Source: Pirellulales bacterium (GTDB lineage: Bacteria; Planctomycetota; Planctomycetia; Pirellulales; JADZDJ01). From it: 38,212 nucleotides of DNA. Under the pieces are notes generated by a model that ran no database searches, had not been told where the DNA came from, and saw only the letters and a program-made list of their open reading frames with translations. Shown here one piece after another: positions 1 to 38,212 of the stretch. Location of the stretch: NCBI GenBank assembly GCA_020851115.1, contig JADZDJ010000268.1, positions 1 to 38,212 of the forward strand, written 5' to 3'. Position 1 is the first letter of the stretch; the number at the start of each line of letters is the position of its first letter. The translations under genes and the position numbers were made by a program.

Positions 1-2
1 CT

Positions 3-254
3 GGCAAGGCGACGACGATTGTCGAGTTGAACGGCGTGATGCAGACGGTGATGAAATCGGCCCTCGAGCGAATGCTGGGGGCCGAGCTGAGCGTGCATCT
101 CAGCGAACAGCCGGCCGCCGCCAAGGGGGCCACGATGGCGTTGCCGAGCCGGCCGCCGAAGGCACTTGCCGCGGCGTGGGAGCGGGAATTGAATTGCCAA
201 ACTTCGGGCCGCCCGCGGCGGCCAAGCCCGGCTTGGGGCTTGGCGGTATTATAG
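3..254 (+). other. Open frame at left edge, possible C-terminal gene fragment
   Basis: The frame is open from the window edge to a TAG at 252-254, so it may be the end of a gene that starts outside. The segment TVMKSALERMLGAELSVHL is amphipathic and looks a little like the N-terminal part of IS256-type (mutator) transposases, where a similar ALxxxLxAELxxHL stretch occurs. The rest is Ala/Pro/Arg-rich and has no recognisable domain. The minus strand is also open over the same stretch, so coding potential is uncertain. No function is assigned. Confidence 0.2.
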
Positions 255-740
255 AACATTAGTACAGTGATGTCAAGAGGCCCGCTTGACTCCCTTTTCA
301 GAACTCACCAGGTGCTATTTTCGCCCCAATTCAGCACTCTGATTTCGTTCCGCGTGAACTAGTATTCTCCCCGAATGGCGTAAGCGAGCTTGAAAGGCAT
401 TCTGCCGTGTTGGCTGTGGCGGCGTGCCACGGAGGTCGATCGCTTTGATGCCGAACTCGGAATCAAGGCGAGACGGCGATTGTCTTGAGCGCCAGCAACG
501 GAAAAATCCAGGTTCAACTGAGGCAGGACAAGAATACGAGCCATGATCGGCCTGAAATCCTTGGCGGATTCGGAGAATTTGCCTTTTTTATCTGTGCAAT
601 CGGCGCAGAGTTTTTTAGTATGTTGTTTCGTTCGTCGTCAAACTGCCGATGCCTCCAGGTGGAGATTGCAAATCGGCCAGAAGCTGGACAATCGGCCCGC
701 ATCCGAATTCACTTTATCGCGATGGAAATAGAACAGTGTC
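255..740. other. Intergenic stretch, no supported gene
   Basis: About 490 bases between the edge fragment and the LexA-like fusion gene. Several short frames exist on both strands, but none has a domain, a good ribosome binding site or family-like composition. The part just before position 741 should hold the promoter of the downstream regulator; I see no convincing -35/-10 pair and no clear inverted-repeat operator. Confidence 0.5.
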
Positions 741-1490
741 ATGGCTGACTTCACATCAACTCAGGGACATTATTTGTCGTTTATCCACGCATACACGAAT
801 CTGCATGGCTATCCTCCTGCGGAATCCGAGATCGCCACCGCGATGTGCGTCTCGCCGCCGTCGGTCAATCAAATGGTGAAGCTGCTGGAGAAGAAAGGAT
901 TGATTCTTCGCCAGCCAGGCCATGCCCGCGCGATTCAGGTGCTGGTTCCCGAGGATGAAATCCCGCCGTGGAAAGATCGCAAACAGAAGGCGACTCTTCG
1001 CAGCAAAGCGACGTGGCATCCAATCAAAGTCGCCCCGGCGCCTCTGGCCAACTTGTACGTCGTTTCGGTTTACCTAGCCGGCGGGCCGGTGAGCAAGAAA
1101 TTTGCCAACAAGGAGATCAGCCGCGCGATTGAAATCCGCGGCGACCAGACGCTCGAAGAGCTGCATCGCGCGATCTTCAAGGCTTATGACCGCTGGGATG
1201 AACACCTCTACGAGTTTCAATTCGGCAAACGTCCGTTTGATCCCGCTGGGCCAAACTACCGAACTCCCGATCCACCGTCCAGGAAGAAAGGCATTGGAAA
1301 TGCCAGCAAGGTCATGCTCGACGATTTGGACTTAAAGCCAGATCGCGTTTTCGGCTACTGGTTCGACTTCGGCGACGATTGGTATCATCAGATTCGAGTG
1401 GAACGGATCGAGCAGGCGATTCCCACGGTTACCTACCCGCGCGTCATTCGGCGAGTGGGCAAGTCTCCACCGCAATATCAAGGTGAATAG
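741..1490 (+). CDS. LexA-type winged-helix domain fused to pRiA4b ORF-3-like domain
   Basis: This 249-residue protein joins two domains. Residues 1-70 match the LexA N-terminal DNA-binding domain: a Q-x-x-x-L-x-F-I start, a GYPP turn, a recognition-helix region ending in LLEKKGLILRQPG, then HARAI. Residues about 95-235 match the plasmid pRiA4b ORF-3 / IS1096 TnpR-passenger family (PRiA4_ORF3), with the typical LEELHRAIFKAYDRWDEHLYEF and WFDFGDDWYHQI segments. The LexA Ser/Lys autoprotease domain is absent, so it is not an SOS repressor of the normal kind. Inference: a sequence-specific regulator whose sensing or partner domain is the ORF-3 module, whose role is unknown. The ribosome binding site before ATG 741 is weak. 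Both domain calls are firm; the function is not. Confidence 0.8.
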   Translation: MADFTSTQGHYLSFIHAYTNLHGYPPAESEIATAMCVSPPSVNQMVKLLEKKGLILRQPGHARAIQVLVPEDEIPPWKDRKQKATLRSKATWHPIKVAPAPLANLYVVSVYLAGGPVSKKFANKEISRAIEIRGDQTLEELHRAIFKAYDRWDEHLYEFQFGKRPFDPAGPNYRTPDPPSRKKGIGNASKVMLDDLDLKPDRVFGYWFDFGDDWYHQIRVERIEQAIPTVTYPRVIRRVGKSPPQYQGE

Positions 1491-1880
1491 TACGGTGCGA
1501 GGTGGGGAAGCAAGTCGAGTACAAATCCAGGAAACGTCAAATGGCCCGACCAAAACGCAAGTTAGGTATCATTTGTAAGATTGGACAGTAAGCGCAACGC
1601 GTGCCGGCCGTCAACGGTCGCGTGAAGACGGGTCGCGGCGGTGGCACTCTCCGACGACGGGCAGCCTTGCGCTGGTTGACGGCACGGTTGATGTGGATCA
1701 CGAATCGGTCAGCCTGGAGGGGCGCGCAAGATGGCCTGAAACCTCAATAACGACGCGACCAACTTTGACGGTGCGATCGACCATCTGCTTCGCGCTGCGC
1801 AATTCGAGACGAGCGGCGAGCCGCTTCCATGATACGCGCCACGGCGCGAATCAAACCTCATTTCAACCAACGAACTACTC
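1491..1880. other. Intergenic stretch with possible gene decay
   Basis: About 390 bases between the LexA fusion gene and ade. Near 1750-1830 a stop-to-stop stretch of about 30 codons reads as plausible protein (NFDGAIDHLLRAAQFE), but it has no start codon and is preceded by a TGA. It may be the tail of a decayed gene, or chance. No RNA gene or clear promoter was recognised. Confidence 0.35.
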
Positions 1881-3554
1881 ATGAATTCTCACGGCCCAAC
1901 CATTACAACTGTCTCCGGCCAGCTCGTCGATATCTTCAACCAAAAAATCTTCCCCGGCACGGTACATCTCGTCGGCGGCCGAATTTCGCGGATCGAAGAA
2001 TCGGCTTCGGCTCCGGAGTCGTTGATTCTGCCCGGCTTCGTCGATGCGCACATTCACATCGAAAGTTCGATGCTCGTGCCGACCGAATTTGCGCGACTGG
2101 CGGTGGTGCATGGCACGGTCGCGACGATCAGCGATCCGCACGAAATCGCTAACGTGCTGGGGACGCGCGGCATTTGGTATATGATCGACAACGCCAAGCT
2201 TTCGCCGGTGAAGTTTCATTTCGGCGCATCAAGTTGTGTCCCCGCGTGTGCGTTCGACAAGTCGGGGGCAGTGCTCGATGCGGCGGAAGTCGCCAAGCTG
2301 CTGGATGACCCCGAAATCAAATATCTCACTGAAATGATGAACTTCCCCGGCGTGCTACAATGCGATCCGGAAGTGATGGCCAAGATCCGCGCGGCGCACG
2401 AACGAACAAAGCCTGTCGATGGCCATGCTCCGGGCCTGTGTGGCGAAGGACTAAGAAAGTATGCCGCGGCGGGAATAACGACCGACCATGAAAGTTTTAC
2501 CTACCGTGAAGCGCGCGAGAAGATCGGCTTGGGAATCAAGTGCCTTATCCGCGAAGGCTCGGCGGCGAAGAACTTTGCGGCACTTTATCCGCTACTGGGC
2601 GAGTTTCCTGAGATGACGATGCTTTGCAGCGACGATAAACATCCGGACGATCTGGTGGTCGGTCACATCAACCAGCTTGTCGTGCGGGCGGTCGCCCACG
2701 GCCAACCGCTGTTCGCCGTGCTGCGGGCTGCTTGCGTCAATCCGGTGCTCCATTATGGACTCGATGTCGGTCTGCTGCGACCTGGCGATGCCGCGGATTT
2801 TATTGAGGTCGGAAACCTAGAGCAATTTCCTGTGCTGCGAACGGTCATCAATGGCCAAGTCGTCGCCGAACGAGGCCGCACGCTGCTGAAGCATGTTGCG
2901 CCGCCGATGGTGAATCAATTCAAGACCTCCAAGCTCAGCGCCGAAGAGTTCGCCATTCCCCATCCCCCATTCTCCACTCCCCATTCTCCGAAGCTCCGCG
3001 TCATCGAAGCCATCGACGGCCAAATCGTGACCGGCCAACTGCGGGCCTTTCCAAAAATCGAGAACGGCTTGGTCGTTTCCGACGTTGCCAACGACATCCT
3101 CAAAATCGTGCTGGTGGATCGCTACAACGACAGCCCACCGGCGATTGGGTTTATCAAGAACTTCGGCCTGACCAATGGCGCGATCGCCTCGACAGTCTCG
3201 CACGATTCGCACAATTTGCTCGCGGTTGGTGTCGAGGACGAATCGATTGCCCAAGCGATCAATCTGCTCATTGATTGTCGAGGCGGCATTAGCGCCGTTG
3301 GCAAAGTAAACGGCGAAAAGACCGAAACTGTTCTGCCGCTGCCCATCGCGGGTTTGATGTCCGATCGCGAAGGCCATCACGTCGGCCAGGAATACGCCCG
3401 CATCGACAAGCTGGCGAAAGCGCTCGGCTCGCAACTCAGCGCCCCCTACATGACCCTCTCGTTCATGGCGCTGCTCGTGATTCCGGAACTTAAACTCGGC
3501 CCCTGCGGCGTGTTCGACGTTGGCAAGTTTCAACCCATGGCACTGTGGGACTAA
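1881..3554 (+). CDS. ade: Adenine deaminase
   Basis: Amidohydrolase-superfamily enzyme that deaminates adenine to hypoxanthine in purine salvage; cytoplasmic and metal dependent. The 557-residue length is normal for bacterial Ade. The metal-binding signature DAHIHIESSMLVP and the following HGTVATISDPHEIANVLG are diagnostic. They are followed by DGHAPGLCG, an ITTDHE segment and CSDDKHPDDL, all expected for the catalytic domain. The C-terminal Ade domain begins around the segment RVIEAIDGQIVTG. Just before it, residues about 358-372 are a Pro/His/Ser-rich insert (PHPPFSTPHSP) encoded by a simple-sequence tract, which is unusual for the family. The start at 1881 gives a normal N-terminus. The gene stands alone, upstream of convergent acpS. 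Confidence 0.93.
   Translation: MNSHGPTITTVSGQLVDIFNQKIFPGTVHLVGGRISRIEESASAPESLILPGFVDAHIHIESSMLVPTEFARLAVVHGTVATISDPHEIANVLGTRGIWYMIDNAKLSPVKFHFGASSCVPACAFDKSGAVLDAAEVAKLLDDPEIKYLTEMMNFPGVLQCDPEVMAKIRAAHERTKPVDGHAPGLCGEGLRKYAAAGITTDHESFTYREAREKIGLGIKCLIREGSAAKNFAALYPLLGEFPEMTMLCSDDKHPDDLVVGHINQLVVRAVAHGQPLFAVLRAACVNPVLHYGLDVGLLRPGDAADFIEVGNLEQFPVLRTVINGQVVAERGRTLLKHVAPPMVNQFKTSKLSAEEFAIPHPPFSTPHSPKLRVIEAIDGQIVTGQLRAFPKIENGLVVSDVANDILKIVLVDRYNDSPPAIGFIKNFGLTNGAIASTVSHDSHNLLAVGVEDESIAQAINLLIDCRGGISAVGKVNGEKTETVLPLPIAGLMSDREGHHVGQEYARIDKLAKALGSQLSAPYMTLSFMALLVIPELKLGPCGVFDVGKFQPMALWD
2953..2990 (+). repeat. CCCCATTC-type simple-sequence tract inside ade
   Basis: Imperfect tandem units of the type CCCCATTCTCC / CCATTCCCC run through these bases and stay in frame, encoding a Pro/His/Ser-rich linker. 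The same word, on the other strand, forms an inverted pair at 8880-8950. This suggests a dispersed low-complexity repeat that here sits between the two Ade domains, at a place that tolerates extra residues. Confidence 0.7.
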
Positions 3555-3726
3555 ATACAAATGCCGGATACACCATCGCCTTCCACATTGGATCACGATC
3601 GCTCTTGGGCGGAATTGATGGTATCGCCCCGATCCGTCAACGGGCGACGACAGTGCCGATGACGTAACCGCGGGATTCGCTCGCGATTACACGTTGTCGC
3701 CGCCCAGCGACACGGCGATCCACGGC

Positions 3727-4137
3727 CTAGCTCTTTGCCGCTTCGCCGCTTTTTTCTTGAGCTAACGCAATGGCATGCGCCGTCGCGTGACTGCGGCAGT
3801 GAGAAATACTAATCAGCACTTGCGAAATGCCCTGCTGCTCTATGAAATCTCGAGCACCGCCGTAGAGAGTGACGACGGGAGTGCCCGATCGCTCATTGCG
3901 AATCTCCACGTCGCGCCAACTGATGCCGCGACGCCAACCGGTGCCGAGAGCTTTGAGCACGGCTTCTTTGGCCGCCCAACGCCCAGCGAAATGCTGCGTG
4001 GCGAGCTTGCGGCTCTGGCAATATTCGATTTCGTGCTGCGTATAAACGCGCCCGATGAACAACTCGCCGTGACGCTCGATCATCTGCGCGATCCGCAAGC
4101 ATTCAACTATATCGGTGCCAATGCCGAAGATGGACAT
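3727..4137 (-). CDS. acpS: Holo-[acyl-carrier-protein] synthase
   Basis: Transfers the 4'-phosphopantetheine arm from CoA to acyl carrier protein, needed for fatty acid synthesis. The 136-residue product begins MSIFGIGTDIVEC, with the conserved metal-binding Asp in GTDIVE, and has the second signature WAAKEAVLKALGTG with its catalytic Glu and Lys. The C-terminal SISHCRSHATAHAIA segment also fits the family. An upstream in-frame ATG at 4224 would add 29 residues unlike the family, so 4137 is chosen. It is the last gene of a dnaB > trpS > membrane protein > acpS run, 25 bases after its neighbour. Confidence 0.92.
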   Translation of the reverse strand: MSIFGIGTDIVECLRIAQMIERHGELFIGRVYTQHEIEYCQSRKLATQHFAGRWAAKEAVLKALGTGWRRGISWRDVEIRNERSGTPVVTLYGGARDFIEQQGISQVLISISHCRSHATAHAIALAQEKSGEAAKS

Positions 4138-4162
4138 ACGAACGAAGGTTAAGGTTTGAGGC

Positions 4163-4729
4163 TTAGGGGGCAGGCGTTTTCGGATCGATGCTGGCGCGGG
4201 CGGTCGGCAAATGCGCGTTGGCAAACGCGAGCCATGCGGCGGCGCCGGCAGATCCGATCATGGCCAACGCATCCATGGTCCACAAGGGCCATTGGTCTGG
4301 AGCGGACGTTGCCATGAACTTCGAGAACGATTGCGGCGCGATGAATCGCGGGTTTGCAGTCGCTGCAAGTTGTGCTGTGGGATCGTTTTGCAGCTTCGCT
4401 TCGAATCCGCGACGATAGTCGAGATAGAAAAATCCATGCTCGGCTGCGGCACAGACACCGCCAGCCAACAACGCCCCACTCAACGCCAGCCCGCGGCTCG
4501 TTTTGCCAAACTGCGTCGCGGCAAATCCAATCGTCGCTCCCAGAGCGCCGCCCACGAGCAATGGGAAAATTACAACTGTCGAGAAGCCCGCCGATTGCAG
4601 CCAAACAGCGATACGAGCGACAGCAACAGCAGCCAGCACCGCGACGATCGCCCCCACGACATGCGTAGAAATCTTCGTCTCGGTCAATAATTGCTCGCGT
4701 CGCGCGAGCGCCGGTACATTATTCATCAT
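4163..4729 (-). CDS. Predicted inner-membrane protein, function unknown
   Basis: A 188-residue protein with about four hydrophobic segments: roughly residues 22-48, 52-75, 80-95 and 150-170. The last is followed by a short polar tail. No known domain is recognised. Between the third and fourth segments is a soluble loop with an Ala/Gln-rich part. Its start codon follows directly on the trpS stop (TGA then ATG), which suggests translational coupling, and acpS follows 25 bases later. The leading ATGATGAAT is part of an ATTCATC-type simple tract seen at several gene borders here. It may be planctomycete-specific; no function is inferred. Confidence 0.7.
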   Translation of the reverse strand: MMNNVPALARREQLLTETKISTHVVGAIVAVLAAVAVARIAVWLQSAGFSTVVIFPLLVGGALGATIGFAATQFGKTSRGLALSGALLAGGVCAAAEHGFFYLDYRRGFEAKLQNDPTAQLAATANPRFIAPQSFSKFMATSAPDQWPLWTMDALAMIGSAGAAAWLAFANAHLPTARASIDPKTPAP

Positions 4730-5695
4730 TCATCGCTTCAGCCCACACGCCTGCTTCGCCCGTTCGAGCACTTCGCCAGCCTTCTTGCGGGCGCGGCCTG
4801 CACCATCATTCAAGATCTCGTGAATGCGATCAGGATTGGCAGCCAAATCGGCTCGCCGCGCGCGCGGCTCGGCGAAAAACCGATCGGCGGCGTCGGCGAC
4901 CGCCTTCTTCACCTCGCCGTAGCCAAACCCGCCGCGGCGATACATCGCGGCCATCTGATTGCGTTCGTCAGCCGTGGCCACCAACGAATAAAGTTGAAAT
5001 AAGTGGTCGTTTTCCGGCTCTTTCGGCTGATCCATTGGCCGCGAATCGGTGGCAATGCGCATAATCTTTTTTCTTTGTGCCTTGGCATCCTCGAATAGTT
5101 CCAGCGTATTGTGGTAGCTCTTCGACATCTTTTCACCGTCGGTTCCGGGAACCTTGGCCGAACTATCGAGCACCTTTGCCTTCGGCATCATAAATGTCTC
5201 GCCGAAGTGATGATTGAAACTGGCAGCAATGTCGCGGCAGACTTCGATATGCTGAATTTGGTCCGCTCCAACCGGCACCGTATCCGAGTCATACGCCAAG
5301 ATGTCGGCCGCCATCAGCACGGGATAGTTGAACAGCCCCGCGTCGGCCGCCAAGCCTTTGGCGATTTTGTCTTTGTATGCGTGGCAGCGTTCGAGCAACC
5401 CCATTGGCGTGCCGGAAATCAATAGCCAGCACAACTCGCTAACCTCAGGAACGTCGGACTGGACGAAGAGCACTGCCTTGTCGGGATTAAGTCCCAGAGC
5501 AAGCAGATCGATTGCCGCGTCCAACGTGAGTTGACGAAGCGTTTCGGCGTTACGCACCGACGTGAGCGCGTGCAGATTGGCGATGAAATAATACGCCGCT
5601 TCTTCGTTCTGCAAGTCGATGTATTGTCGAATCGCCCCGAAGTAATTGCCCCAGTGAAATCGGCCAGTCGGTTGAATGCCAGATAAGACGCGCAT
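4730..5695 (-). CDS. trpS: Tryptophan--tRNA ligase
   Basis: Class I aminoacyl-tRNA synthetase charging tRNA-Trp. The 321-residue length is typical of the short bacterial form. The N-terminus has the signature [20 protein letters not shown], carrying the HIGH-equivalent motif. The KMSKS loop ([10 protein letters not shown]) lies near residue 190. The segment [20 protein letters not shown] is the usual Trp-binding region. It lies 75 bases downstream of dnaB on the same strand and directly precedes the membrane-protein gene. No T-box-like leader or Trp-codon-rich leader peptide is visible in the short upstream gap. Confidence 0.95.
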
Positions 5696-5732
5696 GGTTT
5701 GCCGGTGGTCGATTGTCGGTCTTCATTTGCAA

Positions 5733-5751
5733 TGGTCCAACCTACGGACCA
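5733..5751 (-). repeat. Small inverted repeat between dnaB and trpS
   Basis: TGGTCC and GGACCA form a perfect 6-bp stem with a 7-base loop in the 75-base dnaB-trpS gap. It lacks a T-run on either side, so it is not a classical terminator. It could attenuate or process the dnaB-trpS transcript, or be part of a dispersed intergenic repeat: the flanking ACTGACAACGGACGATTGG reads like simple-sequence wording. Confidence 0.35.
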
Positions 5752-5770
5752 CTGACAACGGACGATTGGT

Positions 5771-7222
5771 TTAGAAATCTGAGCCAAATTGCTCAAATTC
5801 ATCATACGGCCGTTGGGCCAGTTCCTCAAACCGGGTGAATTCGTGCTTCCAAAACAGTTTCGCTTCGCCGGTCGGGCCGTTGCGCTGTTTAGAGATAATA
5901 ATTTGCGCCTGGCCGATCAGGCCGCGAGGGTTGCCATTCTTGCGCTCTTCCTCGCGCTCGTCAGCCGACAAATAGTATTCTTCGCGGTGGACGAACATCA
6001 CAACGTCGGCGTCTTGCTCGATCGCCCCCGACTCGCGCAAATGGCTCAGTCGCGGTAGATTATCGCGAGTTTGCTCGGCTTGCCGATTGAGCTGCGCAAG
6101 ACAAACGACCGGCACATGGAGTTCGCGGGCCATCCCTTTGAGCCGACGCGCAATCCGAGCGACCTGTTCCTGTCGGCTGTCTTTCGGGTTGTCTGGCTCA
6201 ATCAACTGCAAATAGTCGATGACCACCAGTCCCAGCTTGTGCGTCCGCTTGAGTCGCCTGGCTACCGCGGAGATTTCCAAGATGGTGCGGCTGGGGCTGT
6301 CGTCGATGAACAGCGGCGATTGGCTGAGTAACCCAGCCGCCTCAATCAGCTTTTTCCGTTCTTCCACCGTGGCGCGGCCGCTTCGCAATCGGTGCGAGTC
6401 AACGCGCGCCGTAGAACATAAGAGTCGATCGGCCAATTCAATCGACGACATTTCCAGGCTGACCACGAGCGACGCCACGCCCAATTTCGAAGCAGCATAC
6501 TCGGCGATATTCAGCGCGAAGGCGGTTTTACCCATGCTGGGACGAGCGGCGATGATAATCAACTCGCCGTCGTGCAGGCCACCCGTGAGTTCATCGAGCG
6601 AAGAGAAGCCGGTATCGACGCCCGCGACTTTGTGCTCCCCTTTTTCGCGCATCTCGATCCGCAGCATTGCTTCGTGAATGAGATCTTGCGCGTTGACAAT
6701 GCTGCTCGTTTGCCCCTCGCTAAGGATTGCAAAGATTTTCTGCTCAGCGCGGTTGAGTTGCTCGCGCGGATCGCTGCCATCCTCGTAGGCGTCGCGCAGC
6801 ACTTCGGTGCTGGTATGAATCAAGCCACGCAAAAGTGCTTTATCGCGGACAATGCGGGCGTAAAAGACCGCGTTAGCGGCCGTTTCAACGCTGCTAGCGA
6901 CTTCGGCCAGGTAGCCCGCGCCCCCAATCGCCTCGAATTGCCCTGACGTTCGCAACCGCTCGACGAGCAAGGTAACGTCGGGCTTGCGCGACATGTTCTG
7001 CAGCGCCAGCAAGTGCTCATAGATGATGCGGTTGGCCTCGTCATAAAAGTCATCGGGCCGCAATGCCAGCGCCACATCGTCGCAGACCATCGGCAAATGC
7101 AAAATGCTGCCCAGAACGGATTTTTCGGCCTCCAAGCTGCGCGGCAACTGGCGATCGAGAATCTCGGAAGTGACCGGCGGCTTTCGCCTCGTTCGATCCG
7201 ATGCACGTTCAACCGTGGCCAT
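5771..7222 (-). CDS. dnaB: Replicative DNA helicase DnaB
   Basis: Hexameric 5'-3' helicase of the replication fork. The 483 residues show the N-terminal DnaB domain (about 25-125: LPRSLEAEKSVLGSIL, then the DDFYDEANRIIYEHL helix). After a linker comes the RecA-like C-terminal domain, with Walker A ARPSMGKTA (Lys about 232), LVVIDYLQLIE (Walker B) and the SHLRESGAIEQDADVV segment near the end. A good Shine-Dalgarno (GGAGG, around 7229) precedes ATG 7222. The usual neighbours rplI/rpsR/ssb are not adjacent. Downstream are trpS and acpS on the same strand. Confidence 0.96.
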   Translation of the reverse strand: MATVERASDRTRRKPPVTSEILDRQLPRSLEAEKSVLGSILHLPMVCDDVALALRPDDFYDEANRIIYEHLLALQNMSRKPDVTLLVERLRTSGQFEAIGGAGYLAEVASSVETAANAVFYARIVRDKALLRGLIHTSTEVLRDAYEDGSDPREQLNRAEQKIFAILSEGQTSSIVNAQDLIHEAMLRIEMREKGEHKVAGVDTGFSSLDELTGGLHDGELIIIAARPSMGKTAFALNIAEYAASKLGVASLVVSLEMSSIELADRLLCSTARVDSHRLRSGRATVEERKKLIEAAGLLSQSPLFIDDSPSRTILEISAVARRLKRTHKLGLVVIDYLQLIEPDNPKDSRQEQVARIARRLKGMARELHVPVVCLAQLNRQAEQTRDNLPRLSHLRESGAIEQDADVVMFVHREEYYLSADEREEERKNGNPRGLIGQAQIIISKQRNGPTGEAKLFWKHEFTRFEELAQRPYDEFEQFGSDF

Positions 7223-7923
7223 AATTGTTCCTCCGTGAGAATTGTCTCTTCAATTCCTAATGCAGCAAATCCTGAGTGCGCGAGCGAATGATGACCTCCC
7301 GACGGTAACACAGATTTGTCGACAATTCCAGTGCCGTGAAATTGCGGATTATATGTCCGCCGATCGATGATTTGCGATTGAGGTTTCTCTGGACCTGGTT
7401 TGGAATGATTACCCAGCCGCCATTGCCACAGAGCGCGATCGTGGCGGGAAAACAAGAACTAGATGACATTTCGAGGATCCGCGAAGATCATCGTCCACCC
7501 CGCGGAGTCGAGCCAGGGAGAGTTTGCATCGGCTCGCTGAAGATATACAGAATCGGCAATCCGCAAACTCTTGTGTTTGGATTCCAAAAGGATTTCTACT
7601 CGAAGGTCGTATTGACTACCACATAAACTCAGGCAGTGCGATCAATCAGGTAGACCATTCGCCACGGTATGTTGGGGCTAACAACGAACAAAATGTCCAA
7701 CCAGATCGTCAGCGCGATAGCTGCGAGGAAAAGGAATGCCATCATTGACCTTGATTTTATCAATCGCGGAAGTCGGATAGCACGTCAATTTCGCGAGAAG
7801 TGACCTGACTTTACCGCCGCTACCCATCTTCCCGGCGACTTGATAGAATTCCCTAGCTGCCCATTCGATGAAATCGCCTTCGTTTCATTACCTTGTTTGG
7901 TTTCTCGCTAGGATGCCGCGCGC
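7223..7923. other. Long divergent intergenic region between dnaB and pyrB
   Basis: About 700 bases carrying the promoters of both dnaB (minus) and pyrB (plus). The short frames in it have no recognisable domains. I saw no tRNA and no rplI or ssb remnant. A small palindrome TTGATTTTATCAA lies near 7751-7763, and an AT-rich TAGAATT near 7845 could be part of a pyrB promoter, but no -35 box fits well. No PyrR-type attenuator hairpin and T-run was recognised before pyrB. Confidence 0.5.
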
Positions 7924-8907
7924 ATGAGTACCGCCACCGACGAATTTTCTACGATTCCCGCCACCTGGGCGCGACGGCACCTGCTCGATGTTGAAAGTCT
8001 GTCGGCTGAGGAAATCAAACTGATTCTCGATACCGCCGAACAGTTCAAAGACGCAACGGACGGCTGCAAGCACAAGCTTCCCGTGCTGCAAGGCAAGACG
8101 CTGGCCAATTTGTTTTTCGAGAATTCGACCCGCACGCGCACAAGCTTCTCGCTGGCCATGCGCAGGCTCGGAGGCGACACTGTCGATTTTACAGCCTCTA
8201 GCAGCAGCCTTTCAAAAGGCGAAACATTTATCGACACGGCGAAGAACATCGAGGCGATGAACGTCGATGTGGTGTGCGTTCGCCACAGCACGCCGGGAAC
8301 GCCCAAATTGCTGTCAGAGAACCTCGACTGCGGCGTAATCAATGCTGGGGATGGCCCGCATGAGCATCCGACCCAAGGCCTGCTCGACATGATGACGATT
8401 CGTGAGAGTCGCGGACACATCGAAGGGTTGACGGTGGCGCTTGTCGGCGATATCGCCCACAGCCGCACGGCCCGCAGCAACATCTGGGGTCTGCAAAAAC
8501 TTGGCGCCCATGTCATCGTCTGTGGGCCAGCGACGCTCGTTTCGCCTCTCTGGGAGCAACTTGGCGTCGAAGTTTCGCACAATCTCGACGAGATCCTGCC
8601 GCGCTGCGACGTGTTGAATTTGCTCCGCATTCAATTTGAACGCCAAACCACGCGGCCGTTTCCGTCGGTGCGCGAGTACGCTCTGCTTTACGCGATGAAT
8701 CGAGAGCGGCTGACGCGGGCAAAACGCGACATTTTGATTCTCGCCCCCGGCCCGATCAATCGTGGCGTCGAGGTGACCACCGATGTAGCCGATGGAACGC
8801 ATTCGTTGATTCTCAATCAAGTTACCAATGGGCTCGCGGTCAGAATGGCGGTGCTGTGGCTTGTCTGCGGGTCCAATGCGGAATGTGGAATGAGGAATGG
8901 GGAATAA
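7924..8907 (+). CDS. pyrB: Aspartate carbamoyltransferase catalytic subunit
   Basis: Joins carbamoyl phosphate and aspartate, the committed step of pyrimidine synthesis. The 327-residue protein has the carbamoyl-phosphate signature [12 protein letters not shown], the mobile-loop segment [20 protein letters not shown], the [12 protein letters not shown] box and [16 protein letters not shown], all as expected. The conserved end [16 protein letters not shown] is followed by an extra tail, [11 protein letters not shown], encoded by a simple-sequence tract. No regulatory subunit pyrI is present. pyrC starts 55 bases downstream. Some bacterial enzymes of this kind form a complex with dihydroorotase, which the neighbourhood allows but does not prove. 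Confidence 0.95.
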
Positions 8908-8950
8908 GAACTCTAGCCATATACTCATCATTCCCTATTCCCTTTTCCCA
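8880..8950. repeat. Inverted GGAATG / CATTCC simple-sequence pair at pyrB-pyrC border
   Basis: The left arm, 8880-8906, is made of GGAATG-like units (GGAATGTGGAATGAGGAATG). The right arm, about 8927-8950, carries the complement (CATTCCCTATTCCC). They can pair imperfectly around a 20-base spacer. The left arm encodes the last residues of PyrB and contains its stop codon; the right arm ends just before pyrC. Related wording occurs inside ade. It may act as an intercistronic hairpin. Confidence 0.65.
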
Positions 8951-8962
8951 AGTTGAAAATCC

Positions 8963-10249
8963 ATGCCTACGCTTTTGATTCAAAACGGTCGCGTCATCGA
9001 CCCGAGCCAAGGCATCGATCGCGTCAGCAATCTGCTGATTCGCGATGGCAAGATTGCCGGCTACGATGCTTCGCCGAATGGGCAAGACCGCATCATCGAC
9101 GCAGCGGGCAAGATCGTCTCACCGGGGCTGATCGACATGCACGTCCATCTGCGCGAACCGGGGCGCGAGGAAGATGAGACGATTGCCACCGGCGCGGCGG
9201 CGGCCTTGGCGGGCGGATTCACGTCGATCGCCTGCATGCCGAACACCGATCCGCCGATCGACTCGCAGGCCAGCGTCGAGTTCATTCAGCATCAAGCCGC
9301 GCGCGCCGACCAGTGTAACGTCTATGTGATTGCCTGCGTCAGCAAGAATCGTGAAGGCAAGGAATTGGCGGAACTCGGCCAATTGGTGCAGGCCGGAGCC
9401 GTCGGGTTCAGCGACGACGGAGCACCGGTGTACGATCCAGAATTGATGCGGCGGGCGTTCGAATACGCCCAGATGTTCGACAAGCCGATTCTGAATCACG
9501 AAGAAGTGCGAGAGTTGACACGCGGCGGCGTAATGCACGAGGGCTTGACCTCTCTGATTCTCGGCCTGGCAGGGATGCCGTCCGCGGCGGAAGATGTGAT
9601 GGTCGCTCGCGATCTTTCGCTTTCCATGACCACTGGCGGACGGATTCACGTCATGCACATCTCGAGCGGCGGCAGCGTCGAACTGGTCCGCCGGGCCAAA
9701 GCACGCGGCATTCGCGTGACCACCGAAATCTGTCCGCATCACTTCACGCTGACGGATGAATGCCTGCGGTCGTTTGACTCCAACTTCAAAATGAGCCCGC
9801 CGCTGCGCAGCCGAAGAGACGTGGAAACTTGCATCGCTGGTTTGGTCGACGGCACGATCGACGCAATTTGCACCGATCATGCACCGCACGCCGCCGAGAA
9901 GAAGATGCGGGAACTCGATCAGGCGCCATTCGGCATCGTCGGGCTGGAGACTTGCCTGGGTTTGGTGGTGACAAAGCTGATCGAGCCGGGCATTCTCGAT
10001 TGGCCAGCGGCCATTGCCAAAATGACGATCAACCCGGCTAGAATTCTTGGCATTCCCAAGGGCACGCTTGCTCTCGGAGCCGATGCGGATGTCACGATCA
10101 TCGACCCAGAGGTACGCTACGTCGTCGATTCCTCCAAGTTCCGCTCGAAGAGCGTTAACACGCCGTTCGCCGGTTGGCATCTTCGCGGCCGGGCCGAAAC
10201 AGTCATTGTCGGCGGCAGAGTGAAGTACGAAGTGAACGAGAAGCGGTGA
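8963..10249 (+). CDS. pyrC: Dihydroorotase
   Basis: Cyclises carbamoyl aspartate to dihydroorotate, the third pyrimidine step. This 428-residue class I enzyme has the zinc site HVHLREPG, then GGFTSIACMPNTDPP, GAVGFSDDGAPV, NHEE, HVMHISSGGSVE and the catalytic Asp in ICTDHAPH. The Asp-containing FSDDG segment resembles the Aquifex-type enzymes that use Asp instead of a carbamylated Lys, and those rely on contact with PyrB. This fits the tandem pyrB-pyrC order but is inference. The C-terminus ends with the expected GRAETVIVGGRVKY strand. Confidence 0.95.
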   Translation: MPTLLIQNGRVIDPSQGIDRVSNLLIRDGKIAGYDASPNGQDRIIDAAGKIVSPGLIDMHVHLREPGREEDETIATGAAAALAGGFTSIACMPNTDPPIDSQASVEFIQHQAARADQCNVYVIACVSKNREGKELAELGQLVQAGAVGFSDDGAPVYDPELMRRAFEYAQMFDKPILNHEEVRELTRGGVMHEGLTSLILGLAGMPSAAEDVMVARDLSLSMTTGGRIHVMHISSGGSVELVRRAKARGIRVTTEICPHHFTLTDECLRSFDSNFKMSPPLRSRRDVETCIAGLVDGTIDAICTDHAPHAAEKKMRELDQAPFGIVGLETCLGLVVTKLIEPGILDWPAAIAKMTINPARILGIPKGTLALGADADVTIIDPEVRYVVDSSKFRSKSVNTPFAGWHLRGRAETVIVGGRVKYEVNEKR

Positions 10250-10278
10250 TTGGCCAGTCTGAGTGTAATCCCTCGAAA

Positions 10279-10293
10279 CCGCGGCTGACGCGG
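10279..10293 (+). terminator. Short GC hairpin after pyrC
   Basis: CCGCG and CGCGG pair perfectly around GCTGA, with AAA before and ATTT after. It starts 30 bases after the pyrC stop and precedes the S9 peptidase gene. The downstream T-run is very short, so it may be a weak terminator or just a dispersed planctomycete-type intergenic hairpin. Confidence 0.35.
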
Positions 10294-10332
10294 ATTTAGT
10301 GGACGTTTCTCTAGAAACCTTGAAATACGGTC

Positions 10333-12288
10333 ATGTCTCCACGTTTGCAGATTGCAAGATTATGCATTGCCTTGCTATTGGGTCTTGGCAGTTCATTGGT
10401 TTGTGCTGAAGAAGATCCGCGCCGCCCCGCCGCGATTGAAACCACCGGTGTGTCGCCGATTCCCGACGAACTTGCCGCGCGACTGTCGCAGTACGACGAT
10501 ATTCGTTCAGCGCAGTTCGAAGATTGGTCTCCCGATGGACGCGGCATGCTCGTACGCACGCAATTCGGAAATTCGCCGCAATTGCACCGCGTTGACGAGC
10601 CTGGCGGGCGGCGCGATCAAGTGACGTTTTACCGCGAGCCGGTCACGGGGCGATTTATTCCCCAAAGCAACGACGGATCGATCTTGTTGTCATACAGCGA
10701 AGGAGGCAGCGAGAACGACCAAATCGTTGCGCTCGATCCGAAGCAATTCACGCACACTTCACTGACGGATGGCAAGTCGCGTAACCTTGTCGGCCCGATC
10801 ACTCGCGACGGCAAGCACTTTGCGTTTGCCAGCAACCGACGCAACGGCCGCGATATGGATTTATATATATCGAGCACCGCTCGTGCGACCGGCCAGGAAA
10901 TGATCCTCAAGGTCGAAAACGAAACGTGGATCCCGTCGAATTGGTCCCCCGATGGCTCGCGGCTGCTGATCGCGCGATACGTCTCACAAAATGAATCTTA
11001 CCCGGTTGTATTCGATGTCGCGACGAGGAAGAAAACTCCGATCGAGTGGCCGAAGAATTCCTCTACCGGGCCGATTGCATTCGAGCAATTGACGTTTTCC
11101 TCCGATGGCGCAGCGGTTTACTTGGCGACCGACGCCCACAGCGAATTCACCGAGCTAGCGAAGATCGATTTGGCCTCCGGCGACTACATTTGGCTCTCCG
11201 CGGATATTCCATGGGATGTAACCGATATCGATGTCGACCACGATCGCGGCAACGTGGCCTTTGTCGTCAACGCCGACGGCGTGTCATCCGTTTATTTGAT
11301 ACGAGGCGGCCAGCGGGAAAAGCTGCCAACGCCAGAAGGAGTGATTGGCAGCCTGAAGTTCTCGCCCGATGGACAACAACTTGGATTCACATTGGCCAAG
11401 TCGAATGCCCCGCCTGACGCCTATTCCCTCGATATCGCCACCGGAAGGGCGACGCGCTGGACCTATAGCGAAGTGGGTGGCTTGGACCCTGCGAAGTTTG
11501 TCGCCGCCGAGGCAATCGAATTTCCATCGTTTGATGGTCGCATGATTCCCGCCTGGATTTATCGCCCGCCGGCAGATACTCGCCAACGGCCAGCGGCGGT
11601 GTTGCTGCACATTCACGGCGGTCCCGAGAGCCAATACCTTCCTGTCTTTTCGCCAAACATTCAGTTCTACGCGATCGAACTGGGCATTGCCGTTGTCTGC
11701 CCCAACGTTCGCGGCTCGCAAGGATACGGAAAGACCTTTTTGAGGCTCGACAACGCCGAGAAACGCGAAGATTCCGTCAAAGACATCGGCGCACTCTTGG
11801 ATTGGATTGCCAAGCAGCCCGATCTCGACGCGAGCCGCGTCGCGGTTGAAGGAGGCAGCTATGGCGGCTACATGGTGCTGGCGTCGTTGACACATTTCGG
11901 CCAGCGGATCAAAGCCGGCATCGACATCGTCGGCATCGCGAATTTCCTGACATTCCTTGAACGCACAGCGCCCTATCGGCGCGATTTGCGGCGGGCGGAA
12001 TACGGCGATGAGCGAAATCCACCCATGAAGGCCGTTTTCGAACGGATCAGCCCATTGGCCAACGCCGACAAAATTCACGCGGCATTGATGGTCGCTCACG
12101 GCCGAAACGATCCGCGCGTACCGCTGTTCGAAGCAGAACAAATTGTCGAGAAAGTGAAGTCGCAGGGAGGCACGGTATGGACGGTGTATGCCGCGAATGA
12201 AGGCCACGGCTTCCAAAAACGCGATAACCGCGACTACCTGCGGGCTGCGTCCGTGATGTTCTTAAGGCAACAACTAGAGGTGGAATGA
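10333..12288 (+). CDS. Secreted S9-family (prolyl oligopeptidase-like) peptidase
   Basis: A 651-residue exported serine peptidase. Residues 1-26 are a signal peptide (hydrophobic core IALLLGLGSSLVCA, likely cut near AEE). Residues about 50-400 form a beta-propeller with repeated SPDG motifs (DWSPDGRG, NWSPDGSRL, FSPDGQQL). From about 405 the alpha/beta-hydrolase domain carries HIHGGPESQ and the nucleophile Ser509 in EGGSYGGYM. The catalytic Asp is about 593 (HGRNDPRVP) and the His about 625 (NEGHGF). Such enzymes cleave short peptides, here presumably outside the cytoplasm. It follows pyrC by 83 bases but is probably a separate unit. Exact specificity cannot be read from sequence. Confidence 0.9.
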   Translation: MSPRLQIARLCIALLLGLGSSLVCAEEDPRRPAAIETTGVSPIPDELAARLSQYDDIRSAQFEDWSPDGRGMLVRTQFGNSPQLHRVDEPGGRRDQVTFYREPVTGRFIPQSNDGSILLSYSEGGSENDQIVALDPKQFTHTSLTDGKSRNLVGPITRDGKHFAFASNRRNGRDMDLYISSTARATGQEMILKVENETWIPSNWSPDGSRLLIARYVSQNESYPVVFDVATRKKTPIEWPKNSSTGPIAFEQLTFSSDGAAVYLATDAHSEFTELAKIDLASGDYIWLSADIPWDVTDIDVDHDRGNVAFVVNADGVSSVYLIRGGQREKLPTPEGVIGSLKFSPDGQQLGFTLAKSNAPPDAYSLDIATGRATRWTYSEVGGLDPAKFVAAEAIEFPSFDGRMIPAWIYRPPADTRQRPAAVLLHIHGGPESQYLPVFSPNIQFYAIELGIAVVCPNVRGSQGYGKTFLRLDNAEKREDSVKDIGALLDWIAKQPDLDASRVAVEGGSYGGYMVLASLTHFGQRIKAGIDIVGIANFLTFLERTAPYRRDLRRAEYGDERNPPMKAVFERISPLANADKIHAALMVAHGRNDPRVPLFEAEQIVEKVKSQGGTVWTVYAANEGHGFQKRDNRDYLRAASVMFLRQQLEVE

Positions 12289-12377
12289 CAAATATCGAAT
12301 GTCGAATAAAATATCATTGTCGCATTTTATACAGCAAATGGTGATTGGTATTTGGTCGTAGGAGCATCATTCGTCAT

Positions 12378-12707
12378 TCATGATCCCTCTGCATTCCCCA
12401 GCGACGCTAAGAACTCGCTCATCTCGCTAGCAGCATGAGCGTTGCCTTGCATGCGGGCTTCTTCAATGCCGCGCCGCAACGTTTCTCGTGCATCGGCGAT
12501 TCGATCGAGCCTTGCCAACTGCTGGGCCGCCATAAAGAACGCCGGCACATAGGGGACCGCATCGCGCTGCAGATCACTAAGCCCTGCTAAACTTCGCTCG
12601 TGTTCGCCCGCTTTGTCGAACTCCATCGCCAGACTATAGCGCAGAAACTGATCGGCCGGTTCGGCCGCGAGCATTGTTTCGATTTGGCTGCGTCGGGATT
12701 CGACCAT
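12378..12707 (-). CDS. Small TPR-like protein
   Basis: A 109-residue, all-helical protein without signal peptide or membrane segment. It reads as two or three tetratricopeptide-like helix pairs: residues about 6-35 (PADQFLRYSLAMEFDKAGEHERS), 38-72 and 73-105. The alternating small residues (A, G, Y, L) are typical of TPR units. This suggests a protein-binding role; no partner is indicated. It is convergent with the S9 peptidase gene, and the start codon sits in an ATTCATC-rich neighbourhood. No clear Shine-Dalgarno precedes ATG 12707. Confidence 0.7.
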   Translation of the reverse strand: MVESRRSQIETMLAAEPADQFLRYSLAMEFDKAGEHERSLAGLSDLQRDAVPYVPAFFMAAQQLARLDRIADARETLRRGIEEARMQGNAHAASEMSEFLASLGNAEGS

Positions 12708-12811
12708 AATTGAGGATTCCAGCGGACCGCATGGTTTTCGCGAAACTCAGCGCCGTCGTTCGAGGGGTTGCACTTCCGGCGTTCCACGTCGGTCCAAGGT
12801 GAGTGCCAGTG

Positions 12812-13870
12812 CTATAAATCGCCCGTGATTTTGACGAGCGAACCTGTTTTCGCTTCGTCTTGATCGACCTTTCTTTCCGCGCCCAGCACCGTCACATACA
12901 GCGTGTTGTCCGGCGCAAATGCCAGCGCTGTCGGACGATCGAACGCCGCCATTTTCACTGCTTTGACTCCGACGCGACCATCGACGATTGCCGAATCGAG
13001 TCGGTACAGGGCTCCGTCGGCTGGCGAATTCCACGCCACATCGACGGCATATAACCGATCGCTTTTTGGACTGTATGCCAGGCCGACCAAATCGTGCAAC
13101 TTTGTCGGAAGCGCCATCAGCAGGCTCCGGCCGCGCAGATGGAAGAAGGCGAGTACGCTGTCTCCGGGCGCATCGAACTTGCCGGCAAAGCTAACGGTTA
13201 AAAATTCGCGCGAGTTGCGGATGGCAAGGCCCATGGGCCGATCGAACCGAGTTGCTTCTTTCGTGCGAAAAAACGGCGACAAGTCTTCCAGCAGGTTGCC
13301 GCCGATGCTGGCTTTCAGCAGGGCGTCGATATCGTGCTCGCCTTGCGCGGTCACCCACAGCGCCGAAGGAGACATCGCTAGCCCCCACAGATTGATGCCG
13401 ACGTCCGACGCGGCCTCGCTCGCCCAAGTACGTCGCAGCGTCCGTTTCGCATTTGCGAAATTCAACGGCTCTTTGGATGTATCGGCCGAAAGTTCGTAAA
13501 TGCGAATCTCATCGTTGCCATCTTTTCGTTCGCTCCCGCCGATCACGATCAGATTTTGGTTGAAGAACGCCAATCCCATCGGTCCAGCGTCTTTCATCAG
13601 ACCGATACCAGCCGTTGCTCGAGGAAAACCGGTCACCACAGGCTTGGGCTGATCGAATTGATTCGATGGAAAGCGTACGATTTGCCCGGCGCGGCTCTCA
13701 GAGACGACGACGCTGCCGGTTGTCGACTGAACCGCGACGCCGCAGGGCCAATCGAGACCAGAGTAAACCGTTTCAGCGGTAATATTGGGCTTGTCGCTTT
13801 CGGTTCGCTCCGCGGCACAGGTGAGCGATGCCATCAGCATCCAAACAACGACTGGAATTCTGTGATTCAT
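12812..13870 (-). CDS. Exported beta-propeller protein of unknown function
   Basis: The first 20 residues (MNHRIPVVVWMLMASLTCAA) are a signal peptide. The remaining 330 residues show propeller-like repeats such as DWPCGVAVQ, GSVVVSESRAGQIVRF, RPMGLAIRNSREFLTVSF, LVGLAYSPKSDRLYAVD and RPTALAFAPDNTLYVTV, like NHL or SMP-30/gluconolactonase-type blades. A GAGGA ribosome binding site lies about 8 bases before ATG 13870. It lies downstream of leuD on the same strand, with a 90-base gap, but shares no obvious pathway with it. It could bind or oxidise a small molecule outside the cell; no catalytic residues were identified. Confidence 0.75.
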   Translation of the reverse strand: MNHRIPVVVWMLMASLTCAAERTESDKPNITAETVYSGLDWPCGVAVQSTTGSVVVSESRAGQIVRFPSNQFDQPKPVVTGFPRATAGIGLMKDAGPMGLAFFNQNLIVIGGSERKDGNDEIRIYELSADTSKEPLNFANAKRTLRRTWASEAASDVGINLWGLAMSPSALWVTAQGEHDIDALLKASIGGNLLEDLSPFFRTKEATRFDRPMGLAIRNSREFLTVSFAGKFDAPGDSVLAFFHLRGRSLLMALPTKLHDLVGLAYSPKSDRLYAVDVAWNSPADGALYRLDSAIVDGRVGVKAVKMAAFDRPTALAFAPDNTLYVTVLGAERKVDQDEAKTGSLVKITGDL

Positions 13871-13960
13871 AGAGCCATCCTCAAATCAGACGCTAGTTGC
13901 AAACGAGCAGCGAAAATCCTGGCATTTCTTTGCCCCTGCCGCCTGGCGATCGTTTGCGAT

Positions 13961-14560
13961 TCAGGCGGCCGTCATGCCGCGTGTCTTTTCATATGCAGAG
14001 ATCTTCTCGGCGTGTTGCAACGTCAGGTCGATGTCGTCTAAGCCATTCAGCAGGCAATGCCGCCGGAACGGTTCGACGTCAAACGACAGCGAGAGGCCGT
14101 ATTCGTCGGTCACTTTGCATGCTTCCAAATCGGCCGTCAAATGGTACCCAGGATGCTGCGCCGCCCGTTGGAAAATATCCTCGACAGCCGCCTCGGAAAG
14201 TACGATCGGCAACATACCGTTCTTAAAGCAGTTGTTGTAAAAAATGTCGGCGAAGCTTGGCGCGATCATCACGCGGAAACCGTAATCGTCGAGTGCCCAA
14301 GGAGCGTGCTCGCGGCTCGACCCGCAGCCGAAATTCTTTCTGGCCAGCAGCACGCTTGCCTCGCGGTACTGCGGTCGATTCAGTTCGAACTGAGGGTTGT
14401 CGGAACCGTCGTCCTTAAATCGCCAGTCAAAAAACAAGAATTGCCCGAATCCGGTGCGCTCGATCCGTTTGAGAAACTGCTTGGGGATGATCTGGTCGGT
14501 ATCGATATTGGCCCGATCCATGGGAGCGACTAGGCCGGTGTGTTTGGTGAAGGGTTGCAT
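13961..14560 (-). CDS. leuD: 3-isopropylmalate dehydratase small subunit
   Basis: Small subunit of the leucine-pathway isomerase that converts 2- to 3-isopropylmalate with LeuC. The 199-residue protein starts [29 protein letters not shown], a textbook LeuD N-terminus, and has [15 protein letters not shown] in the swivelling domain. A longer frame up to 14647 adds residues foreign to the family, so the start is set at 14560. It lies 443 bases downstream of leuC rather than directly adjacent. Confidence 0.95.
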
Positions 14561-15003
14561 GACGAATAATTGCTGGGGATGTCCGCGCGTTGAATTTGTA
14601 GCCGCGTGCGAATCAGGTGGGACGAGCGTCTGGACAGGGCGCGCCACTTCCAGAACATCGCCGCTCAGCGAAGGATGACCGCGTTCTTATCGCTTGCTCC
14701 ATTTTTCGCACTTAATTTGTTTAAGACCTGCCCGTCAAAGAACCAAAATGACTCGTTGTATTCTCACGATCAATGCACTTATCAATTCCATTTGTCGTAA
14801 TGGCTTGCTGCCAAGCATCGCGAGCGGAAAGTTCTTCACGATGCGGATAAATCACAAGATCGACTGGCACCATCATTTCATCTCGATGACGTGCCCTCCA
14901 CCATGCACGGGATGAAGGACTTTCAGGTTTACGATCGTCGATTCCACCAGAACGCGGCCCATGGTCGCTGTCTCCATCAGTCACTTCTCCGAAGAATCTG
15001 CCG
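14561..15003. other. Unusually long leuC-leuD gap
   Basis: These 443 bases separate leuC from leuD, which are normally within a few bases of each other. Apart from the short fragment at 14873-14962, no gene is supported. A frame antisense to part of the region lacks any domain. An insertion that has since decayed is the simplest reading. Confidence 0.5.
14873..14962 (-). pseudogene. Possible remnant of a clan AA (retropepsin-like) aspartic protease gene
   Basis: ATG at 14962 opens a 29-codon frame starting MGRVLVESTIVNLKVLHP. From memory, this resembles the N-terminus (MGRVLVxATIxNLxDL) of small clan AA aspartic-protease-like proteins found in planctomycetes and cyanobacteria. The frame ends at a TGA before any DTGA catalytic motif, and no DTGA is visible in the other frames downstream. 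If the match is right this is a dead gene start. The similarity is short, so confidence is low. Confidence 0.3.
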
Positions 15004-16413
15004 TCACGCCTTATACTCCCACTCCCGAATATCCACAAAATGTCCCGCAATCGCCGCCGCCGCGGCCATTGCCGGCGAAACCAAATGCGTCCGGCCCCCT
15101 TTGCCTTGGCGGCCTTCGAAATTGCGGTTGCTAGTGCTCGCGCAGCGTTGGCCTGGCGTGAGAATATCGGGATTCATCCCTAGGCACATGCTGCAGCCTG
15201 CTTCGCGCCAGTCGAAACCGGCCTCTTTGAAAATTCGATCGAGACCTTCACGTTCGGCTTGTGCTTTCACTTGTCCACTGCCGGGGACAACCATCGCGTG
15301 CAGCGTATTAGCCACGCGATAGCCACGCACCACGGCGGCGGCGGCTCGCAAGTCTTCGATACGACTGTTGGTGCAAGAGCCGATGAAGACTTTATCAAGG
15401 TTGAGCGATTGCATCGGCTTGCCAGCTTCGAGCCCCATGTATTCCAGCGACCTCGCCGCCGTCTTACGTTCTTCATCCGTCGAATACTGTTTAGGATCCG
15501 GCACACCGCTAACCACCGGTACAACTTGGCCGGGGTTAGTACCCCAGGTAATTTGAGGAGCAATCTCTGCCGCTCGGTAAATTTCCACGCGATCGAACTT
15601 CGCTCCCACATCGCTCGGCAGTTGCTTCCAGCGCTCCACGGCCGCGTCGAAGTCTTTCCCCTTCGGCGCAAATTCACGGCCTTTGATGTATTCAAATGTC
15701 GTCTCGTCCGGCGCAATCATTCCAGCCCGCGCGCCGGCCTCGATCGACATATTACAGACCGTCATTCGCTCTTCCATCGAGAACCCGCGCATCACCGGCC
15801 CGGTGTATTCGATGACATAACCGGTCCCGCCGTCGGTGCCGATCTGACCGATTAAATACAGAATGACGTCCTTTGCCGTCACGCCACGGCTAAGCATCCC
15901 ATCGACGCGCATCTCAAATGTCTTCGGCTTCGATTGCGGCAGCGTTTGCGTGGCCAAGACATGCTCGACTTCACTCGTGCCGATGCCGAACGCCAGCGCT
16001 CCAAACGCCCCGTGCGTCGCCGTATGGCTATCGCCGCAGACAATCGTCATTCCAGGCTGAGTGAGACCCAGCTCCGGCCCGATCACATGGACGATCCCCT
16101 GCTGTGGATTGCCAAGGTCATACAGTCGCACGCCGAATTCCTGGCAATTGTTTCGTAGTGTGTCGATCTGCTGCTTCGAGATCGGATCGGCAATCGGCAG
16201 CCTCCGGTCGGTCGTTGGCACATTATGATCGGGAGTAGCTACCGTCAATTCCGGCCGTCGCACTTTTCGCCCAGTCAGTCGCAATCCCTCGAATGCCTGC
16301 GGGCTGGTCACTTCATGCACCAAATGCAGGTCGATATAAAGCAGCGTTTGCTTTCCAGGCTCGGCATGCACCACGTGGGCATCCCAGATTTTTTCTAGCA
16401 TCGTGCGCGGCAT
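15004..16413 (-). CDS. leuC: 3-isopropylmalate dehydratase large subunit
   Basis: Aconitase-family large subunit of isopropylmalate isomerase. The 469-residue length matches LeuC. It begins [15 protein letters not shown] and has [18 protein letters not shown] and [33 protein letters not shown]. The [4Fe-4S] ligands are in [14 protein letters not shown] and [11 protein letters not shown]. The end ([13 protein letters not shown]) is family-like. An internal ATG at 16401 is a possible alternative start. It works with leuD, found 443 bases downstream. Confidence 0.96.
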
Positions 16414-16583
16414 AGCAGATAACAGGTTCGAGTGTGATTGACCGCAAGCGGTAGGATCGACCCAAACGCTGAATTATACCTCGATTCTTTGCAGATCGTA
16501 AGTTGTCGAACGACCCGCAGGCGGTTTGGCGGCAGAATCGCTCCAATCGAGCTGGCCTGCATTGATCGTACAGGATGTCCGCG

Positions 16584-17075
16584 TCAATTTGGCGGACACT
16601 TCTTTCGTAATTCCGACACGAGCTCCTTGGGGACGAATCGGGCTAATTCTTCATCACCGGCCAGCGGCGTAATCTGTTTCAGCAGCGAGCTGGAAACGTG
16701 TGAGAATTGATCGTCAGCCATGAGAAAGACTGTTTCAATGCTGGGGTCCAGCTTTCGGTTGGCCAGCGTCATCGTAAACTCGGCTTCGATATCGGTCAGC
16801 GATCGCACTCCGCGGAGCATTACGCGAGCTCCGCACTCGCGGACGAAATGCACTGCCAACCCGCTGAACTGCTTGACTTCGATATTGACAAGATGCCGCG
16901 TTGCCCGTTCGACCAAGTTGACGCGCTCTTCCGGCGTGAACCACGACTGCTTTTCAACGTTAATGCCGATGCCGACAATCAGCCGATCGACCAACCGGCT
17001 GGCACGCTCGATCACATTCAAATGACCGAGCGTAATTGGGTCGAAGGAACCGGTATAGACGGCGACGCGCGACAT
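16584..17075 (-). CDS. coaD: Phosphopantetheine adenylyltransferase
   Basis: Adenylates 4'-phosphopantetheine to dephospho-CoA in coenzyme A synthesis. The 163-residue nucleotidyltransferase has the TGSFDPITLGHL motif (T-x-G-H variant of HxGH), the FSGLAVHF segment, MLRGVRSLTDIEAEF and SHVSSSLLKQI, all typical. The start at 17075 gives the canonical MSRVAVYTGSFDP. It shares the CoA-to-ACP theme with acpS, but the two are 12 kb apart. Upstream is a triple GGGTTCA repeat. Confidence 0.96.
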   Translation of the reverse strand: MSRVAVYTGSFDPITLGHLNVIERASRLVDRLIVGIGINVEKQSWFTPEERVNLVERATRHLVNIEVKQFSGLAVHFVRECGARVMLRGVRSLTDIEAEFTMTLANRKLDPSIETVFLMADDQFSHVSSSLLKQITPLAGDEELARFVPKELVSELRKKCPPN

Positions 17076-17093
17076 GGAATGGTTTCGAGGCTT

Positions 17094-17114
17094 GGGTTCA
17101 GGGTTCAGGGTTCA
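17094..17114. repeat. Three tandem GGGTTCA units upstream of coaD
   Basis: Three perfect heptamers GGGTTCA in a row begin 19 bases before the coaD start codon (coaD is on the minus strand). They are simple sequence unlike the surrounding GC-rich DNA. They could affect the coaD 5' region or simply be one of the dispersed tracts found at gene borders here. Confidence 0.75.
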
Positions 17115-17177
17115 GAAAATGAGGCACTCGTGGATGACTCTTGGCGGCATGCCACCGACTGAGACACTCGCGGATCG

Positions 17178-18338
17178 TTAGCGAACTTTCTTGCCAGTTT
17201 CAATGGCGCCAATCAACGCATCAATGTCCTCGTTATTGTTGTACGCATGCGGGCTAATCCGAAGATAGCCGACTCGCTGCGAAACCGCAACTTTTTGCTC
17301 CTTACAAGTGCGATGAAGCACCTTAAGATCGCAGCCTGGCAGGGTGAACGAGACAATTCCCGAACTATGTTCCGGCTGGTCGCGCCGGCTGAAAATCTCA
17401 GCACCGAGGGTGGCCAGACGGCGACAGCATTCGTCGGTAATTTCCAGTACGCGATGTCCGATGGCATCGAAACCGAGGCTCGTCAGCAAATCAAGGCTGG
17501 CTCCCAATCCAATAAATCCGACCGAATTTGCAGCCCCGCCTTCGTGCCGCGCGGCCGACGGTTTTAATTGAATTTCAATGCGCGAATAATCTCGGTTGTG
17601 AACCATGCTGTTGGAACCGACGACCAGCGGCCGTAGTTTCTCGAGATGCTCGCCGCGGATGTAGAGCAGTCCGGCAGCTTCCGGACCCATTTGCCATTTT
17701 TGGCCGCCGGCGGCGAGAAAATCGACCTTCGTTTGCTCGACATCGACAGGAAACACTCCTAGACCCTGGATCGCATCGACAAATAGCAAGGCACCATGTC
17801 GATGAGCCATCTCGGCGGCGGCCGCCAAATCGGTGCGCCATCCACTTAGATATCCAACCCAGCTCAACGCCACCAATCGTGTCCGCTGATCGCAAGCGTC
17901 TTCCAGACGGTTCAAATCGACCATCCCAGTCGGCGATTCCACGCGGCGCGTTTCAATGCCGCGAGCAGCCAGATGCATCCATGGATATTGGTTCGCGGGA
18001 AACTCATCGGCCGGGATGACAACATTGTCTCCTGCGCGCCACATGAAGCCTTCGGCAACCATCGCGACCCCCTCGGTCGTGCTGTGAATGAGCGCGATTT
18101 CATCCATCGCGGCCCTCATCATACGGGCGGCGGTTGCTCGTACTTCCTGCAGCCGACGCTCCCATCGCCCCCAAGCCGGCGCAGCTTCTTCGGCGGCCTC
18201 CGCCAACCAGCGACCAATTGCCTCGCGCGTCGGTCTCGGCAAGGGCGACATGGCGGCATGTTCAAAGTAGGCGAATCGATCGACGATCGCCATCTGCTGC
18301 CGAAAGTGTTCCCATTTTGGATCGTGTATCAATGCCAT
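17178..18338 (-). CDS. Aminotransferase class V family PLP enzyme
   Basis: A 386-residue fold-type I PLP enzyme. The N-terminal part has YFEHAAMSPLPRPTREAIGRW and IALIHSTTEGVAMVAEG. The PLP-Asp/Gln region is LLFVDAIQGLGVFPVD and the PLP-binding Lys is about 214 in AAGGQKWQMGPEAAG. Later come HEGGAANSVGFIGLGASLDLL and GIVSFTLPGCDLKVL. Overall it resembles isopenicillin-N-epimerase / cysteine-desulfurase-like members. No active-site Cys loop typical of IscS is evident, so a desulfurase role is not claimed. It lies about 100 bases upstream of coaD on the same strand. The substrate is unknown. Confidence 0.87.
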   Translation of the reverse strand: MALIHDPKWEHFRQQMAIVDRFAYFEHAAMSPLPRPTREAIGRWLAEAAEEAAPAWGRWERRLQEVRATAARMMRAAMDEIALIHSTTEGVAMVAEGFMWRAGDNVVIPADEFPANQYPWMHLAARGIETRRVESPTGMVDLNRLEDACDQRTRLVALSWVGYLSGWRTDLAAAAEMAHRHGALLFVDAIQGLGVFPVDVEQTKVDFLAAGGQKWQMGPEAAGLLYIRGEHLEKLRPLVVGSNSMVHNRDYSRIEIQLKPSAARHEGGAANSVGFIGLGASLDLLTSLGFDAIGHRVLEITDECCRRLATLGAEIFSRRDQPEHSSGIVSFTLPGCDLKVLHRTCKEQKVAVSQRVGYLRISPHAYNNNEDIDALIGAIETGKKVR

Positions 18339-18656
18339 GTGATTTGCTTTCTAACGACGATCCAATCTCTGCGCAGTACGCAGTGCAAAACTGACCAATC
18401 CGTGTTGCCACCTATACGCCAGTCGAATCGAGGCCGTGTACCACGGCATCCAATTGAGTTGCAAGCCATTCGCGCCGCTCGACAGGGTAATTCACAGAAT
18501 CTCAACAACTCCACGAATTCCATATTGTGCATCTTAATTTATGCCGTGATGCGTCATGAGACACAAGGTTATCGCCAGAGAAAAATTCTTGGGCGATCTG
18601 CAACCTATAATTTCCCAGACCCAAACCATTCGCTTGTTCCATCGAAAGTTCATCCA
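18339..18656. other. Intergenic region between divergent genes
   Basis: About 320 bases separate the minus-strand aminotransferase from the plus-strand exported protein. A TATAAT hexamer occurs at 18606-18611, about 45 bases before ATG 18657, in the right place for a -10 box. No fitting -35 is present at 16-18 bases, so the promoter remains tentative. Nothing else was recognised. Confidence 0.4.
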
Positions 18657-19298
18657 ATGAATCGCCGACAATTCGCGTTTTGGTTCAGTTTCAGCCTCTT
18701 TCATTTGGCTGAGAGGCTGCATGCCGACGGGCTGGATCGACTGGCGGCGGCGACGTTGAATGCCACCGAGCCAAAATCGTTCATGGAAGCGTCGCCGTCG
18801 CAGAGCGAAATCATCGAGTCGGCAGAACATTGGGCGACCAACGAAAATCGCAATTGGAGATGGTTCGAACGCGAGAATCAGATCCGGGGCAAGTGGCGGG
18901 TCACTGGAATCACCACTCCCATCAACAAGCAGACTGGCGAGCGATATGCCGGAGCAACGGGCTATCTCGACGACAGCCTGGTTCCCGAGGAAATGCGAGC
19001 CAATGCTCCGCAATCTGCGGTGGAAGGCGCTACGACGACACCCGAGAGGGACGCCGGCCAGCCCAGCCCTGCACGCCGAGCGCGCCATGGCCGGCCGCCG
19101 AGCCGATGGCTGCGCAGCTTACGCGCTCCGGAGCTGCGCATTTGGCTAAAGACCATCGATGTTCCTGAAGCCGATGTCGAAGGGATGACTTTCTTCGAAC
19201 ATCTAACGCGCGATCACTACTTCCACGCCGACCGAATCACGGGATTGGCGATTCCTGAACAAGCCAAACTGCACGCAGCGGCGCATTTTGGATATTAG
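18657..19298 (+). CDS. Exported protein of a planctomycete-type family, function unknown
   Basis: The start ATG 18657 opens a 213-residue protein with a signal-like N-terminus (MNRRQFAFWFSFSLFHLAERLHA). A longer upstream frame exists but overlaps the region antisense to the aminotransferase. The core has RGKWRVTGITTPINKQTGERY, LVPEEMR, LRAPELRIWLKTIDVPEADVEGMTF and ends HLTRDHYFHADRI...LHAAAHFGY. The two halves look like one conserved domain interrupted by an Arg/Pro-rich stretch (about residues 122-155). I recall similar uncharacterised proteins from planctomycetes but no function. It is monocistronic and convergent with the SDR gene. Confidence 0.65.
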   Translation: MNRRQFAFWFSFSLFHLAERLHADGLDRLAAATLNATEPKSFMEASPSQSEIIESAEHWATNENRNWRWFERENQIRGKWRVTGITTPINKQTGERYAGATGYLDDSLVPEEMRANAPQSAVEGATTTPERDAGQPSPARRARHGRPPSRWLRSLRAPELRIWLKTIDVPEADVEGMTFFEHLTRDHYFHADRITGLAIPEQAKLHAAAHFGY

Positions 19299-19372
19299 TC
19301 ACAGCTTCAGGGCGCGTCGATGACTGTTGCCGTTGTCGGAATGTCAAATTACGATTCGGATGAGTCTTGGTC

Positions 19373-20143
19373 TCAAAAGACCCGCGCGAGAATACCGCCA
19401 TCGACGACGACCACCGACCCGGTCACATAATTCCCCGCCTCGCTGGCCAAGAAGACCGCCGGGCCGGCGAGTTCACGCGGGTCGCCCCAGCGTCCGATCG
19501 CCGTCCGTGCCGCCACGGCGTTGCGAATTTCATCGCTGAGCAATCGCGACGGCAAATCGGTGAGAATTGGCCCAGGAGCTATACAATTCACCGTAATGCC
19601 GAATTCACCCAATTCCAGCGCTGACGCCCGACACAATCCAATGACGGCGCTCTTGGTGGCCGAATAAGCTCCACGGCCCAGATGCGACGATAGCCCCATA
19701 ATCGACGACATGTAAATAATTCGTCCCCAGCGGCGGCCCTTCATGCCAGGAACCAAGTAGCGTGCAAGCGCCATGCAACTCGTGAGATTCAATTCGAGAA
19801 TTTCGTCCCAATCTTTGTCTTGAATGGCATCCAGCGGTTGCGGCGTGTTGCTGCCGGCGTTATTGACGAGGATGTCGATCTTGCCGAAAGCGTGCGTCGC
19901 ACTGTCGGCCAATTTACGAACGTCGTCTCGCTTGGTCATGTCGGCAACAATCGTGGCAACGCCTGTGTCGAGGCCCTGGCGAACTTCTGCCGCGGCGGTT
20001 CGCAACTCGTCCTCATGGCGGCTGGAAATGACCACGTCGGCACCGGCTTCGGCAAAGCCGCGGGCCATCGCTTTGCCGAGACCTTTGCTACCGCCGGTTA
20101 CGAGCGCTACGCGTCCGGTAAGATTGAATAAGGGAGAACTCAT
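19373..20143 (-). CDS. SDR-family oxidoreductase
   Basis: A 256-residue classical short-chain dehydrogenase/reductase, NAD(P)-dependent. It has the cofactor motif TGGSKGLG, the ILVNNAGSN segment, and the catalytic Ser-Tyr-Lys in SSIMGLSSHLGRGAYSATKSA, then CIAPGPILTDL and the end YVTGSVVVVDGG. The whole reads most like gluconate 5-dehydrogenase / 3-oxoacyl reductase-type members, but substrate cannot be decided. The start is set at ATG 20143 (MSSPLFNLTGRVALVTGG); 66 further upstream codons in the open frame are not family-like. Confidence 0.9.
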   Translation of the reverse strand: MSSPLFNLTGRVALVTGGSKGLGKAMARGFAEAGADVVISSRHEDELRTAAAEVRQGLDTGVATIVADMTKRDDVRKLADSATHAFGKIDILVNNAGSNTPQPLDAIQDKDWDEILELNLTSCMALARYLVPGMKGRRWGRIIYMSSIMGLSSHLGRGAYSATKSAVIGLCRASALELGEFGITVNCIAPGPILTDLPSRLLSDEIRNAVAARTAIGRWGDPRELAGPAVFLASEAGNYVTGSVVVVDGGILARVF

Positions 20144-20176
20144 GGGAATTCCAAAGTCAACCGTGTAGGGGCGAGA

Positions 20177-20197
20177 GTAGGATCTTGCACATCCTAC
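20177..20197 (-). terminator. Perfect 7-bp hairpin between the acid phosphatase and SDR genes
   Basis: GTAGGAT and ATCCTAC pair around a 7-base loop. It lies about 150 bases after the acid phosphatase stop and 34 bases before the SDR start; both genes are on the minus strand. There is no T-run, so it is a candidate for weak termination or an SDR 5'-UTR structure. Confidence 0.35.
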
Positions 20198-20350
20198 CAT
20201 GCAGCCATCCGATGATGCCACCGTGCTTCGAACATTCGTAGTGATGCTGTTTACCCGAGATTTGCTCCCTTGACTGCTGGAGTGACGACTACTCCCATCC
20301 GATTCTACGAGGAACAACTCAGCGCCGTGGAAGGTTGCCACCGCTGCATT

Positions 20351-21193
20351 TTACGACTTATCGACACGACGCAGGTGGCCTGCCGGCTCGCCTTTCAAGA
20401 TCAGTTGCCAATCGCCATAGACAGGGTTCGGCAAAATAAACCACTTTTTTCCCCACATCTTCGAATATTCCCGCACGGCTGCGCACAGTGATTCCGGCGA
20501 GGCGTCTTTCTCGTAGGCGAATTCGTCGGTGAAATCGGTCAATTGATCTCCGACCAGCGCCACGATTGTGTATTGTTCGCGAACCAAGTTGCGCCGCGAA
20601 GTCTTATTCGAGTCATTTTGCTTCATGAGCAATCGCACGCTGTCCGACGACTTTAATCCTCGAACGTTGACTCCCCATTGGGTCAGCGTTTCGATCGTCG
20701 CTTCGCGCAGTGATTCCGGACGATTGGTGATATATACGACGGCAAAATTGAGCGCTTCGATACGACGGATGAATTCGCCAGCACCGGGTACGAGCCGAAT
20801 CGATGCCCGATGCTTCGCAGCGAATTCCGTAAACAACGCTGTTGAATGTTCTTTGCCGCTGTCGTACAGAAACGATTCATACGCACCGTTATCGAGCACC
20901 GTTTCATCCAGGTCCATCACCACGCACGGCGGCGGTTGGCGAAACTCGGGGGCCAATGTTGCTTGCACCCGGCCCCATTGCTTGGCTTCGCGCTCCAGCT
21001 GGTCGCCGGACAATTGGTAGGTCTGTAGGCAACAGGCTACGTACTCGGCCGAGGTTTGCATCCATAAATTAGCCCACAACAGCCCACGCTGATGTTCCGT
21101 TGGTTGCGGCATCAATTGCCAACCGGCCGCGGTACCGGCCAACAAAATTACCAGCACCGATGCCAAACGACGAGAACCTGGCAGATGAGTCAT
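20351..21193 (-). CDS. e(P4)-type HAD acid phosphatase / 5'-nucleotidase
   Basis: A 280-residue HAD-superfamily phosphatase of the class B/class C acid phosphatase type, as in lipoprotein e(P4). The nucleophile motif is VVMDLDETVLDNGAYESF near residue 95. Further motifs are VYITNRPES (motif II), Lys in LLMKQND, and VALVGDQLTDFTDEF (motif IV). The N-terminus has a hydrophobic export segment (LASVLVILLAGTAAGW). A lipobox Cys is not evident, so it may be membrane-anchored or secreted rather than a lipoprotein. The frame can be extended to a TTG at 21202, but ATG 21193 is preferred. Role: dephosphorylation of external nucleotides or phosphate esters. Confidence 0.85.
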   Translation of the reverse strand: MTHLPGSRRLASVLVILLAGTAAGWQLMPQPTEHQRGLLWANLWMQTSAEYVACCLQTYQLSGDQLEREAKQWGRVQATLAPEFRQPPPCVVMDLDETVLDNGAYESFLYDSGKEHSTALFTEFAAKHRASIRLVPGAGEFIRRIEALNFAVVYITNRPESLREATIETLTQWGVNVRGLKSSDSVRLLMKQNDSNKTSRRNLVREQYTIVALVGDQLTDFTDEFAYEKDASPESLCAAVREYSKMWGKKWFILPNPVYGDWQLILKGEPAGHLRRVDKS

Positions 21194-21315
21194 AGATGCC
21201 AACTCTTTGAGACCTCAAGCCAAAATAGGAAAATGCACGTACTCAATCATAACCTATGCTCCGCCCGGTGGCGGCCGCTGCTTGGATTTGAGTGCGGCTC
21301 AAATTTGGATAGGCG

Positions 21316-22248
21316 CTATTTGAAATGGCGAATAGTCAGCATCATTCCGCCCAGAGCGCACAGCGCAATTGCCCAAGCTGCCGGCTCTGGTAACGGCGCT
21401 GTGCCTAGACCCAGCGCAAATGGAAAATGCGTCTGCCAGGCAACGAAGTCAGACCCATCCACATCACCATCGCCGTCAGAATCTCCGTGCGCTCGCGTTG
21501 CGCCTACAACAGCAGGGAAGTGGGTTTGCCAAGCAACAAAATCGGCACCATCGACATCTCCATCGACATCGAAATCGCCCGGCGTTGTCGGCACGCCGCC
21601 GGTCGAATTAACGCTAATTTGAAATGCGTAGACCGCGTTGTCAAACGTCTTTGAAAAATGGTTGACAGCCTGTCCAGCCGCCGACGGCGGGGTAAACGTC
21701 GTGTCGTGATCGACGCGAGACCAAAACAATTCTGGCAATGTGTCTCGAAAGCCGACGCGCGCAGCCCCCGAACTGAATAATCCGCCATAGACATCAATGC
21801 CAACGGGAAGCGAGAATTGCTGAGAGTTGCCCAGATACGACACTGAAACGATATTGGCCGGATCGCTTAACGTGACGACATCCGCCACCGCTACCGGCGG
21901 CCCGACCCAGATCGTTTGATAGGCTCGCGTCTCTCCTGTCGTGTCGAAACCGGGATCGGTGAGGGCGGCAAGAAACGGAACGACCGAACCGGGCGCGGGC
22001 AGGCCCGATTGGGTAGCGTTATGAAACGAAAAATTGCTGACGGTGTAAACGCCGGCCGCCAACGTCGCGGGAATTCGGTGGACTTCGAGCGAGCTTGTCG
22101 GGCGCGGTGCAGCGATCGGCGGGTTCGCCAGCACGAAACCACTACCAGGACCGATGGTGGCCCCTTGCACCTGCGATCGAACTTCGCACACAAGCAAGCA
22201 GGAAAGCAATACCGATGCAATCTGCAGCCGCGGAATCGACCGTGTCAT
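21316..22248 (-). CDS. Secreted protein with dockerin-like repeats and PEP-CTERM signal
   Basis: A 310-residue exported protein. Residues 1-29 form a signal peptide. Residues about 30-215 are a beta-rich domain with no recognised family. Residues about 222-280 hold two dockerin type I-like units, GDFDVDGDVDGADFVAWQ and GDSDGDGDVDGSDFVAWQ, whose Asp pattern is that of Ca-binding loops. The end carries LPEPAAWAIALCALGGMML followed by basic RHFK, a PEP-CTERM sorting signal normally processed by an exosortase. It is probably anchored or released at the cell surface. No exosortase gene and no cohesin partner are in the window. Confidence 0.85.
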   Translation of the reverse strand: MTRSIPRLQIASVLLSCLLVCEVRSQVQGATIGPGSGFVLANPPIAAPRPTSSLEVHRIPATLAAGVYTVSNFSFHNATQSGLPAPGSVVPFLAALTDPGFDTTGETRAYQTIWVGPPVAVADVVTLSDPANIVSVSYLGNSQQFSLPVGIDVYGGLFSSGAARVGFRDTLPELFWSRVDHDTTFTPPSAAGQAVNHFSKTFDNAVYAFQISVNSTGGVPTTPGDFDVDGDVDGADFVAWQTHFPAVVGATRAHGDSDGDGDVDGSDFVAWQTHFPFALGLGTAPLPEPAAWAIALCALGGMMLTIRHFK

Positions 22249-22360
22249 GGCAGCCCCCGTTTCGTAGAATTGAAACCGACCAAGATGCCTTGGTAGCGAA
22301 CAAATTAGAACGAATTTCGGCGTTCGTCAACTACCTGCCTATATCTTCCTACATCGACCA

Positions 22361-22397
22361 AGCGGAAGTGAATTTTTCCCTGTACGAGCGGAAGTGA
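22361..22397 (+). repeat. Direct repeat AGCGGAAGTGA before the epimerase gene
   Basis: The 11-mer AGCGGAAGTGA occurs at 22361-22371 and again at 22387-22397, 26 bases apart. The second copy includes the GGAAG that acts as ribosome binding site, about 8 bases before ATG 22403. A short duplication or a pair of regulator sites are both possible. Confidence 0.5.
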
Positions 22398-22402
22398 TGC
22401 CT

Positions 22403-23374
22403 ATGAACTGGAGCGAGTATCGAGTTTGCGTGACGGGGGGGGCAGGTTTCTTGGGCCGCGCTGTCTGTCGCGAATTATTGGCGCGCGGTGTTGCCGCGGA
22501 AAAACTGACTGTCCCCCGACGTGCCAGGTACGATTTGACTCACGAAGACGCGGTACAGCGGTTCTTTCGCGATTTCCAACCCGATGTGATCATCCATTTG
22601 GCAGCCGAAGTTGGTGGCATCGGCGCAAATATGGTCCAGCCCGGCCGTTTCTTCTTTGCCAACATGGCCATGGGGCTGCATCTGATCGAACATGCGCGGA
22701 TCGCTAGCATCCGCAAGTTTGTGCAGGTCGGCACGGTATGCGCCTATCCAAAACTTGCCCCCATCCCATTTCGAGAAGATGATCTTTGGAACGGCTATCC
22801 CGAGGAAACCAACGCACCGTATGGCGTGGCCAAGAAAGCGCTGTTCGTAATGCTCGATGCCTATCACCGGCAATATGGCTTGGCAAGTTCAGTGGTGGTG
22901 CCCGTCAATCTTTACGGCCCCGGCGATAATTTTGATCCAGCAATCAGCCACGTCATTCCAGCCCTGATTCGCAAATGCGAAGCGGCGCGAGTCAGCGGCG
23001 AGCGGCAAATCATGTGCTGGGGAACTGGCACTGCCAGCCGCGAGTTCTTATACGTGGATGATGCCGCCCGCGGCATTGTCGCGGCAGCCGAAACGATGGA
23101 ATCGCCAACCCCAATCAATCTGGGTGCCGGCAAAGAGATCGCGATTGCGGATCTCGTGAAGCTGATTGCCAAGCTGTGCGATTTCAACGGCGACATTCGC
23201 TGGGATCCTTCCCGCCCCGATGGGCAGCCTCGTCGCTGTATTGATACGAGCCTAGCAAAAAGGATACTCGGCTGGCAGGCAACCATGCCGCTCGACGAGG
23301 GACTGCGCCGCACGATTGCGTATTGGCGCGAACAAAGCCCCATCAGTCAGCAGCCACCCATTCCTCAGCCGTGA
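22403..23374 (+). CDS. NAD-dependent epimerase, GDP-L-fucose synthase-like
   Basis: A 323-residue extended SDR enzyme. It has the Rossmann motif TGGAGFLG and LAAEVGGIGANM. The active-site region is VGTVCAYPKLAPIPFREDDL, and the catalytic Tyr-Lys pair is in NAPYGVAKKAL. Then come PVNLYGPGDNFDP and the C-terminal DTSLAKRILGW. These fit the GDP-L-fucose synthase (WcaG/Fcl) group, which turns GDP-4-keto-6-deoxymannose into GDP-fucose for cell-surface glycans, but GMD or glycosyltransferase genes are not nearby. ATG 22403 is chosen because a GGAAG sits at good spacing; GTG 22394 and ATG 22397 are alternatives. The last 32 bases overlap the convergent EF-hand gene. Confidence 0.85.
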   Translation: MNWSEYRVCVTGGAGFLGRAVCRELLARGVAAEKLTVPRRARYDLTHEDAVQRFFRDFQPDVIIHLAAEVGGIGANMVQPGRFFFANMAMGLHLIEHARIASIRKFVQVGTVCAYPKLAPIPFREDDLWNGYPEETNAPYGVAKKALFVMLDAYHRQYGLASSVVVPVNLYGPGDNFDPAISHVIPALIRKCEAARVSGERQIMCWGTGTASREFLYVDDAARGIVAAAETMESPTPINLGAGKEIAIADLVKLIAKLCDFNGDIRWDPSRPDGQPRRCIDTSLAKRILGWQATMPLDEGLRRTIAYWREQSPISQQPPIPQP

Positions 23375-24899
23375 TAATGCCGTCGCTATTACGATCGAGG
23401 ACATTGAATCTTTCGACTTTGGAATCTGTCCAGTCCGATTCAAATTCGTGCATCTGCACTTGCCCATCGCCGTCGGTGTCCTTGCCGAAGAAGTCTTGAG
23501 AAAGTTTCTCAGGTAGGCTTTGTGGTGAGACATAGTAGCGACGTATCGCAGGAGTGGACGTCGATTCGCCGCGCTTTCCGCCATCAGATGGCTCGCCCCA
23601 ACGACGATCTCCACCTCGGTTTCTACCACTGAGCAACCCCTCGCGAGGTTCGCCGCCAACGTTGGTATTTTTATTGCCACCGGTATCGCCCGAAGAATTT
23701 GCGGTAGGTGAAGATGTAGAATTATTTGCCGACGAATTAGCAGGCTTATTCTCGGTGATTTCGCTTCCGCCACCCGGCTTGTAGTTTATGATTTCTTCGA
23801 GTGTTACCTTACGATCGCCATCGGCGTCATACCGTTGCATTATTGCAGATTCTTCCTTGTCGATCGCGCCATCGCCGTTCTTGTCGTAGTTTTTAATCAT
23901 TCCTTGGGCGATTTTCCGGAAATTTTCGCTTGCTGATGGCGGATTCGTCGTGCTGCTCGTCGCCGTCTCCGACTTCTTCGGCTCGGAAGGATTCGAAGTG
24001 GACGATACTTGTCGCACGGAACCAGCAGAGAAATCTCCGCCGCCTCTCGTTCCGCGGAATTCGCGCCGAGCTCGCCCTTCTCGCGCTTCACTGCCGCCGT
24101 CCAGGCGACTTCGACGTTCTCCGTGGCCCGATCGTTCAGATTCGCCACTACCGCCATGGTCTGCGTTGCTTTTCGAATCGTGATCGGAATTTCGGGAGTG
24201 TCGTTCGGAGTCGCCTGAAGACTGCTCGCCATCGCCATCGCCATTTGTCGATGATGGTTCTACAGAGGCTGCTGCGATCTCCACGCCAAAGCCTGGAACC
24301 GGCGGCAAATCGATCGCCTCGCCGAATCCGGATACGAGACGATGCCCCTCCTCTTCAGATTTCTTCTTGGCGTTTGAGGCCGATTTTTCGGCCGATCGGC
24401 GATCCCCGTCGCTGCCGCGCTCCTGCTCGCGCATCCGCTGATGCAGGGCAGATTCCAGTTTTTCAATGGAAATTGGCGAATTCGTATCTACGCCTGCGCG
24501 TTGGACCATGCCGCGTGTCCAGCCGTTCAATTCGTTCGGATCAATCATGTTGTTGCCGTTGGCATCCATACGCCGAATCCAGTCGGTTCCTCCGCCTCCA
24601 CGGCCTCCCCATCCGCCCCCCCAGCCTCCGAATCCATCTCGATCTCCGCCGCGTTCTCTTCCTCCCCAACTACCCCATTCGCCGCGACCGCGACCGCCCC
24701 TGCCCCTGCCGTCCCGGCCGAATCCACCGCCGCGAGCTTCTCCGCGACTGCCCTGATCTCGGTTTTCGTCCCCGCCATTGCCGCCCCAGTCGCCGCGCCC
24801 ACGACCTCGAAATTCTTGCGCATCCGCTGTGGAAATGACGGAAAATGCAACAATACAGCAACTTACGACGACGATGGCCTTATCTAACATGATTTTCAT
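23343..24899 (-). CDS. Exported Gly/Arg-rich protein with five EF-hand-like motifs
   Basis: A 518-residue exported protein. Residues 1-29 are a signal peptide (KAIVVVSCCIVAFSVISTADA). Residues 30-105 are dominated by Gly, Arg, Asp and Trp (repeats like RGRGRG and GGWGGG). EF-hand loops follow: DANGNNMIDPNE (about 110), DKNGDGAIDKEE (about 336), DADGDRKVTLEE (about 356), DTDGDGQVQMHE (about 471) and DRNSDGIITAEE (about 500). A long charged Ser/Glu/Asn-rich linker separates the first from the rest. Calcium binding is expected; a structural or envelope role is inferred. Start 24899 (MKIMLDK) is chosen; an upstream ATG adds eight polar residues. The gene is divergent from the Spy-like gene and tail-overlaps the epimerase. 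Confidence 0.8.
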   Translation of the reverse strand: MKIMLDKAIVVVSCCIVAFSVISTADAQEFRGRGRGDWGGNGGDENRDQGSRGEARGGGFGRDGRGRGGRGRGEWGSWGGRERGGDRDGFGGWGGGWGGRGGGGTDWIRRMDANGNNMIDPNELNGWTRGMVQRAGVDTNSPISIEKLESALHQRMREQERGSDGDRRSAEKSASNAKKKSEEEGHRLVSGFGEAIDLPPVPGFGVEIAAASVEPSSTNGDGDGEQSSGDSERHSRNSDHDSKSNADHGGSGESERSGHGERRSRLDGGSEAREGRARREFRGTRGGGDFSAGSVRQVSSTSNPSEPKKSETATSSTTNPPSASENFRKIAQGMIKNYDKNGDGAIDKEESAIMQRYDADGDRKVTLEEIINYKPGGGSEITENKPANSSANNSTSSPTANSSGDTGGNKNTNVGGEPREGLLSGRNRGGDRRWGEPSDGGKRGESTSTPAIRRYYVSPQSLPEKLSQDFFGKDTDGDGQVQMHEFESDWTDSKVERFNVLDRNSDGIITAEEWVAAD

Positions 24900-25154
24900 T
24901 CTAACTTCGTGGCCCGATGACAACTACGCGAAACTTCCAATCTGAGCGGGCCGGCTCGCCATTTAGTATGAAACCGCGGAACCGGACTGAGGTTACGGGG
25001 TTGAATACCCTGTCCGTCGCGTTGACGTGCCGTCGCCAGCATTGCTCCGCCATCAGGGCTAGCAAAAAATATTCTCAATCGGCTTTCCGGGGCAATCTGG
25101 CGCCGAAATTTGGTCGAAACGACCTCGAAAACACCTGTAGTAGGAGTCATTTGT

Positions 25155-25880
25155 ATGAAAACCAGCGTTCCAACGTTGGCATTCGCAGTTGCGTTGCTCG
25201 TGTTTACTTCGACATCCATGGCACAGAATCAAGAGCGCGGACGCGAACGCGGCCAGGGCGGCCGATTTGGGATGGGCATGGGTACCGGCTCGACTCAGCT
25301 CTTGCAAAATGAAAAAGTCCAAAAAGAGCTAGAGCTAACCGGCGATCAAGTCGATCAACTTAAAAAAATCGCCGACGAGGCTCCCTCATTCCGCGATTTC
25401 CAGGATTTGAGCCGAGAGGAGATCACCAAGAAGCGGGAAGAAACACAAAAGAAAGTTGACGAAGTGCTCTTGCCGCATCAAAAAGATCGCCTGAAGGAAC
25501 TGCAAATTCAACTGTCCGGCAGTCGCGCCCTCTTGCAAGATGACGTAGCCGAAAAATTGAATCTCAGCAGCGAGCAGAAAGAAAAACTCCGCGAGGTTCT
25601 TAGCTTTCGCCGCGGACAGAACCGAGGACAAGGTGGTGAGCGGCCCAACCGAGAAGACTTTGCGAAACGAATGGAAGAGCAAAATCAGAAAGCAATGGAC
25701 GTTCTTACGGCCGAACAAAAAGATCAGTTTGAAAAGATGAAGGGCAAGAAGGCCGACATCACGATGCAAGATTTGTTCCGCGGCTTCGGTGGGCGCGGCG
25801 ATGGCAATCGCGGTCGAGGCCAACGCGGCAATGGTGAAGGCCGAGGCGCCGGAGAAGGTCGAGCGCCGCGCGACGCGTAA
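25155..25880 (+). CDS. Spy/CpxP-like periplasmic protein with Gly/Arg-rich tail
   Basis: A 241-residue exported protein. Residues 1-23 form a signal peptide (VPTLAFAVALLVFTSTSMAQ). The body is helical and highly charged. It has LTGDQ, LSSEQ and LTAEQ motifs spaced along the chain, like the LTxxQ motifs of Spy/CpxP-type proteins that bind misfolded proteins or metals. Residues about 215-241 are Gly/Arg-rich (RGFGGRGDGNRGRGQRG). ATG 25155 is selected because an AGGAG lies 8 bases upstream. It is divergent from the EF-hand gene across 255 bases, and both share a Gly/Arg-rich style. A stress-chaperone role is a family-based guess. Confidence 0.75.
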   Translation: MKTSVPTLAFAVALLVFTSTSMAQNQERGRERGQGGRFGMGMGTGSTQLLQNEKVQKELELTGDQVDQLKKIADEAPSFRDFQDLSREEITKKREETQKKVDEVLLPHQKDRLKELQIQLSGSRALLQDDVAEKLNLSSEQKEKLREVLSFRRGQNRGQGGERPNREDFAKRMEEQNQKAMDVLTAEQKDQFEKMKGKKADITMQDLFRGFGGRGDGNRGRGQRGNGEGRGAGEGRAPRDA

Positions 25881-25934
25881 CATGATCCGATGGCGGTAAT
25901 TCTGGGCTGTCAAGAATTTCAACGAATCGTCGTC

Positions 25935-25971
25935 AACCAAGCCCCAGAGGAATCATCCCTTGGGCTTGGTT
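25935..25971 (+). terminator. 10-bp perfect hairpin after the Spy-like gene
   Basis: AACCAAGCCC (25935-25944) and GGGCTTGGTT (25962-25971) pair perfectly around a 17-base loop, 54 bases after the stop at 25880. The stem is strong but no T-run follows, so it may work as a Rho-aided terminator or an mRNA-end stabiliser. It separates the Spy-like gene from the gsp promoter. Confidence 0.6.
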
Positions 25972-25998
25972 CGATGGTGAGAATTGTCCGTGAGTAGC

Positions 25999-26029
25999 TT
26001 GGCATGCGCCGCTGGGATTTCGCTATAAT
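25999..26029 (+). promoter_or_regulatory. Candidate sigma-70 promoter of the gsp locus
   Basis: TTGGCA (25999-26004, -35) and TATAAT (26024-26029, -10) are separated by 19 bases, slightly longer than ideal. Transcription would begin near 26036 and give a leader of about 75 bases before gspE. It lies just downstream of the hairpin ending the previous gene, as expected for the head of a long operon. Confidence 0.5.
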
Positions 26030-26110
26030 AGAAACGCTCACGGTGGGGCTGTCGCTCCAGCCTGCCTAACGATTGTCCCCAGCTCTTGCCTACCGTTCCG
26101 CCCAATCATC

Positions 26111-27814
<1,704 letters not shown>

Positions 27815-27819
27815 GCAGC

Positions 27820-27849
27820 GAGCGGTGAACAATCATCGATTCGCCGCTC
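27820..27849 (+). repeat. Intercistronic hairpin between gspE and gspF
   Basis: GAGCGGTGAA and TTCGCCGCTC pair over 10 bases with one G-T pair around a 10-base loop, starting 5 bases after the gspE stop. There is no T-run, so it more likely stabilises or modulates the mRNA between ATPase and platform genes than terminates it. Confidence 0.45.
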
Positions 27850-27870
27850 AGCATTCTTAGCCACTCGATC

Positions 27871-29082
27871 ATGCCCGACTTTGCTTACACCGCCCGCGAC
27901 AACACCGGCCGCAAGGTCAGTGGCACGATTGCTGCGCCGAACCGGCGCGATGTGCTGTCGTCGCTTGATAAAAAGTCGCTGTTTCCGGTCGAAGTCTACG
28001 AAGCCGACGCAGGCGGCATGATGCGCGCCGTTCGCGGTAAACGGGTTAAGGCCCAGTTGATGGCCACAACCTATGCGCAGCTTGCCGATCTGCTGCGCAG
28101 CGGCGTGCCATTGTTGCGATCGTTGGAAGTGATCAAGAATCAATCGTCGCAACCGGCATTGAAAGAAGTATTGGAAAAAGTCTATGCCGCCGTCGAAGAG
28201 GGCGTGACACTCGCCGATGCCATGCAGGCGCAACCGCGGGCGTTCAGCGAAATGGCCATCAGCATGGTTCGCGCCGGCGGTGAAGGCGGTTTCTTGGAAG
28301 ACGCGTTGGCCCGAGTTGCGCAATTTACCGAACAGCAGCAAGAGCTGAAATCGCGTACCACTGGGGCGCTCGCCTACCCGATCTTTTTGGCTGTCGTTGG
28401 GGTCACCGTAGTCACGGTCCTGATCGTATTCTTCGTGCCAAAGTTCAAAGACCTGTTCGCTCGACTAGAAGAGCGCGGCGAATTGCCCACGATCACCAAT
28501 TTCTTGCTTGGCACAAGCGAGGTGCTGGCAAAATGGGGCTGGCTGGTGGTGATCGTTCTCGTCGCGTTGACAATGTACGCAAGAAACTTGCTTGCGACCG
28601 AAGCGGGCCGCTGTTGGAGCGACCGTCTGAAGATTCGGCTACCGGTTTTGGGTATGGTATTTTTGAATCTCGCGGTGTCGCGTTTTTGTCGTGTACTGGG
28701 GACGCTGCTCCACAACGGCGTGCCCATTTTGCGATCGTTGGAGATTAGCAGCGAAGCGGCCGGCAATCGCGTGTTGTCGGCGGCTATTAACGAAGCTGGC
28801 GAAAACTTGTCGTCGGGGCAGGCCCTGGCCAAGCCGCTTGCCGCCTCAGGCTATTTTCCGCCCGAAGTAGTCGAAATGATCGCTGTAGCCGAGGAATCGA
28901 ACACACTGGAATCGGTGCTCACGAACATTGCCGATTCGCTCGAACGCCGCACTTTCCGTCGTTTGGATTTGTTAGTCCGATTGATTGAGCCGATGATGTT
29001 GCTACTGTTGGCCGGGGCGGTGCTGGTCGTGGTGATCGCGCTGCTCCTGCCGGTCCTGAAGATGAGCACAACGATTGGCTAG
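27871..29082 (+). CDS. gspF: Type II secretion inner-membrane platform protein
   Basis: The polytopic platform protein contacted by GspE. The 403 residues carry two T2SSF domains: about 70-190 (ATTYAQLADLLRSGVPLLRSLEV, MVRAGGEGGFLEDALARVA) and about 270-395 (FCRVLGTLLHNGVPILRSLEI, MIAVAEESNTLESVLTNIA). There are three membrane segments near 168-190, 220-240 and 370-400. The N-terminal DFAYTARDNTGRKVSGTI is typical. The spacing to gspG is about 116 bases, which is larger than later gaps and contains a short simple-sequence tract (GGTCTGGTC-like). Confidence 0.95.
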   Translation: MPDFAYTARDNTGRKVSGTIAAPNRRDVLSSLDKKSLFPVEVYEADAGGMMRAVRGKRVKAQLMATTYAQLADLLRSGVPLLRSLEVIKNQSSQPALKEVLEKVYAAVEEGVTLADAMQAQPRAFSEMAISMVRAGGEGGFLEDALARVAQFTEQQQELKSRTTGALAYPIFLAVVGVTVVTVLIVFFVPKFKDLFARLEERGELPTITNFLLGTSEVLAKWGWLVVIVLVALTMYARNLLATEAGRCWSDRLKIRLPVLGMVFLNLAVSRFCRVLGTLLHNGVPILRSLEISSEAAGNRVLSAAINEAGENLSSGQALAKPLAASGYFPPEVVEMIAVAEESNTLESVLTNIADSLERRTFRRLDLLVRLIEPMMLLLLAGAVLVVVIALLLPVLKMSTTIG

Positions 29083-29198
29083 AATGAAGAGCGATGTCGG
29101 GTGGTCTGGTCGGCTGGTCTCTGGTCATCCAGCGGCTGATATAAGACAACCAGACTGTCAGAATCAGTTTGCATAAACTCACCTACGTGGAGGTCGCT

Positions 29199-29615
29199 AT
29201 GAATCGTCGTTCTCGCCGCCAAGTTCGCACGGCTTTTACTTTGATGGAAGTGTTGCTCGTGCTCGTGATCTTGGTGGTTCTCGGATCGTTGGCCGTGGGC
29301 ATGTTTACCGGCACGCAGAAAAAGGCGCTCGAACGCACAGCTCAGGTACAGGTCGATTCTTATGACCATGCGGCGCAGCGCTACCAAATCGAAATGTTCT
29401 CGTTCCCTCCTTCGCTGCAAGACCTGCGAGTCAATCCGAGTGGCTCTCCAAATTGGTCTGGTCCATACATTGACAAGGACGTTCCGGCCGATCCGTGGGG
29501 AAATCCGTATCAGTACGATCCGCAAGGCCCACGACACAACAACGAAAAACCGGACATCTGGTCATACGGTCCCGACGGCTCGCCGGGAACGCAAGACGAC
29601 ATTTACAACAAATAG
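29199..29615 (+). CDS. gspG: Major pseudopilin
   Basis: Main subunit of the T2SS pseudopilus, 138 residues. The start ATG 29199 has GGAGG five bases upstream. The prepilin motif is RTA|FTLMEVLLVLVILVVL: the conserved Glu at +5 is present, but the usual Gly at -1 is Ala. The C-terminal YIDKDVPADPWGNPYQY and GSPGTQDDI segments form the calcium-binding region typical of GspG. It is followed 6 bases later by the GspH-like gene. Processing would need a prepilin peptidase encoded elsewhere. Confidence 0.93.
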   Translation: MNRRSRRQVRTAFTLMEVLLVLVILVVLGSLAVGMFTGTQKKALERTAQVQVDSYDHAAQRYQIEMFSFPPSLQDLRVNPSGSPNWSGPYIDKDVPADPWGNPYQYDPQGPRHNNEKPDIWSYGPDGSPGTQDDIYNK

Positions 29616-29621
29616 TTCGTC

Positions 29622-30257
29622 ATGCCACGGCCGCTTTCATTTCGCCACGCTCACAGCGGCTTCACGTTGATGGAGTTGCTGCTGGTGTTGGCATTGCTGG
29701 CGGTGCTGGGCGCAACTGCTTGGCCGTTAGCGACCAACGCATTTGCCAGCGTGAAGTTGCGGAATGCCGCCCAGCAAGTGCAAGCCTGTTGGGATAAGGC
29801 GCGCGTGCAAGCGATTTCAAACGGCTTACCGCACGTATTTCGATTCGGCTCCGACGCCGCCGACTATTCGGTCGCGCCCTGGTATGATGAAAATGCGGCG
29901 ATCGAAACGACGACACCGATCGCGGCAAACACATTCACACCATCGACAACGCCGCCCCAAAATCCAACCCACGATGGAACGGCGACAACCAACCGCCCCA
30001 AACTTCCCGACGGAATGACCTTTGTCGGCATCGAGCGCAGCGGCGAAACTCGCAGCTTTGCCGCCGATGAGCAACTCTCGATTGCTGGAATTGCCGCCAC
30101 CGCCCTGCCGGTCGTCTTTTATCCTGATGGAACCTCGTCCGACGCCGCATTGACGATCACGGACGGCAAAGGCCGTTATATCACGGTCAACCTCCGCGGC
30201 CTGACCGGGATCACGCGCATCGGCGAAATCACCGCTGGGCCGGAGGTGGCAAAATGA
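29622..30257 (+). CDS. gspH: Minor pseudopilin, GspH/FimT-like
   Basis: A 211-residue minor pseudopilin. A 13-residue leader precedes the cleavage site HSG|FTLMELLLVLALLAVLG, with Glu at +5. The body has RNAAQQVQACWDKARVQAI and a beta-rich end VVFYPDGTSSDAALTIT, which match the GspH / FimT fold. A Thr/Pro-rich loop (about residues 95-125) is longer than in E. coli GspH. Its stop overlaps the next start by four bases (ATGA), indicating translational coupling. Confidence 0.88.
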   Translation: MPRPLSFRHAHSGFTLMELLLVLALLAVLGATAWPLATNAFASVKLRNAAQQVQACWDKARVQAISNGLPHVFRFGSDAADYSVAPWYDENAAIETTTPIAANTFTPSTTPPQNPTHDGTATTNRPKLPDGMTFVGIERSGETRSFAADEQLSIAGIAATALPVVFYPDGTSSDAALTITDGKGRYITVNLRGLTGITRIGEITAGPEVAK

Positions 30258-30889
30258 TTGCGAAACACCAGGATTCAGAGTCGCGGAGTCGAGAGTCAAG
30301 AGTTAAAACTCAGGGCCAACCGCGAGATGTGGTCATTTACGCATTCCCCCGTTTACACTTTCAGTCACTCAGGTTCGGCCTGCCGCCTGCCGACTGCCGC
30401 CAGCACGCAGCGCGCGGCCTGACCCTCCTCGAAGTCATCCTCTCGCTCGCCATCCTCGCCGGTTCGGTCGCCGTCCTCGGCGAGCTGATGCGAACCGGAA
30501 TGCTCAGCGCATCGGATGCTCGCGACACCACGCGCGCGGAGATATACGCATCTAGCATCATGTCGCAAGTCGTGGCCGGAGCATTGCCGTTGAGTTCCGT
30601 GTCGAACGCATCGGTTTCCGATGATCCGAATTTCGTCTATTCGATGACAACCGGTCCCGTTTCCGCCGGCCAGCAGGGTTTACTACAAGTGCAAGTGACC
30701 GTCACGCGCGCCATCGCACCGCAAAAACGGCCCGTCGAATTTTCTCTGACTCGCTGGATCGTCGACCCAGAAATGGAATTCAATCTCGCATCTCAAGCCC
30801 AGGCAAATACAGATGCAGCCGCCCAAGAAAAGGCTGCCCAGGAGCAACAACAACAACAGAATTCCTCACGGAATTTATCGCCGCAGTGA
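30254..30889 (+). CDS. gspI: Minor pseudopilin, GspI-like, with a long leader
   Basis: A 211-residue protein with the prepilin-type helix HAARG|LTLLEVILSLAILAGSVAVLG. The cleavage site lies after residue 55, far longer than a normal 5-15 residue leader. The leader is encoded by simple-sequence DNA (GAGTC-like units). The start ATG overlaps the gspH stop (ATGA); a GTG further in would give a 30-residue leader, but no better start is evident. The C-terminal tail is Gln-rich (about residues 190-211). GspI-like by position and size; identity rests on order rather than strong motifs. Confidence 0.82.
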   Translation: MIAKHQDSESRSRESRVKTQGQPRDVVIYAFPRLHFQSLRFGLPPADCRQHAARGLTLLEVILSLAILAGSVAVLGELMRTGMLSASDARDTTRAEIYASSIMSQVVAGALPLSSVSNASVSDDPNFVYSMTTGPVSAGQQGLLQVQVTVTRAIAPQKRPVEFSLTRWIVDPEMEFNLASQAQANTDAAAQEKAAQEQQQQQNSSRNLSPQ

Positions 30890-30897
30890 GGAATTTC

Positions 30898-32049
30898 ATG
30901 AACCATACACCGTCAGAATTTACGAGTCAGAGGTCACGAGTATTGAGCGATCCTTCACCGGCTTACCTCTCCATCCATGTACCCCTTCCATTCCGCCAGC
31001 CGCGCGGCTTCACGTTACTCGAAGTACTGCTTGCTCTGGGGCTTACCGCCGTGGTGCTGGTGCTAGTCGGCAGCGCAGTTCACACCACACTTCGCACGAT
31101 CGACATCGGAAGGCGACGAACGGAACGCGAACAGCTAGCCCGAGCCATACTGCACCGCATTGCCGACGACTTGCGGGCCGTCATGCGCTACGAACCGTTC
31201 GACGATAGCGGATTGAAGTCCAGCGGCGGCCGAGCGAGCAGCGGTAGCGGAGGCTCTGCGGACTCCGGCGGATCGTCCGGACAATCGAGCGGCAGCAGCA
31301 AATCATCATCGCAAGATTCGAGTTCACCGTCCGATAACCAGAGCCAGAGCGATGAAACAGCAAGTCAGACCGCCACCATGCCGATGGCCGGTATTTACGG
31401 TTATCAAGACTCCGTGCAAATCGACATCACCCGCATTCCGCGCTTGGATGAATATCTCTACACCAATACCGTTACCGCTCCGCAGCGACGAGGAGACGTG
31501 CGTACGGTAACCTATTCTGTGGGCAATTCACAGGGCGGGATCACAACTGCGGCGGGCACGGCAATTGGCGCGCCCCCCCTAGCCACCAACGCTTCGGGTG
31601 GACTGTTGCGAACCGAAGCTGACCGCGCCACGTTTCTTTGGCAACTTCAAGGGGGTGCCAGAGCAGTCAGCCAGACGCAAACGGTGTTGGCTTCAGAAGT
31701 CACCGCACTCGATTTTCGCTATTTCGACGGAGCACAATGGGTCACTCGGTGGGACTCCACGTCCATGAATGGCCTGCCGCGGGCCGTCGAGATTTTGATT
31801 TATTTGGCTGACGATCCATCCGATCTTCGCGCACTGTCGGTCACCAGCATCGCAACCCCAAAGCTGTTGCCGAGTAATCCCAACAACCTTTATCGAATGG
31901 TGGTCCATCTGCCGGCTGGTCTTCCGTTACCTGCAGTGCAACCCGTCAGTGAGGATGCGTCGCAGCAAGCCACCAGCGACGGCAGCTCTTCAACCAATAG
32001 CAGCACAGGAACATTGAGCGGCGCCTCTCAAAATGGAGGCCGGCAATGA
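30898..32049 (+). CDS. gspJ: Minor pseudopilin, GspJ-like, with Ser-rich insert
   Basis: A 383-residue protein (GspJ is usually about 200). The prepilin site is QPRG|FTLLEVLLALGLTAVVLVLVG after a 37-residue leader. Residues about 103-163 are an inserted low-complexity Ser/Gly/Gln-rich stretch. The remainder (TRIPRLDEYLY, VTALDFRYFDGAQWVTRWDS, LPRAVEILIYLAD) matches GspJ. The start is set at ATG 30898, because AGGA lies 5 bases upstream; GTG 30886, overlapping the gspI stop, is an alternative. The gene overlaps gspK by four bases. Confidence 0.85.
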   Translation: MNHTPSEFTSQRSRVLSDPSPAYLSIHVPLPFRQPRGFTLLEVLLALGLTAVVLVLVGSAVHTTLRTIDIGRRRTEREQLARAILHRIADDLRAVMRYEPFDDSGLKSSGGRASSGSGGSADSGGSSGQSSGSSKSSSQDSSSPSDNQSQSDETASQTATMPMAGIYGYQDSVQIDITRIPRLDEYLYTNTVTAPQRRGDVRTVTYSVGNSQGGITTAAGTAIGAPPLATNASGGLLRTEADRATFLWQLQGGARAVSQTQTVLASEVTALDFRYFDGAQWVTRWDSTSMNGLPRAVEILIYLADDPSDLRALSVTSIATPKLLPSNPNNLYRMVVHLPAGLPLPAVQPVSEDASQQATSDGSSSTNSSTGTLSGASQNGGRQ

Positions 32050-34307
32050 GAGGAATCAGGGATCCGAGTTTAAGATTCAGGGTTTGGCACAGCGCAGAAT
32101 CCGGTTGCCATCGCAAGCCCATCGTTCATCGTTCATCGTTTGCCGTTCGTTGCTCATCATTCCGGCGGCCGCCGGCCGCCGACTGCCTTCCGCCCACTCA
32201 CCACGGCATGGTGCTCATCATCGTACTGGTGGCTGTCGCCATGTTGAGCTTGGCAGCCTATACGTTCACGGAATTGATGTTGACCGAGCACAAAGCCGCG
32301 CGGCTGGTGACGCGCGATGCGCAAGCCAGAGCGCTGACCGAATCGGCAGCCGAGATGGCCCGCCTCTATTTGGGACAATCGGCCCAAGCCTTGCAGGAAT
32401 CGGGCGGTGTCTACAGCAACGTCGCTCGATTTCAAGGGGTGCAAGTCGTGCCGGTCATCGATGACGGTGTACCACAAAATCGAGGCCGATTTTCAATCGT
32501 CGCGCCGGCCATCGAGAACGGCCAAGTGGCGGGGGTGCGGTTCGGCCTCGAAAATGAATCGGCCCGATTGAACGTCAATACGCTCCTGTATCTCGAACAG
32601 CAGACCCGTGCGCAAACAAGTACTGGTCTAGCCAGCGCCGTTGGAGCAGCCATCGGCACAACCGGCGCTGGACCGAATTCGCTCGGAGCAAGCGGTGCAT
32701 TAGGCAGCGGACAGCGAAACAGCGGGTTATCCACCAATGCTACCAGCGGCGGACAATCTCCAATCAGTGGTCAACAAAATGGAGCCAGCAATAGCTCCAA
32801 CGACGATTCCAGCCAATCGACCGGCAACCCGCGCGATTTGCTAATGGCCCTGCCAGCAATGTCGGAAGAAATCGCCGACGCGATTTTGGATTGGATCGAC
32901 GCAGACGACGAACCGCGCGAATTTGGAGCTGAGATCGATTACTATTCAGGACTCGGCTATGCTCCCAAGAACGGCCCGCTCGATACGATCGAAGAACTTT
33001 TGCTCGTTCGCGGTGTCAGCCCGCAGTTGCTGTTTGGCGCCGATGCAAATCGCAATGGAATCGTCGATCCCTCTGAGCAGCCGCACGCCATGCTCGCCCA
33101 GGTCTCCGATGGCGATGCCGAAGTGGACCGCGGTTGGGCACCCTATCTGACCCTTTATTCCAAAGAAGCGAATGTCCGCGCGGACGGCACGCCGCGGATC
33201 GATTTGAATAATAGCGATCTGCAAGCGCTCCATGAGCAACTCGACGCAGCGTTGAATTCTGAATGGGCTAATTTCATCGTCGCCTACCGGCAATTTGGTC
33301 CATCGGCCAGTGCTGGAGGCAATAGCGACCAAGGCAATAGCGGCGGAGGCAGCCGGAATGGGAATGGCGGCGGAAACCGCGCTTCCCGTGTAGAACCCAC
33401 TGCGGGCAACGGTCCGTTCCGGTTAGCTGCCCTGCTGCAGCCTCAGCCTGGTGGAGCGGGAGGCGGAGGTCAGCCGCAGCCTGGAGGTAATGGCAATTTC
33501 GGCGGAGGAAACTCGCCGAGGGGCAATCCTGGCGGCGGACAAGGCGGCGGCAGATCCTCCGGTGGAAATGGCGGGGGCCGCGGCGGAGGCGTAGGAGGGG
33601 TAGGACCAGTTGGCGGCGGTGCGTCACAGCAGCTCGAAGAAATTTCAGCCAGCAGCATCGATATCGACTTTACTCAAGAGGCGAAGTACAGCTTTAACCA
33701 AGTTCTCGACTTAATCGGCGTCCAAGTTCGCTTTCAACTGCCGTCGGGTCAAGGTTCGAGCAGTTCATCTGGATCGAGCGGTTCGAGCAACGCGAATTCA
33801 CAGACCAAACAGGTGTTGCTGAAATCTCCCTTTCCCGATGAACCTGCCGCCGCTGAAGGCTATTTGCCATTGCTAATGGACACGGTTACCGTCAATCCAG
33901 CGTTGACGATTCCCGGCCGCATTAACATCAATCAGGCCTCCAGGGTAGTGTTGCAAGGCATTCCCGGCATGGCGGGGCAAACGATCGACGCGATTTTGTC
34001 GAATCGCACGCCCGAGGCACCCAAGGACAAACCGAATCGCGTTCACGAAACCTGGCTATACATCGAGGGGATCGTCGATCTGGACACGATGCGCGGTATG
34101 ACACCGTTTATCACCGGTGGCGGCAACGTTTACCGAGCACAAATTGTCGGCTATTTCGACCAAATGGGGCCTGCCCATCGCATCGAAGCGATCATCGACG
34201 CCTCGAATGCTACCAACGCCGTCCCGCGGATAGTATTCTGGAGAGATATCAGCAACCTCGGCCGCGGCTTCGAGCTAAATGTCTTAGGTATCGGGCCAAC
34301 GCAGTGA
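32046..34307 (+). CDS. gspK: Minor pseudopilin, GspK-like, greatly enlarged
   Basis: A 753-residue protein, while GspK is usually 300-350. After a 54-residue leader encoded by simple-sequence DNA comes THHG|MVLIIVLVAVAMLSLAAY. As in other GspK proteins, Glu+5 is absent. GspK-type blocks follow: ARALTESAAEMARLYL, ADAILDWIDADDEPR, GPLDTIEELLLVRGVSPQLL. Near residues 625-650 is the helix-hairpin-helix-like RININQASRVVLQGIPGM. Residues about 197-263 and 421-527 are low-complexity inserts (Ser/Asn/Gln, then very Gly-rich), with a shorter Ser-rich run near 565. It should cap the pseudopilus tip with GspI and GspJ. Confidence 0.85.
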   Translation: MRGIRDPSLRFRVWHSAESGCHRKPIVHRSSFAVRCSSFRRPPAADCLPPTHHGMVLIIVLVAVAMLSLAAYTFTELMLTEHKAARLVTRDAQARALTESAAEMARLYLGQSAQALQESGGVYSNVARFQGVQVVPVIDDGVPQNRGRFSIVAPAIENGQVAGVRFGLENESARLNVNTLLYLEQQTRAQTSTGLASAVGAAIGTTGAGPNSLGASGALGSGQRNSGLSTNATSGGQSPISGQQNGASNSSNDDSSQSTGNPRDLLMALPAMSEEIADAILDWIDADDEPREFGAEIDYYSGLGYAPKNGPLDTIEELLLVRGVSPQLLFGADANRNGIVDPSEQPHAMLAQVSDGDAEVDRGWAPYLTLYSKEANVRADGTPRIDLNNSDLQALHEQLDAALNSEWANFIVAYRQFGPSASAGGNSDQGNSGGGSRNGNGGGNRASRVEPTAGNGPFRLAALLQPQPGGAGGGGQPQPGGNGNFGGGNSPRGNPGGGQGGGRSSGGNGGGRGGGVGGVGPVGGGASQQLEEISASSIDIDFTQEAKYSFNQVLDLIGVQVRFQLPSGQGSSSSSGSSGSSNANSQTKQVLLKSPFPDEPAAAEGYLPLLMDTVTVNPALTIPGRININQASRVVLQGIPGMAGQTIDAILSNRTPEAPKDKPNRVHETWLYIEGIVDLDTMRGMTPFITGGGNVYRAQIVGYFDQMGPAHRIEAIIDASNATNAVPRIVFWRDISNLGRGFELNVLGIGPTQ

Positions 34308-34434
34308 GCAACCGAAACGATGAATGCTCAATGATAAATGCTAAACGTTAGCGTCATTTGCAATTCACGCCCCATGCAGTTTGTTTGCCTTACTTCCGTT
34401 CATGATTGATCGTTTATCGTTTTGCAATTAGCCA
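34308..34434 (+). repeat. Simple-sequence tract in gspK-gspL gap
   Basis: This 127-base gap contains ATGAATGCTCAATGATAAATGC-like wording near 34320 and its complement (GATTGATCGTTTATCG) near 34403-34420, plus the small palindrome GCTAAACGTTAGC. It breaks the otherwise tight gene spacing of the operon. No promoter was recognised. Confidence 0.45.
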
Positions 34435-36078
34435 ATGCCTCGCCTGATAGCACTAGAATGGGACGACCTCGAGGCACGTGTGGCCGTGGCCGAAGTCCGC
34501 CGAGGCAACATGACGGTCGAACAGGCGTTTGCCGTCGCATTGCCCGCAGCGCTGGCTCCCGGTGGGACGGCAGAACTGATTTCCGCCAGCGGTGCGCACG
34601 ATTTGGGAGCCATTGGTCGGCGCATCGGCGAGGCATTGCTCGCCCGGGGCGTACGAAAGAGCAAAACTCTAGTTGCCGTCGGCCGAGCGAATATCGAACT
34701 CAAGAATCTCACGCTGCCGCCATCGCCAGCCGACGAATTGCCAGAACTTGTGCGATTCCAGGCCGAACGCGAATTCAATGCGCTGGCCGACAACTGGCCG
34801 CTCGATTTCATCCCGCAGCCCAGTGCGGCCAACGAGCCACAAACAGTACTCGCCGCTGCGATCTCTCCCGAACTCGTCGCCGAAATCGAAGTCACGTGCC
34901 AGGCGGCTAATCTGACGCCCGAACGTCTGATTCTGCGCCCTTGCGCGGCTGCTTCGCTTCTTTCGCGAGTACATCCGGCCGAAATGAACAAGCTGCGGCT
35001 GCTCGTCGATCTTCTCAATGACGAAGCCGATCTGACCGTGATGGCAGGAGATGCTGTCGTTTTCCTGCGCACCGCCAGGCTGCCGCACGATGTATTGGAA
35101 TCGGACCCGATTCGCGCCCTCCTCCCCGAAATTCGCCGCACGATTGCCGCCGTGCAGAACCGCTTTCAAGGCCAGCATGTCTCCGAAATCTTTCTGTGCG
35201 GCGCAAGAGACGACGAAGAATTGCTCGTGCGTGAAATCGGCCGCGATTTGAACCTGCCGGCGGAGTTGTTTAATCCGCTGACTTGCTGCACGCTGTCGCC
35301 CGAACTGCAACGAGCCTTACCCACCCATCCCAGCCGCTTCACGCCGCTGGTTGGCATGTTGCTCGATGTAGCGCCCGGTGGCGCGGCAGTGATCGACTTT
35401 CTCAACCCCCGGCGAAAGCCGCAGCGGCGGTCGCAGCGACGGAAATACGCAGTTCCCGCCATTGCCGCTGCCGTGTTGCTATTGGCCGGGGTATTGACGA
35501 TTTGGTTTAAGCTGTATTCGCTCAACTCGGAAATCGATGAATTGAACCAGCAGATTCGTAATCTCGACGCCGCCGTCAAAGTAGCCAAAGAAACGCAAAT
35601 AAAAGTCGAGCAAGTTAAAAGCTGGTTGGCTGGTGATGTCATTTGGCTCGATGAACTGGTGTTGCTCTCGGAAAAAGTGCCTTCGAATCAAGATGTTGTG
35701 CTGACGGAAATCAAAACCTCCCTGCCAAATCGTGCGATATTGGGAACGAATCAGGCGATATCCGGAGTGCGTGCGACGGCCGAGATTAACGGTTTGGCAA
35801 AAGACCGCGGAATTTGGATCAATTTACCAAGCGCCTTGAAGGATCCCGCACATCATGCCAGCGTGCCCGTGCCGAAAGCAGATGCCAAGGAAGGGTCCGA
35901 CAAGTATCCGTTTCCGTTTAGCGCCAAAGTCAACATTACCGAGGAAACCAAGTCGGCAAGAGTTCGTCGCGCGACGCCCGGCTTCAGATCGGGCATTTCC
36001 ATCACCCCCCAAGCCGCTCCTTCCGCCGCGAAACAGCCAAGCATTCAAGCAACGAAGCCGGAGGACAAGGCCATATGA
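34435..36078 (+). CDS. GspL-position protein: PilM-like domain fused to PilN-like domain
   Basis: A 547-residue protein. Residues about 1-315 form an actin-like PilM/GspL cytoplasmic domain (IALEWDDLEARVAVAE, LRLLVDLLNDEADLTVMAG, HVSEIFLCGARDDEEL, FTPLVGMLLD). The basic run KPQRRSQRRK then leads to one membrane segment (about 339-358, VPAIAAAVLLLAGVLTIWF) and a coiled coil (about 362-395). The periplasmic PilN-like part follows. In type IV pili these are separate PilM and PilN proteins; in T2SS the equivalent is GspL. The C-terminal Ala/Pro/Lys tail is probably disordered. The stop overlaps the next start by four bases (ATGA). Confidence 0.85.
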   Translation: MPRLIALEWDDLEARVAVAEVRRGNMTVEQAFAVALPAALAPGGTAELISASGAHDLGAIGRRIGEALLARGVRKSKTLVAVGRANIELKNLTLPPSPADELPELVRFQAEREFNALADNWPLDFIPQPSAANEPQTVLAAAISPELVAEIEVTCQAANLTPERLILRPCAAASLLSRVHPAEMNKLRLLVDLLNDEADLTVMAGDAVVFLRTARLPHDVLESDPIRALLPEIRRTIAAVQNRFQGQHVSEIFLCGARDDEELLVREIGRDLNLPAELFNPLTCCTLSPELQRALPTHPSRFTPLVGMLLDVAPGGAAVIDFLNPRRKPQRRSQRRKYAVPAIAAAVLLLAGVLTIWFKLYSLNSEIDELNQQIRNLDAAVKVAKETQIKVEQVKSWLAGDVIWLDELVLLSEKVPSNQDVVLTEIKTSLPNRAILGTNQAISGVRATAEINGLAKDRGIWINLPSALKDPAHHASVPVPKADAKEGSDKYPFPFSAKVNITEETKSARVRRATPGFRSGISITPQAAPSAAKQPSIQATKPEDKAI

Positions 36079-37052
36079 ACTCGCGGGAAAAGCTGTTGGC
36101 GATTGCGGTGGGCGGACTCGTTGCACTGGTTGCGTTGCGCGCCGCGGTATCTTATATAAACGAATCGTTTTCCGAGCGAGAAAACTCGTTGGCAACCGCG
36201 CAAAAGGGGCTTCGAGACAAGCAACTCGAGGAGCAAGAAGGGTTGGCCGCGGCTCGGTCGATCAAAGCGTGGGCCGAGCGATCACTACCCAACGACCGCA
36301 ACATAGCCGTGTCGCTCTATCAAAAATGGCTGCTCAAGATTTCCGATAATGCCGGCATTCGCAAGGTCAACCTTGTTGCCCAGTCAAGTCGAAATTCCTC
36401 CGAAGGAATGCGAATGGTGGGTTCACGTGCCACACAGCTCCCCTACGAACAGGTTGGCTTCGCGCTGAACGGCTCAGCGTCACTGGCGGAAATCGTTCGC
36501 TTCTTGTACGATTTCTATTCCGCCGATCACCTGCAGCGCATTGCATCGCTCAACATCGCACCAATCGGCGACGGCAACTTGCAACTCGAACTAAAGATCG
36601 AAGCATTGATCCTTGACGGCACGAGCCGGACCGATTCACTTAACTCTGCAAAGTCCAACCGATTGGCGTTTGGCGATCTTCAGGCATACGAGAAATCAAT
36701 CGTGGGACGCGATTTGTTTACCGAGTACAAGCCACCCCCGCCTCCTCCGCGCCGCGAAGATGTCGTCCGCCAGCCTCCTCCTCCACCCGTTTTCGACAAG
36801 GCGAAGTACGCAACTCTGACGGGCATCGTCGAAAAAGGAAATCGGCCTCAATTGTGGATTTCAGTGAAAACGACCGGCGAACGACTCGTCGTTTCGGAAG
36901 GCGAAGAATTTACAGTCGGTAAATTGACTTGCAAAGTGGTGCGCATTGACCTGCGCGACGCCGAACTTGCCATCAGCGACCGGCATTTTGTCTTAAAATT
37001 GCAAGACAATCTCCGCGACGCCGCCGCGACGGCAAAGTCGAGCGAACTCTGA
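36075..37052 (+). CDS. GspM-position protein: PilO-like domain with PilP/GspC-like C-terminus
   Basis: A 325-residue bitopic protein. A short cytoplasmic N-terminus and membrane segment (residues about 6-28, LLAIAVGGLVALVALRAAV) are followed by a coiled coil (about 30-65). A PilO/GspM-type ferredoxin-like domain follows (about 80-185, with PYEQVGFALNGSASLAEIVRFLYDFY). A proline-rich linker (PPPPPPRR, PPPPPVF, about 219-240) leads to a beta domain (YATLTGIVEKGNRPQLWIS, GEEFTVGKLTCKVVRIDLRDAELAI) like PilP or the GspC HR domain, which contacts the secretin. This suggests an unseen GspD elsewhere. It ends the locus; the opposite-strand csb3 remnant follows at once. Confidence 0.82.
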   Translation: MNSREKLLAIAVGGLVALVALRAAVSYINESFSERENSLATAQKGLRDKQLEEQEGLAAARSIKAWAERSLPNDRNIAVSLYQKWLLKISDNAGIRKVNLVAQSSRNSSEGMRMVGSRATQLPYEQVGFALNGSASLAEIVRFLYDFYSADHLQRIASLNIAPIGDGNLQLELKIEALILDGTSRTDSLNSAKSNRLAFGDLQAYEKSIVGRDLFTEYKPPPPPPRREDVVRQPPPPPVFDKAKYATLTGIVEKGNRPQLWISVKTTGERLVVSEGEEFTVGKLTCKVVRIDLRDAELAISDRHFVLKLQDNLRDAAATAKSSEL

Positions 37053-37380
37053 TGGACGCCTGCTTTGGCCGCGATAAACCGATTGCTACAGGTAGAGTCT
37101 TTTCGGGGTCTTTGACGGGCTTACGATCCGAACCTCGCACCGAACGGATTGGATCGACTTGGGCGCGTCGGCACCCTAGCATCGCTGCGATTAGTATCTG
37201 CGATGAAAATCTTGCTGTCGACGTGATACAAAAGGTCGCCCTGTCAAAGCGATGCAGTTCGAAGTAGCCCGCGGCTTCCGATCCCGGCCAGAGCCGGTCG
37301 GCAAGTTCCAGCAGCCCGCAGCAGGCAAAGAACTGGCCGAGATTGGTGAGGTCTAGGGGGATTTTGATGAGGTTATTCAT
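37053..37380 (-). pseudogene. csb3: Truncated Csb3/Cas8-like gene of a type I-G CRISPR system
   Basis: ATG 37380 opens MNNLIKIPLDL then TNLGQFFACCGLLELADRLW. This resembles the N-terminus of Csb3 (Cas8u2) of type I-G (formerly I-U) CRISPR-Cas, a Cascade subunit usually several hundred residues long. Family resemblance continues in outline (CITSTARFSSQILIAAMLGC, then KTLPVAIG) for about 100 codons. The frame then runs into the DNA antisense to the end of gspM and stops at 36973. It lacks the rest of the protein, so it is interpreted as a remnant cut off at the gspM border. The family call is from memory of the motif and should be tested. Confidence 0.55.
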
Positions 37381-37393
37381 AGTCGGTCTTCGA

Positions 37394-37422
37394 TTGCGTT
37401 TGACCCGCCCGCAGCGTAGAAT
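37394..37422 (+). promoter_or_regulatory. Possible promoter of the toxin-antitoxin pair
   Basis: TAGAAT at 37417-37422 (five of six -10 bases) lies 17 bases after TTGCGT at 37394-37399 (weak -35). The predicted transcription start would fall at or next to the antitoxin ATG at 37429, giving a leaderless message. No Shine-Dalgarno precedes that ATG, which agrees. Confidence 0.35.
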
Positions 37423-37428
37423 TTGAAC

Positions 37429-37677
37429 ATGGAATTTCTAGGGCGAGTCGATCAGGGGGTGATTGTTCCGCAGGGGGATGCCAGCCTGCCGGACGGAGCG
37501 ATGGTGCGCATTGTTTATGAGCCGACGGCGAAGGCGATGGAGAAGACTGCGCCAAAGCAGCCGGGATTTCGCGTTCAATTTCCGCTGGTGCGCACGGGGA
37601 AGCCAGGCACGCTGCATTTGACCAACGAGATGATCGCTCGGGTTCTGGATGAAGAAGATTTTTCTCCTCGACGTTAA
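37429..37677 (+). CDS. Antitoxin of a PIN-toxin pair
   Basis: An 82-residue protein directly upstream of, and overlapping by 29 bases, the PIN-domain toxin. Its N-terminus (FLGRVDQGVIVPQGDASLPDG, then VRIVYEP) resembles the beta-strand DNA-binding part of small antitoxins of the DUF104/AF2212-like or AbrB-like kind. The C-terminal TLHLTNEMIARVLDEEDF helix should wrap the toxin. It would neutralise the toxin and repress the operon. TTG 37423 is an alternative start, but ATG 37429 is preferred. Confidence 0.75.
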   Translation: MEFLGRVDQGVIVPQGDASLPDGAMVRIVYEPTAKAMEKTAPKQPGFRVQFPLVRTGKPGTLHLTNEMIARVLDEEDFSPRR

Positions 37678-38095
37678 CGTTTGGGTGGCGCTGGTGTTCG
37701 ACCACCACGACCACCATGCTCCAGCGCTGTCGTGGGTGCAAACGGTTGGCGATGAAACGCTGGCCTTTTGCCGGATGACGCAGCAAGGCTTGCTGCGGTT
37801 GGCTACCAACGAACGAGTGCTGCGGGAACATGCCGTCACGCTGAAAGAAGCGTGGGCCCTCTACGATCGAATTGCCGCCGATTTTCGAGTTTCGCTTGCG
37901 CCCGAACCGACCGGACTCGAACGAGAGTGGCGACGACTGACGCAGACGAACCGGCCTTCGACGCACCTTTGGAACGACGCCTACTTGGCGGCGTTCGCGA
38001 CTTGCGCCGGCTTGGAGATCGTTACGTTCGACCGCGGTTTCGAGCAGTTCACACTCCAGCGATGCACGATCTTGGCGCGAGCGGATGTCAAGTAG
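37649..38095 (+). CDS. vapC: PIN-domain ribonuclease toxin, VapC-like
   Basis: A 148-residue PIN-domain protein. The first acidic residue is in FLLDVNVWVALVFDHHDHH. The central motif is FCRMTQQGLLRLATN, where Gln replaces the usual Glu, as in one VapC subgroup. Further acidic residues are in LWNDAYLAAFA and EIVTFDRGFEQF. It most likely cleaves RNA and is held inactive by the upstream antitoxin; the substrate is unknown. Its stop lies only 11 bases from the convergent stop of the cas3-like fragment, so the pair is packed tightly into the former cas operon. Confidence 0.9.
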   Translation: MKKIFLLDVNVWVALVFDHHDHHAPALSWVQTVGDETLAFCRMTQQGLLRLATNERVLREHAVTLKEAWALYDRIAADFRVSLAPEPTGLEREWRRLTQTNRPSTHLWNDAYLAAFATCAGLEIVTFDRGFEQFTLQRCTILARADVK

Positions 38096-38106
38096 GCCAA
38101 TGCGGC

Positions 38107-38212
38107 TCATTCGTCGCCTCCTTCTTGCTCGTCGGTCTCGGTGACTGCTTCGTTGGCGCTTGCCAGGGCATCGGCGCAGCGGAGCAAGTTCTCCAGCCAC
38201 GCAAGATACCAC
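38107..38212 (-). CDS. cas3: C-terminal end of a probable type I-G Cas3 (HD domain)
   Basis: Only the last 34 residues lie in the window: WYLAWLENLLRCADALAS followed by an acidic tail ending EQEGGDE. The L-x-x-LLR-x-AD-x-xAS pattern resembles the last helix of HD nuclease domains, and in type I-G systems the HD domain is at the C-terminus of Cas3. cas3 is also the usual gene just upstream of csb3. The identification leans on this context and is tentative; the gene continues beyond the right edge. Confidence 0.45.
   Translation of the reverse strand, partial: WYLAWLENLLRCADALASANEAVTETDEQEGGDE
38108..38122 (-). promoter_or_regulatory. Orphan ribosome binding site and start codon overlapping the cas3 stop
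   Basis: On the minus strand AGGAGG (38122-38117) is followed after 6 bases by ATG (38110-38108), which overlaps the cas3-like TGA as ATGA. This is a textbook coupled start. Today it opens a frame (MSRIG...) that immediately runs antisense through the toxin gene, so it appears to have lost its original gene, presumably csb3. Confidence 0.6.

Follow-up and report, generated by a model that had tools for sequence, protein, structure and literature searches.

Introduction

The type II secretion operon of a Pirellulales bacterium (source assembly 5.2 Mb in 304 contigs) raises the question of why three successive minor pseudopilins, GspI, GspJ and GspK, should begin with leaders of 55, 37 and 54 residues when GspG and GspH of the same operon begin with 12 and 13. 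The locus lies on a contig stretch of 38,212 nucleotides, referred to here as the window. A sequence-only reading had called these leaders unusually long, and the lengths are borne out; it had also ascribed the extra DNA to simple repeated words, held that the leaders seem really translated, and offered either an effect on targeting or the neutral growth of once intergenic repeats as their meaning. As described in PMC10191384 and PMC4471445, class III signal peptides have leaders that vary in length among prepilins, stay cytoplasmic and are cut off behind their final Gly or Ala; on our reading, a prepilin leader could therefore harbour stop-free arrays. The long leaders of the window are probably translated extensions of repeat DNA, neutral and not concerned with targeting, in which a peptide that is cut off tolerates the arrays found at gene junctions.

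Results

The operon runs on the forward strand through gspE (26111-27814), gspF (27871-29082), gspG (29199-29615), gspH (29622-30257), gspI (30254-30889), gspJ (30898-32049) and gspK (32046-34307) to a PilM/GspL-like gene (34435-36078) whose PilM_2 match falls below its cut-off. The short leaders of the comparison genes occupy 29199-29234 (GspG) and 29622-29660 (GspH). The GspI leader spans 30254-30418, with cleavage predicted before Leu at 30419 and a mature part at 30419-30889; the GspJ leader spans 30898-31008, with its mature part at 31009-32049, and measures 37 residues from the ATG at 30898 or 41 should the GTG at 30886 be the start; the GspK leader spans 32046-32207, its 54 residues including the final Gly, with the predicted mature part at 32208-34307. 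Domain matches to T2SSJ and T2SSK exceed their cut-offs in the mature parts of GspJ and GspK, and GspI, which has no match to the GspI family, takes its name from its position and its prepilin motif. All three proteins have the features of a class III signal, a Gly/Ala site and a hydrophobic helix, with Glu5 in GspI and GspJ. The N_methyl model matches GspJ above its cut-off and GspI below it (18.2 vs 21.2 bits), and it does not match GspK because GspK lacks Glu5. Proteins of the prepilin peptidase family (Peptidase_A24) are encoded in the genome. Counting GspK without its last Gly, the leaders carry net charges of +5 (GspI), +2 (GspJ) and +7 (GspK) and contain no strongly hydrophobic stretch, the highest mean over 15 residues being 0.63.

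The simple words of the extra DNA, described earlier as 'GAGTC-like' and CATCGTT words, proved to be degenerate heptanucleotide arrays, with GspJ on the border. Identity at lag 7 in the pooled GspI, GspJ and GspK leaders was 0.432 against a dinucleotide-shuffle mean of 0.256 (sd 0.022), a value reached in none of 2000 shuffles, and echoes were present at lag 14 (0.389) and lag 21 (0.349). The mature DNA of GspH, GspI, GspJ and GspK gave 0.22-0.26 at lag 7, and the mature parts of the three long-leader genes are without 7-bp periodicity. Taken singly, the GspI and GspK leaders are clear cases (0/2000 shuffles each) and GspJ is a weak, borderline one (75/2000 for a slightly trimmed leader; 5/500 for the full leader). 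A lag-7 scan placed arrays at 30286-30312 and 30374-30418 in the GspI leader and at 32120-32157 (CATCGTT three times) and 32162-32204 in the GspK leader, with none above the scan threshold in GspJ; Tandem Repeats Finder reported period 7 at 30378-30401, 32120-32140 and 32162-32181. The longest perfect run in the leaders is three units at most. These arrays lie inside the predicted gspI and gspK frames and not in the intergenic position usual for heptanucleotide repeats; untranslated counterparts on the same strand occur at the junction of gspK and the GspL-like gene (34316-34350 and 34399-34436) and stop at the start codon of the gene that follows.

Other interpretations of this DNA were rejected. 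The window leaders show no RNA structure beyond expectation (z 0.5 to 1.25, with the GspI and GspK leaders shortened a little at the 3' end). Nor are the GspI and GspK leaders copies of an element dispersed in their own genome, where the matches are partial (besides self, two for GspK and three for GspI, each of 22-31 bases) and special folding is absent. An assembly artefact is unlikely, as arrays are also present in two stretches (two in L060, four in L141) from a one-contig genome, G025; of six other stretches from one-contig genomes, L059 has one array and L048, L063, L129, L130 and L137 have none.

The starts of the three genes are coupled to the preceding genes in the manner first proposed. 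The ATGs of gspI and gspK each overlap the preceding stop by 4 bases (ATGA), the ATG of gspJ lies 8 nt past the GspI stop, and a Shine-Dalgarno sequence accompanies all three (GGAGGTG at 30242-30248, forward strand, inside the end of gspH and 5 nt upstream of gspI; AGGA 5 nt upstream of gspJ; GGAGG at 32035-32039, forward strand, inside the end of gspJ and 6 nt upstream of gspK). GspK has no further in-frame ATG, GTG or TTG from 32046 to the cleavage site. The single other in-frame start of GspI, GTG 30329, would leave a leader of 30 residues and lacks a Shine-Dalgarno match, as does GTG 30886 of GspJ; TTG 30943 of GspJ would leave 22 residues and has GAGGT 8 nt upstream. By codon score, the gene cores of GspI and GspK open at the cleavage sites and that of GspJ 324 bp into its mature part. 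Cores that begin at cleavage sites suit recent repeat DNA, but they suit untranslated DNA too. The coupled Shine-Dalgarno starts, the want of an alternative in GspK and the arrays kept open in frame support, at the level of sequence, the translation of the long leaders, and the earlier claim to that effect is weakened at GspJ by its usable internal TTG.

Starts were compared among relatives in 24 of 38 loci, comprising the window and 23 relatives. Gene labels assigned by order fail where one gene is uncalled (L044), and therefore only loci with contiguous GspG, GspH and GspI were retained and 14 were dropped. The GspI start lies exactly at -4 from the GspH stop in 16 of 23 relatives (17 of 24 with the window), with leaders of 7-73 residues, and lies between -25 and +12 in 21 of 24, with a Shine-Dalgarno match of at least 4 bases in 17 of those 21. 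Coupling was likewise seen for GspJ in 19 of 22 loci (16 with a Shine-Dalgarno match) and for GspK in 11 of 15 (10 with one), and coupled leaders from GspH to GspK span 4 to 88 residues in these contiguous loci. Within this set, GspI starts at -4 in each of the nine relative loci closest by GspF identity, its leader again measuring 7 to 73 residues; the next two have it at +3 and +157.

Since the overlapping GspI start is conserved, the repeats would have grown within a leader whose start was already in place, and the suggestion that they were once intergenic is unlikely for GspI. For GspK the same suggestion may hold for part of the leader, as its start lies 13-15 bp after the GspJ stop in the nearest relatives (G001, G002 and G005). 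An effect of the leaders on targeting finds no support, because they vary in length and content even between members of a single genus, the GspI leader having 32 residues in G001 and 14 in G002; the alternative first offered, neutral growth of repeats, is supported. Most long leaders of the relatives are not arrays: the 23 coupled leaders of at least 22 residues outside the window gave a pooled lag-7 identity of 0.327 (reached in 0/300 shuffles), and a strong signal was present singly in three of them (L034 GspI, L036 GspJ and L037 GspH).

Heptanucleotide arrays are frequent at gene junctions, both in a sample of the bacterium's own genome and in its Pirellulales relatives. The own-genome sample comprised 42 stretches and 387,252 bases including the window; of the 41 stretches added to it, 37 had been picked around prepilin genes. 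Gene cores were delimited with a simple codon-usage caller made for this analysis. The lag-7 scan found 46 arrays, 37 outside the cores and 9 inside, and lags of 4, 5, 8, 10, 11 and 13 gave 3-6 arrays outside and 3-11 inside. Among the gaps of 60-300 bp between co-directional genes, 91 in all, 16 hold arrays. Judged by eye, an array lay in frame, behind the start and with no start after it, at 8/8 prepilin-like downstream genes and at 0/11 others, one of the eight (L070 10358) being classed by its hydrophobic N-terminus alone. As a separate observation on composition, the array-bearing gaps pass from a purine fraction of 0.63 near the upstream gene to 0.36 (pyrimidine-rich) near the downstream gene, and the other 75 gaps are nearly flat.

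Among relatives the analysis covered 36 stretches with the same operon, 22 with a second pilin operon and two further usable named loci. These yielded, with the own genome, 265 genes with a strict prepilin motif, a set without genes lying less than 250 bp from a locus end, genes without Glu/Asp5 (hence GspK) and locus L032, which shares a contig with L041; L070-L072 were likewise left out of the first-operon table. Of the 265 genes, 41 have a lag-7 array in the 200 bp that precede the cleavage site, and in 28 of these 41 an array lies inside the frame with no intervening start, the other 13 not being of that kind. That 200-bp interval holds 60 arrays at lag 7 against 1, 2, 7, 1, 5 and 2 at lags 4, 5, 8, 10, 11 and 13, and a single lag-7 array falls in the 400 bp that follow the cleavage site; within the window group, from which GspK is excluded, lag 8 yields two arrays, as many as lag 7. 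Control genes with a conserved first Met (34 GspF and 17 GspL-like) have 25 arrays in the 200 bp upstream of that Met and one in the initial 200 bp of coding sequence. Of the 41 prepilins with an array, 36 keep the frame open from the nearest array to the cleavage site; for GspF/GspL genes, read up to the Met, the figure is 5 of 15 (Fisher p = 1.5e-4, a value that is too good because the counted sequences are related; some genomes give two loci, and G016 and G032 are near-identical). Arrays thus tend to stop where function begins, at the start codon in GspF and GspL and at the cleavage site in prepilins. Arrays were no commoner at prepilins than at the other junctions compared (41/265 prepilins vs 15/51 GspF/GspL), and the leader therefore looks tolerant of arrays and not targeted by them.

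Discussion

The observed repeat character, position and openness of the arrays and the observed conservation of the GspI start can be joined in one account, from which we infer that the leaders are translated, cleaved and neutral in the cell. Junction arrays would form and turn over by a general process, perhaps slippage, which has been proposed for heptamer repeats, as PMC4679880 reports. Genes that need their N-terminus, such as GspF, the GspL-like gene and others, would retain arrays solely outside the frame. In a prepilin, the peptidase would remove the part from start to cleavage site on the cytoplasmic side, and because that part is removed an array may sit in frame, given the absence of an in-frame stop and an intact cleavage site. 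The overlapping, Shine-Dalgarno-led start would stay because translation is coupled to the preceding gene, and repeat growth would therefore end up in the leader.

The account depends on translation of the repeats, and an unlikely alternative is that ribosomes begin close to the cleavage site, using a rare or internal start codon, the array being leader RNA that is open by chance. The codon usage of the leaders, which is not coding-like, is consistent with this, as are the TTG of GspJ with its upstream GAGGT and, in relatives, several arrays that stand upstream of the likely start (the 13 of 41 prepilin genes noted above). Against it stand the lack of any such start in GspK and of a Shine-Dalgarno match at the internal GTG of GspI, and the contrast in open arrays between prepilins and control genes.

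If the leaders are translated, they could instead be functional, steering targeting, slowing membrane insertion or setting the ratio of the minor pseudopilins, and their presence in three successive minor pseudopilins and not in GspG and GspH of the window, together with their positive net charge, would be in keeping with a function. This is rather improbable, however, given that leader length and sequence vary among relatives, many of which have 7-20 residues at the same gene, and that arrays are equally present at the junctions of other genes. A contingency switch, in which adding or losing a single 7-bp unit would put GspI or GspK out of frame or back into it and so switch the protein off or on, draws on a unit not divisible by three and on the three perfect CATCGTT units of the GspK leader; it is very improbable, as the arrays are short and degenerate and do not reach the long perfect runs of phase-variable contingency repeats. 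Translated, neutral repeat extension remains the preferred reading of the leaders.

Parts of this picture are already known: Xanthomonas has heptanucleotide repeats, inverted pairs among them (PMC4692102), and long leaders have been described in type IVb and other pilins. The repeats of Xanthomonas (GGGAATC) and Nostoc resemble those described here as mainly intergenic 7-bp tandem arrays, and in Xanthomonas they also occur as inverted pairs (70 and 75 cases); those genomes are described as having one consensus unit each and as mostly avoiding genes (PMC4692102), whereas here the units vary by junction and arrays run inside prepilin leaders. The TAACTGA repeats of Beggiatoaceae likewise form heptamer arrays just 5' of start codons, and the paper that describes them notes that a protein might put up with an insertion at either of its ends; forward TAACTGA arrays contain stops (PMC4679880), unlike the leader arrays here, whose reading frame is free of them. 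Type IVb and other long-leader prepilins share the class III signal peptide and cytoplasmic-side cleavage after Gly or Ala (PMC4471445, PMC10191384), with leaders of 6-26 residues in the examples of PMC4471445 and about 15-30 in type IVb, compared with 37-55 residues built of repeat DNA in the window. The tandem repeats of Borgs are another instance of repeat DNA retained within translated genes; according to PMC9879509, their in-gene units are multiples of three and remain part of the protein, whereas the present unit is 7 and its peptide is predicted to be cut away.

No joint treatment of heptanucleotide repeats in planctomycetes was found in the open-access literature searched, and no account there of repeat-derived prepilin leaders of 37-55 residues or of the contrast between prepilins and other genes. 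Retention of repeat DNA within translated genes is also seen in the palindromic elements of Rickettsia. The leaders suggest a testable rule, that repeat DNA of a 7-bp unit, normally outside genes, may be translated where the peptide is discarded. Prepilin leaders may thereby serve as natural records of repeat growth, as a check on the annotation of start codons in planctomycetes and as a natural experiment in the leader lengths that a prepilin peptidase accepts.

Arrays also occur as neighbouring pairs. Over 1.02 Mb, 38 such pairs gave an inverted arm match of 15.1 vs 9.6 with arms swapped between junctions (0/500 permutations), and four picked junctions fold as long hairpins (z -9.2 to -4.3); the array pairs of the window leaders are too degenerate to show arm matching (inverted scores of 5 and 4). 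The two arms of one junction share a unit, and the unit differs between junctions. Tentatively, and with considerable doubt, these could be a class of Pirellulales junction element, an inverted pair of heptanucleotide arrays whose unit is junction-specific yet matched between arms and renewed by some form of copying, with prepilin leaders as the main place where it becomes protein.

Repeats of other kinds likewise reach prepilin leaders, in support of the reading of the leader as a tolerant site. In G003 one junction sequence occurs at six places of a single pilin operon including itself, four of them in leaders; its array core alone matches further places (at least 39 matches, all to other contigs and some of them falling into one array, from the 40 of 100 candidates scored). 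Another case is found in G006. The combination of dispersed copies and palindromy that marks a dispersed palindromic element is present in its GspI leader of 73 residues and not in the GspI and GspK leaders of the window. About 97 bp of that leader match at least some 40 places in the genome including itself, on both strands and with up to 100% identity (80 matches from the 40 of 690 candidates scored), and the element is a palindrome, as it matches its own reverse strand at 94%.

Repeat-bearing leaders in other pilin operons

In stretches L070 (G000:C266:24000-36000), L071 and L072, heptanucleotide arrays also lie inside the leaders of three motif-bearing prepilins in a second pilin operon of the window's own genome, and array-bearing leaders with different repeat units were found in the counterpart of this operon in two same-family genomes. 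In the relative G003, four successive pseudopilin genes are each preceded by a nearly identical leader sequence (L127, contig C33), which looks as if it had been copied along the operon. The GspI leader of the relative G006 contains a palindromic dispersed repeat of ~97 bp (L037:7485-7704, minus strand), found at about 40 places, itself included, with 40 of 690 candidates scored, and by eye GspK of that operon begins with the same peptide.

Inverted array pairs in other stretches, and repeats in the window

Inverted heptanucleotide array pairs with matched units are exemplified by four picked cases computed to fold into long hairpins (L041:4335-4473, L145:3885-3994, L036:4134-4258 and L070:1871-2003). 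Within the window, one purine-rich and one pyrimidine-rich heptamer array bracket the end of a gene together with the beginning of the following one (8875-8949), and three perfect GGGTTCA units lie immediately upstream of a minus-strand gene (17094-17115). An epimerase-like protein has a C-terminus, SPISQQPPIPQP (23330-23374), that appears by eye to be repeat-derived.
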